A stretch of DNA of 64,000 bases from Parahoeflea alexandrii (GTDB lineage Bacteria > Pseudomonadota > Alphaproteobacteria > Rhizobiales > Rhizobiaceae): assembly GCF_024105735.1 (NCBI RefSeq), contig NZ_JAAAML010000002.1, positions 1 to 64,000 on the forward strand, given 5' to 3'. A model generated the notes under the pieces. It ran no database searches and had not been told where the DNA came from. It saw nothing but the letters and a program-made list of their open reading frames with translations. Of this stretch, positions 1-64,000 are shown piece after piece; position 1 is the first letter of the stretch; every line of letters begins with the position of its first letter. Made by a program: the position numbers and the translations under genes.

Positions 1-407
1 GCTCTCTTTGGATAACACAAGGGCGAACTGCTTGGCGCCAGCGGCGCGCCGCCCTCGTTGTGTGAGCGGTTTATAGGGCCACCCCACCAAATGAGTCAAC
101 AACCTTTTTCGCAAAAATGTCATTTTTCGATTTTTTCCAAACCGCACCGTCTTTTCCGGCGAGGTTTGGAGCCCTTCATATATATAAAGTCGTTCCGATC
201 CCCGATTTTGCCTTACAGCCGCCGGATTTCGCACTAGAAGATCTGTGCCGGATCAAGTTGGCTGTGCACTTGCCTTCGCTCCTGCCGAATCGGGGCTCGA
301 ACCGGGCGCAGATTTGACAGATGACTGAGTGCAGGGCACATCTGCATCTGGCGTTCCCGTCCAGTGCCGAAAGCGCGGCCGGACGGTACTGTGAACTTGG
401 AGGACCA
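1..407. other. Upstream region of the M23 peptidase gene; no gene seen
   Basis: I find no convincing gene in these 407 bases. The first 60 bases can fold: ACACAA-GGGCG near position 16 pairs with CGCCC and TTGTGT near positions 50-61 across a three-base bulge, so this may be the tail of a transcript entering from outside the window. Bases 88-200 are much more AT-rich than the rest of the window, hold a perfect short palindrome (separate entry) and a TATATATAAA stretch near 179. They probably carry the promoter of the peptidase gene, but I cannot point to a clear -35/-10 pair. Confidence 0.4.
113..127. promoter_or_regulatory. AT-rich perfect palindrome, possible operator
   Basis: AAAAATG and CATTTTT form a perfect 7-base inverted repeat around a central T, in an AT-rich patch about 280 bases upstream of the peptidase start. 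Such symmetry would suit a dimeric regulator, but it matches no operator I know and could be chance in AT-rich DNA. Confidence 0.25.
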
Positions 408-2357
408 ATGCCAAACGACGACTTTCTCGCACGGCAGATGGGCGATCAACCGCCACTGCTGGCCGGTGGCCGCAAGCCGCCCGACAAGCGCGAGATCTCG
501 TTGCGTTGGCTCTCCGGCACCTTCATGACCGGCATCACTTCCAGCCTGCTGATGGGCGTGGCGCTGTTCGGCGCCATGGAAGGGCGCGAGCAGCTGGCAA
601 TTCCCGCTGAGGCCCTGGCTTCGACCGACCTGAATTCAGGCGGCATTGGCGTCGTCGAGAAAGGTGACCGGCTGGTTCCCTCCGTGGTCACCGCCAAGCC
701 GGCCGACAAGAGCATCATGGAAGTTTCCACCATGGTCCGTGACGGCGACCGTGACGTCGTCCGCAGGCAACCTTTCGCCCACGTCAAGATCGCACTTGCC
801 GCCAACCATCCCAACGCCACGGCCAAGTCCTATCCGCGCTTCAATCCGCTCAAGATCTTCTCGGCCGGCGACGCGGAAGCTGCATCAAGCGTAAGGACCG
901 GCGTCATCTACGGTGCCGAAGTCGATTCGGAAATCAGCCTGCGCACCATCGATTTCCCGCTTGAAGCGCCCGGCCATCCCTTTGCGGCCTCCATGTCGCT
1001 CGATGAAGCCGAGGAAACGGTCCGCACCAACGGGTCGGTGCTGACCGACGGTTCCGTGCAGTTTGCATCGCTCAACTATGTCGATCCACGCCGGTTCGGG
1101 TCCAACCGTCTCGAGCTCGACTTCAGTGCCAGCCTGAATGCCCGGGTCATCGCCGAGAATGTTTCTATCGCGTCCTACTCGCCGCAGGCCCAGCAGCGAA
1201 CGGACTATGTCGATGACATCATCCCGGTGCGCAAGGCAGCAGCGCTCTCCGACATTCTCGACGGCGCGGGTTACACTGCGGAACAGTATCAGGCCGCACT
1301 CGACATGCTGGCGCAACAGATCAAGACCGACGAGGTTCCGACGCGGGCGGTCATCCGTGTCGGAATGGAACAATCCGGCGACAGCACGCGGATCATCCGC
1401 ATGAGCGTCTACCAGTATTCGAGCCACATGATCACCGTTGCGCTTTCAGACAGCAACGGCTTTGTCATCGGCAACGAGCCGCCGCCGACACCGGCAATCC
1501 GCTCGGCCTTCGACGAAACCCAGGCACCGGTTGCCACCGCCCGCGACCTGCCCAACATCTATGACGGCATCTACCGCTCGGCCCTGTTGTACGGCATGTC
1601 TGCCGACATGGTCGGCCAGATCATCAAGATGCTGGCCAGCAATGTCGACTTCCAGTCGCAACTCCGCCCCTCCGATACGCTCGAGGCGTTCTTCTCTGTC
1701 ACCGACGACAGCGGCATCGCGACGGAAGATTCCGAGTTGCTCTTCGTCAACGCCAGGTTCGGCGGCAACTCCATCCGGCTCTACCGCTTCCAGCACCCCG
1801 AAGACAATTCCATTGACTACTATGACGAGGAAGGCCGAAGCGCGCGGCAATTCCTGATCCGCAATCCGGTGCCGAACGGCAAGTTCCGTTCCGGTTTCGG
1901 CATGCGCCGCCATCCCATCCTGAAATACTCGCGCATGCATACCGGTGTCGACTGGTCCGCGCCAAGGGGCACACCGATCATTGCCTCGGGCAATGGCGTG
2001 GTCGAGAAGGCGAGCTGGGATTCCGGCGGATATGGCCGGCAGACGATCATCCGCCACGCCAATGGTTACAAGTCGAGCTATTCTCACCAGAACAGCATTG
2101 CCAAGGGCGTGGTTCCCGGCGCGCGCGTGCGTCAGGGCCAGGTCATCGGCACCGTCGGCTCCACCGGACTTTCGACCGGACCCCACCTCCACTACGAGCT
2201 GATCGTCAATGGCAACAAGGTTGACCCGATGCGGATCCGTCTTCCCGACGGCAAGTCGCTCAAGGGGGAGGCCTATGCCATGTTTGCCCGCGAACGTGAC
2301 CGGATCAATACCCTACTCGACATCGAGATGTCCAACAAGGAACTTGCCAGCCGCTGA
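408..2357 (+). CDS. M23 family metallopeptidase (LytM-type, membrane anchored)
   Basis: Predicted periplasmic zinc endopeptidase acting on peptidoglycan cross-links or cross-bridges. The 649-residue protein has a membrane-spanning stretch near residues 40-62, a long middle region of about 400 residues, and a C-terminal LytM domain at about 490-600. Zinc and catalytic residues are present: HxxxD at H511-D515 and the HLH motif at 593-595, so it should be an active enzyme rather than a divisome activator with a dead site. I chose the ATG at 408 because GGAGGA lies just upstream; an in-frame ATG at 321 would add 29 unconserved-looking residues. It is followed convergently by the yjbR-like gene. 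The biological substrate is inferred from the family. Confidence 0.9.
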   Translation: MPNDDFLARQMGDQPPLLAGGRKPPDKREISLRWLSGTFMTGITSSLLMGVALFGAMEGREQLAIPAEALASTDLNSGGIGVVEKGDRLVPSVVTAKPADKSIMEVSTMVRDGDRDVVRRQPFAHVKIALAANHPNATAKSYPRFNPLKIFSAGDAEAASSVRTGVIYGAEVDSEISLRTIDFPLEAPGHPFAASMSLDEAEETVRTNGSVLTDGSVQFASLNYVDPRRFGSNRLELDFSASLNARVIAENVSIASYSPQAQQRTDYVDDIIPVRKAAALSDILDGAGYTAEQYQAALDMLAQQIKTDEVPTRAVIRVGMEQSGDSTRIIRMSVYQYSSHMITVALSDSNGFVIGNEPPPTPAIRSAFDETQAPVATARDLPNIYDGIYRSALLYGMSADMVGQIIKMLASNVDFQSQLRPSDTLEAFFSVTDDSGIATEDSELLFVNARFGGNSIRLYRFQHPEDNSIDYYDEEGRSARQFLIRNPVPNGKFRSGFGMRRHPILKYSRMHTGVDWSAPRGTPIIASGNGVVEKASWDSGGYGRQTIIRHANGYKSSYSHQNSIAKGVVPGARVRQGQVIGTVGSTGLSTGPHLHYELIVNGNKVDPMRIRLPDGKSLKGEAYAMFARERDRINTLLDIEMSNKELASR

Positions 2358-2375
2358 TTCCGGCCCATGCGGCCG

Positions 2376-2798
2376 TCAGGCAGAGGGCGGGGACTGCAAC
2401 GCCATCCGTTTGGCCGTGCTCAACCCATCCATCGCCATGGCATGGGACCGGCGCACGTAGTCTCGCAATGCCTGCCTGTCCAGCGTCGACTCATCAAGCC
2501 ATTGCAGCCATTTCAATCCGCGGGGCGCGAGATAGGGCGCAGGCCGCATTCCGGGGACGGATTTCAGTATCTCGAAACTCATAGGCGAGGCCTTGAAGGT
2601 TACCCGCATCTGGCCATCCGGATCCCTGATGAGAATGGCAAAGACCTTGCCGCCGACCTTGTAGACGTCGGAGCCGCCCCATTGCACCACATGTGTTGCC
2701 CCGGACAGGGACATGCAGAACGAATGCAGGTTGGATGCTTCCTCCTCCAAGCGGTCTAGGCTCCATTGCTCGATGCGCCACTGGCTGGACCGCAACAT
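2376..2798 (-). CDS. MmcQ/YjbR family protein
   Basis: Small protein of 140 residues of the MmcQ/YjbR (DUF419) family, which has a CyaY-like fold and is often annotated as DNA binding without a settled function. Typical family features are the SLSGATHVVQWG opening near residue 30, the KVGGKVFAIL strand, the core with PGMRPAPYL, and the C-terminal helix with LRDYVRRSHAMA. The ATG at 2798 has an AGGGA element upstream and falls just after the clpB terminator, so the gene probably has its own short promoter region. A second possible start is the ATG at 2714, which would remove the first helix. Nothing in the neighbourhood suggests its role. Confidence 0.75.
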   Translation of the reverse strand: MLRSSQWRIEQWSLDRLEEEASNLHSFCMSLSGATHVVQWGGSDVYKVGGKVFAILIRDPDGQMRVTFKASPMSFEILKSVPGMRPAPYLAPRGLKWLQWLDESTLDRQALRDYVRRSHAMAMDGLSTAKRMALQSPPSA

Positions 2799-2814
2799 CG
2801 ATCCCTGCCTCAAC

Positions 2815-2843
2815 AAAAAGGCGGACCCGAAGATCCGCCTTTT
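2815..2843 (-). terminator. Rho-independent terminator after clpB
   Basis: AAAAGGCGGA (2816-2825) pairs perfectly with TCCGCCTTTT (2834-2843) around an 8-base loop. Read on the minus strand the GC stem is followed by a T run, 17 bases beyond the clpB stop. Confidence 0.8.
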
Positions 2844-2859
2844 CCGGCATTTGCATAGC

Positions 2860-5487
2860 TTAGGCGGCCTCGCCCTGGGGAGCCTCGGCCTCGGCCGGTG
2901 TCTCGTTCGAGACAGAGAACACCAACCGGTCGGAACCCGCGCTGACGGTGACATGAGCACCTTCGCCAACCTCGCCGAGAAGGATTTTCTCGGCCAGCGG
3001 ATCCTGCACGTATTTTTGCACGACCCGCTTGAGCGGACGCGCGCCATAGGCGGGATCGTAACCCTTGTCGGCGAGCCAGACGCGGGCTTCCTCGTCAAGC
3101 GCCACATCGATCTTGCGGTCAACGAGCAGCTTGCCCAGCCGCTTGAGCTGGATATCGACGATCGCGCCCATTTCCGACCTGCGCAAGCGGTGGAACAGGA
3201 TGATCTCGTCTATCCGGTTCAGGAACTCTGGACGGAACGACGCGCGCACGACGTTCATCACGTCATCACGAGCGGCATCCGCGTCCTGATCGTCGGTCAG
3301 CGCCGCCAGATATTCCGAGCCAAGGTTGGATGTCATGACGATCAGCGTGTTGCGGAAGTCCACAGTACGCCCCTGGCCGTCGGTCAGGCGGCCGTCATCA
3401 AGCACTTGCAGAAGCACGTTGAAGACATCGGGGTGCGCCTTCTCGATCTCGTCGAACAGGATCACCTGATAGGGCCTGCGCCGTACGGCTTCCGTCAGCG
3501 CACCACCCTCGTCGTAGCCGACATAGCCCGGAGGAGCACCGATCAGACGGGCCACCGAATGTTTTTCCATGTATTCCGACATGTCCATCCGGATCAGCGC
3601 GGTTTCATCATCGAAGAGAAACTCGGCCAGTGCCTTGGTCAGTTCGGTCTTGCCCACGCCGGTCGGGCCCAGGAAGATGAACGAGCCCATCGGCCGGTTC
3701 GGATCCTGCAGACCGGCGCGGGCCCGGCGGACAGCCTTGGAAACCGCCTGCACCGCTTCGCCCTGACCGACCACGCGCTTGCCGATCTCGTCTTCCATCC
3801 TGAGCAGCTTGTCGCGCTCGCCTTCAAGCATCCGGTCGACCGGAATACCGGTCCAGCGCGACACGATGTGAGCGATATGATCCGGCGTCACTGTCTCTTC
3901 GACCATGCCCGCCGCATCGGCTTCGCCATGGGCTTCGGCCTCTTGCAACTGGCGTTCGAGAGCAGGGATTTCGGCATAGGCAAGTTCGCCGGCGCGCTGG
4001 TACTCGCCACTGCGCTGGGCGATGGCAAGATCGTTGCGCGCCGCTTCAAGCTTGAGCTTGAGATCAGCCGCCAGGCCGAGCTTCTGCTTCTCCGACTGCC
4101 AGCGTGCCGTCAGCGCACCGGATTTTTCCTCGATGTCCGACAATTCCTTGTCCAGCCGCTCGAGCCGATCCTTCGATGCCTGGTCGGTCTCCTTCTTGAG
4201 CGCCTCTCGCTCGATCTTGAGCTGCATGATCCGGCGATCGAGCTCATCGAGCTCTTCAGGCTTGGAATCAACCTGCATTCTCAGCCGCGCCGCGGATTCA
4301 TCGACCAGGTCGATCGCCTTGTCAGGCAAAAAGCGATCTGTGATGTAGCGATTGGAAAGCACCGCTGCCGAGACAAGCGCCGAATCGCTGATCCGGACCT
4401 TGTGATGCTGCTCGTATTTTTCCTTCAGGCCGCGCAGGATCGAAACCGTGTCCTCGACAGTGGGCTCTTCCACCATCACCGGCTGGAAGCGCCTTGCGAG
4501 CGCCGCATCCTTTTCGACATGCTTGCGGTATTCATCAAGCGTGGTGGCGCCAACGCAGTGCAGTTCGCCCCGCGCCAGTGCCGGCTTGAGAAGGTTGGAC
4601 GCATCCATCGCCCCGTCGGATTTCCCCGCGCCGACAAGAGTGTGCATCTCGTCGATGAAAAGGATGATCTCGCCATTGTTGGCCTGGATTTCGGACAGCA
4701 CCGCCTTGAGCCGTTCCTCGAACTCGCCGCGATATTTCGCGCCGGCGATCAGCGCACCCATGTCGAGCGCCATCAGCTGCTTGTCCTTGAGCGATTCAGG
4801 GACGTCGCCATTGACGATTCTGAGCGCCAGGCCTTCCGCGATCGCGGTCTTGCCGACGCCGGGTTCGCCAATCAGAACCGGGTTGTTCTTCGTCCGGCGG
4901 GAAAGCACCTGAATGGTGCGGCGGATTTCGTCATCCCTGCCGATCACCGGGTCAAGCTTGCCTTCGCGTGCCGCCTCGGTCAGATCCCGGGCATATTTCT
5001 TCAGCGCATCGAAACCCTGCTCGGCGCCGGCGCTGTCGGCGGTACGGCCCTTCCGGATGTCGTTGATGGTCTGGTTCAGGGCTTGCGCGGTGACACCGGC
5101 ATTCTTCAGGATCTTCGAGGTTTCCGCCGACGCCTCGATGACCAGCGCCAGCAGCAGCCGCTCGACCGTGACAAAGCTGTCACCGGCCTTCTTTGCAGCC
5201 TCCTCGGCGGACTGGAATACCTTGGCCACCGGCTGAGACAGGTAAAGCTGACCGTTGCCCCCCGTCACCTTTGGCAGTTTTGCAATTGCTGCGTCATTGG
5301 CGAGCCGCACATCTGCAGGGCGCCCGCCGGCGCGCTCGATCAGAGAGGAGGCCATGCCCTGATCGTCATCCATCAGCACCTTGAGCAGGTGTTCAGGCAT
5401 GAACTGCTGATGTCCTTCGGCAAGCGCATGGGATTGCGCTGACTGGATGAAACCGCGAACGCGTTCCGAGTATTTTTCAATATTCAT
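2860..5487 (-). CDS. clpB: ATP-dependent disaggregase ClpB
   Basis: Hsp100 chaperone that extracts polypeptides from aggregates together with DnaK, in the cytoplasm. The 875-residue protein has the full ClpB order: N-terminal Clp_N repeats to about 150, first AAA+ module with GEPGVGKTA near 200, the long coiled-coil middle domain around 400-530 that separates ClpB from ClpA, and the second AAA+ module with GPTGVGKTE near 600. There is no ClpP-docking loop that I can see. The ATG at 5487 follows AAGGAG at good spacing; an ATG 24 bases upstream is less likely. A CCCATAT element on the minus strand at 5581-5587 resembles the -10 of an RpoH promoter, but the matching -35 is not clear. Confidence 0.97.
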
Positions 5488-5625
5488 GGTCTTCTCCTTT
5501 ACATGTCCCACCCATTTGTGGCGCGGGACAGCGGGTCCGGATGAGCTCCCGATTGCGGCAAGCCCGATTAGATAAACCAGATATGGGTATTCACAGTTGC
5601 GTGAAAAAGGTCTTGTTCAACAATA

Positions 5626-5656
5626 AAAACCCCGGCTGCGACCAGCCGGGGTTTTC
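5626..5656 (-). terminator. Rho-independent terminator after the DUF4167 gene
   Basis: AAAACCCCGGCTG pairs perfectly with CAGCCGGGGTTTT around a 4-base loop, followed on the minus strand by a T-rich tail. It separates DUF4167 from clpB. Confidence 0.9.
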
Positions 5657-5679
5657 AGTCATTCGTTAAAGAGCGTCGC

Positions 5680-6414
5680 CTATTCGGCCGCAGCCGGCTC
5701 CGTCTGCTTGTCGGCGCCGGAGGCCGCTTCCGCGCTTTCATCGGAGCGAACCCGCTTTGGTCGGCCGCGGCGGCGGGGAGCCGGACGCGGGCTTTCTTCC
5801 CCAACGGACGCGTCTTCTCCGATCGCAACTTCCGCCGGAACGCCGCTTATCTCGGGCTGTGGTGCATCCGCATCGAAGACGGGCTTGGGCTGCTGTTCCT
5901 GGCGCGGCTTGCGTTCTTGCCGTTCGCCGCGATCCTGGCGCTCGGTCCGGTCGCCACGTTCCTGGCGTTCAGACCTGTCCTGGCGTGACTGGCGTTCGGA
6001 CCGGTCCTGCTGCTCGCCCCGATCGCCACGCTGGTTCTGTGCATTGGTGTCGTTGTCATCATCCGAATCGCGATCATCATCGTCCTGATCCTGCGATTCG
6101 CGCGCTTGTGACGAGCTGTCATCGCGCTGGAATCGCTCCTGCATCTGCGCCTGCGCTGTCAGGATGATCCGGTTGTAGTGCTCGGCATGCTGCAGATAGT
6201 TTTCTGCCATCACGCGATCGCCAGAACTCTGCGCATCCCGCGCAAGGTTCATGTACTTCTCCGCCACGTGCTGGGCGGTTCCGCGGATCTTCACATCGGG
6301 ACCGGAGCTGTCGTAGGAGCGCGACAGCGGGTTCTGGCCTTTGCGGTTGCCCCCACCGTTATTATTGCTTCCGCTACGTCCGCGACCGCGCTTGTTTTGC
6401 TGTCCTGGCCTCAT
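5680..6414 (-). CDS. DUF4167 domain-containing protein
   Basis: Protein of unknown function, 244 residues, of a family I know mainly from Hyphomicrobiales. An N-terminal Arg/Gly/Asn-rich segment (1-30) leads into the conserved DUF4167 block at about 33-90, with RGTAQHVAEKYMNLARDA and a following AENYLQHAEHYNRI. After that the protein is highly charged and low in complexity: repeated DRxERQ-like units at about 120-170, then a Pro/Arg-rich tail with RRGRPKRVR. The composition suggests an RNA- or nucleic-acid-binding disordered protein, which is inference only. It sits between the prmC-prfA cluster and clpB with its own terminator. The ATG at 6414 has an AGGTGA element about ten bases upstream. 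Confidence 0.85.
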   Translation of the reverse strand: MRPGQQNKRGRGRSGSNNNGGGNRKGQNPLSRSYDSSGPDVKIRGTAQHVAEKYMNLARDAQSSGDRVMAENYLQHAEHYNRIILTAQAQMQERFQRDDSSSQARESQDQDDDDRDSDDDNDTNAQNQRGDRGEQQDRSERQSRQDRSERQERGDRTERQDRGERQERKPRQEQQPKPVFDADAPQPEISGVPAEVAIGEDASVGEESPRPAPRRRGRPKRVRSDESAEAASGADKQTEPAAAE

Positions 6415-6705
6415 TCGATAGTCACCTGGTTGTTTTCCTGAAAAATCTGTTGGGCGCTTTGGCCAGAGCGTCTGGCTCGCAGGTTGCGCCGCGACATAGG
6501 ATCATCCACTGATCCCGTCACCGTTATGGGTTCAAATTCAGATACCCGCGCCAGAGGCTTTCCTGCGAACCAGCGGCCAAAAATTTGGCGGGTTCCTAGA
6601 GCCGAGCCACATCGGATCGAATCTGTTTCAAGACTTGCTATCCGGCGCTGATCGGGAAACTAGCCATGTTTGCCTGTAATTCCAAGCCTTTTCTTGAAAC
6701 AACGC

Positions 6706-7626
6706 TCAAAAGTCCCTGCTCACGGGTTTTGGTTCACCTTGCATCGTGAACAAGAGGACCCTTTCAACACCTCCGAGATCGCGAAACATCCAGGCTTCGG
6801 CAAAACCGTGCGCGGCAAAAATCATCGACACGGAGGCCCCCTGGCCTATCCCGAACTCGACAGCGAGATACCCTCCTCGAACAAGCCGATCGCCTGCCTG
6901 CGAGGCAATCGCCCGGTAGGCGTCAAGCCCGTCGGTCCCGCCATCGAGCGCTTGTACCGGGTCGTGTTCGGTCACCTCCCTCGAGAGGCCAGACAGATCA
7001 GCGGTCGGAATATAGGGCGGGTTGGAAACAATCAGGTCAAACTGTGCATCTATGCCCGACAGCCAGTTACCCTCGATAGCCCGGTAACGCTTCGAAAGTC
7101 CAAGCTGACGTGCATTCTCGAGCGCCGTCTTCACTGCATCTGCCGAGACATCGACGCCGAGGCAGGTTGCTTGCGGGCATTCCGAAAGCAGCGCCAGCCC
7201 AATTGCGCCGGTTCCGATCCCCAGGTCAGCAATCGAGCAGGAGCCCGTTGCCGCTGCTTTTTCCCGGACCAGCGGCAGCACGGCATCGATCAGCGTTTCG
7301 GTGTCGGGCCTCGGCTCCAGCGTCGCGGGCGAAAGCCGGAGCGAGAGACCGTAGAACTCCCGGAAACCCAGGATACGGTGCACAGGCATGCCTGCAAGCC
7401 TGTCATCCAGGGCTTTGGCCAGACGGCCACGCACCGTCTCTCCAAGCGGCGCATCGCCGCCTGTCACCAGTTGATGCGGCTCGACCCCTGCCAGCTTGGC
7501 CGTAAGCAACCGGGCATCGAGATCCGCGGTTTCGAGGTCTGCGGATCGGAACGCGCTGCGCAGCATCAGCCAAGCCTCGCCAAGCGTGGCAGCATCAGCC
7601 AGGTCAGGCCTTGCCATTGTCGCCAA
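6706..7626 (-). CDS. prmC: Peptide chain release factor N5-glutamine methyltransferase
   Basis: Methylates the glutamine of the GGQ motif of release factors using S-adenosylmethionine, which raises their termination activity. The 306-residue protein has an N-terminal helical RF-binding domain (about 10-95) and a Rossmann methyltransferase domain with the SAM loop [10 protein letters not shown] (134-143) and the catalytic NPPY motif at 202-205. Its start overlaps the end of prfA, its own substrate gene, by 23 bases, so the two are almost certainly cotranscribed and translationally coupled. An internal ATG at 7617 is an alternative start. I see no clear terminator in the following gap. Confidence 0.95.
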
Positions 7627-8689
7627 GTGTGGCCAGCTGGCCGGCCTGATGATCCGAGATCAGGGCATCGACGACCTCGTCGATCTCGCCCATCATCATC
7701 CGGTCGAGCTTGTAGAGCGTCAGGTTGATCCGGTGGTCGGTCACCCTGCCCTGCGGAAAATTGTAGGTCCGGATCCGTTCGGACCTGTCGCCCGAGCCGA
7801 CCTGGCTGCGCCGTGACTGGGAGCGCTCGTCGTCGGCCCGCTGCCGCTCCATGTCGTAAAGCCGGGCGCGCAAGACCTGCATCGCGCGCGCGCGGTTCTG
7901 GTGCTGAGACTTTTCCGACGAGGTGACCACAAGCCCGGTTGGCAGATGGGTGATACGCACCGCCGAATCGGTGGTGTTGACGTGCTGGCCGCCCGCGCCC
8001 GACGCCCGCATCGTGTCGATACGGATATCCTCCGCACGGACTTCGATGTCGATGTCCTCCGCTTCGGGCAGCACCGCAACGGTTGCCGCCGAGGTGTGGA
8101 TGCGGCCGCCGGATTCGGTTTCGGGGACCCGCTGCACCCGGTGAACACCGGATTCGAACTTGAGCCGCGCAAACACGCCCTTGCCCGACACGGTGGCAAT
8201 GATTTCCTTGTAGCCGCCGGCTTCGCCCTCGCTTGCCGACAACACCTCGACACGCCATCCCTGGGAGGAGGCATAGCGTTCATACATGCGGAAAAGATCA
8301 CCAGCGAACAGCGCCGCTTCCGAGCCGCCGGTTCCGGCGCGGATTTCGACAATGGCACTGCGCTGGTCGGCGGCGTCCTTGGGCAGCAGCATGATCTCGA
8401 TCTGCTGTTCAAGCTTCTCGATCCTGCCCTTGAGCGCCTTCAGTTCGTCCTCGGCCATCTCCCGCATTTCGCGGTCGGTCGAGCTGTCGGCCAGCATTGC
8501 CGTGAGGTCGGCACGCTCGGCCTCGGCTTTCGAAAGCGCCCTTATCTCGGCCACCAGCGGCTGCAGTTCGGAGTACTCCGAAGCCAGCTTCACATAGACG
8601 TCCGGATCGGGGCCGGCCGACATACGCGCCTCGACCTCGTCGAAACGGCGCTCCAGTTCGCGGATTTTCTGGGTCGGCAATCGTGCCAT
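7604..8689 (-). CDS. prfA: Peptide chain release factor 1
   Basis: Class I release factor that recognises UAA and UAG stop codons and triggers release of the peptide on the ribosome. At 361 residues it has family length. The stop-codon reading tripeptide P189-E-T191 marks it as RF1 and not RF2, and the GGQ loop lies at 233-235 within [15 protein letters not shown]. It lies between ptsP (8 bases upstream) and prmC (overlapping downstream), on one strand, consistent with an operon lysC-ptsP-prfA-prmC. Confidence 0.97.
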
Positions 8690-8697
8690 GCTTGATC

Positions 8698-10959
8698 CTA
8701 GAGGCTCACACCATTGGCGTCGGCAAAGTCCATCAGGAACTCGCGAACGGTTTTTTCACTTCGCGTATCGGCAATGACCGGCAGCAGGGCTTCCTCAAGC
8801 TTGCCCAGATCCAGCGACAGCAACATCGACTTTACCGGCCCGATCGCAGCCGGCGACATCGAGATGTTGCGGAAACCGATCCCGAGCAACGCCATCGCCG
8901 AGAGCGATTTTCCGGCAATCTCACCACAAAGGGTCAGCGACGTGTTGGTTCGGTTGGCAGCTTCGACGATCTGGCGCAGCACACGCAGGAATGGCCGCCC
9001 CAGCGTATCGAAACGATCTGCCACGCGGGAATTACCCCGGTCGACCGCCATGACGAACTGGAACAGGTCGTTGGAGCCGACGGAGACGAAGTCGACTTCT
9101 TCCATCAACTCATCGAGCTGCCAGAGCAGGCTTGGCACTTCCAGCATGGCGCCGAACTGCAGGCTGCGCGGCAACTGGTAGCCGAACCGGGAAAGATGCC
9201 GGACTTCCTTGTTGAGCAGTTCGCGCGCCAGGCGAAGCTCATTGACCTCGGTGATCATCGGCAGCATCAGCTTCAGTTCGGCGCCGGCCGCTGCCTTCAG
9301 CAACGCTCTGAGCTGCGTGCGCAGCAATCCCGGACGGTCCAGCGAAAGCCGGACGGCGCGCCAGCCAAGCGCCGGATTCTCCTCTTCGGCGGAGCGGAAA
9401 TACGGCACCACCTTGTCGCCGCCGATATCCAGAGTCCGGAAAGTGACCGGCCTGCCTCCCGCCTGCCGCAGCACGCTGCGATAAAGATTTTCCTGCTCGT
9501 CGACCTTGGGCATGGTCGAGGCGATCATGAACTGCAGCTCCGTCCTGAACAGGCCTATCCCGCTGGCCCCGGATTCGCTCAACTGCGGAAGGTCGACCAG
9601 AAGCCCCGCATTCATCTGAAGTGTCACATACTGCCCGTCCCGGGTCCGCGGCTCGACCGTTCGCAGTGCCTGGTACTGTTCCTGCCGCTTCGCCCGGAAC
9701 CTCACCTTGTCGGCATAGGCATTCTGCACATCGGTAATCGGACGCAGGTGAACAATGCCATCCTCGCCATCGACAATGATCGAATCTCGGTTTTCCGCCA
9801 GCGAGGCAATGCCGGGTACCTGGCCCACCACCGGAATGCCCATGGCGCGGGCAACAATCACCACATGGCTGGTAACCGCCCCTTCTTCAAGCACGAGACC
9901 GCGGATAGCCTCACGCGGATAATCAAGCAGTTCCGCAGCCCCCATGGCGCGTGCCACGATGATCGCATCCTGTGGCAAACCCTTGCTGCCCGGAACAAAT
10001 CCCGTCAGCTGTCTGAGCAGGCGATTGGCGAGGTCGTCGAAATCGTGCAGCCGCTCGCGAAGATAGGAATCGGTCATGTGGATCATGCGGGCGCGGGTGT
10101 CGCTTTGCACCTTCTCCACCGCCGCCTCGCAGGTCAGTCCGTTGCGGATCGCCTCCTCGAGCTTGCGCACCCAGCCGCGATCATGGGCAAACATCCGGTA
10201 GGCCTCCAGAACCGCCCGATGCTCACCCTCCATCGAAACGTCGCGCCGCGACAGCATGTCATCGATTGAGATCCTGAGGGATCCGAGCGCCTCTTCAAGC
10301 CGCTTGAGTTCGGATTCGCTGTCATCGTTGAGCAGTTCGGTGACCACGATCCGCGGCTCATGCAGGATGACATGGCCAAGGCCGATACCATCACCATAGG
10401 CATCACCCTCGATTGTCACCGGACGGTTCAGGTCCAGCTCGAGACCGGGCCGGGTGATCTGCTTGAGTTCGCCCGTTGCGATCATCTCGGCCAACACCAT
10501 CGAGGTGGTTTCGAGCGCTTCGACTTCGTCCTCGCGGTACTTCCTGTGCGCCTTGTTCTGGACGACGAGAACCCCCAGCGACCGGCCGGCCCTGAGGATC
10601 GGCACGCCAAGGAAGGAGTTGTAGATCTCCTCGCCTGTTTCCGGCAGATAGGTAAAGGCGGGGTGGGATTGGGCGTCTGAAAGATTGAGCGAACGCGCGC
10701 TTGCCGCAATGGTGCCGACCAGGCCCTGACCCATTTTCAGTTGCGCCAGGTGGACCGAATCCTTGTTCAGGCCCTCCGTGGCGAACAGTTCCAGGGCACC
10801 ATCGGCACGCAGCACATAGAATGAGCACACTTCAGCGACCATGTTCGCCGCAATCTGGCGGACAATCTGGTCAAGGCGTTCCTGCGGCTCAAGGGGCTCC
10901 GCCATCAACTCGCGCAGCCGCCTGAGAAGGACGCGCGGACCTGCGGAAAGGTCTCTCAT
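8698..10959 (-). CDS. ptsP: Phosphoenolpyruvate-protein phosphotransferase PtsP (EI-Ntr)
   Basis: First enzyme of the nitrogen phosphotransferase system: takes phosphate from PEP and passes it to NPr (PtsO), which signals to EIIA-Ntr. The 753 residues comprise an N-terminal GAF sensor domain (about 20-165), the N-terminal PEP-utiliser domain (about 175-300), the mobile phosphohistidine domain with the active His at 365 in [14 protein letters not shown], and a C-terminal PEP-binding barrel (about 430-720). The GAF domain separates it from the sugar EI. In rhizobia the system is regulatory, affecting potassium, nitrogen and carbon balance. It follows lysC on the same strand after 94 bases. Confidence 0.95.
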
Positions 10960-11053
10960 CGCGCTTCATTCTCCCAATTCGTGTTGTCCGCCCGGGACAC
11001 TCCCGGCCGGCTTACAGAGTTCGGCTTGTGCCGGCTTGTCTTGATCCCGTTGG

Positions 11054-12328
11054 CTAAGTCTTATCCAGACCGTAGACGGAATGCAAAGTCCTTACCGCGA
11101 GTTCGGCGTAGGCGCCGTCAATCAGGATCGAGATCTTGATCTCGGAAGTGGTTATTGCCTTGATATTGATCGACTTCTCTGCAAGCGCCTTGAACGCGCT
11201 CGCCGCCACCCCGGCATGGCTGCGCATGCCGATACCGATGACCGAAACCTTGGCCAGGCCTGATTCGCTCTGCACCACATCGTAGCCGACCAGCTCTTTC
11301 TGACCGGCGAGCACCGCCAGCGCCTTTTCCGCATCGCTCGAAGGCACTGTGAAGGTCATGTCGGTTCGCGACCCATCTTCGGAGATGTTCTGCACGATCA
11401 TGTCGACATTGATGTGGGCATCGGCGAGCGGGCCGAAAATTGCCGCCGAAACCCCGGGCCGGTCAGCCAGCCGCCTCAGGGAAATCTGCGCCTCGTCCTT
11501 GGCGTAGGCAATGCCGGTAACGACTTCCTGTTCCACGATTTCTTCCTCGTCGCAAATGAGAGTTCCGGGCGGGTTGAGCAGATCGCCCATTCCTGGGGCG
11601 TCCGGGTCTTCGAAACTGGAACGCACGAAGGTTCTGACCTTGTGCACCATGGCCAGCTCGACCGACCGGACCTGCAGCACCTTGGCTCCGAGTGATGCCA
11701 TTTCCAGCATCTCCTCGAAGGCGATCTTCTTCATCCGCCGTGCCTTGGGCTCGATCCGCGGATCGGTGGTGTAGACACCATCGACATCGGTATAGATGTC
11801 ACACCGGTCTGCCTTCACCGCGGCGGCAATCGCCACCGCGCTGGTGTCAGATCCGCCACGGCCAAGCGTCGCCAGCCGGTTGTCGGGCCCCACCCCCTGG
11901 AAACCGGCAACCACCGCCACCTGGCCGATTTCGAAGCGGCGGATCAGTTCGGACCCGTCGATGTCGACGATCCGTGCCGCCGCGTGGGCATTGTCTGTCT
12001 TCACCGGAATCTGCCAGCCCTGCCAGGACCGGGCGTCCACGCCCATCGATTGCAGCGCGATTGCCAGCAGCCCGCTGGTCACCTGTTCGCCCGAGGCAAC
12101 GATCGCGTCATACTCGCGGGCGTCATAGAAAGAGGCGCTCGCACCGGCGACCTTCGGCATCTGCTGCACCCAGTTGACCAGTTCGTTGGTCTTGCCGGCC
12201 ATTGCCGACACCACCACGGCGACCTCGTGCCCGGCGTCGACTTCACGCTTGACGTGCCGGGCGACGTTGCGGATCCGGTCCAGGTCGGCAACCGAGGTGC
12301 CGCCAAATTTCATCACTATGCGGGCCAT
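11054..12328 (-). CDS. lysC: Aspartate kinase
   Basis: Phosphorylates aspartate, the first step to lysine, threonine and methionine. The 424-residue protein starts with the kinase motif KFGGTSV (8-14), continues through the amino-acid kinase domain to about 245, and ends with tandem ACT domains (about 265-420) that usually give feedback inhibition by lysine and/or threonine. Other lysine genes in this window (lysA) are 30 kb away. The gene is divergent from ubiG across 191 bases. An intrinsic terminator inside its leader and a possible leader peptide suggest attenuation (separate entries). Confidence 0.96.
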   Translation of the reverse strand: MARIVMKFGGTSVADLDRIRNVARHVKREVDAGHEVAVVVSAMAGKTNELVNWVQQMPKVAGASASFYDAREYDAIVASGEQVTSGLLAIALQSMGVDARSWQGWQIPVKTDNAHAAARIVDIDGSELIRRFEIGQVAVVAGFQGVGPDNRLATLGRGGSDTSAVAIAAAVKADRCDIYTDVDGVYTTDPRIEPKARRMKKIAFEEMLEMASLGAKVLQVRSVELAMVHKVRTFVRSSFEDPDAPGMGDLLNPPGTLICDEEEIVEQEVVTGIAYAKDEAQISLRRLADRPGVSAAIFGPLADAHINVDMIVQNISEDGSRTDMTFTVPSSDAEKALAVLAGQKELVGYDVVQSESGLAKVSVIGIGMRSHAGVAASAFKALAEKSINIKAITTSEIKISILIDGAYAELAVRTLHSVYGLDKT

Positions 12329-12365
12329 GTTGATTTATCCGCTGACGAACCCGCTAACGGGCAAG

Positions 12366-12391
12366 AAAAACCGCCCCGGGTTGCGGAGCGG
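12366..12391 (-). terminator. Intrinsic terminator in the lysC leader
   Basis: On the minus strand CCGCTCCG pairs with CGGGGCGG (eight pairs, one G-U) around loop CAACC, followed immediately by TTTTTCTT. It lies 38 bases upstream of the lysC start and has no T tract on the plus strand. There is no upstream gene on this strand for it to terminate, so it is best read as a leader terminator of lysC. Confidence 0.65.
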
Positions 12392-12402
12392 AATGTGGCG
12401 GT

Positions 12403-12431
12403 CTCATAGCCAAAAAACTTGCGGCCTGCAA
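12403..12431 (-). promoter_or_regulatory. Candidate lysC promoter
   Basis: TTGCAG (12426-12431, minus strand) and TATGAG (12403-12408) are separated by exactly 17 bases. If this is the promoter, transcription would start about five bases before the leader terminator, leaving no room for a leader peptide; an alternative promoter further upstream would transcribe a 15-codon ORF (12404-12451). Confidence 0.35.
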
Positions 12432-12451
12432 CCGGATCGCAGGTGTGACAT
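12404..12451 (-). CDS. Possible 15-residue lysC leader peptide
   Basis: An ATG-initiated ORF of 15 codons ([15 protein letters not shown]) ends with TGA about 12 bases before the leader terminator of lysC. It holds no lysine, threonine or extra methionine codons, so it is not a classical amino-acid attenuator peptide. Its codons for SGC cover the segment CCGGTTGC (12428-12435) that could pair with the terminator as an antiterminator. It may well be a chance ORF. Confidence 0.15.
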
Positions 12452-12519
12452 TGCCAACTCTTGACAAGGCGGGGCTGACGCCCGAGTTGATTGTCCTCAA
12501 CAGAACTCTGGAGAGACCG

Positions 12520-13272
12520 ATGAACCAAGCTGCCCAGACAACGATCGATCAGGACGAAGTCGAGCGGTTTTCGGCCATGGCGGCGGAATGGTGGAATCCG
12601 AACGGCAAGTTCCGCCCCCTGCACAAGTTCAACCCTGTGCGTCTGACCTACATTCGCGATCATGTGGCTGCGCATTTTGGCCGCGACCCGAAGAGCGACA
12701 AGCCGTTGCAAGGCCTCAGATTGCTCGACATCGGCTGTGGCGGCGGTCTTTTGTCAGAGCCCATGGCCCGGATGGGCGCCGAGGTGCTTGGCGCCGATGC
12801 ATCGCGCACCAATGTCGAAGTGGCTTCGATCCATGCCGCCCAGAGCGGGGTCGATGTCAGCTACGAAGCCATAACGTCTGAAGAACTGGCCGCGCGCGGT
12901 GAGCGCTTTGACATCGTGCTCAACATGGAAGTGGTCGAGCACGTCGCTGACGTTGATCTGTTCCTCACCTCCTGCGCGGAAATGGTCAAGCCCGGCGGCC
13001 TGATGTTCGTCGCAACGATCAACCGGACAATGAAAGCCATGGCGCTGGCGATCATCGGCGCCGAATATGTGCTTCGCTGGCTGCCGCGCGGTACCCACCA
13101 GTACGAAAAACTGGTCCGCCCGGAGGAAATCGAGAGGCCGCTGTCAACTTCCGGGATGAATGTCATCGATCGTACCGGCGTGTTCTACAATCCGCTTCAG
13201 GACCAGTGGAACCTGTCCCGCGACATGGACGTCAACTACATGATGCTCATGGAGCGGCCAAAAGCCACCTGA
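12520..13272 (+). CDS. ubiG: Ubiquinone biosynthesis O-methyltransferase UbiG
   Basis: SAM-dependent methyltransferase carrying out the two O-methylations of ubiquinone synthesis (2-polyprenyl-6-hydroxyphenol and 3-demethylubiquinol). The 250-residue protein has the family opening [24 protein letters not shown] with its DP-free FRPLH motif, the SAM-binding loop [20 protein letters not shown] near residues 69-88, and [10 protein letters not shown] near 135. The ATG at 12520 is preceded by GGAGAG; an in-frame ATG at 12445 would add 25 residues upstream of the family start. It is divergent from lysC and stands alone. Confidence 0.96.
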
Positions 13273-13364
13273 TCCATCCCGGCATCGCATTCGAAAAGAC
13301 CTGCGTCTTCGACGAGCCGGAACTTGCCCGGTAGAAATGGTCATGAACCAGGCGGCGTTCAGGG

Positions 13365-13949
13365 TCAGACAGGAAGATGCTTGAGTTGCTCAAGCAGATC
13401 ACTTTGGCCCGGCGCGTTCGCTTCAATCAGGGCCTTGACGCGATCACGATCAATTTCCAAAGGCGCGCCGTCCGGGCCGTAGGCCTGCTTGAAAGTGAAG
13501 GCACGCGGACCGGCTCCATGGTCATGCAGCCATTCCAGCCTTTCAGCCGCCTGCGCCCAGTCCGGCAGGCGCCCGGCCTCGATCCACCAGAGCACCAGCG
13601 GCGGCCAGTCGTTCCTTGTGTTCCAGTTGCGGGCATTTTTCAGGGCCTCGGCATGAACACCGGCGTAGGAGAAGGCCATCAGGCTCTCGATATCCGCCCA
13701 TACAGACAAGGAAGATGGTCCGCTGTCATGACCGCTGCCTTCGATGAACCGGGGGAAAACCTGGATACCCCAGCTCTTCGGGCCCGGCTCTCCTTCGTAG
13801 CCGGAGCGGGCAACGAATCCCGACGCCCTTTCAGCGGCGGCAAAATTCAAAGGCTCCCGCCTGAGAAACCCTTGCACCTCCGGCGCATCATAAGGCGCCA
13901 CGTGCAGGCCGAAATTGTACATCCCAAGCTGAAAACCTAATGATTTCAT
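13365..13949 (-). CDS. DUF3291 domain-containing protein
   Basis: Protein of 194 residues of the DUF3291 family, which has a ferredoxin-like dimeric alpha/beta barrel fold related to antibiotic-biosynthesis monooxygenases; no activity is established. Family signatures visible are the N-terminal YNFGLHVAPYDAPEVQGFL, LSVWADIESLMAFSYAGVHAEAL near residues 80-100, LVLWWIEAGRLPDW near 118, and RLEWLHDHGAGPRAFTFK near 137. It is the last gene of a minus-strand run comF-grxC-nitrilase-DUF1178-DUF3291, one base after the DUF1178 gene. Confidence 0.8.
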   Translation of the reverse strand: MKSLGFQLGMYNFGLHVAPYDAPEVQGFLRREPLNFAAAERASGFVARSGYEGEPGPKSWGIQVFPRFIEGSGHDSGPSSLSVWADIESLMAFSYAGVHAEALKNARNWNTRNDWPPLVLWWIEAGRLPDWAQAAERLEWLHDHGAGPRAFTFKQAYGPDGAPLEIDRDRVKALIEANAPGQSDLLEQLKHLPV

Positions 13950-13950
13950 C

Positions 13951-14376
13951 TCAACTCAGGTCATCCGGAAGATCAGGCAAGGGCGCGATTTCGATCCCCT
14001 CCTCGATCAGCGACCGAGCATCATCGCTCGAGGCCTTCCCGATGATGCCGCGCGCTTCGGCCTCGCCGTGATGGATCTTGCGCGCCTCATCGGCAAACCG
14101 CTCGCCGACATCCTCGGAGTTCTGCTTCACTGCCTGAACCATTTCCCGGATCTTGCGCATCATCTCGCGCCTTTCCGGATCCATCGCAAGAGGCCGCACA
14201 GGGGCTTCCTTCGAAACTGCGACAGCCGGTGCCATCAGCGCCTTTCCGACCTGCCGCGAGCCACAGACCGGGCACTCGACCAGGCCCCGTTCGGCTTGAT
14301 TGTCGAAATCCGTGCTCGAGGAAAACCATGCCTCGAACTCATGGTCCTTGTCACACTGCAAAGAAAAGCGGATCAC
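13951..14376 (-). CDS. DUF1178 family protein
   Basis: Protein of 141 residues of unknown function, common in Alphaproteobacteria and Betaproteobacteria. The N-terminus resembles a small zinc ribbon: C8 in LQCDKDHEFEAWF and the CPVCG pair near residues 35-38, followed by an Ala/Pro linker and a helical region with RREMMRKIREMVQAVKQNSEDVGERFADEARKIH shortened here to its sense: a conserved RFADEARKIHHGE block near 90-102. Its ATG overlaps the stop of the nitrilase gene (4 bases), so it is translationally coupled to it. Confidence 0.85.
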   Translation of the reverse strand: MIRFSLQCDKDHEFEAWFSSSTDFDNQAERGLVECPVCGSRQVGKALMAPAVAVSKEAPVRPLAMDPERREMMRKIREMVQAVKQNSEDVGERFADEARKIHHGEAEARGIIGKASSDDARSLIEEGIEIAPLPDLPDDLS

Positions 14377-15233
14377 GCCACTCTTTCTCCTCTTGCGTCC
14401 TGAACCCCGGTTTCAACCCTGTATTCCCGCGCATTCCTGAGATTGGGGATCTTCGACCGGGCAGCCTTGACCTCGTCAAGCGACAATGACGCGACAATCA
14501 CGCCGGGCTCGTCATTGTCGGCTTCCGCAACGATCCGGCCCCAGGGATCGACTATGATCGAATGCCCGTAGGTCTCGCGTCCGTCTTCATGCACACCGCC
14601 CTGCGCCGCCGAAATCACGAAGGCGCCGTTCTCGATCGCCCGGGCGCGCTGCAAGACATGCCAGTGCGCTTCTCCGGTCTGGCGGGTAAACGCTGCCGGA
14701 GCGGTCAGGATATCGGCCCCGGCGAGTGCGAGGTCCCGGTACAGGTGCGGGAAACGGATATCGTAGCAGATTCCCATGCCGAGCTGAGCCACGTCGATGT
14801 CCACTGTCCGGGCGACGTCGCCGGGTTGATACACGGCGCTCTCCCGCCAGCTTTCGCCATTGTCGAGATCGACGTCGAACATGTGGATCTTGTCATAATG
14901 GGCCAGAGCCGCGCCGTCGGGACCGAACACCACGCCACGATTGGCTGTCATCTCGTTACCGACATCGATCGCCGTGGAGCCGATATGCAGGTAGATCCCC
15001 AGTTCGGCGGCAAGGACGGATGCAGCCTTGAGCACGGCATCGTCGGCTTCGGTTCTGAGAATGCTGCGCAATCCGGCCCGGCTCTTCTGCACAGCGCCGG
15101 TCATCTCCGGAGTCTGCACGTAACGCGCACCGCGTCCGGCCGCTTCACGCACCAGGCTCTCCATTGCGGCGATGTTCGCATCGGGCGTCACACCCGACCG
15201 CATCTGGACTGCGGCGGCAACCAGCTCACGCAT
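14373..15233 (-). CDS. Carbon-nitrogen hydrolase (Nit1/Nit2-type, probable deaminated glutathione amidase)
   Basis: Nitrilase-superfamily amidohydrolase of 286 residues. The catalytic triad is visible: E43 in TPEMTG, K115 in HYDKIHMFDVD, and C156 in GICYDIRFP. The HMFDVDL and CYDIRFPHLYR blocks are typical of the Nit1/Nit2 branch, whose members repair deaminated glutathione or hydrolyse omega-amides such as alpha-ketoglutaramate; the exact substrate is inference. It lies three bases after glutaredoxin grxC and overlaps the DUF1178 gene, and the glutaredoxin neighbour fits a glutathione-related role. Confidence 0.88.
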   Translation of the reverse strand: MRELVAAAVQMRSGVTPDANIAAMESLVREAAGRGARYVQTPEMTGAVQKSRAGLRSILRTEADDAVLKAASVLAAELGIYLHIGSTAIDVGNEMTANRGVVFGPDGAALAHYDKIHMFDVDLDNGESWRESAVYQPGDVARTVDIDVAQLGMGICYDIRFPHLYRDLALAGADILTAPAAFTRQTGEAHWHVLQRARAIENGAFVISAAQGGVHEDGRETYGHSIIVDPWGRIVAEADNDEPGVIVASLSLDEVKAARSKIPNLRNAREYRVETGVQDARGERVA

Positions 15234-15236
15234 CTC

Positions 15237-15497
15237 TCAGGCTCCTGTCAGCATGGGATCGAGTTTGCCGGCGCGATCAAGGGCATGCAACTCGTCGCAC
15301 CCGCCAACGTGAACACCATCAATGAATATCTGCGGAAATGTCGCGCGGCCATTGGCCTTGCCGATCATTTCCTGGCGCAGATCCGGAGAGAATGTTGCGT
15401 CATGTTCGGTGTAGGTGACGTCCTTGCTATCCAGCAGCCGCTTGGCCGCGGTGCAAAACCCGCAGAACTGTCGTGTGTAGATGATGACTTCTGACAT
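15237..15497 (-). CDS. grxC: Glutaredoxin 3
   Basis: Glutathione-dependent disulfide reductase of 86 residues with the dithiol active site CGFC near residues 12-15 (the CPYC of E. coli is replaced by CGFC, as often in rhizobia). The glutathione-binding TFPQIFIDGVHVGGCDEL block is intact at about 52-70. The ATG at 15497 has CGGAGA upstream at good spacing; an upstream in-frame ATG at 15575 would overlap comF and add an unlikely 26 residues. It lies within the comF-grxC-nitrilase run. Confidence 0.95.
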   Translation of the reverse strand: MSEVIIYTRQFCGFCTAAKRLLDSKDVTYTEHDATFSPDLRQEMIGKANGRATFPQIFIDGVHVGGCDELHALDRAGKLDPMLTGA

Positions 15498-15531
15498 GCG
15501 GTTCTCCGATTGCTTATGCGCTTGGACACTC

Positions 15532-16323
15532 TCAAGCATATAGGGTTTCACCGCCCTGGCTTGCAACCCTGGCAAAGGTCAGCACGTTCACCCGGGCCGC
15601 TCCCGCCTTCAGCAAGGTCCTCGTTGCAGCCTCGACTGTCGATCCCGTGGTCAGCACGTCATCCACCAGCAGCACTTTCATCCCGATGAAGTGCTGCGCC
15701 TGCTGGTTCGTCGTCAGGAACGCGCCGCGGACATTGTCCTGCCGTGCCCTCAGACCAAGCCCCACCTGTTGCCGCGTGGCCCTTACGCGCTTCAGCGCGC
15801 CCGGCAGGAACTGCTTGCCCGAGAGCCGCGCGAGTGCGCGGGCAAGCTCGGCCGACTGATTGTACCGCCGTGCAAACAGTCTTGCCCGGTGCAACGGGAC
15901 TGCGATGATGACATCGCTGTCATCGACCACGTCTCGCCCGGCGCGCAGCATCCATGACGCCATCATGGCGGCCAGGTCGGCACGATCCGAATATTTCAAC
16001 CCGTGCACGAGCTTGCGGGCAACGCCGTCATGGAACACAGCCGCGCGGGCTCTCTCATAAGGCGGCGGCGCCGAGATTGCCTGCGGCGACACCAGCCCGT
16101 CGCCCCGGTCATGATCAAACGGCACGCCGGTAACCTCGCAATAGGGTCGCTCGATAAACCGCACATGCGTCCAGCATCCGCCACACAGCGCAGCTCTCCT
16201 GCCCACCATTTTCCCGCAGCCGGAGCAGACCGGCGGGTACACCAGCTCTGCAAGGCTCACCCCGGCGGACTGAAGAACAGCCAGCGTCCGGCGCCTGAAA
16301 TGAACGAGGTCAGCTCGGTCCAT
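15532..16323 (-). CDS. comF: ComF family phosphoribosyltransferase-like protein
   Basis: Protein of 263 residues related to ComF/GntX. A four-cysteine zinc ribbon sits at the N-terminus (C33, C36, C47, C50), followed by a type I phosphoribosyltransferase domain with the PRPP loop VLLVDDVLTTGST near 217-229. ComF is needed for DNA uptake in some naturally competent bacteria, but no other competence gene is nearby, so a role in DNA transport here is not shown. It heads a minus-strand run with grxC 34 bases downstream and is divergent from the methyltransferase gene. Confidence 0.85.
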   Translation of the reverse strand: MDRADLVHFRRRTLAVLQSAGVSLAELVYPPVCSGCGKMVGRRAALCGGCWTHVRFIERPYCEVTGVPFDHDRGDGLVSPQAISAPPPYERARAAVFHDGVARKLVHGLKYSDRADLAAMMASWMLRAGRDVVDDSDVIIAVPLHRARLFARRYNQSAELARALARLSGKQFLPGALKRVRATRQQVGLGLRARQDNVRGAFLTTNQQAQHFIGMKVLLVDDVLTTGSTVEAATRTLLKAGAARVNVLTFARVASQGGETLYA

Positions 16324-16369
16324 CTGTTGACTTTACGGCCGTTCCATCCAACAAGCGAGCCGCTGCAGT

Positions 16370-17302
16370 GTGGACACGCCACCACGGCATTATGAACCCG
16401 GCAATGGACACCCGATCTTGGACCGTCTCTTCGATCATACTCTTCTGCATCAGCGCCGGTCGCGCGCTCTGGCCGCTTTCGAGCCGGGCGCGGATTTCCT
16501 GGTCCGCCGGATCGCCGAGGACATGGCGGACCGGCTATCGGTCGTCGAAAGACAGTTTGAGAATCCCGTCCAGGTCCATGGCGGCTTGCCGCTGGCCGCT
16601 GAGTTGATGAAAGCCACAGGCAAGGCCGCCGACTTCACCTATGTCGACATGTGCCCCGTGCCCGGAACAGCGGCCGGCAGCCAGGTTTTTGCTGAACCGG
16701 ACCTTGTCCCGCTGGAACCAGCCAGCGCCGACCTCCTGGTCTCGCCACTTGCACTCCATGTGACCAACGACACTCCCGGCGCGCTTGTTCAGATGCGCCG
16801 GGCCTTGAAGCCCGACGGTCTGCTGCTTGCCGCAGTTCCCGGCTCGGGCACTCTGGGCGAGTTGCGGGAATCCCTGCTGGCAGCGGAAAGCGAACTGACC
16901 GGCGGCGCCAACGCGAGGGTTCACCCGTTTGCCGATATTCGGGATTACGGCGCCCTGCTGCAGCGCGCAGGCTTTGCCCTGCCCGTCGCCGATATTGACG
17001 ACATAGTCGTCCGGTACGGTGACATGTTTGCTCTTCTCAGGGATCTGCGCGCCATGGGCATGACATCGATTCTGACCGATCGCAGCAGGAAGCCGTTGGA
17101 CAGGCAGGTGTTTTTGCGCGCTGCACAGATTTATGCCGAACGGTTTTCGGATGCGGACGGTCGTATCCGTGCGAGTTTCCCGGTCATCCACCTGTCTGGC
17201 TGGGCACCGCACGAAAACCAGCAAAAGCCCCTGAGACCGGGCTCGGCCAGGGCACGGTTGGCCGACGCACTGAAAACGCCGGAACAGAAGCTTCCACGCT
17301 AG
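16370..17302 (+). CDS. SAM-dependent methyltransferase, BioC/NDUFAF5-like
   Basis: Protein of 310 residues with a class I methyltransferase fold of the type seen in BioC-like proteins and the mitochondrial complex I factor NDUFAF5. The family opening IxDRLF..RRSRALAAFEPGADFLVRRIAEDMADRL is visible at about 16-56, and VQMRRALKPDGLLLAAVPGSGTLGELRESL near 140-170. The SAM-binding glycine loop is degenerate (VDMCPVPG), which is common in this group. The assigned start is a GTG without a strong ribosome site; a start near the ILDRLF residues is possible. Substrate unknown. Confidence 0.75.
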   Translation: MDTPPRHYEPGNGHPILDRLFDHTLLHQRRSRALAAFEPGADFLVRRIAEDMADRLSVVERQFENPVQVHGGLPLAAELMKATGKAADFTYVDMCPVPGTAAGSQVFAEPDLVPLEPASADLLVSPLALHVTNDTPGALVQMRRALKPDGLLLAAVPGSGTLGELRESLLAAESELTGGANARVHPFADIRDYGALLQRAGFALPVADIDDIVVRYGDMFALLRDLRAMGMTSILTDRSRKPLDRQVFLRAAQIYAERFSDADGRIRASFPVIHLSGWAPHENQQKPLRPGSARARLADALKTPEQKLPR

Positions 17303-17314
17303 GACGTGGAGGCT

Positions 17315-17488
17315 CTACATCGAGTTCTTCAGATGATTTGCGGTGCTGTTCATGCTCGCGTCGAGAGCATTCCCAAGTATGGAAGCGCCACTGATCATTG
17401 CGGTCGCGATCAAGGCGGCAATGAGACCGTATTCAACCGCGGTGACCCCGGATCTGTCCTCAATGAACCTGCAAAACAAGGATTTCAT
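17315..17488 (-). CDS. flp: Flp family type IVb pilin
   Basis: Small prepilin of 57 residues (MKSLFCRFIEDRSG then the mature part). The processing site after G14 and the Flp signature E19-Y20 are both present, followed by a hydrophobic helix rich in Ala/Leu/Ile (21-40). Flp subunits form the Tad pilus used for surface attachment, after cleavage by a CpaA/TadV peptidase. No tad/cpa assembly gene lies in this window, so this is an orphan pilin or one that works with a remote tad locus. It lies 43 bases after the small membrane protein gene on the same strand. The C-terminus is short, with no extra domain. Confidence 0.88.
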   Translation of the reverse strand: MKSLFCRFIEDRSGVTAVEYGLIAALIATAMISGASILGNALDASMNSTANHLKNSM

Positions 17489-17531
17489 AACTCTGTTCCG
17501 TTTCCGCTTGTAATTTCGGGATCAAATTTGC

Positions 17532-17855
17532 TCAGCAGTCGCCCGTCTTCCTGCCATCGCTACGAATGATGCAGAGCGCACCCGGGTTGTCCTGCAGGAT
17601 CGATTTGCGAACGGTGTAAGAGCTGTTGCTCGAACGCTGCGGGATCGATCCGGTGGTGATATTGTCAAACTGGTCAGGCGCCCAGGCAATCCGCGCGGAA
17701 GGCGAGCGGTCTGCAACGACAGGCGTCAGGATTGCCGCGACAGCGATCGCGGCTGTGCCGAACAGGAGGGCGACGCGCACGGCACCGAAGCGTTTCGGCT
17801 GGTTCTCCTGCTCACCCCTGTCCATCACCGTCATCCAGAAATCGTCGTTGTTCAT
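17532..17855 (-). CDS. Conserved small membrane protein, function unknown
   Basis: Protein of 107 residues: a polar N-terminus (MNNDDFWMTVMDRGEQ) in the cytoplasm, one transmembrane helix at about 24-45, and a C-terminal exported part with two cysteines (near 94 and at the final residue 107) that could form a disulfide. The ATG at 17855 is preceded by TGGAGG; an open frame continues upstream without a good start. I recall similar proteins beside Flp pilin genes in rhizobial genomes, but I do not know a function. It lies between mutT and flp on the same strand. Confidence 0.7.
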   Translation of the reverse strand: MNNDDFWMTVMDRGEQENQPKRFGAVRVALLFGTAAIAVAAILTPVVADRSPSARIAWAPDQFDNITTGSIPQRSSNSSYTVRKSILQDNPGALCIIRSDGRKTGDC

Positions 17856-17995
17856 AACGCCTCCACACAGGATCGCGCCGGATCCGTCATTTTGGCCATT
17901 CTTGCGTGAAGGACATTGAGGTTTGATTAACGCTACCTCCAGCAATGGACGCAAATCGCGCCACATTTTGAGGCAGGAACTGTCGGCAGACAGGC

Positions 17996-18403
17996 CTAAA
18001 GCAGGTCGATCAGATAGGGAATGAGCGGCTCGTCGGCGGGCGGCATCGGGTAATCCCGCATGTCGCGCGGACGAACCCACTTGAGCGCCTGCCCTTCAAG
18101 CCCTCTCGCCGTCCCCTCGAACCGGCGACAGACAAACAGCGGCATCAGCAGATGAAACTCGTCATAACTGTGGCTTGCAAAGGTCAGTGGCGCCAGGCAG
18201 GGCTCTCTGGTGATTATGCCGATTTCCTCGGACAGCTCACGTATAAGCGCGGCCTCGGGCGTTTCGCCAGGCTCGACCTTGCCACCCGGGAACTCCCAAA
18301 GTCCAGCCAGCTTCTTGCCCTCAGGCCTCTGGGTAAGGAGTACCCGCCCGTCCGCATCCACCAGGGCGCAGGCCGCAACCAGCAATATCTTCTTGTCGCC
18401 CAT
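17996..18403 (-). CDS. mutT: 8-oxo-dGTP diphosphatase MutT
   Basis: Nudix hydrolase of 135 residues that removes oxidised guanine nucleotides from the pool and so limits A:T to C:G mutations. The Nudix box GGKVEPGETPEAALIRELSEEIGI is complete, preceded by LLTQRPEGKKLAGLWEFP, a strong MutT-type signature. The ATG at 18403 lies four bases after the GNAT gene stop; an upstream in-frame ATG would overlap that gene. It belongs to the minus-strand run PPIase-argJ-GNAT-mutT, an order I recall from other rhizobia. Confidence 0.92.
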   Translation of the reverse strand: MGDKKILLVAACALVDADGRVLLTQRPEGKKLAGLWEFPGGKVEPGETPEAALIRELSEEIGIITREPCLAPLTFASHSYDEFHLLMPLFVCRRFEGTARGLEGQALKWVRPRDMRDYPMPPADEPLIPYLIDLL

Positions 18404-18407
18404 CGTG

Positions 18408-19166
18408 TCAGTATCCCGGTTTCTGGCGGTAGGCGTAGCGATAGACCTCGGCAAAGCCGAGCCCCTTGTAGAGCGCGACGGCTGCGGTGTTGGCGCTTTC
18501 CACCTGCAACCAGGAGGTCTCCGCTCCCCGATGTCGCGCCCACCTGAGCGCGGCCATCACCACGTCCCGGCCATAACCATTGCGCCGCATGTCGGCTCGC
18601 GTTGCCAGCTCGAACAAGCCGGCAAGGTCGTTGTCATGAACGCACAGCGCCGTCGACACCGGTCCGGCAGTCTCGTCCTCCAGCACGAACAACCCGCTGG
18701 GCGGTCTGATCGAGTTCAGCACTTCCGTAAGCCCCGGCTTGAGCGACTGGTCGCGGCCGTGCACGGCTATCGAGGCATCGACATAGCGTCCGATGTCACG
18801 CATCGGCAGGTGATCCATACCACCATCTATGTCGAGATCGTCGATCGCTCCGGTCATGACGATGGTTTCATCGAAGCGAGGCCAACCGAGCGCATCGAGA
18901 TAGGCTTCGAGCGGCGGCGGTGCCAGTGGCGACTGACGAAACACCAATGGACGGTCATAGGAATCGAAGCGGCGCGCAGCGCGCTCGACCCGGCCTTCGA
19001 TCCCCTCATGGTCTGAAGGGTCGAGCGGATTGACCGAGTTGAGCCGTTTCGACGGATGTCCCGCCGTCAAGCGGATCTGCCAGCTGCCGTCATACTGGAT
19101 CGACGCTGCGGGCCAGGCCCTGAATCCTACGGCTTCCAGCCGTCTGACGATTGCAAGATTAGGCAA
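18408..19166 (-). CDS. GNAT family N-acetyltransferase
   Basis: Protein of 252 residues. The C-terminal half is a GNAT domain: acetyl-CoA loop RNGYGRDVVMAAL near residues 193-205 and the terminal AVALYKGLGFAEVYRYAYR near 228-246. The N-terminal half is a less conserved, probably degenerate GNAT-like region. Substrate unknown; its place between argJ (36 bases upstream) and mutT (4 bases downstream) suggests cotranscription but no specific substrate. Confidence 0.85.
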   Translation of the reverse strand: MPNLAIVRRLEAVGFRAWPAASIQYDGSWQIRLTAGHPSKRLNSVNPLDPSDHEGIEGRVERAARRFDSYDRPLVFRQSPLAPPPLEAYLDALGWPRFDETIVMTGAIDDLDIDGGMDHLPMRDIGRYVDASIAVHGRDQSLKPGLTEVLNSIRPPSGLFVLEDETAGPVSTALCVHDNDLAGLFELATRADMRRNGYGRDVVMAALRWARHRGAETSWLQVESANTAAVALYKGLGFAEVYRYAYRQKPGY

Positions 19167-19202
19167 GATAGACCCCGCCCCCTGTTCTGGCAGGCAAACC
19201 GC

Positions 19203-20444
19203 TCAGCTGCGGTAATCGCCATTGATTTCGACATAGGCCTTGGTCAGGTCACAGGTGAACACACGGGCCTTGCCACGGCCGATGCCGAGATCCACCCGAA
19301 TGGCAATCTCGTCCTGCTTCATGACGTCCGAGGCTGCGGCTTCACTGTAGCCAGGATCGCGCTCGCCATCGACTGCCACCCGGACATCGCCAAACCAGAT
19401 GGCCAGCTTGTCGCGCTCGGCCTTTTCGCCGGCCTTTCCGACAGCCATGACGATGCGGCCCCAATTTGCATCCTCGCCGGCAACCGCGGTCTTGACCAGA
19501 GGCGAGTTGGCGATGGAACGGGCGATCCGCCCGGCGGCCTTGGCGGACGCCGCACCGGTGACGGTGATCTCGACCTGCTTGCGCGCGCCCTCCCCGTCGC
19601 GAACGATCTGGATCGCCAGATCCTCCATCAACTCGGCCAGCGCCTTCGAAAAGCTTCTCGCCCGCGGATCCGATGCGGACCGGATTGCGCCCGCGCCCCG
19701 TTCGGTGGCAGCCCCGGTGGCAAAGACCATCAGAGTGTCCGATGTCGAGGTGTCGCTGTCGACCGTAACCGCGTTGAACGTCGAGCCGACATGGCGGCCA
19801 AGCATCGTCTGCAGCGCTCCCGGTTCGATATCGGCGTCAGTCACGACAAACGAGAGCATCGTTGCCATGTCGGGCGCGATCATACCCGCGCCCTTGGCCA
19901 TGCCATTGAGCCTCACCGTCACGCCGTCAATCTTCGCTGTCCGGGTGGCGACCTTCGGATAGGTGTCTGTGGTCATGATCGCGCGGGCCGCATCCAGCCA
20001 CCGGTCACCGCTGGCGGACCCGGCCATCGTCCCGAGAACGGAAGCAAACTTGCTCGCATCCAGCGGCTCACCGATGACCCCGGTCGATGCCAGGAACACT
20101 TCCGAGGGCTTGCAACCAACAGCTTCTGCCGCAGATTTTGCAGTAAGCTCGGTCGCCTCGCGCCCCTTTTTTCCGGTGAAGGCATTGGCGTTTCCGGAAT
20201 TGACCACCAGGGCCCGGGCCTGCCCGTCGGCAAGATTTGCCCGGCAGAAGTCGACCGGCGCCGATGGACATTTCGACGTGGTGAAGACCCCGGCCACAGC
20301 AGCCGGCCTGTCAAACACCATGAGCATCACATCCGTGCGATCCTTGTACTTGATCCCGGCCGCCGCAGTTTCGATCCGCACACCGGCGATCGGCGGCAAC
20401 TGCGCATAGGACTTGGGAGCCAGGGGCGAAATTTCAGTGGCCAT
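19203..20444 (-). CDS. argJ: Bifunctional glutamate N-acetyltransferase/amino-acid acetyltransferase ArgJ
   Basis: Arginine synthesis: transfers acetyl from N-acetylornithine to glutamate, and in many bacteria also acetylates glutamate from acetyl-CoA. The 413-residue precursor carries the autoproteolysis site A194-T195 in PDMATML, which yields two chains with T195 as the catalytic nucleophile. GNANAFTG near 84-91 and [11 protein letters not shown] near 118-128 are further signatures. It follows the parvulin gene by 45 bases and precedes the GNAT gene. Confidence 0.96.
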
Positions 20445-20489
20445 GAAGGGTTCCTTGAAGCGGCGAAGTCCGGCTCCTGAAGGCCGGCC

Positions 20490-21344
20490 TTATTGCTGGT
20501 CCTGGCTGATGGCGTCGTAAGCGCTTTTCAGATCCGGATCGAGCACATCGATTTCGGTTTCGCTGCGCGCGGTGCGGATAAGCTCGGCATAGCGCTCGCG
20601 CATGACCAGCTGACGAACCTGGTCGGCAACCTCCTCGAAGGCCGGCGGCGCTGTTTCGCGGCGCTCTTCGACCTTGATCACGTGCCAGCCGAACTGGGTC
20701 TTCACCGGCTCCTTGCCATATTCACCGGGCGTGATTGCAAAGGCAGCCGCCTCGAATTCCGGCACCATCCGGCCCTTGGTGAAGAAACCGAGGTCTCCGC
20801 CCTGGGCGGCACTTGGGCCCGTGGACTTTTCCTTGGCGAGTTCAGCGAAATCCTTGCCGGCATCCAGCTCAGCGATAACGGCATTGGCCGCCTCTTCGGT
20901 CTCGAGCAGGATGTGGCGCGCACTGATTTCCTCTTCCGGCGGAACGGCAGCGATCTCCTGCTCGTAGCGGGCCTTGATATCGTCATCGCTTACAGGATCG
21001 ACCACATTCGCCTTGAAGATCGCGTTGTGCAGGGCGCGGTCACGCTGAAATGCCATCAGCCTCTTGAATTCCTCGGTCTCGTCGAGCGCTTCAGCTTCAG
21101 CCTTTCGCGCCAGCGTCTTGATGTCGATGACCGCAGCAAGGGCTGCAACGCGGCGCTGCTCATCCGGCAGACGGGCGAATTGCGGATCGAGATCTCCCTC
21201 GGCCAGTGTCAGCTCGGACGCACGAATTTCAACACCGGCGACTGTTGCCACCACCGGGTCGGCTTCATCGGCGGCGTGGCCGTGAACGGGCAGGAAGGCG
21301 ACTGAAGTCAGGAAGAGTGTGGCTGCTAGCTGCGGAAGACGCAT
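20490..21344 (-). CDS. Exported parvulin-type peptidylprolyl isomerase
   Basis: Predicted periplasmic folding factor that isomerises Xaa-Pro bonds. The 284-residue protein has an N-terminal signal peptide ending near AHA/A (about residue 25), a SurA/PrsA-like helical N-domain, and one rotamase domain at about 135-230 with ISARHILLETEEAANAV, the GGDLGFF core and FGWHVIKVEE. I prefer the ATG at 21344 because AAAGGT lies seven bases upstream; an ATG at 21359 adds five residues. It is divergent from secA, the export motor, which fits a role with newly secreted proteins. Confidence 0.9.
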   Translation of the reverse strand: MRLPQLAATLFLTSVAFLPVHGHAADEADPVVATVAGVEIRASELTLAEGDLDPQFARLPDEQRRVAALAAVIDIKTLARKAEAEALDETEEFKRLMAFQRDRALHNAIFKANVVDPVSDDDIKARYEQEIAAVPPEEEISARHILLETEEAANAVIAELDAGKDFAELAKEKSTGPSAAQGGDLGFFTKGRMVPEFEAAAFAITPGEYGKEPVKTQFGWHVIKVEERRETAPPAFEEVADQVRQLVMRERYAELIRTARSETEIDVLDPDLKSAYDAISQDQQ

Positions 21345-21431
21345 GAAGAGACCTTTCATTGTGAAGCTTTACGGGGTCAGCCACCCAAGTGCTCTTGGAA
21401 TTTGGCAACCGTGAGACGGGCTTTCGCCGCC

Positions 21432-21461
21432 GTTGACATCGTTCGACCCCCCTCTTATCTG
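21432..21461 (+). promoter_or_regulatory. Probable secA promoter
   Basis: TTGACA (21433-21438) and TATCTG (21456-21461) are 17 bases apart; in the rhizobial frame this is GTTGAC-N17-TTATCT. Transcription would begin near 21468, giving a leader of about 130 bases before secA. Confidence 0.6.
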
Positions 21462-21598
21462 TCAGCCAACCGTCCGTCCAGACGGCTTTCAAGGGTTGAG
21501 GGTCTTCCGGACAGGGTTTTCCAACTGATCAACCGGTCGCAGGCCAGCGCCGGTTTCCATCACTGCAGACCGTGCAGCCTCAAGAAAGGACCATTGAA

Positions 21599-24316
21599 AT
21601 GGTCAAGTTCGGCGCAATCGCCCGCAAGCTTTTCGGCTCATCAAATGACCGCCGGATCCGGGCCTATCAGCCAAAAGTTGACGCCATCAATGCATTGGAA
21701 GCCGAACTGTCGGCGCTCAGCGATGCCGACCTTGCGGCGCGCACCGTCCAGTTCAGGGAGCAGCTCGCCGCGGGAACCAAGCTGGACGATCTGTTGGTAC
21801 CGGCCTTCGCTACAGTGCGCGAGGCAGCCCGCCGCGCCATCGGGCTCAGGCCATTCGACGTCCAGCTGATCGGCGGCATGATCCTCAATGAAAACGCCAT
21901 CGCCGAGATGAAGACCGGTGAAGGCAAGACCCTTGTTGCGACGCTTCCGGTCTATCTCAACGCGCTTTCGGGCAACGGCGTCCATGTTGTTACCGTCAAC
22001 GACTACCTGGCCCGTCGTGACGCCGAATGGATGTCGCGGATCTACGGTTTCCTCGGCCTGACCACCGGCATCATCACCCATGGCATGGACGATGACGAGC
22101 GCCGCCAGGCCTACGCCTGCGACATCACCTACGCGACCAACAACGAACTCGGTTTCGATTACCTTCGCGACAACATGAAATACGACCGCGCCCAGATGGT
22201 GCAGCGCGGCCACAACTACGCAATCGTCGACGAGGTCGACTCCATTCTGGTCGACGAGGCCCGCACCCCGTTGATCATCTCCGGACCGCTCGACGATCGC
22301 TCCGAGCTTTACAACAGCATCGACACACTGATTCAGAAGCTGGAGGCCGACGACTACGAGATCGACGAGAAGCAGCGCTCGGCGACATTCACCGAATCCG
22401 GCACCGAAAAGCTTGAGGCGATGCTCGCCGAAGCCGACATGCTCAAGGGTGAATCGCTCTACGACGTCGAGAACGTGTCCGTGGTTCACCACATCAACAA
22501 CGCGCTGAAGGCACACCGCCTTTTCACCCGCGACAAGGACTACATCGTCCGCAATGACGAGATCGTCATCATCGACGAATTCACCGGACGCATGATGCCG
22601 GGCCGACGCTATTCCGAAGGTCAGCACCAGGCGCTCGAGGCCAAGGAAGGCGTCAAAATCCAGCCGGAAAACCAGACCCTGGCATCGATCACCTTCCAGA
22701 ACTATTTCCGCATGTACTCCAAGCTTGGCGGCATGACCGGCACGGCCTCCACCGAGGCAGAGGAATTCGGCGACATTTATGGTCTGGAAGTGGTTGAAGT
22801 CCCGACCAATGTGCCGATTGCACGTCTCGACGAGGATGACGAGGTCTACCGCACCGTCGAGGAAAAGTACCAGGCGATCATCAACGACATCAAGCAGGCC
22901 CGCGACAAGAAGCAGCCTGTTCTGGTCGGCACCACCTCGATCGAGAAGTCGGAAATCCTCGCCGACCTTCTGCGCAAGGGCGGCGTGAGCGATTTCAACG
23001 TGCTCAACGCCCGTTATCACGAACAGGAAGCCTACATCGTTTCCCAGGCCGGCGTCCCTGGCGCGGTCACCATCGCCACCAACATGGCCGGCCGTGGCAC
23101 CGACATCCAGCTCGGCGGCAACGCCGACATGCGGATTGCCCAGGAGCTCGGCGACATGCCCGAGGGTCCGGAGCGCGAAGAGAAGACCAAGATTATCCGT
23201 GCCGAGATCCAGGCACTCAAGGACGAGGCGCTGGCCGCCGGTGGTCTGTATGTTCTGGCCACCGAGCGCCATGAAAGCCGCCGCATCGACAACCAGTTGC
23301 GTGGCCGTTCCGGTCGTCAGGGCGACCCTGGCCGGTCGAAGTTCTTCCTGTCGCTGCAGGATGACCTGATGCGCATCTTCGGCTCCGAGCGCATGGACGG
23401 CATGCTCAAGACGCTTGGCCTCAAGGAAGGCGAGCCAATCATCCATCCATGGATCAACAAGGCGCTTGAACGGGCGCAGAAAAAGGTCGAGGCGCGCAAC
23501 TTCGATATCCGCAAGAACCTGCTCAAGTTCGATGACGTGATGAACGATCAGCGCAAGGTCGTTTTCGAACAGCGCAAGGAACTGATGGACTCCGAATCGA
23601 TTTCCGAGACCATCGAGGACATGCGCCACGAAGTGATCGACGGCCTGGTCAAGCTCCACATTCCCGAACGCGCCTACGCCGAACAGTGGAACGTCGTGGA
23701 GCTGAAGAAGGGCGTACAGGCCTATCTCAATCTCGATCTGCCGATCGAGGAATGGGCAGCCGAAGAGGGCATTGCCGAAGACGACATCCATAGTCGGATC
23801 GTCGAGGCTGCGGACAATCTCGCCAGGGAGCGGGCCGAACGGTTTGGCCCCGAAGTGATGACCTATGTCGAAAAATCCGTTGTTCTCCAGACACTTGACC
23901 ACCTTTGGCGCGAGCATCTGGTCAACCTCGACCATCTTCGCTCGGTGGTCGGTTTCCGCGGCTATGCGCAGCGTGATCCCCTGCAGGAATACAAGTCCGA
24001 GGCGTTCGAACTGTTCCAGGCCCTGCTCGCCAATCTGCGCCAGGCTGTCATGGCGCAGCTGATGCGCGTCGAGGTCGTCCGCGAAGCCGCAACCACGCCG
24101 GAGCCGGAGCTGCCGGAGGGCATGGAAGCCCACCACATCGATGCCAGCACCGGCGACGATGAATTTGCCCGGGCGGACGTTGACGCGGCGCAGGGCGTCG
24201 TTGCGCCGGAAGACAGAAACCCAGAAGATGAATCCACCTGGGGCAAGGTTGGCCGCAATGAGGCCTGTCCCTGCGGCTCGGGCAAGAAGTACAAGCACTG
24301 CCACGGCGCGTACTGA
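21599..24316 (+). CDS. secA: Protein translocase subunit SecA
   Basis: ATPase motor that drives unfolded preproteins through SecYEG. The 905 residues include the N-terminal nucleotide-binding domain with MKTGEGKT (104-111) and the [11 protein letters not shown]alker B region near 211, the preprotein-crosslinking domain, the second nucleotide-binding fold with [14 protein letters not shown], the helical scaffold, and a C-terminal zinc-binding SecB/lipid site ([14 protein letters not shown]) at the very end. The ATG at 21599 has AAAGGA upstream. It is monocistronic, with a strong terminator after it. Confidence 0.98.
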
Positions 24317-24339
24317 CCGAAAGACAGCAGCCACAAATC

Positions 24340-24374
24340 AGGCCGGGGTCGAGCCAGCGATCCCGGCCTTTTTG
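24340..24374 (+). terminator. Rho-independent terminator after secA
   Basis: AGGCCGGG (24340-24347) pairs with CCCGGCCT (24362-24369), followed by a run of five T. It lies 24 bases after the secA stop. Confidence 0.88.
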
Positions 24375-24468
24375 TGTCTGGAGCCATCCTCGGGTCAACG
24401 GCAGCCAAACCGTTTCTTAACGTCGCCATGTCATTGTCACGGCACAATAAACGGATTGAAGCCCGACC

Positions 24469-25890
24469 ATGACGTTGATCGAAACCGCTGGCAGACTGTT
24501 GCCGCCCCACTTTGTGGCGCGGCTGACGCCGGCTTTTGATCGTTTGGCGGCGCTTGCGTCCGCTACCGACGAAACCAGCGCCGCCCAGCGGATGGCAATG
24601 ATTGCCTTTGCCATCCGCGTTTGCAGCGCGGCCATTGCCTTTGTCTCCCAGATCATCCTCGCACGTCTTATGGGAGAGTTCGAATACGGCATTTTCGTTT
24701 TCGTCTGGGTCATCGCCATCATCCTGGGCAACCTCTCCTGCCTGGGCTTTCACACCGCTGTCATCCGCTTCCTGCCGCAATACCGCACGGCAGGTGCGGA
24801 TGAAGCCGTCAGGGGCCTCGCCATCACCGCGCGCATCTTCGCGATGCTGTCCGCGACGCTGATTGCCGGCACCGGGATCGCGGCACTGCACTTCCTCGGC
24901 GACAGGATCGAATCCCACTACGTTCAACCGCTCTTCGTCGGCGCTTTCGTGCTGCCGATGATCGCCCTCGGCGATGTGCTGGACGGAACCGCCAGGGCCA
25001 ATGGCTGGCCGGTTCATGCGCTCAGCCCGACCTATATCGTTCGCCCCCTGCTCATTCTTGCCTTTGTCGCCGGCGCCATCTGGCTGGGCCGCATGGCCGA
25101 TGCCAACACCGCGATCCTCGCCGCCCTGGCTGCCACCTATGCCACCACGCTGACCCAGTTTCTGGTTGTCACCACGCGGCTCCGCAGGCGTTATCCCGCA
25201 AAGCGAGTCGAGATCCACTTCCGCACTTGGCTGCTGGTGGCGTTTCCGATCTTTTTGATCGAAGGCTTCTATTTCATGCTGACCAATGCCGATGTGATCA
25301 TCGTCGGCATCTATCTCCCGCCCGAAAAGGTTGCCGTCTATTTCGCGGCGGCCAAGACCATGGCGCTGGTCCATTTTGTCTACTTCGCCGTCAAGGCCGC
25401 AGCCGCGCAGCGTTTCTCTGCGCTTGTGTCTGACCCCGACCGGACTGCCCTGGCGTCGTTCGCACGCCAGACGGTGCGCTGGACGTTCTGGCCATCCCTG
25501 CTCGTAGGCGGACTTGTCATCGCCGCGGGCCCGTTCCTGCTCTCGCTGTTCGGCCCGGGTTTCCAGCAGGGTCACACAATCATGGTCATTCTGTTTGTCG
25601 GCATCATCGCAAAAGCCATGATCGGACCTGGCGAGGTGCTTCTGACCATGGCCGGTGAGCTCAGAATCTGCGCAACGATCTATGCTGGCGCACTCGCCGC
25701 CAATCTGGCCCTCAATGTCACGCTGATCCCGGTCTGGGGGCTGCATGGCGCCGCGACCGCGACTGCAGGCGCCATGGTGATCGAGGCCGGCCTGCTGCAC
25801 ATGATCATCCGACGTCGTCTCGGCATCGTGATGTTCATCGCCGCCTCGGACCCGGCGCGTCGCGTCGGACACTCAGCGGAGGCCAGGTAG
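24469..25890 (+). CDS. Polysaccharide flippase-like membrane protein (Wzx/MOP superfamily)
   Basis: Integral membrane protein of 473 residues with about 12-14 hydrophobic segments, of the polysaccharide-biosynthesis (Wzx-like) branch of the MOP exporters. The N-terminal RVCSAAIAFVSQIILARLMGEFEYGIFVFVW and the central NADVIIVGIYLPPEKVAVYFAAAK are typical. Such proteins flip lipid-linked sugars across the inner membrane. It is followed after two bases by a BcsL/CelD-like acyltransferase, so the two form one unit, perhaps modifying and exporting a surface polysaccharide. No glycosyltransferase lies nearby, so the substrate cannot be inferred. Confidence 0.85.
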   Translation: MTLIETAGRLLPPHFVARLTPAFDRLAALASATDETSAAQRMAMIAFAIRVCSAAIAFVSQIILARLMGEFEYGIFVFVWVIAIILGNLSCLGFHTAVIRFLPQYRTAGADEAVRGLAITARIFAMLSATLIAGTGIAALHFLGDRIESHYVQPLFVGAFVLPMIALGDVLDGTARANGWPVHALSPTYIVRPLLILAFVAGAIWLGRMADANTAILAALAATYATTLTQFLVVTTRLRRRYPAKRVEIHFRTWLLVAFPIFLIEGFYFMLTNADVIIVGIYLPPEKVAVYFAAAKTMALVHFVYFAVKAAAAQRFSALVSDPDRTALASFARQTVRWTFWPSLLVGGLVIAAGPFLLSLFGPGFQQGHTIMVILFVGIIAKAMIGPGEVLLTMAGELRICATIYAGALAANLALNVTLIPVWGLHGAATATAGAMVIEAGLLHMIIRRRLGIVMFIAASDPARRVGHSAEAR

Positions 25891-25892
25891 TC

Positions 25893-27167
25893 ATGGCGTC
25901 CAGTCCAATCATCCAGGATGAGGTGGCAAGCCAGGCCAACTCGCTGATCGGCGAATTTGCCGATGTCGAGACCGGTCGTCCATTGCCCGAACGCGAGACC
26001 GCCGTCGGCCGTCCCGGTCGGCATCTGGCGATCTACCCGGCCCGCGCCGGATACGACTTGCAGGAAGAGCTCGATTTCCTGACCAACCGCGCCCTCGAGC
26101 CCAATATCTTCTTTGCCGCCCGCTTTCTTGCGCCCGCCATGCCCCGGCTCGAAGACCGGGTGATCCGCCTCATGCTGATGCGCGACGAAGCCGACAACCG
26201 CTCCCGCATGCGAATGCTGCTGCCCTATTCGATCGAAAAGCCAGGCTTTTCGGTCGGCGCTTCCATCATCCGCGCCTGGGCCAATCCGTTCGGCCCACTG
26301 GGGACCCCGCTTCTCGACCGTGAAGACGCGGCGGAAACGCTCGACAACATGCTCGAAGCGCTGGCAAGGCCGGAACTGGGCCTGCCAGGCATTCTCGTGC
26401 TTCCCGACATGCGGCTTGACGGCCCGGTGGCTGGCCTGCTGCGTGCCGTTGCAATGGGCCGCAACCTCTCCGTCGCCGTGACCGATCAGGCCATGCGTCC
26501 GTTTCTTGACAGCAAACTCGACGCCGATGATTACCTCGCCAATTCGGTCTCATCCCATCACCGCCGGGAGATGCGGCGGCAATGGCGCCGATTGTCCGAG
26601 CATGGCGAACTCAGCTACATGGTCGCCCGCCAGCCCGAGGAAATTCGCTATCACCTCGAGGAATTCCTGACGCTTGAGGACACCGGCTGGAAGGGACGTC
26701 GAAAATCGTCAATGGTGTCAGATCGTTACCGCGCAGCCTTCGCCCGCGAAGCCATCAACAGCCTGGCCGAGACAGACAGCGTCCGGATCCATTCGCTTGC
26801 TCTTGATGGAGAGGCCATCGCCTCGATGATCGTTTTCGTGTCGGCCGGCGAAGCCTGGACCTGGAAGACCGCCTACAACGAGAATTGGGCCCGTTACTCG
26901 CCTGGAAAGCTGCTGGTCGACCGGCTTACCGAATGGCATCTCGACGATCTCAACATCCGCCGGACGGATTCCTGTGCAGTGCCCGATCATCCGATCATGA
27001 GCCGCATGTGGTCGGAACGCGAGACCATGGGCACTATGGTCATCGGGCTGGATCCGAAGCATGACCGTGATGTCCGCCAGGTGGCGACCCAGCTACACAT
27101 CTACCGCAACACCCGCAACATCGCCCGGCTGCTGCGCGAGAAAATCCGCGGCATGGCCGGCCGCTGA
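25893..27167 (+). CDS. GNAT family N-acetyltransferase, BcsL/CelD-like
   Basis: Protein of 424 residues with a GNAT-like fold of the Acetyltransf_6 type found in cellulose- and exopolysaccharide-linked BcsL/CelD proteins. Visible blocks are SSHHRREMRRQWRRLSEHG near residues 214-232, EEFLTLEDTGWKGRR near 252-266, and the C-terminal YNENWARYSPGKLLVDRLTEWHL near 329-351. No signal peptide is seen, so it probably acts in the cytoplasm on a sugar or lipid-linked precursor. It begins two bases after the flippase gene, which supports a joint role in polysaccharide modification; the donor and acceptor are unknown. Confidence 0.8.
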   Translation: MASSPIIQDEVASQANSLIGEFADVETGRPLPERETAVGRPGRHLAIYPARAGYDLQEELDFLTNRALEPNIFFAARFLAPAMPRLEDRVIRLMLMRDEADNRSRMRMLLPYSIEKPGFSVGASIIRAWANPFGPLGTPLLDREDAAETLDNMLEALARPELGLPGILVLPDMRLDGPVAGLLRAVAMGRNLSVAVTDQAMRPFLDSKLDADDYLANSVSSHHRREMRRQWRRLSEHGELSYMVARQPEEIRYHLEEFLTLEDTGWKGRRKSSMVSDRYRAAFAREAINSLAETDSVRIHSLALDGEAIASMIVFVSAGEAWTWKTAYNENWARYSPGKLLVDRLTEWHLDDLNIRRTDSCAVPDHPIMSRMWSERETMGTMVIGLDPKHDRDVRQVATQLHIYRNTRNIARLLREKIRGMAGR

Positions 27168-27173
27168 CCTTGT

Positions 27174-28841
27174 CTATGTGGATGTAGCGGCATCAGCCTC
27201 CGCGACGGCCTGGTCCCGCAGGATCCGCCGGATCACCTTGCCGGTTGTCGTCAGCGGCAGGCTGTCGACAAATTCGATTTCCCTCGGATACTCATGTGCC
27301 GACAACCGCGTCTTGACCCATTCGCGCACCGAAACCGTCAGTTCGGCGTCAGGCTTGATGTCCGGTTTCACCACGATGTAGGCCTTGACGATCTCGGTGC
27401 GCACCGGATCCGGTTTGCCCACCACCGCTGCAAGCGCCACCGCCGGATGGCCGGTCAGGCAATCCTCGATCTCGCCCGGTCCTATCCTGTATCCCGATGA
27501 TGTGATGACATCGTCGTCGCGGCCGAAGAACGAGAAATAGCCCTCCGCATCGCGGACCCCCTGGTCACCAGTGACCATCCAGTCGCCGATGAACTTGGCC
27601 TCCGTTGCCGCCTCGTTCTGCCAGTAGCCGAGAAACATCACGGGATCGGGACGCCGCACGGCAATCTGGCCCGAGGTGCCGTCCGGAACGACATTGCCCT
27701 GATCGTCGATGACAGCGACCTCGTGCCCCGGCACCCGCTTGCCGATCGCACCGCCGCGGCTGACACCAAGCCTGGCACTGGACGACAGCACCAGGTTGCA
27801 TTCGGTCTGGCCATAGAATTCGTTGATGGTCAGGCCCAGAACCTTCTGCGCCCACTCGTAGGTTTCGCGCCCCAGCGCCTCGCCACCCGATCCGACCGTG
27901 CGCAGGTCGAGGCGGTGGCGTGACAGCGGATCCGCAACGCTGCGCATGATTCTGAGCGCCGTCGGCGGTATGAAGGCGTTGCGAACCTTCATCTCCGCCA
28001 TGATCCGGTAAGCCAGTTCCGGATCGAATTTTTGCGCCTGCGACGAGACCACCGGAACGCCGAGCAGCAACCCGGGCAGCAGCACGTTGAGCAGCCCACC
28101 GGCCCATGCCCAGTCGGCCGGCGTCCAGAGCTTGTCACCCGGCTGCGGTATGAATTCATGGTGGGTCTGGACCCCGGGGATATGACCGATCAGCACCCGA
28201 TGCCCGTGCAACGCCCCCTTGGGCGGGCCGGTCGTTCCGGATGTGAAGATCATCAGGCCGGGGTCATCCGCCCGCGTTTCGACGGCAACCGGCGTATCCG
28301 GATGGGCCTTTTCCAGTTCGACAAAACCGACGACATCATCCGAAACGCCTTTGGCGCCCTCATCTCCGTCGGCAACCACAATGGCCCTGAGATCGGCGAG
28401 GCGTTCACGGATTGCCGCGATTTTCTCAACGCCGCCGGGCGTCGTCACCAGAACCCTGGCACCCGACGCCGAAAGCCGGTGATCTACGGCCTCAACCCCG
28501 AACAACAGCGCCAGCGGCACCGCAATGGCGCCAAGCTTGTAGATCGCCACATGGGCGATGGCGGTTTCAAACCCCTGTGGCAGCATTAGCGCCACCCGGT
28601 CGCCGCGCTCCACGCCAAGAGACCGCAGGCCGCGGGCAAGTGCATTGGAACGCCGGGCCAGGCCGTCATAGCTCAGCCGGTCGGGCGCACTGTCCGGATT
28701 GAAATGTTCGAGGCAGATCCGGTCCGGCTCGCGCGCCGCCCAGTCATCCGACACCGCCTTGCCGATGTTGAAGAACTCCGGCACCTCCCAGGAAAACCGG
28801 GACGCGATCTCTTCAATGGTTTCTCCGGCTGGCAACAACAT
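27174..28841 (-). CDS. Acyl-CoA synthetase (AMP-binding family)
   Basis: ATP-dependent acid:CoA ligase of 555 residues. The AMP-binding signature TSGTTGPPKGALHGH (near 200-214), the GQTE motif in NEFYGQTECNLVLS, the YRIGPGEIEDCL hinge and the C-terminal catalytic lysine in TTTGKVIRRILR are all present. The sequence is closest in style to acetyl-/medium-chain acyl-CoA synthetases; the natural acid is uncertain. The ATG at 28841 has AAGGA upstream; an in-frame start at 28913 is less likely. It converges with the acyltransferase gene, six bases apart. Confidence 0.9.
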   Translation of the reverse strand: MLLPAGETIEEIASRFSWEVPEFFNIGKAVSDDWAAREPDRICLEHFNPDSAPDRLSYDGLARRSNALARGLRSLGVERGDRVALMLPQGFETAIAHVAIYKLGAIAVPLALLFGVEAVDHRLSASGARVLVTTPGGVEKIAAIRERLADLRAIVVADGDEGAKGVSDDVVGFVELEKAHPDTPVAVETRADDPGLMIFTSGTTGPPKGALHGHRVLIGHIPGVQTHHEFIPQPGDKLWTPADWAWAGGLLNVLLPGLLLGVPVVSSQAQKFDPELAYRIMAEMKVRNAFIPPTALRIMRSVADPLSRHRLDLRTVGSGGEALGRETYEWAQKVLGLTINEFYGQTECNLVLSSSARLGVSRGGAIGKRVPGHEVAVIDDQGNVVPDGTSGQIAVRRPDPVMFLGYWQNEAATEAKFIGDWMVTGDQGVRDAEGYFSFFGRDDDVITSSGYRIGPGEIEDCLTGHPAVALAAVVGKPDPVRTEIVKAYIVVKPDIKPDAELTVSVREWVKTRLSAHEYPREIEFVDSLPLTTTGKVIRRILRDQAVAEADAATST

Positions 28842-29189
28842 CAAAAAATCCTTGCTCAGATGCCCCAACACCATCGTTGCTGCCAAGCAGCAACGACCCA
28901 GGCGGGCCGCCAACTCCTATCAGGCGTCTGGTCCGGAATGAAGTGCCTGCCGAAAAATGCTGCAGTATGGGTGTAGCGCGTTTGACCAGCCCGGCTCCAT
29001 CGCCCGAGAAGTGGGGCATGCCATGGAGCATACGTGAGGGATATAGGAACAGTGATGACCGGAGAGGCTCCGATAGCGCAGCGCCATGCACGGCACCACA
29101 GAGCGGTACATTATTCGGCACAAGAACAGATGATTCTATACACGGAACGGGTACCGAAGCCTTATGATCCGAGGGCTTCAACGAGCCGG
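28842..29189. other. Intergenic stretch between the acyl-CoA synthetase gene and tRNA-Leu
   Basis: No gene seen in these 348 bases. A perfect hairpin lies at 28875-28895 (CGTTGCTG pairs with CAGCAACG, loop CCAAG); it would be in the 5' leader of the synthetase transcript and lacks a T tract. The rest probably holds the synthetase promoter and the 3' trailer of the tRNA transcript. Confidence 0.4.
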
Positions 29190-29274
29190 TGGTGCCCCCT
29201 TCCGGACTCGAACCGGAACTCCTTTCGGAACCGCATTTTGAGTGCGGCGCGTCTACCAATTCCGCCAAAGGGGC
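29190..29274 (-). tRNA. tRNA-Leu (anticodon CAA)
   Basis: An 85-base class II tRNA that includes an encoded CCA end. The 5' acceptor strand GCCCCTT pairs with AGGGGGC before ACCA; the anticodon stem CCGCA/TGCGG encloses the loop CTCAAAA with anticodon CAA, reading UUG; a variable arm follows, and the T loop TTCGAGT is standard. No integrase or attachment-site duplication is seen beside it. Confidence 0.95.
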
Positions 29275-29292
29275 ATACCACGGCGAACAGTC

Positions 29293-29321
29293 CAATATTA
29301 TCCAAGGAGGCGCCGGTCAAG
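29293..29321 (-). promoter_or_regulatory. Probable promoter of tRNA-Leu
   Basis: Minus-strand CTTGAC (29316-29321) matches the rhizobial -35 exactly and is followed after 15-17 bases by TAATAT/ATATTG (29293-29300). Transcription would start a few bases before the tRNA 5' end at 29274. Confidence 0.55.
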
Positions 29322-29467
29322 CTGATAGATTGGATAGCCTGCAATCCGGCCGGATTCGGACAAATTCCCGCATCGTTGAAAAACTACCCGCAATGGTGAT
29401 GGAATGCGCATGAACGCTCTGATAAGAACCCTGCCAGACTCGGCAATTGAACAGAGGCATGACTGCC

Positions 29468-30148
29468 ATGACAGCGTTTGAAGCAGCGGCAAAACCGCGG
29501 GGTGCACTTGCCAAGATCGAGGCCATCCTGAAGCCGCATCTCACCCCCCAAACACATTCTGCGGAGAATGGCGGCACGGAGGCGCCAAAAGCCACCATAA
29601 GCCTGGGTGCGCTCAGCGACCTCATGCAGGAGCGGGCCTTCGGGTTGCTGCTGCTGGTTCTCGCCCTGCCCTGCTGCCTGCCATTTGTCTACATCCTGCC
29701 GCAACTGGTGGCACTCCCGATGGTGGTCCTGGCCACGCAGATGGCCATGGGACGCCGCGCCCCCTGGCTTCCCGAGACACTGCGCAAACGTCAATTGCCC
29801 GTAGCCGGGCTGCTTGATGTCGTCTCCCGGGCCAAGCGGTATGGCGGATGGCTGGAACGATTTGCCCATCCGCGCTTTCCAAGCTTCACCGGCGACCGCG
29901 CAAACCGCGTCATCGGCGCACTTTTGATCGTGCCTTGCCTCTCCATCCTCGTGCCGCTGCCGCTCACCAACACGGTACCGGGCATAGGCGTGGCCCTTGT
30001 TGCCGTGGGCCTGATCGAGCGCGATGCGCTGTTCGTGGTCATGGGACTGATCGCCGCGCTTGTCTGGGTTGCCATTCTCGTCATCGGTGGACCTGCGCTG
30101 ATCTATTTCATCATAAACTTCGCTCTCAACCGGAGCGCGGGCGCCTGA
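29468..30148 (+). CDS. exoD: ExoD family exopolysaccharide synthesis protein
   Basis: Inner-membrane protein of 226 residues of the ExoD family, first linked to exopolysaccharide production and alkaline tolerance in Sinorhizobium; the biochemical role is not settled. An N-terminal cytoplasmic segment leads to the conserved LSDLMQERAFGLLLLVLALPCCLPF block, RRAPWLPETLRKRQLP, and several C-terminal membrane helices. Starts at 29459 and 29447 are in frame; I chose 29468 because AGAGG lies ten bases upstream. A weak stem followed by a T run lies just after the stop. Confidence 0.85.
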   Translation: MTAFEAAAKPRGALAKIEAILKPHLTPQTHSAENGGTEAPKATISLGALSDLMQERAFGLLLLVLALPCCLPFVYILPQLVALPMVVLATQMAMGRRAPWLPETLRKRQLPVAGLLDVVSRAKRYGGWLERFAHPRFPSFTGDRANRVIGALLIVPCLSILVPLPLTNTVPGIGVALVAVGLIERDALFVVMGLIAALVWVAILVIGGPALIYFIINFALNRSAGA

Positions 30149-30149
30149 C

Positions 30150-30178
30150 CCGGGTTCACCAATCCCGGATCATTTTTT
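30150..30178 (+). terminator. Weak terminator after exoD
   Basis: CCGGG (30150-30154) pairs with CCCGG (30164-30168), followed by ATCA and six T. The five-pair stem is short, so this is a low-confidence call. Confidence 0.35.
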
Positions 30179-30230
30179 GAACACCATTGGGGCGGACACC
30201 TGCCCCACATCGAAAAAACAGAGCACCGCC

Positions 30231-30737
30231 ATGCAGACAGCCGACGCACAGACCCACCGCAGCCTCGCGGCACTCTTTCTTGCGGTCGCGATGACTGTGG
30301 TCGTCGGCTCGGCGCTGGGTTTCGAGCATATCGGTGGCTATATACCCTGTGCTCTCTGCCTCGAGCAGCGCACCCCCTATTACATTGGCGCGCCACTGAT
30401 GCTTGTCGCAGCCATCATCTCGCGCGCCGGCGGCCCGTCCTGGGCCGTACGCGGTCTTCTGGCCGTCGGCGGTTTGCTGATGCTTTATGGCCTGGTGCTC
30501 GGCGTCTACCATTCCGGTGTCGAATGGCACTGGTGGGAAGGGCCCGCCTCCTGCGCCACATCCGCCGATGCGGTGACCACCGACGCGGGCTCGCTGCTCG
30601 GTGATCTCAGCTCGAAGAAGCCGCCATCCTGCGATGCGGCCGCCCTGCGCGTGTTGGGCCTCTCATTCGCCGGCTGGAACGTACTGGCCAGCGCCGCGCT
30701 TGCAGCCATCGCTTTCCGCGCTGCAGCCAAGGGCTGA
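30231..30737 (+). CDS. dsbB: Disulfide bond formation protein B
   Basis: Inner-membrane oxidase that reoxidises DsbA and passes electrons to quinone. The 168-residue protein has four predicted transmembrane helices, the first redox pair C40-x-x-C43 (CALC) in the first periplasmic loop, and the second pair C108 and C134 in the second loop, wider apart than in E. coli. The ATG at 30231 is chosen because it gives the usual short N-terminus; the ribosome site is weak, and an ATG at 30177 is in frame. No dsbA is in this window. Confidence 0.9.
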   Translation: MQTADAQTHRSLAALFLAVAMTVVVGSALGFEHIGGYIPCALCLEQRTPYYIGAPLMLVAAIISRAGGPSWAVRGLLAVGGLLMLYGLVLGVYHSGVEWHWWEGPASCATSADAVTTDAGSLLGDLSSKKPPSCDAAALRVLGLSFAGWNVLASAALAAIAFRAAAKG

Positions 30738-30744
30738 TCTCAGG

Positions 30745-31302
30745 TCACGGCTGCAGTTCGACATCCCAGTAGAGATAGTCCATCCAGCTTTCATGCAGGA
30801 AGTTCGGCGGAAACATGCGGCCATTGTTGTGCAGATCCTGCACGCTCGGCCGGTATGGCTTCTGCTGCGGAATCATTCCAGCCTGCCTGGGCATCAGCCC
30901 CCCCTTCTTCAGATTGCAGGGCGAGCAGGCCGCCACCACGTTTTCCCAGGTGGTTTGCCCGCCGCAGCGGCGCGGGATGACATGATCGAACGTAAGCTCG
31001 TTGGGTGATCCGCAATATTGACACTCGAAACGGTCCCTGAGGAAAACATTGAACCGGGTAAAGGCCGGGGAGCGGGACGGCTTTATATAGGTCTTGAGGC
31101 AGACAACGCTGGGAAGCCGCATCGAAAAAGACGGCGACGACACCGCATGATCATACTCGGCGACGATCTGGACACGATCGAGAAACACCGCCTTGACAGC
31201 ATCCTGCCAGGACCAGAGCGACAGCGGATAATAACTCAGCGGTCTGTAGTCGGCGTTCAGGACGAGCGCCGGCAAGGACTGCGGGGATACAAAAATCGTC
31301 AC
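30745..31302 (-). CDS. HNH endonuclease
   Basis: Protein of 185 residues with an HNH nuclease domain at about 85-140: a CQYCG zinc knuckle, LTFDHVIPRRCGG (the catalytic DH), ENVVAACSPCNLKKG with the second zinc pair. The N-terminal LVLNADYRPLSYYPLSLWSWQDAVKAVFLDRV is typical of the broad housekeeping HNH family (Pnp-like), usually not linked to restriction or mobile elements. No self-splicing intron or partner methyltransferase is nearby, and the cellular role is unknown. Confidence 0.88.
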   Translation of the reverse strand: MTIFVSPQSLPALVLNADYRPLSYYPLSLWSWQDAVKAVFLDRVQIVAEYDHAVSSPSFSMRLPSVVCLKTYIKPSRSPAFTRFNVFLRDRFECQYCGSPNELTFDHVIPRRCGGQTTWENVVAACSPCNLKKGGLMPRQAGMIPQQKPYRPSVQDLHNNGRMFPPNFLHESWMDYLYWDVELQP

Positions 31303-31411
31303 GCGACTCTCCCGAGCGATTCTCTATCTGCACGCAACATATTAGGCCGGAGATGTCAGGAATGTGAAGCACCTGTTTTCGGGTGAAAATTCCAGCGCCA
31401 GCGACCCCGTA

Positions 31412-32083
31412 TCAACCGTCAACGGGGGTGGCGTCCCTGCGCATCACGTCCGCATAATAGGCCCAGAGCAGACGAGCGGCGACCCCGCGCCAGGGGCTCC
31501 ATTGCTCCGCCAGGACCGAGAGTTCCCTTGCAGAGGGCCGTTCTTCCATACCTAACGCATGGGCGACCGCACTCTGCAGCGCCACGTCGCCGGACGGAAA
31601 CACATCCGGATGCCCGGCACAAAACAAGAGATAGACCTCTGCGGTCCAGGGCCCGACGCCCTTTATCGCGGTCATCGCGCGAACCGCCGCCCGCCCGTCG
31701 AGTGTGCACATGTGTTCAAGGTCGAGATCACCCTCAAGCACCGCCGATCCCACCCGGCGCAACGTATCCGCCTTGGCACGGGACAGGCCGGCCTCGCGCA
31801 ACACCTCGGGACTGAGTGCCAGGATGGCTGTCGGGCTGATTTCGCCCGCGGCCAGTTCCAGCTTTCGCCACAACGCGCGGGCGCTTGCCTTGGAAACCAT
31901 CTGCGACAGGATGATTTCGGCCAGCGCTTCGTAGCCGGGAGGCTTGCGCCGCAGCGGTATGGGGCCCGACTGCTCCATCGCCCGCGCAAGCCGGCTGTCG
32001 CAACGCGCCAGCGCCTCAAGGCCTTCCGCCACATCATCGGCACTGTCGATACGGCGCAATGCCAGCTCCCAGTCTTCTCGCAT
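31412..32083 (-). CDS. DNA-3-methyladenine glycosylase, AlkA family
   Basis: Base-excision repair glycosylase of 223 residues that removes alkylated purines. The helix-hairpin-helix core MTAIKGVGPWTAEVYLLFC lies at about 137-155, and the catalytic aspartate is D166 in PSGDVALQ. It lacks the N-terminal AlkA domain, so it is the short form common in Alphaproteobacteria. It is divergent from the gluQRS gene across 64 bases. Confidence 0.9.
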   Translation of the reverse strand: MREDWELALRRIDSADDVAEGLEALARCDSRLARAMEQSGPIPLRRKPPGYEALAEIILSQMVSKASARALWRKLELAAGEISPTAILALSPEVLREAGLSRAKADTLRRVGSAVLEGDLDLEHMCTLDGRAAVRAMTAIKGVGPWTAEVYLLFCAGHPDVFPSGDVALQSAVAHALGMEERPSARELSVLAEQWSPWRGVAARLLWAYYADVMRRDATPVDG

Positions 32084-32147
32084 CTCTCTGACACGGGCAA
32101 TATATCAGGCCCGGTGACGGCGCTTGCGAAAAATGACAAGAAACACC

Positions 32148-33068
32148 ATGGCCGAAAACAACACCATCCCCGAATCAGGCTTCGCCAAGCCGATTGTCCG
32201 ATTCGCCCCCAGCCCGAACGGCCTGCTCCATGTCGGACACGCAAGGTCGGCAATACTCAACCGGCGCTTCGCGAAGACCCGCGGCGGCACTTTCATGCTG
32301 CGCATCGAGGACATCGATCTCACCCGTGCCCGGCCCGAATTCGAGGTTGCAATCAAGGAGGACCTGGCCTGGCTAGGCATCGATTGGCCGGAGCCGGTTC
32401 GCCGCCAGTCCGAGCATTTTTGCGAGTATCAGTCGGCACTCGATGAGCTGCGCAGGCTCGGCCTGCTTTATCCGGCCTTCCTCAGCCGCGCCGAGATCGC
32501 AACAATTGTCTCCGAATTCGAAGGACGTGGCAGGGTCTGGCCGCGCGATCCCGACGGCGCACCACACTATCCCGGCAATGATCGCGCGCTTTCCATGTCC
32601 GAAAGGGACCACAGGATCGCTGCAGGTAAACCTCACGCCTGGCGGCTCGACATGCAGGCCGCGCTCGACGGTCTCGGCGAAAAGCTTTCATGGCGGGAGT
32701 CCGGGGCCGGACCGAAAGGCGAGACCGGACAAGTCGGAGCCGATCCAGGCGCCTGGGGCGATATCATTCTGGCCAGGCGCGACGTTCCGGCCAGCTATCA
32801 TCTCTCCGTCACCGTCGATGATGCGGTGCAGTCGATAACCGACGTGATCCGCGGCGAGGACCTGTTTGCCTCGACATCCGTTCACCGGCTGCTGCAACAT
32901 CTGCTCGGCCTGCCGGTGCCTGCCTATCATCACCACGGGCTGGTGCGGGATCCGGACGGACGCAAGCTGTCAAAGAGTGACGGCGCCACCTCGATTGCCG
33001 CCTTGAGGCAGCAGGGCGCGAGCCCGGCAGACATAATCGCGCTCGCAGGTCTGGCTGACGCCCGATAG
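32148..33068 (+). CDS. gluQ: Glutamyl-queuosine tRNA(Asp) synthetase
   Basis: Activates glutamate and attaches it to the cyclopentenediol of queuosine at position 34 of tRNA-Asp. It resembles a GluRS catalytic domain without the anticodon-binding domain, 306 residues. The HIGH-like motif is HVGH within FAPSPNGLLHVGHA, and the KMSKS-like motif is KLSKS within DGRKLSKSDGAT. The four-ligand zinc site usual in E. coli GluQRS is missing: where CxC is expected the sequence reads YPAFLSRAEI and no cysteines follow. Starts at 32124 and 32133 are also in frame. The preQ1-linked transporter at 61.4 kb belongs to the same pathway. Confidence 0.92.
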   Translation: MAENNTIPESGFAKPIVRFAPSPNGLLHVGHARSAILNRRFAKTRGGTFMLRIEDIDLTRARPEFEVAIKEDLAWLGIDWPEPVRRQSEHFCEYQSALDELRRLGLLYPAFLSRAEIATIVSEFEGRGRVWPRDPDGAPHYPGNDRALSMSERDHRIAAGKPHAWRLDMQAALDGLGEKLSWRESGAGPKGETGQVGADPGAWGDIILARRDVPASYHLSVTVDDAVQSITDVIRGEDLFASTSVHRLLQHLLGLPVPAYHHHGLVRDPDGRKLSKSDGATSIAALRQQGASPADIIALAGLADAR

Positions 33069-33078
33069 ACGGGCCTCG

Positions 33079-33936
33079 TCAGGCTTTCTGCAACGCCTTT
33101 TTCCGCATTTCGGCGCGCGCCCGCGCCTTGAGAATGGCCGCATTGATCTCCGCCCCCAGGATGAAGATCGCGGCAATGATGTAGAGAAACACCAGCGCCA
33201 CCATGATCGAGGCCAGACCGGCATAGGTCGACACATAGGTGGCGAATTCCTGCAGGTAGCTGGCAAACATCAGGGCGCCTGCCACCCAGGCGACCAGCGT
33301 GACACCGATTCCGGGAAGCACATCCTTCAGCCTCCGCCTCCCGTCGGGAAGCCACATGTGCGACATCACAAGGCCGACGATCAGCACCGTCACTGCAATC
33401 AGAATGCGCCAGTTGTCGACGGCCGAAATCAGCGTTTCCATCCAGGGCGCGAACTGCCTCGCCAGCCGGAGCACCAGCGGCGCCAGCACCAGCAGGAAAC
33501 TGATCGCCATGATCACCATCACCGCGATCACCACGAAACCGAGACTTTGCGCCCGCGTCACATACCAGGCCCGGGTTTCGGTCACCCGGTAGGCCCGGTT
33601 GAGCGAAACCCGCAGCGCCTCCACGCCGTTGGCCGAAAAGAAGGCAGCCGCAAGCACCGACAGGGTCAGCAGGCCGCCGCGTTCGATGGTCAGTACATTG
33701 ACCACCTCGCGCGAGATCGGTGCGGCAATCGAATCCGGCCAGGTGTCGAAGATCAGATGCGAAGCGGTATCCGCATAGGCATGGGCGCCGAGAAAACTCG
33801 CAAGCGATGTGCCGAAGATCATGAAGGGAAACAGCGCCATCAGGATCGACAATGCCACGTGGCTGGCCATGGCCCAGCCATCATCATTGTTGAAATGGGT
33901 GACCGCATCGAAGATGACTGCGCGGATGCGTCGCAA
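33079..33936 (-). CDS. YihY/BrkB family inner-membrane protein
   Basis: Membrane protein of 285 residues with six predicted transmembrane segments. Family marks are the N-terminal HFNNDDGWAMASHVALSILMALFPF and the GAEINAAILKARARAEMRKKA tail. The family was once misnamed ribonuclease BN; its function is not known, although envelope transport has been suggested. It converges with gluQRS (10 bases) and is divergent from the SDR gene. Confidence 0.88.
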   Translation of the reverse strand: MRRIRAVIFDAVTHFNNDDGWAMASHVALSILMALFPFMIFGTSLASFLGAHAYADTASHLIFDTWPDSIAAPISREVVNVLTIERGGLLTLSVLAAAFFSANGVEALRVSLNRAYRVTETRAWYVTRAQSLGFVVIAVMVIMAISFLLVLAPLVLRLARQFAPWMETLISAVDNWRILIAVTVLIVGLVMSHMWLPDGRRRLKDVLPGIGVTLVAWVAGALMFASYLQEFATYVSTYAGLASIMVALVFLYIIAAIFILGAEINAAILKARARAEMRKKALQKA

Positions 33937-34037
33937 TTTATGCTCCCTGACTGGTACAAATTCCGGACCCGACCGGCATTGTCAGCCCAGGCCGAGTATG
34001 GGATTTGAATGGCTTCGATAACAGGTCAGATAATGCA

Positions 34038-34880
34038 ATGAGCGGCAATAACCAACAAAAGACCATCCTGGTGACCGGCTGCTCGAGCGGAATCGGTGCC
34101 TATTGCGCCCGCGCGCTCAAGGCCGAAGGCTGGCATGTCATAGCCTCGGCGCGCACCGAACAAGACCTTGCGACGCTGCGCAACGACGGCATGGAAGCCT
34201 ATCGGCTAGATTACGCCGAGCCCGAAAGCATCGCGTCCTTCTTCGAGGAGGCCATGGCTGCCACCGGCGGACGCTGCGACGCGCTGTTCAACAATGGCGG
34301 CTATGGTCAGGTCGGTGCCGTTGAGGACCTGCCGGTGGAAGCGCTTCGCGCCCAGTTCGAGGCCAATTTCTTCGGCTGGCACGACCTTACAAGGCGGGTG
34401 ATCCCGGTAATGCGAGACCAGGGCCATGGACGCATAGTGCAATGCTCCTCCATTCTCGGCCTGGTCCCGATGCGGTTTCGCGGAGCATACAACGCCTCCA
34501 AGCATGCCCTGGAAGGTCTGTCCGTTACACTGGCGCTGGAGCTCGAGGGAACCGGCATCCATGTCAGCCTGATCGAACCCGGCGCCATCGCCAGCCGGTT
34601 CCGCGCCAACGCCCTCAGGCATTTCCACCGCAAAATCGACATCGCCGCCTCGGTGCACCAGCAGGATTACCAGGCCCAGCTTCGCCGCCTCGAAAAACAG
34701 GAACGCTCGGACAACGGAAAACTTCGGCCCGATGCCGTCCACAAGGTTCTGCAACACGCGCTCAACGCACCCCGCCCGCGCTATCATTACACCGTGACGC
34801 GCGAGGCCAGGCTGGGCGCCATTGCCCGCCGCCTCTTACCTGCACGACTGTTTTATCCCTGGCTCGCCCGCCAGGATTGA
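34038..34880 (+). CDS. SDR family NAD(P)-dependent oxidoreductase
   Basis: Classical short-chain dehydrogenase of 280 residues. The nucleotide-binding motif TGCSSGIG is near residues 14-21, NNGGYG near 89, the catalytic serine in CSSILG, and the YNASK motif (Tyr and Lys) near 156-160. The C-terminal half (LEGTGIHVSLIEPGAIASRFRANALRHF) looks like the group annotated as retinol-type or sterol-type SDRs in rhizobia; the substrate is unknown. I chose the ATG at 34038 as it gives the usual start spacing to TGxxxGIG; a TTG at 34005 is in frame. Confidence 0.88.
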   Translation: MSGNNQQKTILVTGCSSGIGAYCARALKAEGWHVIASARTEQDLATLRNDGMEAYRLDYAEPESIASFFEEAMAATGGRCDALFNNGGYGQVGAVEDLPVEALRAQFEANFFGWHDLTRRVIPVMRDQGHGRIVQCSSILGLVPMRFRGAYNASKHALEGLSVTLALELEGTGIHVSLIEPGAIASRFRANALRHFHRKIDIAASVHQQDYQAQLRRLEKQERSDNGKLRPDAVHKVLQHALNAPRPRYHYTVTREARLGAIARRLLPARLFYPWLARQD

Positions 34881-34955
34881 ACCGGCACAGCCGATGGACT
34901 TGCCAGCAAAAAACCCTATGTTCCGAACCGAAATGCGCCACAAGGAAACCGTCCG

Positions 34956-35153
34956 ATGTCGTCCGTAACCTATGTCCTGTCCATCATCGTCATGCTGGCG
35001 GTCGCCGCCGTTCTGGTCCGCGGCCTGGTCAACATGGCGCGCGGCGGATCGGGCAACCTGTCCAACAAACTGATGCAGATGCGCGTCTTGCTGCAATTTG
35101 TCGCGGTGGTGCTGATTGTCGCCACCTTGTGGCTCACAGGCGGCGGACGGTGA
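34956..35153 (+). CDS. Twin-transmembrane HIG1-like protein
   Basis: Protein of 65 residues with two transmembrane helices (about 5-25 and 43-62) joined by the loop ARGGSGNLSNKLMQMRV, which matches the HIG1/twin-transmembrane family. In mitochondria HIG1 proteins stabilise respiratory supercomplexes; in bacteria the role is inferred only. AAGGAAA lies upstream of the ATG at good spacing. It precedes the cobalamin adenosyltransferase gene by 53 bases and may be cotranscribed with it. Confidence 0.85.
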   Translation: MSSVTYVLSIIVMLAVAAVLVRGLVNMARGGSGNLSNKLMQMRVLLQFVAVVLIVATLWLTGGGR

Positions 35154-35206
35154 CCTTGTCAGTAATGCGCCACACACCCGCCTAGTCCGTTCAAGGAAGC
35201 TTCTCG

Positions 35207-35785
35207 ATGGTCAAACTCAACAAGATCTACACCAGAACCGGCGACGACGGCACCACCGGCCTGGTGTCCGGTGAACGCCGCCCGAAATATGATCTCAGGA
35301 TTGAAGCCTACGGCACCGTCGATGAAACCAATGCGGTCGTCGGCACCGCGCGGCTTCACACGGCCGATATGCCCGAACTCGACGCGATGCTGATGCGGAT
35401 CCAGAACGACTGCTTTGATCTTGGCGCTGACCTGGCGACCCCCGAGACCGGCGAGAAACTCGACTATGAACCCTTGCGCATCGTCGATGCACAGGTTGAC
35501 CGCATTGAAGCCGACATCGATCGCCTCAATGCCGATCTAGAACCACTGAAGTCCTTTGTCCTTCCGGGCGGAACTGCCGCGTCGGCCTATCTCCACCTGG
35601 CTCGCACGGTATCCCGCCGTGCCGAACGGCTGATGGTGGAACTTGCAGCCCATGACAACGAAACCGTCAATCCGGCGGCCATTCGCTTTGCCAACAGGCT
35701 TTCAGACTTCTTTTTTGTCGCCGCGCGCTGGGTCAATGATCACGGCCGCACGGATGTGCTTTGGGTTCCGGGAAAGAACCGCTAG
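35207..35785 (+). CDS. Cob(I)yrinic acid a,c-diamide adenosyltransferase (PduO type)
   Basis: Adenosylates cob(I)alamin with ATP to make adenosylcobalamin. The 192-residue protein starts with KIYTRTGDDGTTGLVSGER (ATP-binding P-loop of the PduO family), and contains SFVLPGG and the arginine-rich helix HLARTVSRRAERLMVELAAH near 135-152, typical of human MMAB-like enzymes. The cobalamin link is echoed by cobT at the end of the window, though the two are 27 kb apart. It sits between the HIG1-like and rhomboid genes. Confidence 0.93.
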   Translation: MVKLNKIYTRTGDDGTTGLVSGERRPKYDLRIEAYGTVDETNAVVGTARLHTADMPELDAMLMRIQNDCFDLGADLATPETGEKLDYEPLRIVDAQVDRIEADIDRLNADLEPLKSFVLPGGTAASAYLHLARTVSRRAERLMVELAAHDNETVNPAAIRFANRLSDFFFVAARWVNDHGRTDVLWVPGKNR

Positions 35786-35839
35786 TCTCCGTCATCGTTA
35801 CGGCTCACAAGCCGCCCCGGCCAAACGGAACCCTCAGCG

Positions 35840-36619
35840 ATGTTCATCCCCCTGCATGATTCCAACGACCTCAAGCACATAAAGCTGCAATGGGTAACCT
35901 GGTCGCTTATCGCCATCAACGCTCTCGTCTGGGGCATCACCGAACTTGCCGGCGCAAACAGCGAGTTCACCACAGCGGCCGTACTCGGACTGGGCTTCAT
36001 TCCCTCGGTGGTCAACGATTTTGCGGAACTGCAGCCATCCCTGGTTCTGGTTCCGGAAGATGCGACCTACATCACCTACAGCTTTCTGCACGGCAACCTG
36101 CTGCATTTGGGCTCCAACATGATTTTCCTCTGGGTCTTTGGCGACAATGTCGAAGACGCCATGGGCCACTTCCGCTTCCTGATCTTCTACATGGCCTGCG
36201 CAGCGGCGGGCGCCTTTGCCCATGGCTTTCTCTTCCCCGATTCCGAAAGCCCGCTGATTGGCGCTTCGGGCGCAGTGGCGGGAATTGTCGCCGCCTACCT
36301 GATACTGCACCCGAAAGTCCGGGTCTGGGTGCTGGTGCTGGGCCGCATTCCGCTGCCGCTGCCGGCATTCATACCGCTGCTGTTCTGGGTGGTGTTCCAG
36401 TTCGTCATGGTCGTGACCGATCTCGGCGGCGAAGTGTCCTGGGCAGCGCATGTCGGAGGTATCATTGGCGGCGCCGTGCTGGTGCTGGTCTTGCGCCGTT
36501 CCGGCGTACCGCTGTTTGACCGGAGGATCGAAAGCCCGCGGGCAGTGGTGCACAAGACCCCGCAAATTGTCCCGGAGGAACAGTCTCCACAGCCACCGCG
36601 GCAGAAGTGGGGACGATAG
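35840..36619 (+). CDS. Rhomboid family intramembrane serine protease
   Basis: Membrane protein of 259 residues with six predicted helices. The catalytic serine is S143 in GASGAVAG, and the catalytic histidine H204 in WAAHVGG; H84 and N93 in LHGNLLHLGSN complete the oxyanion site. It should therefore be an active intramembrane protease. Substrates are unknown. The C-terminal tail (about 225-259) is cytoplasmic and basic. It follows the adenosyltransferase gene by 54 bases. Confidence 0.92.
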   Translation: MFIPLHDSNDLKHIKLQWVTWSLIAINALVWGITELAGANSEFTTAAVLGLGFIPSVVNDFAELQPSLVLVPEDATYITYSFLHGNLLHLGSNMIFLWVFGDNVEDAMGHFRFLIFYMACAAAGAFAHGFLFPDSESPLIGASGAVAGIVAAYLILHPKVRVWVLVLGRIPLPLPAFIPLLFWVVFQFVMVVTDLGGEVSWAAHVGGIIGGAVLVLVLRRSGVPLFDRRIESPRAVVHKTPQIVPEEQSPQPPRQKWGR

Positions 36620-36634
36620 TGGAGAGGCAACCGA

Positions 36635-36663
36635 ATTGACGCGGACGTAAACGTCATTTATCC
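36635..36663 (+). promoter_or_regulatory. Probable etfBA promoter with a palindromic operator in its spacer
   Basis: ATTGAC (36635-36640) and TTATCC (36658-36663) are 17 bases apart. The spacer holds the palindrome GACGT-AA-ACGTC (36644-36655). A repressor bound there would block RNA polymerase. The shape resembles acyl-CoA-sensing LiuR-type operators (ACGT half-sites), which is inference from memory. Confidence 0.45.
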
Positions 36664-36852
36664 CGCGTTGCAAAATCTCCTGTGCGGTTGCGATTGAATT
36701 TGGAGAAAAATCGCGTATCCATGTCGCCAATCGGCTATCCGGGTGGCGGCTTCACAGGCAAAATCCGGGTAAACGGCCTGACGCCGGGACCCTCGGACCG
36801 ATCAGGACAGGGCCGAAACAGTGAGGCCTAGCAAAGTGAGGAAGGCAAACCG

Positions 36853-37602
36853 ATGAAAATTCTCGTGCCGGTCAAGCGGGTTGTTGACTACAACGTCAAG
36901 ATCCGGGTCAAGCCAGATGGCAGCGGCGTCGATCTCGCCAATGTGAAGATGTCGATGAACCCGTTTGACGAAATCGCCGTCGAAGAAGCCCTGCGGCTCA
37001 AGGAAGCCGGCAAGGCCACGGAAGTGATTGCCGTTTCCATCGGACCTGCCAAGGCCGAAGAGACCCTGCGCACCGCGCTTGCCATGGGCGCCGATCGCGC
37101 GATCCTGGTCGAGGCCGACACGCTGGTCGAACCGCTTGCCGTCGCCAAGATCCTCAAGGGTGTTGTCGGCGAGGAAAACCCGGACCTGGTCATTCTCGGC
37201 AAGCAGGCCATCGACGACGATTCCAACCAGACCGGCCAGATGCTGTCCGCCCTGCTTGGCTGGAGCCAGGCGACCTTCGCCTCGAAGGTCGAAATCGGCG
37301 ATGGTTCGGCCGACGTCACCCGTGAGGTCGACGGCGGCCTTCAGACCATCTCGGTCAAGCTGCCGGCCATCGTCACCACCGACCTGCGCCTCAACGAGCC
37401 GCGCTACGCTTCGCTGCCCAACATCATGAAGGCCAAGAAGAAGCCGCTCGACAAGAAGAGCGCCGCTGACTACGGCGTCGACATTGCACCGCGCCTCGAG
37501 GTGATCAAGACCGAAGAGCCGGGCGGCCGCAAGGCTGGCGTCAAGGTCGGTTCCGTCGCCGAACTGGTCGACAAGCTCAAGAACGAAGCAGGCGTGCTGT
37601 AA
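36853..37602 (+). CDS. etfB: Electron transfer flavoprotein subunit beta
   Basis: AMP-binding subunit of ETF, which collects electrons from acyl-CoA and other flavin dehydrogenases and delivers them to ubiquinone via ETF-QO. At 249 residues it has group I (housekeeping) length. The signature [36 protein letters not shown] and the AMP-binding [21 protein letters not shown] block are all present. It is followed by etfA after 23 bases. The promoter with a palindrome lies about 190 bases upstream. Confidence 0.96.
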
Positions 37603-37625
37603 GCGCGGGAAAGGGAGTTACAAAC

Positions 37626-38555
37626 ATGGCCATTCTCATCATAGCCGAACACGATCACGCTTCGCTGTCCGATCAGACCGCAAAGGCCGTCAGTGCCGCA
37701 ACCCAGATCGGGAGCGACATCCACGTGCTGGTTGCCGGCAAGGATGCCAAGGCAGCCGCCGACGCGGCAGCCAAGCTTGCCGGCGTCTCCAAGGTTCTTC
37801 ATGCCGAAGGCGACGAATACGCCAACCGGCTCGCCGAACCGCTTGCAGCATTGGTGGTTTCGATTGCCGGCGACTACGACACGCTGATGGCGCCTGCCAC
37901 CACGTCGGGCAAGAACGTCATGCCGCGGGTCGCAGCCCTTCTTGATGTCATGCAGATCTCGGACATCATCGAAGTCATCGCCGCCGATACCTTCAAGCGT
38001 CCGATCTATGCCGGCAACGCCCTGCAGACGGTCAAGTCGTCTGACGCCAAGCGCGTCATCACGGTCCGCACCGCATCCTTCTCGGCAGCCGCTGAAGGTG
38101 GATCGGCTTCGGTTGAGAGCGTTTCCTCGGCCGGCAATCCGGGCCTCTCGTCCTTCGTCAAGGACGCGATCGCCGAGAGCGACCGTCCCGAACTGACGTC
38201 CGCCAAGATCATCATCTCCGGTGGCCGCGCGCTTGGCTCCTCCGAGAAGTTCCAGGAAGTCATCCTGCCGGTGGCTGACAAGCTCGGTGCAGCCGTCGGC
38301 GCATCCCGTGCCGCCGTCGACGCGGGCTACGCGCCGAATGACTGGCAGGTCGGCCAGACCGGTAAGGTTGTCGCGCCCGACCTCTACATCGCCTGCGGCA
38401 TTTCCGGCGCCATTCAGCACCTTGCCGGCATGAAGGACTCCAAGGTCATCGTCGCCATCAACAAGGACGAGGAAGCGCCGATCTTCCAGGTGGCGGACTA
38501 CGGACTGGTCGCCGACCTTTTCGATGCCCTGCCGGAGCTCGAAAAAGCACTATGA
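37626..38555 (+). CDS. etfA: Electron transfer flavoprotein subunit alpha
   Basis: FAD-binding partner of EtfB, 309 residues. The C-terminal FAD domain shows [68 protein letters not shown] (ETF alpha signature, given here in part), and [29 protein letters not shown] lies before the ATG. The cluster etfB-etfA-3-hydroxybutyryl-CoA dehydrogenase supports fatty-acid and short-chain acyl-CoA oxidation. A long hairpin follows the stop. Confidence 0.96.
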
Positions 38556-38580
38556 TCCGTCACAAATTGACGGCATGATC

Positions 38581-38618
38581 AATGGCCGGGCTGGACGTCT
38601 CCAACCCGGCCATTTACG
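38581..38618 (+). terminator. Hairpin terminator after etfA
   Basis: AATGGCCGGG (38581-38590) and CCCGGCCATT (38605-38614) form a perfect ten-pair stem around a 14-base loop. The T tract is short (TTTACGTT), so termination may be partial, allowing some read-through into the dehydrogenase gene. Confidence 0.6.
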
Positions 38619-38683
38619 TTGAGGATCCGGGCAGGCTCACATCAATGCACCCGGCAGCATCCTAAATCAGTCAGGCGGGACAA

Positions 38684-39565
38684 ATGGGCAACCAGATCAA
38701 GAGTGTGGGCATCATCGGCGCAGGACAGATGGGCGGCGGCATTGCCCATGTCTGCGCCATGGCGGGGTACGACGTTTACGTCCACGACATTTCCGCCGAT
38801 ACGCTTCAGGAAATGCTGGCCACCATCAGCGGCAACCTCGCCCGCCAGGTCGCCTCCGGCAAGACCACCGAAACCGAACGGGAAGCGGCCCTCGCGCGGA
38901 TCAACTTCGCTCCCGACATGAGTGGCCTTGCAGCCATGGATCTCGTCATCGAGGCAGCCACCGAAGACGAAACCGTCAAGCGCAAGATCTACCAGCAGCT
39001 CTGCCCGCAGCTCAATCCGGAAGCGATCCTCGCGACCAACACCTCTTCGCTGTCAATAACCCGGCTGGCTTCCGCCACGGACCGGCCAGAGCGCTTCATC
39101 GGCATCCACTTCATGAACCCGGTTCCGGTGATGAAACTGGTCGAGCTGGTGCGCGGCATCGCCACCGAGGACCTGACGTTCAAGGCGGCCCGCGGTTTCA
39201 TCGACTCCCTCGACAAGACCATCACGGTCACCGAGGACTTTCCGGCCTTCATCGTCAACCGCATCCTGCTGCCGATGATAAACGAGGCCATCTACACCCT
39301 GTACGAGGGTGTCGGCACGGTCGATGCGATCGATACCGCCATGAGGCTTGGCGCCAATCACCCGATGGGCCCGTTGCAACTGGCTGATTTCATCGGCCTC
39401 GACACCTGCCTGTCGATCATGCAGGTACTCCACGACGGCCTCGCCGATTCCAAGTACCGGCCCTGCCCGCTCCTGGTCAAATATGTCGAGGCCGGCTGGC
39501 TCGGCCGCAAATCCGGTCGCGGTTTTTATGACTATCGCGGCGAGACGCCCGTCCCGACACGGTAA
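38684..39565 (+). CDS. 3-hydroxybutyryl-CoA dehydrogenase
   Basis: NAD(P)-dependent 3-hydroxyacyl-CoA dehydrogenase of 293 residues. The dinucleotide-binding GAGQMGGGIAHVCAMAGYDV is near residues 10-30, the IEAATEDETVKRKIY block near 88, and the catalytic HFMNPVPVMKLVE (His) near 140. The C-terminal dimerisation domain with GVGTVDAIDTAMRLGANHPMGPLQLADFIGLD is complete. This is the short, single-function form used in butyrate/polyhydroxybutyrate and beta-oxidation pathways. It follows etfBA. Confidence 0.94.
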   Translation: MGNQIKSVGIIGAGQMGGGIAHVCAMAGYDVYVHDISADTLQEMLATISGNLARQVASGKTTETEREAALARINFAPDMSGLAAMDLVIEAATEDETVKRKIYQQLCPQLNPEAILATNTSSLSITRLASATDRPERFIGIHFMNPVPVMKLVELVRGIATEDLTFKAARGFIDSLDKTITVTEDFPAFIVNRILLPMINEAIYTLYEGVGTVDAIDTAMRLGANHPMGPLQLADFIGLDTCLSIMQVLHDGLADSKYRPCPLLVKYVEAGWLGRKSGRGFYDYRGETPVPTR

Positions 39566-39573
39566 ATCCTTTG

Positions 39574-40044
39574 ATGAACGCCAGTTCCCTCCGCCGCGGC
39601 ATGAACCTGTGGCCGCCTCTGCTGTTTTCCGGCATTCGCATCCGTCATATCAGCGATGATTTCCGCGCCGTCGATGTCGAACTGCGCGAGCGTTTCTACA
39701 ACAAGAACTATGTTGGCTGCCATTTCGGTGGCTCGCTGTTTGCCATGACCGACCCGTTCTGGATGATGATGGTGATGCGCAATCTCGATCGCAGCTACAC
39801 CGTCTGGGACAAGTCTGCCGAGATCGACTTCCTGCGGCCCGGCCGCGGCACCGTCTCCGCAAGTTTCCGGCTGACGGACAATGACCTTGACGACATTCGC
39901 GCCAACACCCGATCGGAAGGCGACGTCTATCTCCGGCCATTCCCGGTCGAGATCGTCAACCGGAACGGCGATCCCGTTGCCCGCGTGGTCAAGACCCTGC
40001 ATATCCGGCGCAAGCCCGACACCCGCACGCGGATTGGCGGCTGA
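39574..40044 (+). CDS. DUF4442 domain-containing protein (hotdog fold)
   Basis: Protein of 156 residues of the DUF4442 family, which has the hotdog fold of acyl-CoA thioesterases (YiiD C-terminal-like). Visible family blocks are NLWPPLLFSGIRIRHISDDFRAVDVEL, YVGCHFGGSLFAMTDPFWMMM and DKSAEIDFLRPGRGTVSASF. The ATG at 39574 directly follows an in-frame TTG at 39571. It starts eight bases after the hydroxybutyryl-CoA dehydrogenase gene, which fits a thioesterase acting on the same acyl-CoA pool; activity is inferred. Confidence 0.82.
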   Translation: MNASSLRRGMNLWPPLLFSGIRIRHISDDFRAVDVELRERFYNKNYVGCHFGGSLFAMTDPFWMMMVMRNLDRSYTVWDKSAEIDFLRPGRGTVSASFRLTDNDLDDIRANTRSEGDVYLRPFPVEIVNRNGDPVARVVKTLHIRRKPDTRTRIGG

Positions 40045-40124
40045 TCTCCATCGCCCTTGCAACCCTGCCCGCCGCGATTTGGCGAACATGGATATCAATA
40101 AGCCAGGTCATTTATATAAAACAT

Positions 40125-40157
40125 ATTGAATATAGAATTTTTAATTGCTATATATTC
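40125..40157 (+). promoter_or_regulatory. AT-rich promoter with palindromic operator upstream of the DUF2892 gene
   Basis: ATTGAA (40125-40130) and CTATAT (40148-40153) are 17 bases apart and match the rhizobial promoter form. The same DNA is an imperfect palindrome: GAATATAG (40128-40135) against CTATATATTC (40148-40157), with AATT-TTT-AATT in the centre. The arrangement suits control by an ArsR-family repressor such as BigR/SqrR; this is inference. Confidence 0.55.
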
Positions 40158-40222
40158 GCCATGGAGGCCGCTGGAACACCCACGGCGCGGGCGAAGCCCG
40201 ATCGGAAACGAAGGAAATCGAA

Positions 40223-40426
40223 ATGGCGCTTGATCGCATTATTCTGGCATTCGCAGGCTTCATGGTTCTCTTGTCGGTGGCGCTGGGTGTCTACGTATCA
40301 CCCTACTGGTTCTTCCTGACCGTCTTCGTCGGCCTCAACCTGATCCAGTCTTCCTTCACCGGCTTCTGTCCCGCAGCGATCATTTTCAAGAAGCTCGGCG
40401 TAAAGCCGGGTTGCGCTTTCAACTAA
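40223..40426 (+). CDS. DUF2892 family membrane protein (YgaP-like transmembrane domain)
   Basis: Small membrane protein of 67 residues with two transmembrane helices, matching the DUF2892 domain found at the end of the rhodanese YgaP. The end of the second helix carries GFCPAAIIFKKLGVKPGC, with two cysteines, typical of the family. AAGGAAA lies before the ATG at 40223. DUF2892 proteins often belong to sulfide- or persulfide-responsive regulons controlled by ArsR-type repressors; the AT-rich palindromic promoter upstream fits that idea. There is no linked rhodanese here. It has its own terminator. Confidence 0.88.
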   Translation: MALDRIILAFAGFMVLLSVALGVYVSPYWFFLTVFVGLNLIQSSFTGFCPAAIIFKKLGVKPGCAFN

Positions 40427-40451
40427 GATCTCGACTTCCCGGGACGAACCG

Positions 40452-40498
40452 CAAGGGCGTGGACGGATGCCCCGTCCGCGCCCTTGGCGATTTAAATT
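40452..40498 (+). terminator. Strong hairpin terminator after the DUF2892 gene
   Basis: CAAGGGCGTGGACGG (40452-40466) pairs with CCGTCCGCGCCCTTG (40472-40486), 15 pairs including one G-T wobble, loop ATGCC. A TTTAAATT tail follows on the plus strand and overlaps the stop of the convergent tlpA gene. Confidence 0.65.
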
Positions 40499-41166
40499 CC
40501 CTTCAGAGCTCCGGTCAGCGCCTTGGCATCCTTGCTGGCCCATTCGGCCGGTCCATTCATGGCGCCCAGCATGCAGCCATCCTTGCCGATCATCAGCGTC
40601 ACCGGAAGGCCAAAGGCCAGCCCTTCCTTCTTCAAAGTGTTGAACACGCCCATGCTGGCATCCCGGTAGAGACCCAGATTGGACACGCCGATCTCGTCGA
40701 GAAACGCCTTCGGCTTGGCGACGTCGCCAGTGTCGATATTGATCGCCAGCACCTTGAAATTATCGTCACCCAGTTCCGATTGCAGCTCGGCCAGCGCCGG
40801 CATTTCCGCGCGGCAGGGCGCGCACCATGTCGCCCACAGGTTGACCAGGAGCGCCTGTCCGTTGAAATCGGCTAGCGTCAACGCATCGCCCTGCTCGGAG
40901 ACAAAAGCCAGTTCCGGAAGCTCGACCGGTTCGTCCCGTACGGCCATCGCCGCCACCTCGCCCCTGGCCAGTGGCTTGAGGGCAGCCAGCATCTCCGGTT
41001 GCGCCGTGCAGGCGGCAACATCCGCGCCAGCCAGACTTTCCGAGGTCGGCGCATTGCCAGACGGCAACCCTTTCCAGTATATCCCGGCAGCCCCGACAAC
41101 GGCGCCCAGGGCAATTGCGATTGCAGCAAGGGCACCGGTGGAAAGGCTTTTACGCGATTGGCTCAT
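40492..41166 (-). CDS. tlpA: TlpA family thiol-disulfide oxidoreductase
   Basis: Membrane-anchored periplasmic thioredoxin-like protein of 224 residues. One N-terminal signal-anchor helix (about 9-30) is followed by a linker with a lone cysteine (C53), and by the thioredoxin domain with the active site WCAPC (C115 and C118) in [20 protein letters not shown]. In rhizobia TlpA keeps the copper-site cysteines of cytochrome oxidase reduced. The start at 41166 lies only 21 bases from the divergent argH start, so the promoters of both genes must lie within or beside the coding regions. Confidence 0.92.
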
Positions 41167-41187
41167 GACAAACTCCAAGGCAGGCTC

Positions 41188-42588
41188 ATGTCGACAGATA
41201 AGGACAAACAGGCGTCAAACCAGATGTGGGGCGGCCGATTTGCCTCCGGACCAGACGCCATCATGGAGGAAATCAACGCCAGCATCGATTTCGACCGCAA
41301 GCTCTATGCCCAGGACATTCGCGGTTCCCTCGCACATGCGGCCATGCTTGCCAAGACTGGCATAGTTTCGAGCGAAGATTGCGACAAGATTACTCACGGA
41401 TTGAACACGATCCTGTCAGAGATCGAGGACGGCAAGTTTGTTTTCTCGCGCCAGCTCGAAGACATCCACATGAACATCGAGTCCCGGCTCGCCGAACTGA
41501 TCGGCCCGACCGCGGGCCGGCTGCACACCGCTCGCTCGCGCAATGACCAGGTCGCGCTCGACTTCCGCCTCTGGGTCAAGGAAGAACTTGGCCGTACCGA
41601 AGCAGCCCTGACCCGGCTGATCACGGCCTTCCTCGACAAGGCCGACCAGCATGCCGACACGGTCATGCCGGGCTTCACTCACCTGCAGTCGGCCCAGCCG
41701 GTGACTTTCGGCCATCACTGCATGGCCTATGTCGAAATGTTCGGCCGCGACCGCCAACGGGTGCGCCACGCCATCGAGCACATGGACGAGAGCCCGATCG
41801 GTGCCGCGGCGCTTGCCGGCACCGGCTTTGCGATCGACCGCGAGATGACCGCAAAGGCGCTCGGCTTCCGCGAACCGACCCGCAACTCGATCGACACGGT
41901 GTCAGATCGCGATTTCGCGCTCGAATTCCTCTCGCTGGCTTCGATCTGCGCGGTCCATCTGTCACGCCTCGCCGAAGAAATCGTTATCTGGTCGACGCCG
42001 CAGTTCGGATTTGTGCGCCTTTCCGACGCCTTCTCCACCGGCTCCTCGATCATGCCGCAGAAGAAGAACCCCGATGCGGCCGAGTTGGTCCGTGCCAAGA
42101 CCGGCCGCATCAACGGCTCGCTGATTGCCCTTCTCACCATCATGAAGGGGCTTCCGCTGGCCTATTCCAAGGACATGCAGGAGGACAAGGAACAGGTCTT
42201 CGATGCAGCCGAGAGCCTCGAGCTTTCACTGGCAGCCATGGCCGGCATGGTCAGCGACATGGAAATCCGCGCCGACCAGATGCGCAAGGCTGCCGGTTCC
42301 GGCTACTCCACTGCCACCGACCTTGCCGACTGGCTGGTGCGCGAGGCCGGCCTGCCGTTCCGCGACGCTCATCACGCCACTGGCCGAGCGGTGGCGATGG
42401 CCGAGGAAAAGCAGTGCGAACTCGCCGAGTTGTCGCTTCAGGACCTCCAGACCATCAACCCCGCAATCACCAGCGGCATCTTTGATGTGCTGACCGTCGA
42501 CGCGTCGGTCGCCAGCCGCCAGAGTTTTGGCGGCACGGCTCCATCTCAGGTCCGCAAGCAGATAGCTTGGTGGCGCGCACGTATCTAG
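41188..42588 (+). CDS. argH: Argininosuccinate lyase
   Basis: Last step of arginine synthesis: splits argininosuccinate into arginine and fumarate. The 466-residue protein begins with [24 protein letters not shown] and carries [31 protein letters not shown] and the superfamily signature [12 protein letters not shown] near 282-293 (flexible loop with catalytic serine). AAGGCAGG lies upstream of the ATG at 41188. The gene heads a plus-strand series argH-lptM-lysA-TIGR02302 familiar from other rhizobial genomes. Confidence 0.97.
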
Positions 42589-42734
42589 AAAGTGGGTCTG
42601 TTGCAGACCTGTCCAATACCGCTGGTTTCAGCGGACAAACCGGGTGCACTTTGCGCCAAAAACTTGTATGCCGAAATCCTGTATTCAGGCCCTGGCGCCA
42701 TCAACAGCGCACAGGCGATAGCGAGGAACAGAAA

Positions 42735-42923
42735 ATGACGACCGGCTCATGGATCAAAACCATATGCGCTGTGACCCTGCTGAGCGCAGTCCTGACCGGG
42801 TGCGGACGCAAGGGCGACCTCGAACGCCCCAGTGTCACCGCTGCACCGCCGGCCACGGCTGAAGAGGCATCGTCCCCGGCAGTCAAGGAACGGCGTTTTA
42901 TCCTCGATGGTCTTCTCGAATAG
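42735..42923 (+). CDS. lptM: Small lipoprotein, LptM (YifL)-like
   Basis: Lipoprotein of 62 residues. The signal peptide ends in the lipobox LTGC with the acylated Cys at 23, followed at once by GRKGDLERPS, the short conserved stretch of LptM/YifL proteins. LptM helps the LptD outer-membrane translocon mature with its correct disulfides in E. coli, where yifL sits beside the lysine gene dapF; here the gene is nine bases upstream of lysA. The gene was found by the lipobox, and the start is the ATG with AGGAACAG upstream. The function in this organism is inferred from similarity. Confidence 0.8.
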   Translation: MTTGSWIKTICAVTLLSAVLTGCGRKGDLERPSVTAAPPATAEEASSPAVKERRFILDGLLE

Positions 42924-42932
42924 GCACACCCC

Positions 42933-44201
42933 GTGAACCACTTTGAATATCGTGATGGCGTTCTGCACGCCGAAGGCGTCAGCCTGCCCGACATTGCTGC
43001 CCAGGTCGGCACCCCGTTTTACTGCTATTCGACCGCCACCCTGAGCCGCCACTACAAGGTGTTTTCGGGCGCTTTCGCCGACATCGATTCGATGGTCTGT
43101 TACGCCATGAAGGCCAACTCCAACCAGGCTGTGCTCAGGACCCTGGCGCAATTGGGATCAGGCGTCGATGTCGTCTCCGAAGGCGAGTTGCGCCGCGCTC
43201 TGGCAGCCGGCATCCCTGCTTCGAAGATCATGTTCTCCGGCGTTGGCAAGACCTGGCGTGAAATGGATGCGGCGCTGGCAGCCGACATCTATTGCTTCAA
43301 CATCGAATCCGAACCCGAACTCGAAGTGCTCAACGCCCGCGCGCTCGCGATGGGCAAGGTGGCGCCGATCTCCTTCCGCATCAATCCCGATGTCGACGCC
43401 AAGACCCATGCCAAGATCTCGACCGGCAAGAAGGAAGACAAGTTCGGAATCTCCTGGCAGCGCGCCCAGGCGGTCTACCGCCACGCCGCAAGCCTCGAAG
43501 GTGTTCGTGTCACCGGCATCGACATGCATATCGGCAGCCAGATCACCGATCTTCAGCCGTTCGACGATGCACTGAAACTGATGGTCGAACTGATCGGACT
43601 GCTGCGCGCCGACGGCCACGCAATCGATCATTTCGACATTGGCGGTGGCTTGGGTGTTCCCTACCGCGACGACAATGCAACCCCGCCCGATCCGGACGCC
43701 TATGGCAACATGGTCAAGGCGCGGCTGCGCGATCTTGGTTGCAAGGTGATCCTCGAGCCCGGCCGCCTGATTGTCGCCAATGCGGGCGTTCTGGTCTCGG
43801 AAGTGATCTACATAAAGGACGGCGGCGACAAGACCTTCGTCATCGTCGATGCCGCCATGAACGACCTGATCCGGCCGACACTCTATGAAGCCTGGCACGA
43901 GGTCCGGCCGGTGAAACTCTCGGCCGCCAGTGCGCCACGTATTCGTGCCGACATCGTCGGCCCCGTATGCGAAAGCGGCGACTACATTGCCAAGGATAGG
44001 GAAATGTCGGCGTTGAAGGCCGGCGACCTGATCGCAATCGGCTCTGCGGGCGCCTATGGGGCGGTTCAGTCCGGCACCTACAACACCAGGCTGCTGGTGC
44101 CCGAGGTGCTGGTCAACGGCGACCAGTTCCACGTCGTTCGCCCGCGTCCGTCCTACGACGATCTGATCGGACTGGATTCGGTGCCAGCCTGGCTTGACTG
44201 A
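42933..44201 (+). CDS. lysA: Diaminopimelate decarboxylase
   Basis: PLP enzyme that makes lysine from meso-diaminopimelate. The 422-residue protein has the PLP lysine K60 in VCYAMKANSN, the HIGSQITDL motif, FDIGGGLGVPYRDD (phosphate-binding glycines), the C-terminal PVCESGDYIAKDRE (substrate cysteine) and GAYGAVQSGTYN. The start codon is GTG at 42933 with AGGC upstream. It belongs to the argH-lptM-lysA unit; together with lysC elsewhere in the window it marks lysine synthesis. Confidence 0.97.
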   Translation: MNHFEYRDGVLHAEGVSLPDIAAQVGTPFYCYSTATLSRHYKVFSGAFADIDSMVCYAMKANSNQAVLRTLAQLGSGVDVVSEGELRRALAAGIPASKIMFSGVGKTWREMDAALAADIYCFNIESEPELEVLNARALAMGKVAPISFRINPDVDAKTHAKISTGKKEDKFGISWQRAQAVYRHAASLEGVRVTGIDMHIGSQITDLQPFDDALKLMVELIGLLRADGHAIDHFDIGGGLGVPYRDDNATPPDPDAYGNMVKARLRDLGCKVILEPGRLIVANAGVLVSEVIYIKDGGDKTFVIVDAAMNDLIRPTLYEAWHEVRPVKLSAASAPRIRADIVGPVCESGDYIAKDREMSALKAGDLIAIGSAGAYGAVQSGTYNTRLLVPEVLVNGDQFHVVRPRPSYDDLIGLDSVPAWLD

Positions 44202-44339
44202 GCCGGACTGCCTGCCCGGGCATGGCAACGCCTCGGATATTTTCCCTGGCGGCGGCAATCACGCTTCACTTTTTTGACGCAGGCCTCGCCTTGGCCGCAA
44301 AGACTGCTATCTTCTTTCCTGACGCTGAAGGAAAACGAG

Positions 44340-46931
44340 ATGGCAACCACACCCGAAGCCAGGCAATCCTTATCCGAAGGCCGTGAGCCGGCAGACAGGA
44401 ACATTGAAGTCCGGCGCTCTGTCAGCCTTGGCCGTCTGCGCATGCGGCTCAACCTGTCGATTGGCCGTCTTCTTACCCTTTCCGCCCCGCTGCTGTCGGT
44501 CGTCGCACTCTATTTCAGCTTCTCCTGGTTTGGGATTTTCCGCATCGTTCCCGACTGGTTCAGGCTGCTGCTCCTCGGTCTTTTCGGCCTTGGCGTGCTG
44601 GCGTCACTGTGGCCCCTGCTGCGCTTCCGCTCGCCCGGTCGCGCCGAGATCGATGCCCGTCTGGAGGCCGAGAACCGCATTGCCAATCAGGCCATTGCCA
44701 CCCAGGACGACAAGATCGAGGCGGACGATCCTTTCGCCCGCGCGCTCTGGGAAGAACATCGGCGCCGCATGGCAAGCAAGATCGGCGCCCTGGAGACCGG
44801 CATCCCCCGCTCAAGCCTGCCACAGCGCGATCCCTGGGGCATGCGCGTCGCCCTCGCGCTGCTGCTGTTTGTCGCCTTCGGCTATTCCTACTCCGGCAAT
44901 GCCGGCAGACCCTCCGATGCCTTCCTCAGCCATTCCAGCGAACAATTGCCCGATATCCGCATCGACGCCTGGATCACGCCGCCGCCCTACGTCAATCAGG
45001 CGCCGATTTTCCTCACCGGGATCGAACGGCCTCAAGGAGAGCCCGTTGAAGCCATCGAGGGCAGCGAGATTACCATTCGCGTCGGCGGCGGCAGCGCCGA
45101 CGCACAGGTGTTGTGGGGAACCGGTTCGGACACTCAGGCGGCCATCGAACCGGAAAATGCCGATACGGCAGCCGCAGCCACCCCCGCGGGAGCATCCACC
45201 TGGACATTCAAGCCGGGAACCGGCGGCGAACTGAAGATCAGCGCCGGAAGGTCTGAGGAAAACTTTGCAATCCGCTTGATACCGGACGAACCGCCCGTGG
45301 CAACATTCGTCGAAACCCCGCGCCGTGCAACCAACGGCGCACTGGAACTCGACTATACCCTCTTCGACGATCACGGAATTGCCAGTGCAGAAGCCGAGAT
45401 CGTTCCGGCCGCCGAACCTGCAGCGAACGCCAGACCCTTGTTCGATCCGCCGAAGTACCGGCTGCCCCTCCCCCGGCGCTCTTCTGCCGACAATCGCGCA
45501 GTCGCCAGTCATGATCTGACCGAGCATCCGCTGGCGGGACAGAGGGTTCGGATCACCCTTGTAGCCACCGACGGAGCCGGGCAGGAAGGCCGCAGCGAAA
45601 CCCTCGAGACAGTGCTGCCAGGACGCCGGTTCTCCGAACCGCTGGCGGCCGCGGTGGTCGAACAGCGCGGCGTGCTGGCCCTCGATGCCAACAACCTGCG
45701 CAGGGTCTTCGACCTGCATGATGCGCTGACCATAGCTCCGGATGAAACCATCCCGAACCTCAGCCATTACCTTTTGCTGGAATCGGTCCGGGGCCGGCTC
45801 GCCTATGCCCGCTCTGATGATGAGCTGCGCGAGGCCATCGACTACATGTGGGGCGTTGCACTGCAGATCGAGGACGGCAACCTGTCGCTCGCCGAGCGCC
45901 GCTTGCGTGATGCCCAGAACGCGCTCGCCGAAGCGCTCGAAAACGGTGCCAGCGACGAAGAGATCGCCCAGCTGATGGATGAGTTGCGCGAAGCCATGCA
46001 GGAATATCTCAGTGAGCTGGCGCGCCAGAACATGAACAACCAAAATACCGAGACCCAGCAGGCGATGCCGGAAAACATGCTGCGTCAGCGTGATCTCGAC
46101 AACATGCTCGACCAGATCGAGAATCTTGCCCGCTCCGGCGCCCGCGACCAGGCCCAGCAGATGCTGCAGGAACTGCAGCGGATGATGAACAATCTCCAAG
46201 CAGGCAGGCAGCAACGCCAGCAGCAGCAGGGCGGTCCTATGCGCCAGCAGATGGACAAGCTTGGCGAACTGATGCGCCAGCAGCAACAACTGATGGATGA
46301 GACCATGCGCGCCGACAGGGAGCGCCAGAGCCAGCCAGGCGAAGGCCGTGACCGCCAGCAGCAGGGACAGCAGCAACCCGGCCAGGGACAGGATCAGGGG
46401 CAAGAGGGCCAGGGCCAGCAATCGCTCGAGGACATGCTCGGCGCGCTGGGCCGCAGCCAGCAGCAGCTCCGCGACGCGCTCGGGCAGTTGCAGAGCGATC
46501 TGGAGGGCATGGGCATGCAGCCCTCAGAAGGATTTGGCGAAGCCGGCGAAGCCATGGGCGACGCCACCGGAAACCTCCAAGGTGGTGAAACAGGTCAGGC
46601 CCTCAGCGATCAGGGAAGGGCTCTGCAGGCGCTCAGGCAGGGCGCCGAGGCCATGATGAACCAGATGATGCAGGCCATGGGCAACCAGCAGGGCGAAGCG
46701 GAAGGTGAGGGACCCGATCAGAACGGCAACCGCGCTGCCGATGATCGCGACCCGCTCGGCCGGCCACGTGCCACCACCGGCCCGGACTTCGGCAGCCGGG
46801 TCGAGGTACCCGACGAAATCGATATCCAGCGCGCAAGGGAAATCCTTGATGCGATCCGCAAGCGGCTGGGTGACCAGCTGTCGCCGGAACTGGAGAAGCG
46901 CTACCTGGAGCGCCTGCTCGATCTTCAATAG
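44340..46931 (+). CDS. TIGR02302 family protein (DUF4175), large membrane-anchored protein
   Basis: Protein of 863 residues of unknown function, found in Alphaproteobacteria. Two or three N-terminal transmembrane helices (about 33-90 and near 165-185) are followed by a large periplasmic region with beta-rich, Ig-like repeats (DAWITPPPYVNQAPIFL near 208; later FVETPRRATNGALELDYTLFDDHG). The last 300 residues are helical and extremely rich in Gln, Met and Arg, with long QQQ/RQQ runs, then RATTGPDFGSRVEVPDEIDIQRAREILDAIRKRL, a conserved C-terminal block. AAGGA precedes the ATG. It follows lysA. Function not known; envelope structure or stress is inference. Confidence 0.88.
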   Translation: MATTPEARQSLSEGREPADRNIEVRRSVSLGRLRMRLNLSIGRLLTLSAPLLSVVALYFSFSWFGIFRIVPDWFRLLLLGLFGLGVLASLWPLLRFRSPGRAEIDARLEAENRIANQAIATQDDKIEADDPFARALWEEHRRRMASKIGALETGIPRSSLPQRDPWGMRVALALLLFVAFGYSYSGNAGRPSDAFLSHSSEQLPDIRIDAWITPPPYVNQAPIFLTGIERPQGEPVEAIEGSEITIRVGGGSADAQVLWGTGSDTQAAIEPENADTAAAATPAGASTWTFKPGTGGELKISAGRSEENFAIRLIPDEPPVATFVETPRRATNGALELDYTLFDDHGIASAEAEIVPAAEPAANARPLFDPPKYRLPLPRRSSADNRAVASHDLTEHPLAGQRVRITLVATDGAGQEGRSETLETVLPGRRFSEPLAAAVVEQRGVLALDANNLRRVFDLHDALTIAPDETIPNLSHYLLLESVRGRLAYARSDDELREAIDYMWGVALQIEDGNLSLAERRLRDAQNALAEALENGASDEEIAQLMDELREAMQEYLSELARQNMNNQNTETQQAMPENMLRQRDLDNMLDQIENLARSGARDQAQQMLQELQRMMNNLQAGRQQRQQQQGGPMRQQMDKLGELMRQQQQLMDETMRADRERQSQPGEGRDRQQQGQQQPGQGQDQGQEGQGQQSLEDMLGALGRSQQQLRDALGQLQSDLEGMGMQPSEGFGEAGEAMGDATGNLQGGETGQALSDQGRALQALRQGAEAMMNQMMQAMGNQQGEAEGEGPDQNGNRAADDRDPLGRPRATTGPDFGSRVEVPDEIDIQRAREILDAIRKRLGDQLSPELEKRYLERLLDLQ

Positions 46932-46957
46932 ACCGGCAGAGGCAGTACAGCTCGGCC

Positions 46958-47329
46958 TCAGGCGGCCTGCGCGGTCAACGCGTCCGCCACCGCCTGGCGG
47001 ATGTCCGGCAGCGAGAACGGCTTCGGAACCACATCCACGACGATCTGCATCAGCGGCTCGGCGCGCTCGCGCTGTTCGGCATAGCCCGTCATCAGCAGGA
47101 TCGGCATACCGGGGCTGTGTTCGGCGGACGCAGTCGCAAGCGCGATGCCGTCCATGACCGGCATCCGGATATCGGACAACAGCAGATCAAAACTGCTCTC
47201 CATCACATGGTCCAGCGCCTCGGCTCCGTCTCCGGCTTCGACGATCTCGTGACCATCCATGACGAGCGCCCGCGCAACAAAGCGCCTGAGAGAATCTTCG
47301 TCTTCGGCGATGAGAATTCTGGCCATCAT
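46958..47329 (-). CDS. Single-domain response regulator, CpdR-like
   Basis: Receiver-only protein of 123 residues. The acidic pocket (E9, D10), phospho-acceptor D53 in LLLSDIRMP, T81 and K103 (in VPKPF) are all intact, and there is no output domain. The sequence resembles CpdR, which in unphosphorylated form primes the ClpXP protease for CtrA degradation in the alphaproteobacterial cell cycle; whether this is cpdR1, cpdR2 or an unrelated paralogue cannot be told by eye. It converges with the TIGR02302 gene, 26 bases apart. Confidence 0.78.
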   Translation of the reverse strand: MMARILIAEDEDSLRRFVARALVMDGHEIVEAGDGAEALDHVMESSFDLLLSDIRMPVMDGIALATASAEHSPGMPILLMTGYAEQRERAEPLMQIVVDVVPKPFSLPDIRQAVADALTAQAA

Positions 47330-47434
47330 TTGCTCCCTGCTTGTCCGCGGAACCTAGGGTGCAAAACTTGCCGCAAGGTGAACGACCGGATCATTCTCCG
47401 TGTGCCGCGTCGATTCGGCGCGGAGGTCGCAGAC

Positions 47435-47977
47435 TCAGGCGTCGCCCTTGACCACCCCGACAAAGGGCAGTTCGCGGAAGGCATAGGCCACGTCCATGCC
47501 GTAGCCGACCACAAAATAGTCCGGGCACTCGAAGCCGACATAATCGGCATCGAGGCTGCCTTCGCGGCGGGAGCGCTTGTCGAGCAGCACGGCGATATCG
47601 ACATTGTTGGCGCCGCGCTCGTACATCAGGTCACGCGCAAAGCGCAGCGTCCGGCCCGATTCCAGAATGTCGTCGATCAACAGCACATCGCGCCCGCGCA
47701 CATCGCTGTCGATGTCCTTGATGATCTTCACGCCCTGGCTGGTGGTGCCGCGACCGTAGCTCGACAGGGTGATGAACTCCACTTCCGGCGCGAGACCGGC
47801 ATCATGCAGTGCGCGGATCAGGTCCGCGGCGAAAATGAACGAGCCCTTCAGGATCGAAATCACCAGCAGGTCCTTCTTCGGACTTTCAGCGATCTCCGCC
47901 GCCATCGCGCGATTGCGCGCAGCAATCATGTCCGGAGTAAAAAGGGGTTCGATGTTTTTTCCGCGCACAACCGGCAT
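47435..47977 (-). CDS. hpt: Hypoxanthine phosphoribosyltransferase
   Basis: Purine salvage: converts hypoxanthine (and often guanine) plus PRPP into IMP/GMP. The 180-residue protein has family length with the PRPP-binding loop VLLIDDILESGRTLRFARDLM near 99-119, LLVISILKGSFIFAADLIRA near 34-53, and VEFITLSSYG. It lies between the response regulator and a membrane protein gene on the same strand. Confidence 0.94.
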   Translation of the reverse strand: MPVVRGKNIEPLFTPDMIAARNRAMAAEIAESPKKDLLVISILKGSFIFAADLIRALHDAGLAPEVEFITLSSYGRGTTSQGVKIIKDIDSDVRGRDVLLIDDILESGRTLRFARDLMYERGANNVDIAVLLDKRSRREGSLDADYVGFECPDYFVVGYGMDVAYAFRELPFVGVVKGDA

Positions 47978-48156
47978 TCGCGCTCTCCAGGAAGGGTTGG
48001 TCTGCTATCAGCGCCCACTCCTAGAGGTCTTCGCCGTCAATTGAAAGCCGTTTGAGCCCACGTTTTCGCGGCAATGCTCACCCGTCGGCGTCATCTGCCA
48101 TGACAATCAGGGCGCGGGCCGCGAGCCTCCCAGACTTTGGTTGTTACTTGTCGGCC

Positions 48157-48780
48157 TCAACCGCCCGCCGGCCTGATCATCAGGATGGAACCTGCCCGTT
48201 CGATTCGGGCGGGCCGCGGCAAAGGGGCAGAATAGCCCTGGGCGGCAGGCTTCGACTGGTTGGCTGGTGTGGAGGACGTTACCACCGGGTCGGGCGACAG
48301 CACCACGGGCTCCCGCAACGGGGCGGGTCCCGCGTCGGTTCTTGCCGGTGGCTCTCCGGCACCGGGCTCACCGACCAGTGCGTGACCACCGGCCATCCAG
48401 AACACGGCCATCGCCATGACCGCACACACCATCACGGCAAGTGTCATCAGCGGAGACATCAGCCGGCTCGTCTTGCTGGTGCCCGGATTGCCGGCAAACA
48501 CACCGAGCCGCTCGCCCGCTGCGGAGGAGCGGCCTGCGAAGTCGCGCGGAATGGGGCCATCTTCGGCCGCTGGCATTGTCATCCGGGATTTGAACACCCC
48601 GCCGTCAGTCCTTGCCGCCGGTCGCGTTGCAAACACATCGCGCGGTGCGGAAACGGTTTCGAAGCAGGCATCCTCCGCATCACGCCTGCGTACGGGGTTC
48701 AGGCCGGATCGTCGCTCCGGCATCAGCAGATCACCGGCTTCCGGTCTGAGCGGATGTGTGGCACGGTTTGAAACGCCCAT
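48157..48780 (-). CDS. Conserved hypothetical membrane protein divergent from ftsE
   Basis: Protein of 207 residues with one transmembrane helix at about 107-130 (SPLMTLAVMVCAVMAMAVFWMAGG) between a charged N-terminal cytoplasmic region and a Pro/Ala-rich periplasmic tail ending in RAGSILMIRPAGG. AAGGGG lies six bases before the ATG at 48780. I do not recognise a domain. It is divergent from ftsE, shares the intergenic region with the CtrA box, and I recall similar proteins beside ftsEX in rhizobia; an envelope or division role is only suggested by position. Confidence 0.65.
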   Translation of the reverse strand: MGVSNRATHPLRPEAGDLLMPERRSGLNPVRRRDAEDACFETVSAPRDVFATRPAARTDGGVFKSRMTMPAAEDGPIPRDFAGRSSAAGERLGVFAGNPGTSKTSRLMSPLMTLAVMVCAVMAMAVFWMAGGHALVGEPGAGEPPARTDAGPAPLREPVVLSPDPVVTSSTPANQSKPAAQGYSAPLPRPARIERAGSILMIRPAGG

Positions 48781-48903
48781 GAGGCACCCCTTTTCCACCC
48801 CTGCAATGCAGAAGGCATTGAAACATCTCTTACCGATCCGTAAATGGAAATGATTAACGCTTGGCGAACGAGCCGCGTATACCAGCCGGTTCGGGGCACG
48901 GAT

Positions 48904-48919
48904 TTAACGCCGCATTAAC
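48904..48919. promoter_or_regulatory. CtrA binding site upstream of ftsE
   Basis: TTAA-CGCCGCA-TTAAC matches the full CtrA consensus TTAA-N7-TTAAC exactly. TTAA is rare in this GC-rich window, so an exact N7 pair is unlikely by chance. A further half-site GATTAACG lies near 48852-48859. The box is 65 bases upstream of ftsE and lies in the divergent region shared with the membrane protein gene. Confidence 0.7.
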
Positions 48920-48983
48920 CATACCCGGCGACTGTGCGGCCCGGTTGCCGCTCACAAAGTCCTGCCGGGACAGGAAGGGACCT

Positions 48984-49643
48984 TTGATCCATTTCGAAAA
49001 TGTCGGTTTGCGTTACGGTATGGGACCTGAGGTCCTGCGTGACCTGACCTTCGACATCCCCAAGAGATCCTTCCAGTTCCTGACCGGCCCGTCGGGTGCG
49101 GGAAAAACCACGTTGATGCGCCTGCTTTTCATGTCGCTCAAACCGACACGCGGACTGATTCGCATGTTCGATCGCGATATCTCCGTGATTCCCGGAGAGG
49201 AACTGCCGCTGCTGCGGCGGCGGATCGGCATCGTCTTCCAAGATTTCCGTCTACTCGATCACATGACCACCTATGAGAATGTCTCCCTGCCGCTACGGGT
49301 GCGCGGCAAGGAGGAAGCCAGCTATCGGTCCGATGTAATCGAACTGCTCAAATGGGTCGGGCTTGGGGAGCGCATCAACGTACTGCCGCCGGTTCTGTCC
49401 GGCGGCGAAAAACAGCGCGTGGCGATTGCCCGCGCCCTGATCGACCAGCCCGAGGTGCTGCTCGCAGACGAACCCACCGGCAATGTCGATCCGCCGATGG
49501 CGCAGCGGCTGCTCAACCTGTTCACCGAGCTCAACCGGCTCGGCACGGCCGTCATCATCGCCACCCATGACCTGAGCCTGATGGATCGGGTCGACGCCCG
49601 GCGCATGATCCTGTCGGAAGGACGGCTCGATATCTATGACTGA
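48984..49643 (+). CDS. ftsE: Cell division ATP-binding protein FtsE
   Basis: ABC ATPase that with FtsX works in the divisome, linking FtsZ to activation of peptidoglycan hydrolases. The 219-residue protein has Walker A GPSGAGKTT near 34-42, the signature LSGGEKQRVAIARAL near 137-151 and Walker B LLADEPTGNVD near 160-170. The start is TTG at 48984, giving MIHFENVGLRYG, with AGGAAGGGA just upstream; this matches the family N-terminus, and any start further upstream would be unnatural. The end overlaps ftsX by eight bases. Confidence 0.95.
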   Translation: MIHFENVGLRYGMGPEVLRDLTFDIPKRSFQFLTGPSGAGKTTLMRLLFMSLKPTRGLIRMFDRDISVIPGEELPLLRRRIGIVFQDFRLLDHMTTYENVSLPLRVRGKEEASYRSDVIELLKWVGLGERINVLPPVLSGGEKQRVAIARALIDQPEVLLADEPTGNVDPPMAQRLLNLFTELNRLGTAVIIATHDLSLMDRVDARRMILSEGRLDIYD

Positions 49644-50625
49644 GCGCGCCGATCCCAGCGATACCCGGAAGAGAGAGAGGCTGGTCACGCTCCGGCCGAT
49701 GGCGCCGATCGTGCCGCCGGTCAATGTGTCCGGCCACGCACTGATGGTGGTGATCGCCATCATGTCATTTCTCTGCGCCATGACGCTGGGAGCTGTGACC
49801 ATGATCCAGGAAAAGGCTGAAGCCTGGCAGGGGGATGTCTCTCGCGAGATCACGGTGCAGATCAAGCCGGAAGATGGTCTCGACATGGAAGCCGCTTTGA
49901 CCGAGGTGCGGACCATCGCATTGTCCTTTCCGGGCACCTTGAGCGCGGAAATAGTCGACCGCGCCTCGACCGCGCGATTGCTCGAACCATGGCTTGGCGA
50001 AGGTTTCGACATGGACGAGCTTCCCGTACCCAGGCTGGTCATCGTTACCATTGATGAGACCGCACCACCGGATTTTGCAGCGATCCGGCAGAACCTTGCC
50101 GAGGCTGTTCCCGCCGCAACGCTGGATGATCACCGCGCCTGGGCCGATCGCCTGATTTCCATGGCGCGCATCACCGTGCTGATCGGCATCGGCATTCTGA
50201 CGCTGATGTTCGCCACCACCATGCTGACCGTCATCTTCGCCACCCGTGGCGCGATGGCCGGCAACAGACACATCGTCGAAGTGCTGCATTTCGTCGGCGC
50301 CGAAACCAGTTTCATCGCCTCCGAATTCCAGAAGCGTTTCCTGTTGATCGGCCTCAAGGGGGCAGCCTTTGGCGGCGGCATTGCGGCTCTGGGATTTCTG
50401 CTGCTCGGAGCCTGGCAATCCAATTCGATGGCGACGGCCCTCAATGATCAGGTGACGGCCCTTTTCGGCCGCTTCACCCTCAGCGGTGCCGGCTACTTCG
50501 GCATTGTCGGCATTGTCGTGCTGATCTCGGCAATGACGGCGGTAACGACGCGACTGACAGTCACACGCACGATCCGCGAAATCGATCGCCAGCGGGCTGA
50601 TCCTTCGCTTGCGGAAATCGGTTAA
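49636..50625 (+). CDS. ftsX: Cell division protein FtsX
   Basis: Membrane partner of FtsE, 329 residues. One transmembrane segment at about 36-58 is followed by a periplasmic extracellular loop (60-170) that would contact a peptidoglycan hydrolase activator, then three C-terminal transmembrane helices (about 175-200, 235-262, 285-310) in the usual FtsX layout. The start overlaps the ftsE stop, so translation is coupled. The CtrA box upstream of ftsE would control both. Confidence 0.93.
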   Translation: MTERADPSDTRKRERLVTLRPMAPIVPPVNVSGHALMVVIAIMSFLCAMTLGAVTMIQEKAEAWQGDVSREITVQIKPEDGLDMEAALTEVRTIALSFPGTLSAEIVDRASTARLLEPWLGEGFDMDELPVPRLVIVTIDETAPPDFAAIRQNLAEAVPAATLDDHRAWADRLISMARITVLIGIGILTLMFATTMLTVIFATRGAMAGNRHIVEVLHFVGAETSFIASEFQKRFLLIGLKGAAFGGGIAALGFLLLGAWQSNSMATALNDQVTALFGRFTLSGAGYFGIVGIVVLISAMTAVTTRLTVTRTIREIDRQRADPSLAEIG

Positions 50626-50688
50626 CTTGCCCGGGTTTTGCCGCAAATCTGACTGGTCCTTGCCGGAATCTCGGAGTATTCATGGGTT

Positions 50689-51420
50689 ATGAGCGTGGAA
50701 ACCGCACAACCTGATCCGGACTCGCCCGGAGCCGCCAAGACTGATGCGTTCCATCGTCTCCGGCGGGTGGGTCACCATGGCCTGCGCTTGTTCACGATCA
50801 CCGCCATCGTTGGTGCCGCATTGATTGCAATGGGTTTTTTCCGCTTCACCGACTCCATAGCAGAGTTGAAGGCCACCGATACAGCCAGTGAAGTTGATGC
50901 AATCGTGGCGCTGACCGGCGGTTATCAGCGAATCGATCAGGCACTGGCATTGCTGGAGAGCGGTGTCGGCGCACGTCTGCTGATTTCGGGCGTCAATCCA
51001 TCCACCAGCGGCGCGGCACTCCGCCGGGCCACCGGAACCAAGACGGCGACCTTCGCCTGCTGCGTCGATATCGGCTACGAGGCTCTCGACACCATCGGCA
51101 ATGCCAATGAAACAGCCGAGTGGATCCGGCAGCGCGGCTACAGCCGTGTTCTGGTGGTCACCAACAATTACCACATGCCACGCAGCCTGCTCGAACTCTC
51201 CCAGGCAAGCCCTGACGTGACCTTCCTGGCCTATCCGGTGACCCATGCCGATCTGAAGACCGAGACATGGCTCGCCGATCCGGTCGCGCTGCGGACACTT
51301 TTCGTGGAATACGCCAAATACTCCCTGGCGCAGCTGCGCTACTGGAGCGGGGCGAAAACCTCGAGTGGCCTGCGCGCCGATGTCTATGGGCAGGCACCGG
51401 TGACCTCCAGCCTGCAGTGA
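50689..51420 (+). CDS. YdcF/DUF218 family membrane protein
   Basis: Protein of 243 residues with one N-terminal membrane helix (about 27-50) and a periplasmic DUF218 domain: VDAIVALTGGYQRIDQALALLESGVGARLLISGVNP near residues 66-100, and VTNNYHMPRSLLELSQASPD near 162-180. ElyC/SanA-type members influence envelope integrity and vancomycin permeability in enterobacteria; the exact function is not known. It lies between ftsX and plsC on one strand, a conserved rhizobial order as I recall. Confidence 0.85.
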   Translation: MSVETAQPDPDSPGAAKTDAFHRLRRVGHHGLRLFTITAIVGAALIAMGFFRFTDSIAELKATDTASEVDAIVALTGGYQRIDQALALLESGVGARLLISGVNPSTSGAALRRATGTKTATFACCVDIGYEALDTIGNANETAEWIRQRGYSRVLVVTNNYHMPRSLLELSQASPDVTFLAYPVTHADLKTETWLADPVALRTLFVEYAKYSLAQLRYWSGAKTSSGLRADVYGQAPVTSSLQ

Positions 51421-51521
51421 TTTTTCCCGCCGCGCCGGTTTTCCGCTGCCCATCAATGGTGTAACCCGGATTACAGGTTCTGCTGGCGTTTCCGGCAGCG
51501 CCCCACGCCAACCCGGAATCC

Positions 51522-52328
51522 ATGATGATTGCCCTACGCTCCGTTCTTTTCAATATTGCGTTCTACATCAACCTGATCGCACGCATGATCCTGCTATCGC
51601 CGTACTACTTCTTGGCTGAACGCAAGAAGGCCTGGTCCGTCCCGAAGAACTGGGTTCGCGCCAATCATTGGCTGCAGGCAAGGATTGTTGGAACGACGTT
51701 CGAGATCGAAGGTCTCGAGAACATCCCCGACACCGGCTACATTTTTGCTCCCAAGCACCAGTCCTTCTGGGATGCCTACGCCTTGCTGCCTTGGCTCGAC
51801 GATCCGTTCTACATCCTCAAGCGCGAGCTCATGTGGATCCCGCTGTTCGGCCAGTATGTCTCGAAGATGAAGATGATCCCGGTCAATCGCGGCGCCCGTG
51901 GCAAGGTCATGGCCGAAGTGCTGGAGCGCACGAAAGAAGAAATCCGCAACGGCCGCCAGCTCATCATTTATCCCGAAGGCACGCGCCGCGCCGCCGGCGC
52001 GCCGCCGGACTACAAATACGGCATCGCCCGGCTCTACCGTGACCTCGATGTGCCGGTGGTGCCGGTCGTCATGCATCCGGGCCTGTTCTGGCCGCGCCGC
52101 AAGTTCCTGCGCTATCCCGGCCATTTCAAGGTGCAGATCCTGCCGCCGATTCCGGCGGGCATGGATCCCGATCGATTCATGGACAGGCTGATCGAGGTCA
52201 TGGAGACCGCCAGCGACAAGCTGCTGGTCGAAACCGTGGCGGCCAATCCGCAGCTACCTCTGCGTGCGGATGCACGGCGCAGGCTCAAGGAGCTCGGAGC
52301 CCTGCCCTCGGATCCCCGGCTTCAATGA
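51522..52328 (+). CDS. plsC: 1-acyl-sn-glycerol-3-phosphate acyltransferase
   Basis: Acylates lysophosphatidic acid to phosphatidic acid, the second step of phospholipid synthesis. The 268-residue protein has an N-terminal membrane helix, the catalytic HX4D motif in KHQSFWDAYA near 80-90, and the FPEGTR-like YPEGTRRAAG near 152-161, with the PVVPVVMHPG block following. The first two codons are both ATG (51522 and 51525). It ends six bases from the convergent cyclotransferase gene. Confidence 0.93.
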   Translation: MMIALRSVLFNIAFYINLIARMILLSPYYFLAERKKAWSVPKNWVRANHWLQARIVGTTFEIEGLENIPDTGYIFAPKHQSFWDAYALLPWLDDPFYILKRELMWIPLFGQYVSKMKMIPVNRGARGKVMAEVLERTKEEIRNGRQLIIYPEGTRRAAGAPPDYKYGIARLYRDLDVPVVPVVMHPGLFWPRRKFLRYPGHFKVQILPPIPAGMDPDRFMDRLIEVMETASDKLLVETVAANPQLPLRADARRRLKELGALPSDPRLQ

Positions 52329-52334
52329 CAGGTT

Positions 52335-52874
52335 TCATTGACCCGTAAGTCGCACCGGAACCCGCAGTGCATCCGCAACCGCTTCCAGATGCTGATCGCG
52401 GATACGCAACGTCCTGAGATGATCAACCGTGTTGATAACGTAGTCCTCGTTGGGACCCGATTGTCCCACGGCGCCGGAAACCTGTGAAAGCGCATCCTTG
52501 ACCGACAACGCACCTCCATATTGCGTGTGGCCGCGGTCGACAACATAGGTCAGTGCCCGGACATCCCGCCCATCATCCAGACGCACCTTGCGCGTGGTCT
52601 CAAGATACACATTGGTGACCAGTTCACGTGCCCGCAGGTAGTCTGTCACTGCGTCCCGGTCGGCGGGCCGCACCCGAAAGGCGACACCATGACAGGAGCC
52701 GCCACGATCCAGCCCCAGAACCAGTCCCGGCCGTTCCGGCGTACCGCGGTGGACAAAGGAGCGCACGCAAAGCGCCCGGTGATAGCCGAACAGCCGTGCC
52801 TGCCTTGTTTCCTCATGCGCGAAACCCGGCCGCCACATCAGCGATCCATAGCCAAACACCCAAAAATCGTCCAT
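52335..52874 (-). CDS. Gamma-glutamylcyclotransferase (ChaC-like)
   Basis: Cyclises gamma-glutamyl groups to 5-oxoproline; ChaC-type enzymes act on glutathione in the cytoplasm. The 179-residue protein begins with the substrate-binding VFGYGSLMWRPGF (the GYGSL signature), followed by GYHRALCVRSFVHRGTPERPGL and the later LTYVVDRGHTQYGG. The catalytic glutamate is likely in RARELVTNVYLE. The neighbouring genes do not point to a pathway, though several glutathione-linked genes (grxC, gloB) are in the window. Confidence 0.9.
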   Translation of the reverse strand: MDDFWVFGYGSLMWRPGFAHEETRQARLFGYHRALCVRSFVHRGTPERPGLVLGLDRGGSCHGVAFRVRPADRDAVTDYLRARELVTNVYLETTRKVRLDDGRDVRALTYVVDRGHTQYGGALSVKDALSQVSGAVGQSGPNEDYVINTVDHLRTLRIRDQHLEAVADALRVPVRLTGQ

Positions 52875-52961
52875 ATCCCAGCCTAGGTTGACGGCGAAAA
52901 GCCGCTGCTACACTTCAATTCCCGCTATAACCGCCTTGTCGGTCCTTATTGCAGGCCACGC

Positions 52962-53972
52962 ATGGAGAACGCAATGCCATCATCTGCCAACGGTCAGTCT
53001 CCGGTGTCGCGCAAGTTCGCCTGGCTGGTCGGCGCCATGGTCACCGCGGGCCTGCTCTGGACATTCGGCTGGTTCTTCTTCGCCTCCCGTATCGAGGATC
53101 AACTGCCCGCCACACTGGCGCGGATTGTCGGCCCAGGCGCCAGCGCCGACTGTGCCGAGGCCGAGGTCCGCGGCTATCCCTTCCGCGTCGGACTGTTCTG
53201 CGAAACCGTATCCTATGCAAACCCGGCGCAGAGAATAGTCGCGACCTCGGGCGCCTTTCGCTCCGCCGCCCAGTTTTACCGGCCGCAGCATGTTGTCGGC
53301 GAAATCGACGGACCGTTCATGCTGGATACGTCGGGCCTGATCCTGCGCGCTGACTGGCAATTGATGCAGGCCAGTGTCAGGGCGGTATCGAACGGACTTG
53401 ACCGCGGCTCGATTGACGCCAGGAACACCAGCGTCAACATCGACGGCGCAGGGCTCACCCAGCGCTTCGCCCTTGAGGCAGACCGCGTGACAGCCCATGC
53501 ACGTCAAAATGGCCCCGATCTGGATGTCGCTATCTACGGCGAGAACCTGCGCAACACGCTGATCACCGGACTGGGCGCCAGGTCCGTCACATTCGAGGCA
53601 ACCCTCTCGGACCAGTCGTCCCTGTTGCAGGTCCCCTTTGCTCCGCTCCGCGGCCCCTTTGCAGGGGAGCTGCATCGCGTCGCCATCGAGTTTGATGAAA
53701 CATCGACGCTCGACTTGGCTGGCCCGGTTCAGGTCAGTGCTGATGGACGCCTGACCGCAAATCTCGAACTGACGGTCAGCAACCTCGAGCAACTCTCGGA
53801 ACTGGTAGCAAGCCTCAACCCGGAGAGTGCTCAGCTGATCAGCCGCTTCGGCCCGATGATCTCGGCGCTGGATATCAGGCCCGGCGACGATGCCACCACC
53901 CTGCCCTTGACGATACGGAACAACCAGGTCTCGCTCGGGATCATTCCGCTCGGCGAACTGCCTGCATTCTGA
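52962..53972 (+). CDS. DUF2125 domain-containing protein
   Basis: Membrane-anchored periplasmic protein of 336 residues of unknown function. One N-terminal transmembrane helix at about 17-40 is followed by the DUF2125 domain with the conserved CAEAEVRGYPFRVGLFCETVSY near 65-86 (two cysteines), and a beta-rich region reminiscent of AsmA-like lipid-transport proteins. The ATG at 52962 or 52974 is possible. It converges with tyrC, two bases apart. Confidence 0.85.
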   Translation: MENAMPSSANGQSPVSRKFAWLVGAMVTAGLLWTFGWFFFASRIEDQLPATLARIVGPGASADCAEAEVRGYPFRVGLFCETVSYANPAQRIVATSGAFRSAAQFYRPQHVVGEIDGPFMLDTSGLILRADWQLMQASVRAVSNGLDRGSIDARNTSVNIDGAGLTQRFALEADRVTAHARQNGPDLDVAIYGENLRNTLITGLGARSVTFEATLSDQSSLLQVPFAPLRGPFAGELHRVAIEFDETSTLDLAGPVQVSADGRLTANLELTVSNLEQLSELVASLNPESAQLISRFGPMISALDIRPGDDATTLPLTIRNNQVSLGIIPLGELPAF

Positions 53973-53974
53973 AC

Positions 53975-54910
53975 CTATTCCGCAGCGTCGGTCTTGGGAG
54001 CGTTGCGGCCGAAGTTGGGCGCATCCGTGTCCTGCCCGGCCTCGACGATCGAACGGCGGATGCCGCGGGTTCGTGTAAACAGCTCAAACAGCTTATCGCC
54101 GTCCCCCCAGCGGATCGCGCGCTGCAGCGACGACAGATCCTCGGAAAATCGCGCCAGCATTTCAAGGATTGCATCCTTGTTGTGCAGGCAGACATCTCGC
54201 CACATCACCGGATCGGATGCGGCCAGGCGGGTAAAGTCGCGGAAGCCGGAGGCCGAGTACTTGATCACCTCGGATTTGGTCACGGCTTCCAGATCGTCCG
54301 CGGTTCCGACGATGTTGTAGGCAATGATATGCGGAAGGTGCGACACGATCGCCAGCACAAGGTCATGATGATCCGGATCCATCTCCTCGACCGTCGAGCC
54401 GCATGCTTCCCAGAACTCTGCCAGTCTTGCGATTGCCCCGGCATCGGTGCCCGCCGGCGGCGTCAGAATGCACCAGCGTCCTTCGAACAACTCGGCGAAA
54501 CCCGCCTGCGGGCCGCTTTGCTCGGTACCGGCGATCGGGTGGCCGGGCACGAAATGGGCCGTGTCCGGAATGTGCGGCTGCATCTGCCGGACGACCGACG
54601 CCTTGGTCGAGCCGACGTCGGTGACGATTGCGCCTGGCTTCAGATGTGGCCCGATCTCCCGAGCCACCGCTTCCGATGCACCCACTGGAACCGAGACGAT
54701 CACCAGATCGGCCTTGGCGACAGCTTCTGCATTGGAGCCGAAGTAGCTGTCACCCAGACCGAGCGCACGCGCCGCTTCAAGCGTCTCGGCACTTCGTGTG
54801 GCGATGGCGACCTCGCCGGCGAGCCCCTTGGCGCGGATCACCCGCGCCAGCGACGAGCCGATAAGCCCGATGCCGATCAGGGCGACAGTCTCGAACAGCG
54901 GTTTGGTCAT
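53975..54910 (-). CDS. tyrC: Prephenate/arogenate dehydrogenase
   Basis: Tyrosine synthesis: NAD(P)-dependent oxidative decarboxylation of prephenate (or arogenate in the TyrC type). The 311-residue protein begins with the dinucleotide loop ALIGIGLIGSSLARV, contains VTDVGSTKASVV, HFVPGHPIAGTEQSG (substrate site) and the C-terminal ASGFRDFTRLAASDPVMWRDV. No chorismate mutase or ACT domain is attached. It is followed upstream in transcription by hisC, five bases apart. Confidence 0.92.
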   Translation of the reverse strand: MTKPLFETVALIGIGLIGSSLARVIRAKGLAGEVAIATRSAETLEAARALGLGDSYFGSNAEAVAKADLVIVSVPVGASEAVAREIGPHLKPGAIVTDVGSTKASVVRQMQPHIPDTAHFVPGHPIAGTEQSGPQAGFAELFEGRWCILTPPAGTDAGAIARLAEFWEACGSTVEEMDPDHHDLVLAIVSHLPHIIAYNIVGTADDLEAVTKSEVIKYSASGFRDFTRLAASDPVMWRDVCLHNKDAILEMLARFSEDLSSLQRAIRWGDGDKLFELFTRTRGIRRSIVEAGQDTDAPNFGRNAPKTDAAE

Positions 54911-54915
54911 GTCAC

Positions 54916-56016
54916 TCAGGCCATAAAGCTCTTCAGCGCGTCGATCACACCGAGATTGGCTTCCTCACTTCCGATTGTCATTCTCAGCGCGTCCGGCAGG
55001 CCATAGCCCGCCACGCGCCGCAGCACATAGCCGCGCGCACCCAGATACTCGTCCGCATCCGCCGCGGTCTTGCACGGGGTGTCGGGGAAGTGAATCAGTA
55101 CGAAATTGCCGACCGAAGGTGTCACCGACAGCCCCATCGCCTCGACTGCCTCGACAACGCGGCCGAGCCAGATTTCATTGTGCTCGACGGCCCGGTCGAT
55201 ATGCGCCCGGTCACCGATTGCCGCCGCGCCGGCGGTGATTGCCAGGGCGTTGACATTGAACGGCCCGCGCACGCGGTTGCAGGCATCGATGATCGCTTCA
55301 TGCGCATACATCCAGCCAATCCGCAAACCGGCAAGACCGTGGATTTTCGAGAACGTCCGGGTCATCACCACATTGGCGTTCGCCGAAACCAGCTCGACGC
55401 CCGCCTCGTAGTCGTTGCGCCGCACATATTCGGCATAGGCCGCATCGAGCACCAGGATCACGTGACCGGGCAGTCCGGCATGCAGGCGCCGGACTTCGCT
55501 GACCGGAAGATAGGTGCCGGTGGGATTGTTCGGGTTGGCGAGAAAGACGAGCTTGGTCCGTTCGGTCACCGCGCCGAGGATATTGTCGACATTGGCTGTC
55601 AGGTCATCGGTGTCGGGAACCGACACAGGCACCGCGCCGGCAGCCATGATCTGGATCTTGTAGACCAGGAAACCATGCTGGGTGAAAACACCCTCGTCAC
55701 CCGGCGCCAGGTAGGTCTGGCACAACAGCCCGAGCAGTTCGTCCGAGCCGTTGCCGCACATGATGTTGCCAGGATTGAGACCGTAGGCACGGCTGATCGC
55801 ATCGCGCAGCAGATGTGCCGAGCCGTCCGGATACAGCGCCAGGTTCGCATTCCTGGCTGCCAACGCCTCGGCAACCTTGGGGCTCGGCCCCAGCGGCGAT
55901 TCATTGGAAGACAGCTTGTAAACCTTGGCCGCGCCATGCGCGGTCTCGCGCCCCGGCACATAGGCCGCGATATCCATAACACCCGGTTTCGGGCGGGGCA
56001 TGTCGGTGCTGTTCAT
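54916..56016 (-). CDS. hisC: Histidinol-phosphate transaminase
   Basis: PLP aminotransferase of histidine synthesis; in Alphaproteobacteria it often also transaminates aromatic acids, which fits its place just before tyrC. The 366-residue protein has the PLP lysine K224 in [28 protein letters not shown] near 161, and [14 protein letters not shown] near 61. The ATG at 56016 has AAGGAAGC upstream; an in-frame ATG at 56046 adds ten unusual residues. Confidence 0.93.
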
Positions 56017-56097
56017 GAAGAAGCTTCCTTGCAAGCTGAAAACCAAGGCCGAGACGGCGGAAATAGCCTCTTGCAGCGGTCTTGTCGAGAGTGTCGC

Positions 56098-56862
56098 TCA
56101 GACCTGAGACTTGGGCAGCTTCGCCTGTCGGTGCGAGGTACGCGAGGTTTGCGGAGAAAGTACCGGAACGAACACACGGCGCGAGGCGCGCGCCGCCACG
56201 GGCAGCCCCTGGTAGAGCCGTTTCTGTGCCTCGACGATGATCACTCCAGAGAACACCGGCCACAGTTTGCGGCCAAGGCGCTCGAAAACCCGCTGCATGC
56301 GCAGAATTACGCCCCGCCGCGAGGGCGGAAAGAACAGCGCCTCGGCGAAGGCCCCGGGCGTGAAATTGCTTTCGCGCAGAATGGTGACAAGCTGTCCGCG
56401 CGAATACGGCCGTCCGGCGCCAAATGGCGTATGCTCGAACCTTGCCCACATGCCGCGCCTGTTGGGCGCCACGATTACCAGCCGACCGCCGGGCGCCAGC
56501 ACCCGCCACAGCTCCTTCAGTGTTTCGCGCGGGTTTTCGGCGAACTCGAGTGAATGCACCATCAGCACGCGGTCCATCGAGGCATCGGGCAATGGCAGCT
56601 CTTCATCGAACACAAGCACCGTCGCCGAGGGGCCGCCCGCAGGCCAGTTCACGGCACCCTGGCCTGCCGGCATGAAGGCGAAGGTGCGTTCCGCATCGGG
56701 CCGGAACCGGTCCAGGTAAGGCGCCGCATAGCCCAGGCCCATCAACCGCTCTCCCGGCATGTTGGCCCAGATCGATGAAAGCGCCATGGCCACCGAATGT
56801 TCGGCAACCATGCCGAGCCGGGAGTGATAGAACTGTCTCAAATCGACGATATCTGCGTGCAT
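56098..56862 (-). CDS. Class I SAM-dependent methyltransferase
   Basis: Protein of 254 residues. The N-terminus MHADIVDLRQFYHSRLGMVAEHSVA and the methyltransferase core (LVFDEELPLPDASMDRVLMVHSLEFAENPRETLKELWRVLAPGGRLVIVAPN) are typical of an alphaproteobacterial group placed next to gloB; the substrate is not known. The ATG at 56862 has only a weak AGG upstream, and an in-frame ATG at 56940 would lengthen it by 26 residues. The C-terminal basic tail (RASRRVFVPVL onward) is poorly conserved. It is divergent from gloB. Confidence 0.82.
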   Translation of the reverse strand: MHADIVDLRQFYHSRLGMVAEHSVAMALSSIWANMPGERLMGLGYAAPYLDRFRPDAERTFAFMPAGQGAVNWPAGGPSATVLVFDEELPLPDASMDRVLMVHSLEFAENPRETLKELWRVLAPGGRLVIVAPNRRGMWARFEHTPFGAGRPYSRGQLVTILRESNFTPGAFAEALFFPPSRRGVILRMQRVFERLGRKLWPVFSGVIIVEAQKRLYQGLPVAARASRRVFVPVLSPQTSRTSHRQAKLPKSQV

Positions 56863-57052
56863 GAACCTAAACTGGGGCAGAAACGCATTGCGGGCAAGTG
56901 CCTGGAGATGGGATCGGCACCGGACATGCTCGAAACACACTTCGGAAGAAGTTTGGCAGCGATCAAGGTCAAATGCCTGTCTGCCGGGTGACGAAGCCGA
57001 TGCTGCCGGTTATGCTCCCATGGCTGATTCAACACATGCACTAGGAAAACCC

Positions 57053-57823
57053 ATGACCAGCCTCTTGATCGAGCAATTTACCTGCAGGCAGGACAATTTC
57101 GGTGTCATCCTGCATGATCCGCTCACGGGGGAGACCGCAAGCATTGATGCACCGGACGCGTCAAGGATCACGGATCGCCTCGGCGACGGAGGCTGGAAAC
57201 TCAGCCACCTCCTCATCACTCACCACCACCCCGATCATGTCGAGGGCATCCCGGCCCTTGTTGAATCCTATTCGCCCAAGGTCATCGGGCCCGAGGCGGA
57301 GGCGGGAAAGATTTCCGGGCTCACCCAGACGGTTGGCGATGGAGACTCGTTCGAATTCGCCGGCAGAACCGTCAAGGTGATTTCTACACCTGGCCATACC
57401 GCCGGCCATATCTGCTTTTACATTCCGGATGAATCGCTGCTGTTTGCCGGCGACACGCTGTTTGCACTCGGATGCGGCCGTCTGTTTGAAGGCTCACCCG
57501 AAGACATGTACGGCTCGCTTGCCCGGCTTGCCGAGCTTCCCGACGAAACCCGCGTCTATTGCGGTCATGAATACACCCAGTCGAATGCGCGCTTTGCCGT
57601 TTCGGTCGATCCTGACAACCAAACCCTTGCCAAGCGCAGCAAGGAGATCGACGAACTCCGGTCGAAAAGGCTGCCGACGCTTCCGACCACGATCGGGTTC
57701 GAAAAGCGCACCAATCCGTTCATGCGCACCGGCGATCCTGCGATCCGCAAACAGCTCGGCATGGAAAGCGCCAGTGATGTCGAGGTCTTCGCCGAACTGC
57801 GCCGGCGCAAGGACAGTTTCTGA
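57053..57823 (+). CDS. gloB: Hydroxyacylglutathione hydrolase (glyoxalase II)
   Basis: Binuclear metallo-hydrolase that splits S-D-lactoylglutathione, the second step of methylglyoxal detoxification. The 256-residue protein has the metal motif THHHPDH at 56-62, the second histidine in TPGHTAGH, GDTLFALGCGRLFEG, the HEYTQSNARFA glutathione-site region, and the C-terminal LPTTIGFEKRTNPFMR. TAGGAAAA precedes the ATG at 57053. It is followed by the cupin gene after two bases. Confidence 0.95.
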   Translation: MTSLLIEQFTCRQDNFGVILHDPLTGETASIDAPDASRITDRLGDGGWKLSHLLITHHHPDHVEGIPALVESYSPKVIGPEAEAGKISGLTQTVGDGDSFEFAGRTVKVISTPGHTAGHICFYIPDESLLFAGDTLFALGCGRLFEGSPEDMYGSLARLAELPDETRVYCGHEYTQSNARFAVSVDPDNQTLAKRSKEIDELRSKRLPTLPTTIGFEKRTNPFMRTGDPAIRKQLGMESASDVEVFAELRRRKDSF

Positions 57824-57825
57824 TC

Positions 57826-58296
57826 ATGGACCCCTCACTGTCGGCCCGCGAAATCATCTCTCTTCTCGATATGCGGGAGCACCCGGAGGGCGGTTGGTAC
57901 CGCGAGACGTTCCGGGACAGCGCCGGCGGCGAGCGCGGACATTCGACGGCCATATACTACCTGCTTGAAGGCGGCGACTGTTCGCACTGGCATCGCGTAA
58001 CCGACGCGGTGGAGATCTGGCACTGGTATGGCGGCGGCCCGCTCGCCCTCACCCTGTCTTCGGATGGATGCAACGCCCAATCCCACCGGCTCGGCATGAA
58101 CCTGGCTTCCGGCGAGCGGCCGCAGATCGTCGTGCCGGCCAATTGCTGGCAATCCGCCGCCTCGCTTGGCGCCTGGACACTGGTCGGCTGCACCGTGGCC
58201 CCGGGGTTTGAGTTCTCGAGCTTCGAGATGGCGCCACCCGACTGGCGGCCCTCGCCTTTCGACGGCGCGCCGCTCAGCCCAAAAGGCCGAGCGTGA
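57826..58296 (+). CDS. Cupin family protein (DUF985)
   Basis: Protein of 156 residues of the DUF985 cupin family, with a RmlC-like jelly roll. Family blocks visible are LDMREHPEGGWYRETFRD near 14-31, STAIYYLLEGGDCSHWHRV near 40-58, and VIWHWYGGGPLALTL-like EIWHWYGGGPLALTL near 63-77. A metal or small-molecule binding role is probable but not established. It lies two bases after gloB and probably shares its transcript. Its 3' end overlaps the convergent lysoplasmalogenase gene by 23 bases. Confidence 0.88.
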   Translation: MDPSLSAREIISLLDMREHPEGGWYRETFRDSAGGERGHSTAIYYLLEGGDCSHWHRVTDAVEIWHWYGGGPLALTLSSDGCNAQSHRLGMNLASGERPQIVVPANCWQSAASLGAWTLVGCTVAPGFEFSSFEMAPPDWRPSPFDGAPLSPKGRA

Positions 58297-58921
58297 TCAA
58301 AAGCTGCCCTGCATAGTAGAGCACCCAGACCGCCGGGCTGGTGAACCGCCGCAACGGACTGGTATCGGCCATCAGGAATTTTTCCGATCCGAGTATGGCG
58401 TCCGACGCCATGAACAGCACCGCCCCCAGCAGCACCAGTCCGCCAAGTGTCAAGCCGCCAAGTCCCATTACGCTTATCGCCAGCACATAGGCGGCCACCG
58501 GCAAGGCAAGGGTGCCGGCCTTGCGAACCATCAGCGTTCCCATGCCAACGCCGAACAGCATCACTGCCAGCAGGCCGGGTATGGAAGCTTCGGCAAAGCC
58601 GGGTCCGGAAACGATGAACAGCACCGCATATGCGATGTGCGCGGCCAGAAAGCTTCCCAGACCGCCCAGGAAGGCCACTTCACCCTCATGCGCAAGGAAG
58701 GCATCGCCAAGCGCGGACAGGGCCAATGCCACGATCAGCAGCACCGGACCGCCGGCATGAAATGCCAGGCCGGACAGCGCCCCCACGGCCATTGTCTTGG
58801 CGACGGTGCGACCGAGCGCCGGGGCCTTGTTGAGAGCCAGCAGATAGACTGCGAAGCCCGCCGCCGAAACGGCAAGGAAAATCCAACTGCTTCCCGCGAT
58901 GCTTTGAGACAATCCGCTCAT
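58274..58921 (-). CDS. Lysoplasmalogenase (YhhN family)
   Basis: Membrane protein of 215 residues with about eight predicted helices, matching the YhhN/TMEM86 family whose characterised members cleave the vinyl ether bond of lysoplasmalogens. Visible marks are ALSALGDAFLAHEG near 68-81 (acidic catalytic region) and FMASDAILGSEKF near 170-182. Whether this bacterium makes plasmalogens is not shown here. The ATG overlaps the stop of the DMT transporter gene (4 bases), so the two are translationally coupled. Confidence 0.85.
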   Translation of the reverse strand: MSGLSQSIAGSSWIFLAVSAAGFAVYLLALNKAPALGRTVAKTMAVGALSGLAFHAGGPVLLIVALALSALGDAFLAHEGEVAFLGGLGSFLAAHIAYAVLFIVSGPGFAEASIPGLLAVMLFGVGMGTLMVRKAGTLALPVAAYVLAISVMGLGGLTLGGLVLLGAVLFMASDAILGSEKFLMADTSPLRRFTSPAVWVLYYAGQLLITLGLLG

Positions 58922-59811
58922 GCCGACAGCTTGCCCTTCATCGGCTTTCGGCCACGCAGAAGGTCCTTTGCCGCCAGGAAGGCGCCTCCGGTGATCAGCA
59001 GACACGCCACCGCTATACCAATGCTTGCCTTGCCATGCCCGAACAGGACCAGGATCAGCGTTGACAGCAGCGGTGCGGTGTAACTTGCCACGCCCAGCAC
59101 CTGGATGTCGCCCTTCTTCACCCCGTAGTCCCATGCGTAGAATGCCAGACCGACCGGTCCGAGGCCCAACCCGATCACCGCCAGCCATTGGCTCATCGTC
59201 TCCGGCCAGACCGTGGTCTCGAGAATCAGGTGACAAACCAGCGACAACACCGCGGAAATGACGCAGAATCCGGCAATGACGTCGGTCGGGGTTGCGCCAA
59301 ACCGTCGTGACATCAGCGAGTAGCCCGACCAGGTCAGGGCGCAAAGACCCGCGGCCCCGTAACCGATCAGGCTGCCCCCGCCGAAACCGCCTTCCGCGCC
59401 CCTGATCAGGATCAGCGCGGTTCCCGCCAGACCCATCAATGCTCCCACCACATGGTGCCAGCCCAACCGTTCACCCGGCAGCAGCGCCGACCCGACCACG
59501 ATCAGCAGCGGCCAGAGATAGGCAATCAGGCCCGCTTCCACGGCGGGGGCGTTTCTCAGCGCGGTAAAATAGAGAAAATGATAGCCGAACAGGCCGAACA
59601 GGCCGAGCGCCCAGACCTTCGCCGGTTGCCGGAAAGCCGAAAACCGTCTCGGATCCCTGAGCATGGCGCCTAGCCCGATCATCGAGCCGACCAGAAAGCA
59701 GATGGCCGAAAGCTGGAAAGGCGGCATCGTGCCTGAGGCAGCGGTCAGCAAGGCAAGCGCCGACCACATCAGGATCGCGGAAAAACCAACCAGCGTGGGA
59801 AGATTCTGCAC
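58918..59811 (-). CDS. DMT superfamily transporter, YddG-like aromatic amino acid exporter
   Basis: Ten-helix EamA-type transporter of 297 residues. Two EamA repeats are visible, with AVEAGLIAYLWPLLIVVGSALLPGERLGWHHVVGALMG in the first half and DYGVKKGDIQVLGVASYTAPLLSTLILVLFG in the second; the LWPL and pattern around it resemble YddG, which exports aromatic amino acids. The start is uncertain: I chose the GTG at 59811 with GGGA upstream and the family N-terminus; a TTG at 59880 would add 23 polar residues. The tyrC and hisC genes nearby are not in the same operon. Confidence 0.82.
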   Translation of the reverse strand: MQNLPTLVGFSAILMWSALALLTAASGTMPPFQLSAICFLVGSMIGLGAMLRDPRRFSAFRQPAKVWALGLFGLFGYHFLYFTALRNAPAVEAGLIAYLWPLLIVVGSALLPGERLGWHHVVGALMGLAGTALILIRGAEGGFGGGSLIGYGAAGLCALTWSGYSLMSRRFGATPTDVIAGFCVISAVLSLVCHLILETTVWPETMSQWLAVIGLGLGPVGLAFYAWDYGVKKGDIQVLGVASYTAPLLSTLILVLFGHGKASIGIAVACLLITGGAFLAAKDLLRGRKPMKGKLSA

Positions 59812-59928
59812 TGTATGATTGTCCCGCTTCTGCCTGCCGTATCGGTCCCGAACCCGTTTCAGCGTCCCGCGCAAGGCCAATCAAGCGATCCGCCTTGCGC
59901 ATGCACATCATGTCCGGTGCAAGGTGTA

Positions 59929-60708
59929 CTAGCCGCCAAATTTCGTGGCTGCAACAATGACCTTGCCGATCTTCGTCGGCACCTTGGCGTAAACCGGCGC
60001 ATAAAGGCCGACCGCATCGTTCTTGGCGAACCAGACTTCCGCGCCCTTGAGTTCTCGCAGGTATCGAATCCCTGACGAGTTCTTGCGGTAGCCGGAATTG
60101 GGTTCAAACCGCACCGAGCAGACAATGGCGTCACCCTTGAACCCCTTTGTACTGAACGGGCGTATGCTCTTTGGTGTCAGATGCAATGTCGCCCTGGCTT
60201 CGCCGTCAAAAATGGGCAAGCTGCGCGGACACACCGCCGAACCGGCCGGAAAGACGAGGCCAGAGAGCGGATCCAGAACCTTGCGCAGATCGCCTTCCAG
60301 AAGCGGCACCCAGTCGGACCCTCTGTCTTTCGGCTCGGGCTCATTGACCGTCGAGTGAACGTCGCCATTCCTGAAGGTGATCTCGGTACGGTGTTTTTTC
60401 TTGTCGCTGGTGTAGTCTACGAGAAATTTCGAGGCTTCCAGCTTGTCGCCGGTCACCTTGCCCGAGACGTTGGCGTTGCCGCGGACCTTCGAAAAAAGAT
60501 CCGAAAAGGCTGAAGAGCGAAGGTCGCCCGTTATACTGTAGGAAGTACCATCCACCTGGGTTATGAAGTTGGCGGAGGCGACCGGAAAGCCGACCAGTGA
60601 GACCTTGTAATCCGTACGAACCTGAACCGGTTCGGCCATTGCATGCTGTGGCCCGGCCATCGCAGCAGCCAGCACCAGACCCGACAGAAACATCTTAACA
60701 CGTGCCAT
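59929..60708 (-). CDS. DUF3108 domain-containing exported protein
   Basis: Secreted protein of 259 residues with an N-terminal signal peptide ending near AMA (about residue 25). The rest is beta-rich and matches the DUF3108 family common in Proteobacteria; the DYKVSLVGFPVASANFITQVDG opening and VCSVRFEPNSGYRKNS near 197 are visible. The function is unknown, an envelope lipid or periplasmic role being only suggested by export. GGAAA precedes the ATG. It is divergent from rpmB across 271 bases. Confidence 0.8.
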   Translation of the reverse strand: MARVKMFLSGLVLAAAMAGPQHAMAEPVQVRTDYKVSLVGFPVASANFITQVDGTSYSITGDLRSSAFSDLFSKVRGNANVSGKVTGDKLEASKFLVDYTSDKKKHRTEITFRNGDVHSTVNEPEPKDRGSDWVPLLEGDLRKVLDPLSGLVFPAGSAVCPRSLPIFDGEARATLHLTPKSIRPFSTKGFKGDAIVCSVRFEPNSGYRKNSSGIRYLRELKGAEVWFAKNDAVGLYAPVYAKVPTKIGKVIVAATKFGG

Positions 60709-60860
60709 GGGGTTTCCTTTCCCTTCATCTCATGTCCGACGTTTATCGATTCCTCACCCTGAACCCAGACTGAACAGGGTATCATTTCTTCTGTGCAATG
60801 GAAAAAACACCTTTGGCGGGGTCTGTGGGCCATGAATACCGGTTTCCGGTCATTGGCGGC

Positions 60861-60889
60861 TTGACGCGGCTTGCTGGTCTGACTATAGA
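60861..60889 (+). promoter_or_regulatory. rpmB promoter
   Basis: TTGACG (60861-60866) and TATAGA (60884-60889) are exactly 17 bases apart; in the rhizobial frame it reads CTTGAC-N17-CTATAG, close to the housekeeping consensus. Transcription would start near 60896, leaving a leader of about 84 bases. Confidence 0.75.
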
Positions 60890-60979
60890 CACGCGACTTC
60901 CGATAAAGGCCTGCGGTCCTTTGGGTGAGCCTTGTTTCCGGCTCGGCCCGTCCGCTGGCGAAGAGATAATAGGTGCAAA

Positions 60980-61276
60980 ATGTCACGCAGCTGTGAATTG
61001 ACCGGCAAGGCTGTACAGTCCGGTAACAATGTCAGCCACGCCAACAACCGGACCCGTCGCCGGTTTCTGCCGAACCTGTGCAATGTTACGCTGATCTCCG
61101 ATGCTCTCGGCCAGCGCTACCGTCTGCGCATTTCCGCCAACGCCCTGCGCACTGTCGAGCATCGCGGTGGCCTCGACGCATTCCTGGCCAAGGCCAAGGA
61201 CGCCGAGCTTTCGATGCGCGCACGCCTGCTCAAGCGCCAGATCGCCAAGAAGCTCGAAGAAAAAGCTGCAGCCTGA
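60980..61276 (+). CDS. rpmB: 50S ribosomal protein L28
   Basis: Large-subunit ribosomal protein of 98 residues, the longer alphaproteobacterial form. It begins with [34 protein letters not shown], and the C-terminal helix ([21 protein letters not shown]) is the alphaproteobacterial extension. The CXXC zinc ligands of some L28 types are absent. AGGT lies upstream of the ATG. The gene is followed by a strong terminator and then by the riboswitch. Confidence 0.96.
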
Positions 61277-61302
61277 ATCAAGGCGTAGCCTTACAGCGTG
61301 AT

Positions 61303-61331
61303 GGCGGGCTTCTGGCCCGCCTTCGTTTTTT
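61303..61331 (+). terminator. Rho-independent terminator after rpmB
   Basis: GGCGGGC (61303-61309) pairs with GCCCGCC (61315-61321) around a five-base loop, followed by TTCGTTTTTT. It ends four bases before the riboswitch begins. Confidence 0.88.
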
Positions 61332-61334
61332 CCA

Positions 61335-61365
61335 CTGGTGGCATCAACCCAGGATAAAAAAATGC
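61335..61365 (+). ncRNA. preQ1-I riboswitch (type II-like), translational
   Basis: Stem P1 CUGG (61335-61338) pairs with CCAG (61349-61352). The ten-base loop UGGCAUCAAC ends in the C (61348) expected to pair with preQ1 and agrees with the known Thermoanaerobacter tengcongensis aptamer loop in seven of ten positions. Nine bases of A-rich tail (GAUAAAAAA, 61353-61361) have exactly the known length. Then AUGC (61362-61365) pairs with GCAU (61341-61344) in the loop as pseudoknot P2. P2 covers the start codon of the transporter gene and P1 includes its AGG ribosome site, so ligand binding should block translation. It precedes a queuosine-precursor transporter, the expected target. Confidence 0.82.
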
Positions 61366-61988
61366 GAATGATCCCTTCTGTCTTGCCGTTCATGGCCTTC
61401 ATGGCCGCCATCGTCGTGGCATCGAACTTCCTGGTTCAGTTCCCGGTCGATTACAGCATCGGTGCGCTCAATCTCGCCGATCTTCTGACCTGGGGTGCCT
61501 TCACCTATCCGGTCGCGTTCCTGATCACCGACCTTGCCAATCGCCGCTTCGGCCCGGCCACGGCGCGTCTCGTGGTATTCTGCGGCTTCGTCATCGCCGT
61601 CGCCCTGTCGATCTGGCTTGCGACGCCGCGCATCGCCATCGCCTCGGGATCGGCTTTCCTGCTGGCGCAGCTTCTCGACGTTTCGGTTTTCGACCGTCTG
61701 CGCAACCGGGTCTGGTGGCTGCCTCCGCTGGTCTCGACAGTCATCGGCTCCAGCCTCGACACGCTTGTCTTCTTCGGTCTCGCTTTCTCGCAGACAGCCA
61801 ACATCATCGGCGCCGGCGACGCGTTCGCCAGTGAAGCGGCTCCGCTGCTGGGTCTGTTTGCCATGGAAGCGCCGCGCTGGATCTCGTGGGCACTGGGTGA
61901 CCTCGCCGTCAAGCTGATCGTCGGACTGTCGATGCTGTTGCCCTACGGCATGCTGATGCCGGTGCTGGCCCCACAGGGCCGTGCCTGA
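61362..61988 (+). CDS. yhhQ: Queuosine precursor transporter (YhhQ family)
   Basis: Six-helix inner-membrane transporter of 208 residues of the VUT/YhhQ family, which imports preQ0/preQ1 for queuosine synthesis. The opening FMAAIVVASNFLVQFPV, NLADLLTWGAFTYPVAFLITDLANRRFG near residues 36-63 and SSLDTLVFFGLAFS are typical. The ATG at 61362 has AGGAU upstream; a second ATG at 61368 is possible, but the riboswitch pseudoknot covers the first. No promoter is obvious between the rpmB terminator and this gene, so expression may depend on read-through from rpmB or a promoter inside it. Confidence 0.92.
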   Translation: MRMIPSVLPFMAFMAAIVVASNFLVQFPVDYSIGALNLADLLTWGAFTYPVAFLITDLANRRFGPATARLVVFCGFVIAVALSIWLATPRIAIASGSAFLLAQLLDVSVFDRLRNRVWWLPPLVSTVIGSSLDTLVFFGLAFSQTANIIGAGDAFASEAAPLLGLFAMEAPRWISWALGDLAVKLIVGLSMLLPYGMLMPVLAPQGRA

Positions 61989-62005
61989 CAGGCCGCAGGC
62001 CGGCT

Positions 62006-62028
62006 TGGCGCCTCAGGCTGGGGCGCCA
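62006..62028. other. Hairpin between convergent genes
   Basis: TGGCGCC (62006-62012) pairs with GGCGCCA (62022-62028) around nine bases, in the 51-base gap between yhhQ and the phytase-like gene. It lacks a T tract on either strand, so it may be a bidirectional stop or an RNA-stability element; weak evidence. Confidence 0.3.
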
Positions 62029-62039
62029 TACCCTGGCGG

Positions 62040-63065
62040 CTAGCCGTCGTCCCCGACATAGCGGAATTCAAGAACCAGGTTCCGCTGCAGGATGGAATGA
62101 TTGTCATCCGAGACAAGGGTAACGAACACACCTCCATCCTCGTCCTCGCTGACATCCAGGCCTTCCATGTTGTCGATCTGGTCGCCGAAATCCGCTTCAA
62201 GAACGACCGGCCCGTCAACCAGGTTTCCCGCCCCAAGCCGGCTGGCGTCAATCCTGCGGATGCGCATGCCGATGCCTCCGGCGATCGAGAACCGCCGTTC
62301 CAGCAGCAAGAGGTCGCCATTGGGCAGGAAGTCGCCGTCCGTCACATCGTAGGGCGGGTGCCGCTTGACGAAGAACACGCCCTTCTTCGGCCCGGTCAGC
62401 ACAGCGGCATAGATATCGCCATTGGCATCGAGACTTCTCTCGGAGACGACAACCACCTCTCCCGCCAGCGGCGAGGTTGCCGGCGCCACCATGATGGCCT
62501 CCAGGCCACGATTGTTGCGGAGTTCCCTCAACGGGATCTGCAGGGGCACCGTCCCGGTAGGCCTGGAACTGCCTGGCGCATCAGCTGGATAGACATCGAC
62601 CCGGCTCCGCCGTTCGAAGCTGACCAGCACCTCGTCACCGCGCACCGCCAGGCCTTCGGCATCGACGCGCCACTTCTCTTCCGAAGACTCGCCGTCCGCA
62701 TCCAGCATCGAAGCGACCGAGAAATCCGCAATCCCGGTCAATTCACCATTCGGCCCCCGCTCGAAGCGCCCGGCATACCAAAAGCCGGTGTCCATGACGC
62801 CCAGAAAACGCTGCCGGTCAGCCGACAACCGGATCGCCGACATCGCGCCAAGCATCGAACTCGGAGAACTCAGCTCGAGCCCGCCGATGAACTCGAAGGC
62901 ACCGAACCGGGTCTGGTCCGAACCAACCTTGAAATTGGAAATCAAACGCGAGTTTATCGGAAGGGTCTGGTCTTGCGCGGCGGACGGCAGAGCCGTCGAG
63001 ATTGTCAACGCGGCAAGCACGCTTGCGACCAGCATCAGCCGCGACCTGTTTCGCAGACGGATCAC
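62040..63065 (-). CDS. Esterase-like activity of phytase family protein, exported
   Basis: Secreted or membrane-anchored protein of 341 residues of the phytase-like beta-propeller family (PF13449). The N-terminus carries a signal-like hydrophobic stretch ([14 protein letters not shown] near 12-25). Visible blocks are [40 protein letters not shown] and [24 protein letters not shown]. Activity is not established. The start is probably the GTG at 63065, which overlaps the cobT stop as GTGA; the ATG at 63035 is another choice. Cotranslation with cobT suggests an operon. Confidence 0.82.
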
Positions 63066-64000
63066 GCCCGCTTGCGCCCGCGCCGGGATTGCGATCCGCC
63101 CGCTTCGTCGGCAAACAGCGCCGCCAGCTGCTCGGTCATCGCGCCGGCCAGCTCCTCCGCATCGACAATCGTCACAGCGCGCCGGTAATAGCGGGTGACA
63201 TCGTGCCCGATGCCGATGGCAAGCAGTTCCACTGCGGACCGGGTCTCGATCTCCTCGATCACCGCGCGCAGGTGCCGCTCGAGATAATTGCCAGGATTGA
63301 CCGACAGCGTTGAATCGTCGACCGGCGCGCCGTCGGAGATCATCATCAGGATCTTGCGCTGCTCGGGCCGCCGGGCCAGCCGCGAATGGGCCCATATCAG
63401 CGCTTCACCGTCGATGTTTTCCTTGAGCAGCCCTTCGCGCATCATCAGACCCAGATTGCGCCGTGCCCGGCGCCATGGCGCATCCGCGGACTTGTAGACG
63501 ATGTGTCGCAGATCGTTGAGCCGGCCCGGTGTCGCCGGCTTGCCGCCGCTCAACCACTTCTCGCGGCTCTGACCGCCCTTCCAGGCCTTGGTGGTAAAGC
63601 CGAGCAGCTCCACCTTGACCCCGCACCGCTCGAGCGTGCGCGCCAGGATGTCGGCGCAGGTTGCAGCAACGGTGATCGGCCGGCCGCGCATCGAGCCGGA
63701 ATTGTCGATCAGCAGCGTCACCACCGTGTCGCGGAAATTGGTGTCGCGCTCCATTTTGAATGACAGCGGCTGCATCGGATCAATGATCATCCGGGTCAGC
63801 CGGGCGCTGTCGAGATAGCCTTCCTCAAGATCGAAGTCCCAGGCCCGGTTCTGCTGCGCCATCAACCGGCGTTGAAGCCGGTTGGCGAGCCGTCCCACAA
63901 CGCCCTGCAGATGCGCCAGCTGCTTGTCGAGAAACGCCCGCAGCCGGTCGAGCTCCGCCTCATCGCAAAGTTCCTCGGCAGAGATCTCCTCGTCGAACTC
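63062..64000 (-). CDS. cobT: Cobaltochelatase subunit CobT (partial, N-terminus beyond window)
   Basis: Part of the aerobic cobalt chelatase CobNST, which inserts Co(II) into hydrogenobyrinic acid a,c-diamide; CobS and CobT form the ATPase complex. The visible 312 residues are the C-terminal half: a helical segment with [49 protein letters not shown], then the von Willebrand A domain with MIDAS residues [10 protein letters not shown] and [11 protein letters not shown]. The frame runs open to the window end at 64000, so the gene starts outside. The C-terminus is intact. Confidence 0.95.

Follow-up and report, generated by a model that had tools for sequence, protein, structure and literature searches.

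Class I preQ1 riboswitches (preQ1-I) are already known ahead of yhhQ, a gene for a queuosine precursor transporter, in the form of the Escherichia coli type III aptamer. The K-12 yhhQ leader (L072:5176-5211) reads AUUGGG-UUCCCUCAC-CCCAAU-GGUUAAUC-AAAAAGG, and its linker GGUUAAUC is the one printed in PMC10622847 for a wild-type 36-mer that is described there as binding preQ1, and from which a crystallised 30-mer was derived. In the crystal, P2 is composed of U11-A28, C10-G29 and C9-G30, the specificity base is C14, A27 contacts preQ1 and is engaged by U7, and C8 is part of a ceiling triple (PMC10622847). Type III is described as confined almost exclusively to Pseudomonadota, where it is placed in gammaproteobacteria (PMC11625349, PMC10622847).

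The window, a 64,000-nucleotide stretch of the Parahoeflea alexandrii genome, carries on its forward strand (61335-61365) the 31-letter element CUGG-UGGCAUCAAC-CCAG-GAUAAAAAA-AUGC, placed at the start of yhhQ. A sequence-only reading of the window had described a P1 stem CUGG/CCAG, a ten-base loop ending in C, a nine-base tail and an AUGC-GCAU pairing in front of a transporter gene, and each of these can be located: P1 pairs 61335-61338 with 61349-61352, the 10-nt loop UGGCAUCAAC occupies 61339-61348 (most relatives have 9 nt) and closes with the putative preQ1 specificity cytosine at 61348, and the A-rich L3 tail GAUAAAAAA spans 61353-61361 and, if it behaves as in the known structures, should occupy the minor groove of P1. 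The putative 5' strand of P2 is GCAU (61341-61344), complementary to AUGC (61362-61365), which is the initiator codon together with the first base of codon 2. A Shine-Dalgarno-like AGGA (61351-61354) has its first two bases within P1 and the AUG 7 nt downstream. The open reading frame that starts at this AUG (61362-61988, forward strand, 208 aa) scores 101.4 bits against TIGR00697, the NCBIfam queuosine precursor transporter model with a curated cut-off of 50.95 bits, and is thus yhhQ (QPTR).

A template scan (4-bp P1; loop of 9-11 bases with U first, C last and CAU at the P2 place; tail of 8-10 bases with at least 6 A; AUG) returned one match on the forward strand of the window, none on the reverse strand, and none on the forward strands of 200 first-order Markov random windows having the window's dinucleotide make-up. 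A looser pattern matched once across the 4.9-Mb genome and not at all in the reversed control. The upstream neighbour, outside the switch, is rpmB for ribosomal protein L28 (60980-61276, forward strand; TIGR00009, 85.5 bits), followed just before the element by a putative intrinsic terminator on the same strand (61303-61332, with a stem at 61303-61321 and then a U tract) that was found by a consensus scan for which 0.5 matches are expected by chance. No sigma-70-like promoter was found by consensus scan in 60900-61400. In a nested fold the U tract of this terminator pairs with the A tract of the element (61327-61361), a possible competing structure in read-through transcripts. The yhhQ frame also contains a GTG within P1 and the loop (61338-61361), replaced by GTT in UUCC-type relatives.

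Comparison with the E. coli aptamer is most direct through a sister form that occurs in the family of the window, the UUCC form, with loop UUCCAUCAC and tail AAAAAAUG. The sister loop differs from the E. coli loop by one base (C to A, 8 of 9 loop bases shared), and this change is matched in the tail by AAUG in place of AAGG, a compensation that supports the preQ1-I reading. Counterparts are found here for E. coli U6, U11-A28, C9-G30, A27 and C14, with C10-G29 replaced by A10-U29; in E. coli numbering P2 would therefore join U11 to the A of AUG, A10 to its U and C9 to its G, to which the window adds G8-C. Common to both systems are the yhhQ gene, the H-type pseudoknot, the first loop U, the final AC and the poly-A L3. 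They differ in what P2 pairs, which is the Shine-Dalgarno sequence AAGG in E. coli and here the AAUG with the start codon in its place, in the length of L3 (9 nt here versus 12 by the same count) and, for the window itself, in the loop (UGGCAUCAAC versus UUCCCUCAC), where G stands at positions 7 and 8 instead of the U7 and C8 of the E. coli structure. Of the type III loop features (UU start, AC end, pyrimidine-rich), the window loop has the AC end and starts with UG.

When the phylum was scanned with the loop and tail positions of the central P2 pair both left free, 44 rows in 43 of 398 genomes were obtained, compared with 21 matches in the reversed control (counted from the table). In the window's family this pair is A/U at all 10 places, each of which opens a YhhQ ORF; C/G is found at 28 other places, located at yhhQ, and a mixed pair was not seen at yhhQ. 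At the C/G places the distance from the end of AAGG to the first aligned codon is 0-18 bases, mostly 5-9, as for a Shine-Dalgarno sequence. One further row (G1040) repeats a place already read, the rows of G817 and G879 fell outside the yhhQ check, and three rows without yhhQ nearby (L281, L306, L308) were read as chance.

The sequence-only reading had assigned the element to the Thermoanaerobacter tengcongensis type. The preQ1-I fold behind that label is supported, and the label itself fits less well, since by gene and sister-loop sequence the element stands nearest, among experimentally known relatives, to the E. coli type III aptamer. Seven of ten bases are identical between the window loop and what we take to be the T. 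tengcongensis type II loop. Type II also shares with the element a 10-nt loop, an AC before the 3' strand of P1 and a 9-nt L3, but its P2 has two canonical pairs in four steps, compared with four here, on AUGC, and includes only the first two Shine-Dalgarno bases (PMC11625349, PMC10622847). SAM-II, ahead of metA, is likewise a small pseudoknot leader of alphaproteobacteria, with a different gene and sequence (PMC1273637).

The Rfam covariance search that had been proposed as a check gave no support: neither a scan of the element region nor a search of the whole genome with RF00522, the Rfam model for class I preQ1 riboswitches, returned a preQ1 match at E<=10, so that the element falls short of that model's gathering cut-off. 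We give this miss little weight because the E. coli type III leader (L072:5176-5211) is also without a match at E<=10 in Rfam 15. Rfam thus seems to be without a type III preQ1-I model, and its present preQ1 model is blind to a validated riboswitch subtype.

Type III was reportedly defined by McCown in 2014. Our search of the literature on preQ1 riboswitches, yhhQ or queuosine precursor transport, and Rhizobiales, which covered its sources in part, found no description of such an element; the type III-defining paper could hold an alphaproteobacterial example. The main texts of a 2024 review (PMC11625349) and of the 2023 structure paper (PMC10622847) do not contain the term 'start codon', and the main text of a paper on alphaproteobacterial leader RNAs (PMC1273637) contains neither 'queuosine' nor 'COG1738'. 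Judged by sequence, the novelty would lie in a P2 formed on the initiator AUG, the preQ1-I class as such being known already, including type III at E. coli yhhQ.

A protein search covering the P. alexandrii genome together with 100 relatives detected yhhQ in 81 of the 101 genomes. The window's family accounts for 59 of these, and leaving out one locus that is cut by a contig end (L013) gives 58 loci with a complete 5' end, 56 of which carry the element at the yhhQ start: 48 were detected by a CTGG-loop-CCAG-A-tract-ATG pattern with the loop free, seven were read afterwards, and one (G022) has P1 CCGG/CCGG. Two of the 56 (L064, L074) have an out-of-frame AUG. The exceptions are L049, with no element at yhhQ, and L069, with a remnant only. 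In other families of the order yhhQ was matched in 22 genomes, and none of the 18 loci fetched carries the element, which was seen in a single family and not order-wide. Each of the 20 bases upstream of the element holds at most 0.7 bit, so that the element is conserved between diverged flanks. The decayed remnant CTGGTGCTCAAAAAATG that stands ahead of yhhQ in L069 belongs to a 1.1-Mb genome (G023).

A covariance model (R1) was built from 41 family loci and run within the family only, where it matches 266 of 297 genomes at E<=1.5e-5. At E<=0.01 the count is 271, of which the five added (0.002-0.0096) include four that are not real elements; the other, G229 (L134), was recognised as an element by eye, for a total of 267 of 297. 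With the exception of L134, R1 matches at E 0.002-0.9 are not at yhhQ and were not taken as elements; by eye several of these weak matches look like a gene we take to be infB. A class-wide pattern for the UUCC type, which is blind to GG loops, gave 8 matches in 385 genomes and 8 in the reversed control; no yhhQ lies in the 8 loci, which were attributed to chance.

A pattern scan of named genomes gave at least 119 loci that carry the element, and among those listed its AUG opens an in-frame YhhQ in 117 of 119; the remaining two are truncated at the end of a contig or locus. Rhizobium, Agrobacterium, Sinorhizobium, Mesorhizobium, Brucella, Bartonella, Aurantimonas, Hoeflea and others are represented among the loci listed, the closest YhhQ of which is from an uncultured Hoeflea (82%). 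From the names of the element-bearing genomes, the carrier family is probably Rhizobiaceae in the GTDB sense; two loci among those listed bear labels seemingly outside it (a Bauldia MAG and a Rhodobacteraceae MAG). One genome (G322) has two yhhQ copies (L091 and L136), each with its own element, for which 4% contamination is a possible cause.

The features expected of class I are widely kept. A short P1 with G on the 5' side of the closing pair occurs in 56 of 58 family loci (the patterns themselves require this G), and the loop starts with U and retains its final C in 48 of 48 elements detected with the loop unconstrained. An A-rich L3 with A directly before P2 is found in the window and the family loci, where the pattern demands this A, and an A tract is present in all 48 loop-unconstrained elements and in the whole of the covariation set described below, although both patterns require at least 4-5 A. 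For the covariation set, a pattern (loop T[GT][GC]CAT, limited P1 letters, A tract, ATG) was applied to the fetched family loci and gave 220 elements; six of these, lacking a readable in-frame YhhQ, were excluded (L064 and L151, which are one locus, L074, L134, and L203 and L220, cut by ends). The 214 that remain represent 207 distinct proteins, or 198 that are distinct over the first 150 residues. In these 198 loci the specificity C is preceded by A in 176, by C in 14 and by U in 8, and loop positions 7-8 are GG or GC in 115 and UC otherwise, the UUCC-type loci (83 of 198) being those with a UU start.

The loop covaries with codon 2. A GGCAU loop faces AUGC in 105 of 105 loci and a GCCAU loop faces AUGG in 10 of 10, so that the fourth P2 pair is G-C or C-G in step with codon 2; the dropped L064, L074, L134 and L203 likewise pair GCCAU with AUGG. 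Behind the UUCCAU loop, AUG is followed by A in 47, C in 22 and U in 14 of the 83 loci and never by G (0/83), as though selection in this loop type disfavoured a C8-G31 pair. By these counts, which come from pattern-derived loci and not from alignment A1, the covariation of the putative aptamer loop extends into the coding sequence, to the first base of codon 2. P1 is CTGG/CCAG in 196 of the 198 loci, CCGG/CCGG in one and CTAG/CTAG in one (the pattern allowed only such P1 letters), and both exceptions are compensatory, a U-A to C-G exchange in G022 and a G-C to A-U exchange in G254, each in a single genome. The covariation in P2 and P1 that had been proposed as a check on orthologues is thus present in both stems. 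The base directly after P1 is G in 197 of the 198 in-frame loci; the resulting triplet is AGG in 196 of them and, in G022, GGG.

On a FastTree phylogeny of 203 YhhQ proteins, from which the first six residues had been removed, the loop type switches at least 11 times. A tree-based test that compared codon 2 with loop type found four well-supported independent pairs and none opposite, with a median p of 0.125 and significance out of reach at this number. Automatic scoring of 41 sequences found 92% of cells paired, compared with 16-46% in slid structures, a count that is one C-G too high because alignment A1 places the AUG of L039 and L045 one base off. The shuffled mean was 90.3%, with 22 of 500 shuffles as high as 92%, the covariation score was reached by 47 of 500 shuffles and the number of pair types by all 500. 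The automatic pair count is modest because the AUG cannot vary.

In three genomes (L064/L151 in G056, L074 in G040 and L134 in G229) the element is GCCAU...AUGG and its AUG is one base (+1) out of the YhhQ frame, with an in-frame AUG 7, 13 and 13 bases further downstream, respectively. The G after P1 is replaced in all three and the upstream Shine-Dalgarno AGG is lost, the linkers being CCC, CCU and CGACACC. From its sequence, the out-of-frame AUGGA looks like a Shine-Dalgarno sequence that can act inside P2, as in E. coli, and the three loci look like intermediates on a path, in either direction, between Shine-Dalgarno and start-codon platforms. Sequencing error is less likely, given the same +1 shift and AGG loss in three separate genomes. 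In L064 and L134 there may be an in-frame yhhQ start further upstream.

Taken together, the element sequence, its conservation and placement at the yhhQ start, the covariation and the positional match to the E. coli type III aptamer point to a minimal translational OFF preQ1-I riboswitch with the initiator AUG held in P2, a reading to which we assign a probability of about 0.85; from the same observations we infer the ligand, its role in closing the fold, and repression. At low preQ1 the weak 4-bp P1 hairpin would leave AGGA and AUG to the 30S subunit, and the importer would be made. At high preQ1 the ligand would pair with the last loop cytosine (61348) beneath a ceiling to which the pair of U61344 and the A of AUG contributes, and would stabilise the H-type pseudoknot, in which P1 would hold the first half of AGGA and P2 the start codon together with the base that follows it; initiation would then stop and uptake would fall. 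The hairpins calculated in a nested fold, which carries little weight with P2 outside the model, are weak (-3.5 kcal/mol in the window, -2.1 in the UUCC form and -4.8 in E. coli), which would fit a switch that needs its ligand to close. We also lean towards the view that the initiator codon is a structural part of the pocket, with the A of AUG in the ceiling pair and the preceding A reading the ligand, which would place the start codon and the first base of codon 2 under aptamer selection family-wide and would make the out-of-frame AUGGA genomes living intermediates of a platform sliding between Shine-Dalgarno and start codon.

The ligand might instead act mainly through P1, by hiding AGGA, with the AUG pairing secondary. 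The position of AGG partly within P1 and the near-constant G after P1 (197/198) are in keeping with this, but the UUCC, GGC and GCC loops are all complementary to AUG and the GG and GC loops extend that complementarity into codon 2, and we regard it as unlikely. A somewhat smaller chance is given to the same fold and off-switch sensing another queuosine-pathway base, preQ0 or queuine, in the window's GG-loop form. Near the pocket two bases differ, positions 7-8 being GG or GC and not UC in 115 of 198 loci, and YhhQ is described as carrying preQ0 as well as preQ1, and that of Bartonella henselae also queuine at high concentration (PMC11570991). Against this, there is no change in the first U, the last C or the A that precedes P2, and the interchange of GG, GC and UC loops at the same gene at least 11 times would call for repeated changes of ligand.

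An almost invariant P1 (196/198) is also what a sequence-read site would have, such as a translational operator in which a protein or sRNA reads the loop and start site without metabolite sensing. The codon-2 covariation and the P1 exchanges indicate pairing inside the mRNA, however, and the sister loop is one base from a validated preQ1 aptamer ahead of the orthologous gene, which makes an operator quite improbable. An accidental hairpin in an A-rich leader has nothing in its favour beyond the small size of the element, and with no match in 200 random windows, the element in 56 of 58 family loci, at most 0.7 bit at each of the 20 upstream bases, and the covariation also opposed to it, chance is close to negligible.

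If the preQ1-I reading with a start-codon P2 is correct, aptamer, Shine-Dalgarno sequence, start codon and part of codon 2 would be contained in 31 bases, a very compact switch that constrains the second residue of YhhQ. Locking of the Shine-Dalgarno sequence in E. coli-like bacteria and of the AUG here would then form a natural pair for comparing repression, and preQ1-I riboswitches would be extended to relatives of Rhizobium, among them Sinorhizobium meliloti. In the genome of the window, rated 100% complete, queA and tgt are adjacent (G000:C1:1815904-1818080), QueC has sub-cut-off matches only and QueF-II has no match. It is a probable queuosine-precursor salvager on this gene content, and with Tgt and QueA present and QueC and QueF-II not found, uptake may be its source of precursor. 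The queC and queF mutants of S. meliloti 1021 are described as rescued by 300 nM preQ1, and queF, queC and tgt mutants as defective in symbiosis (PMC3568095). In S. meliloti strain 4H41 (L194), yhhQ carries the element.
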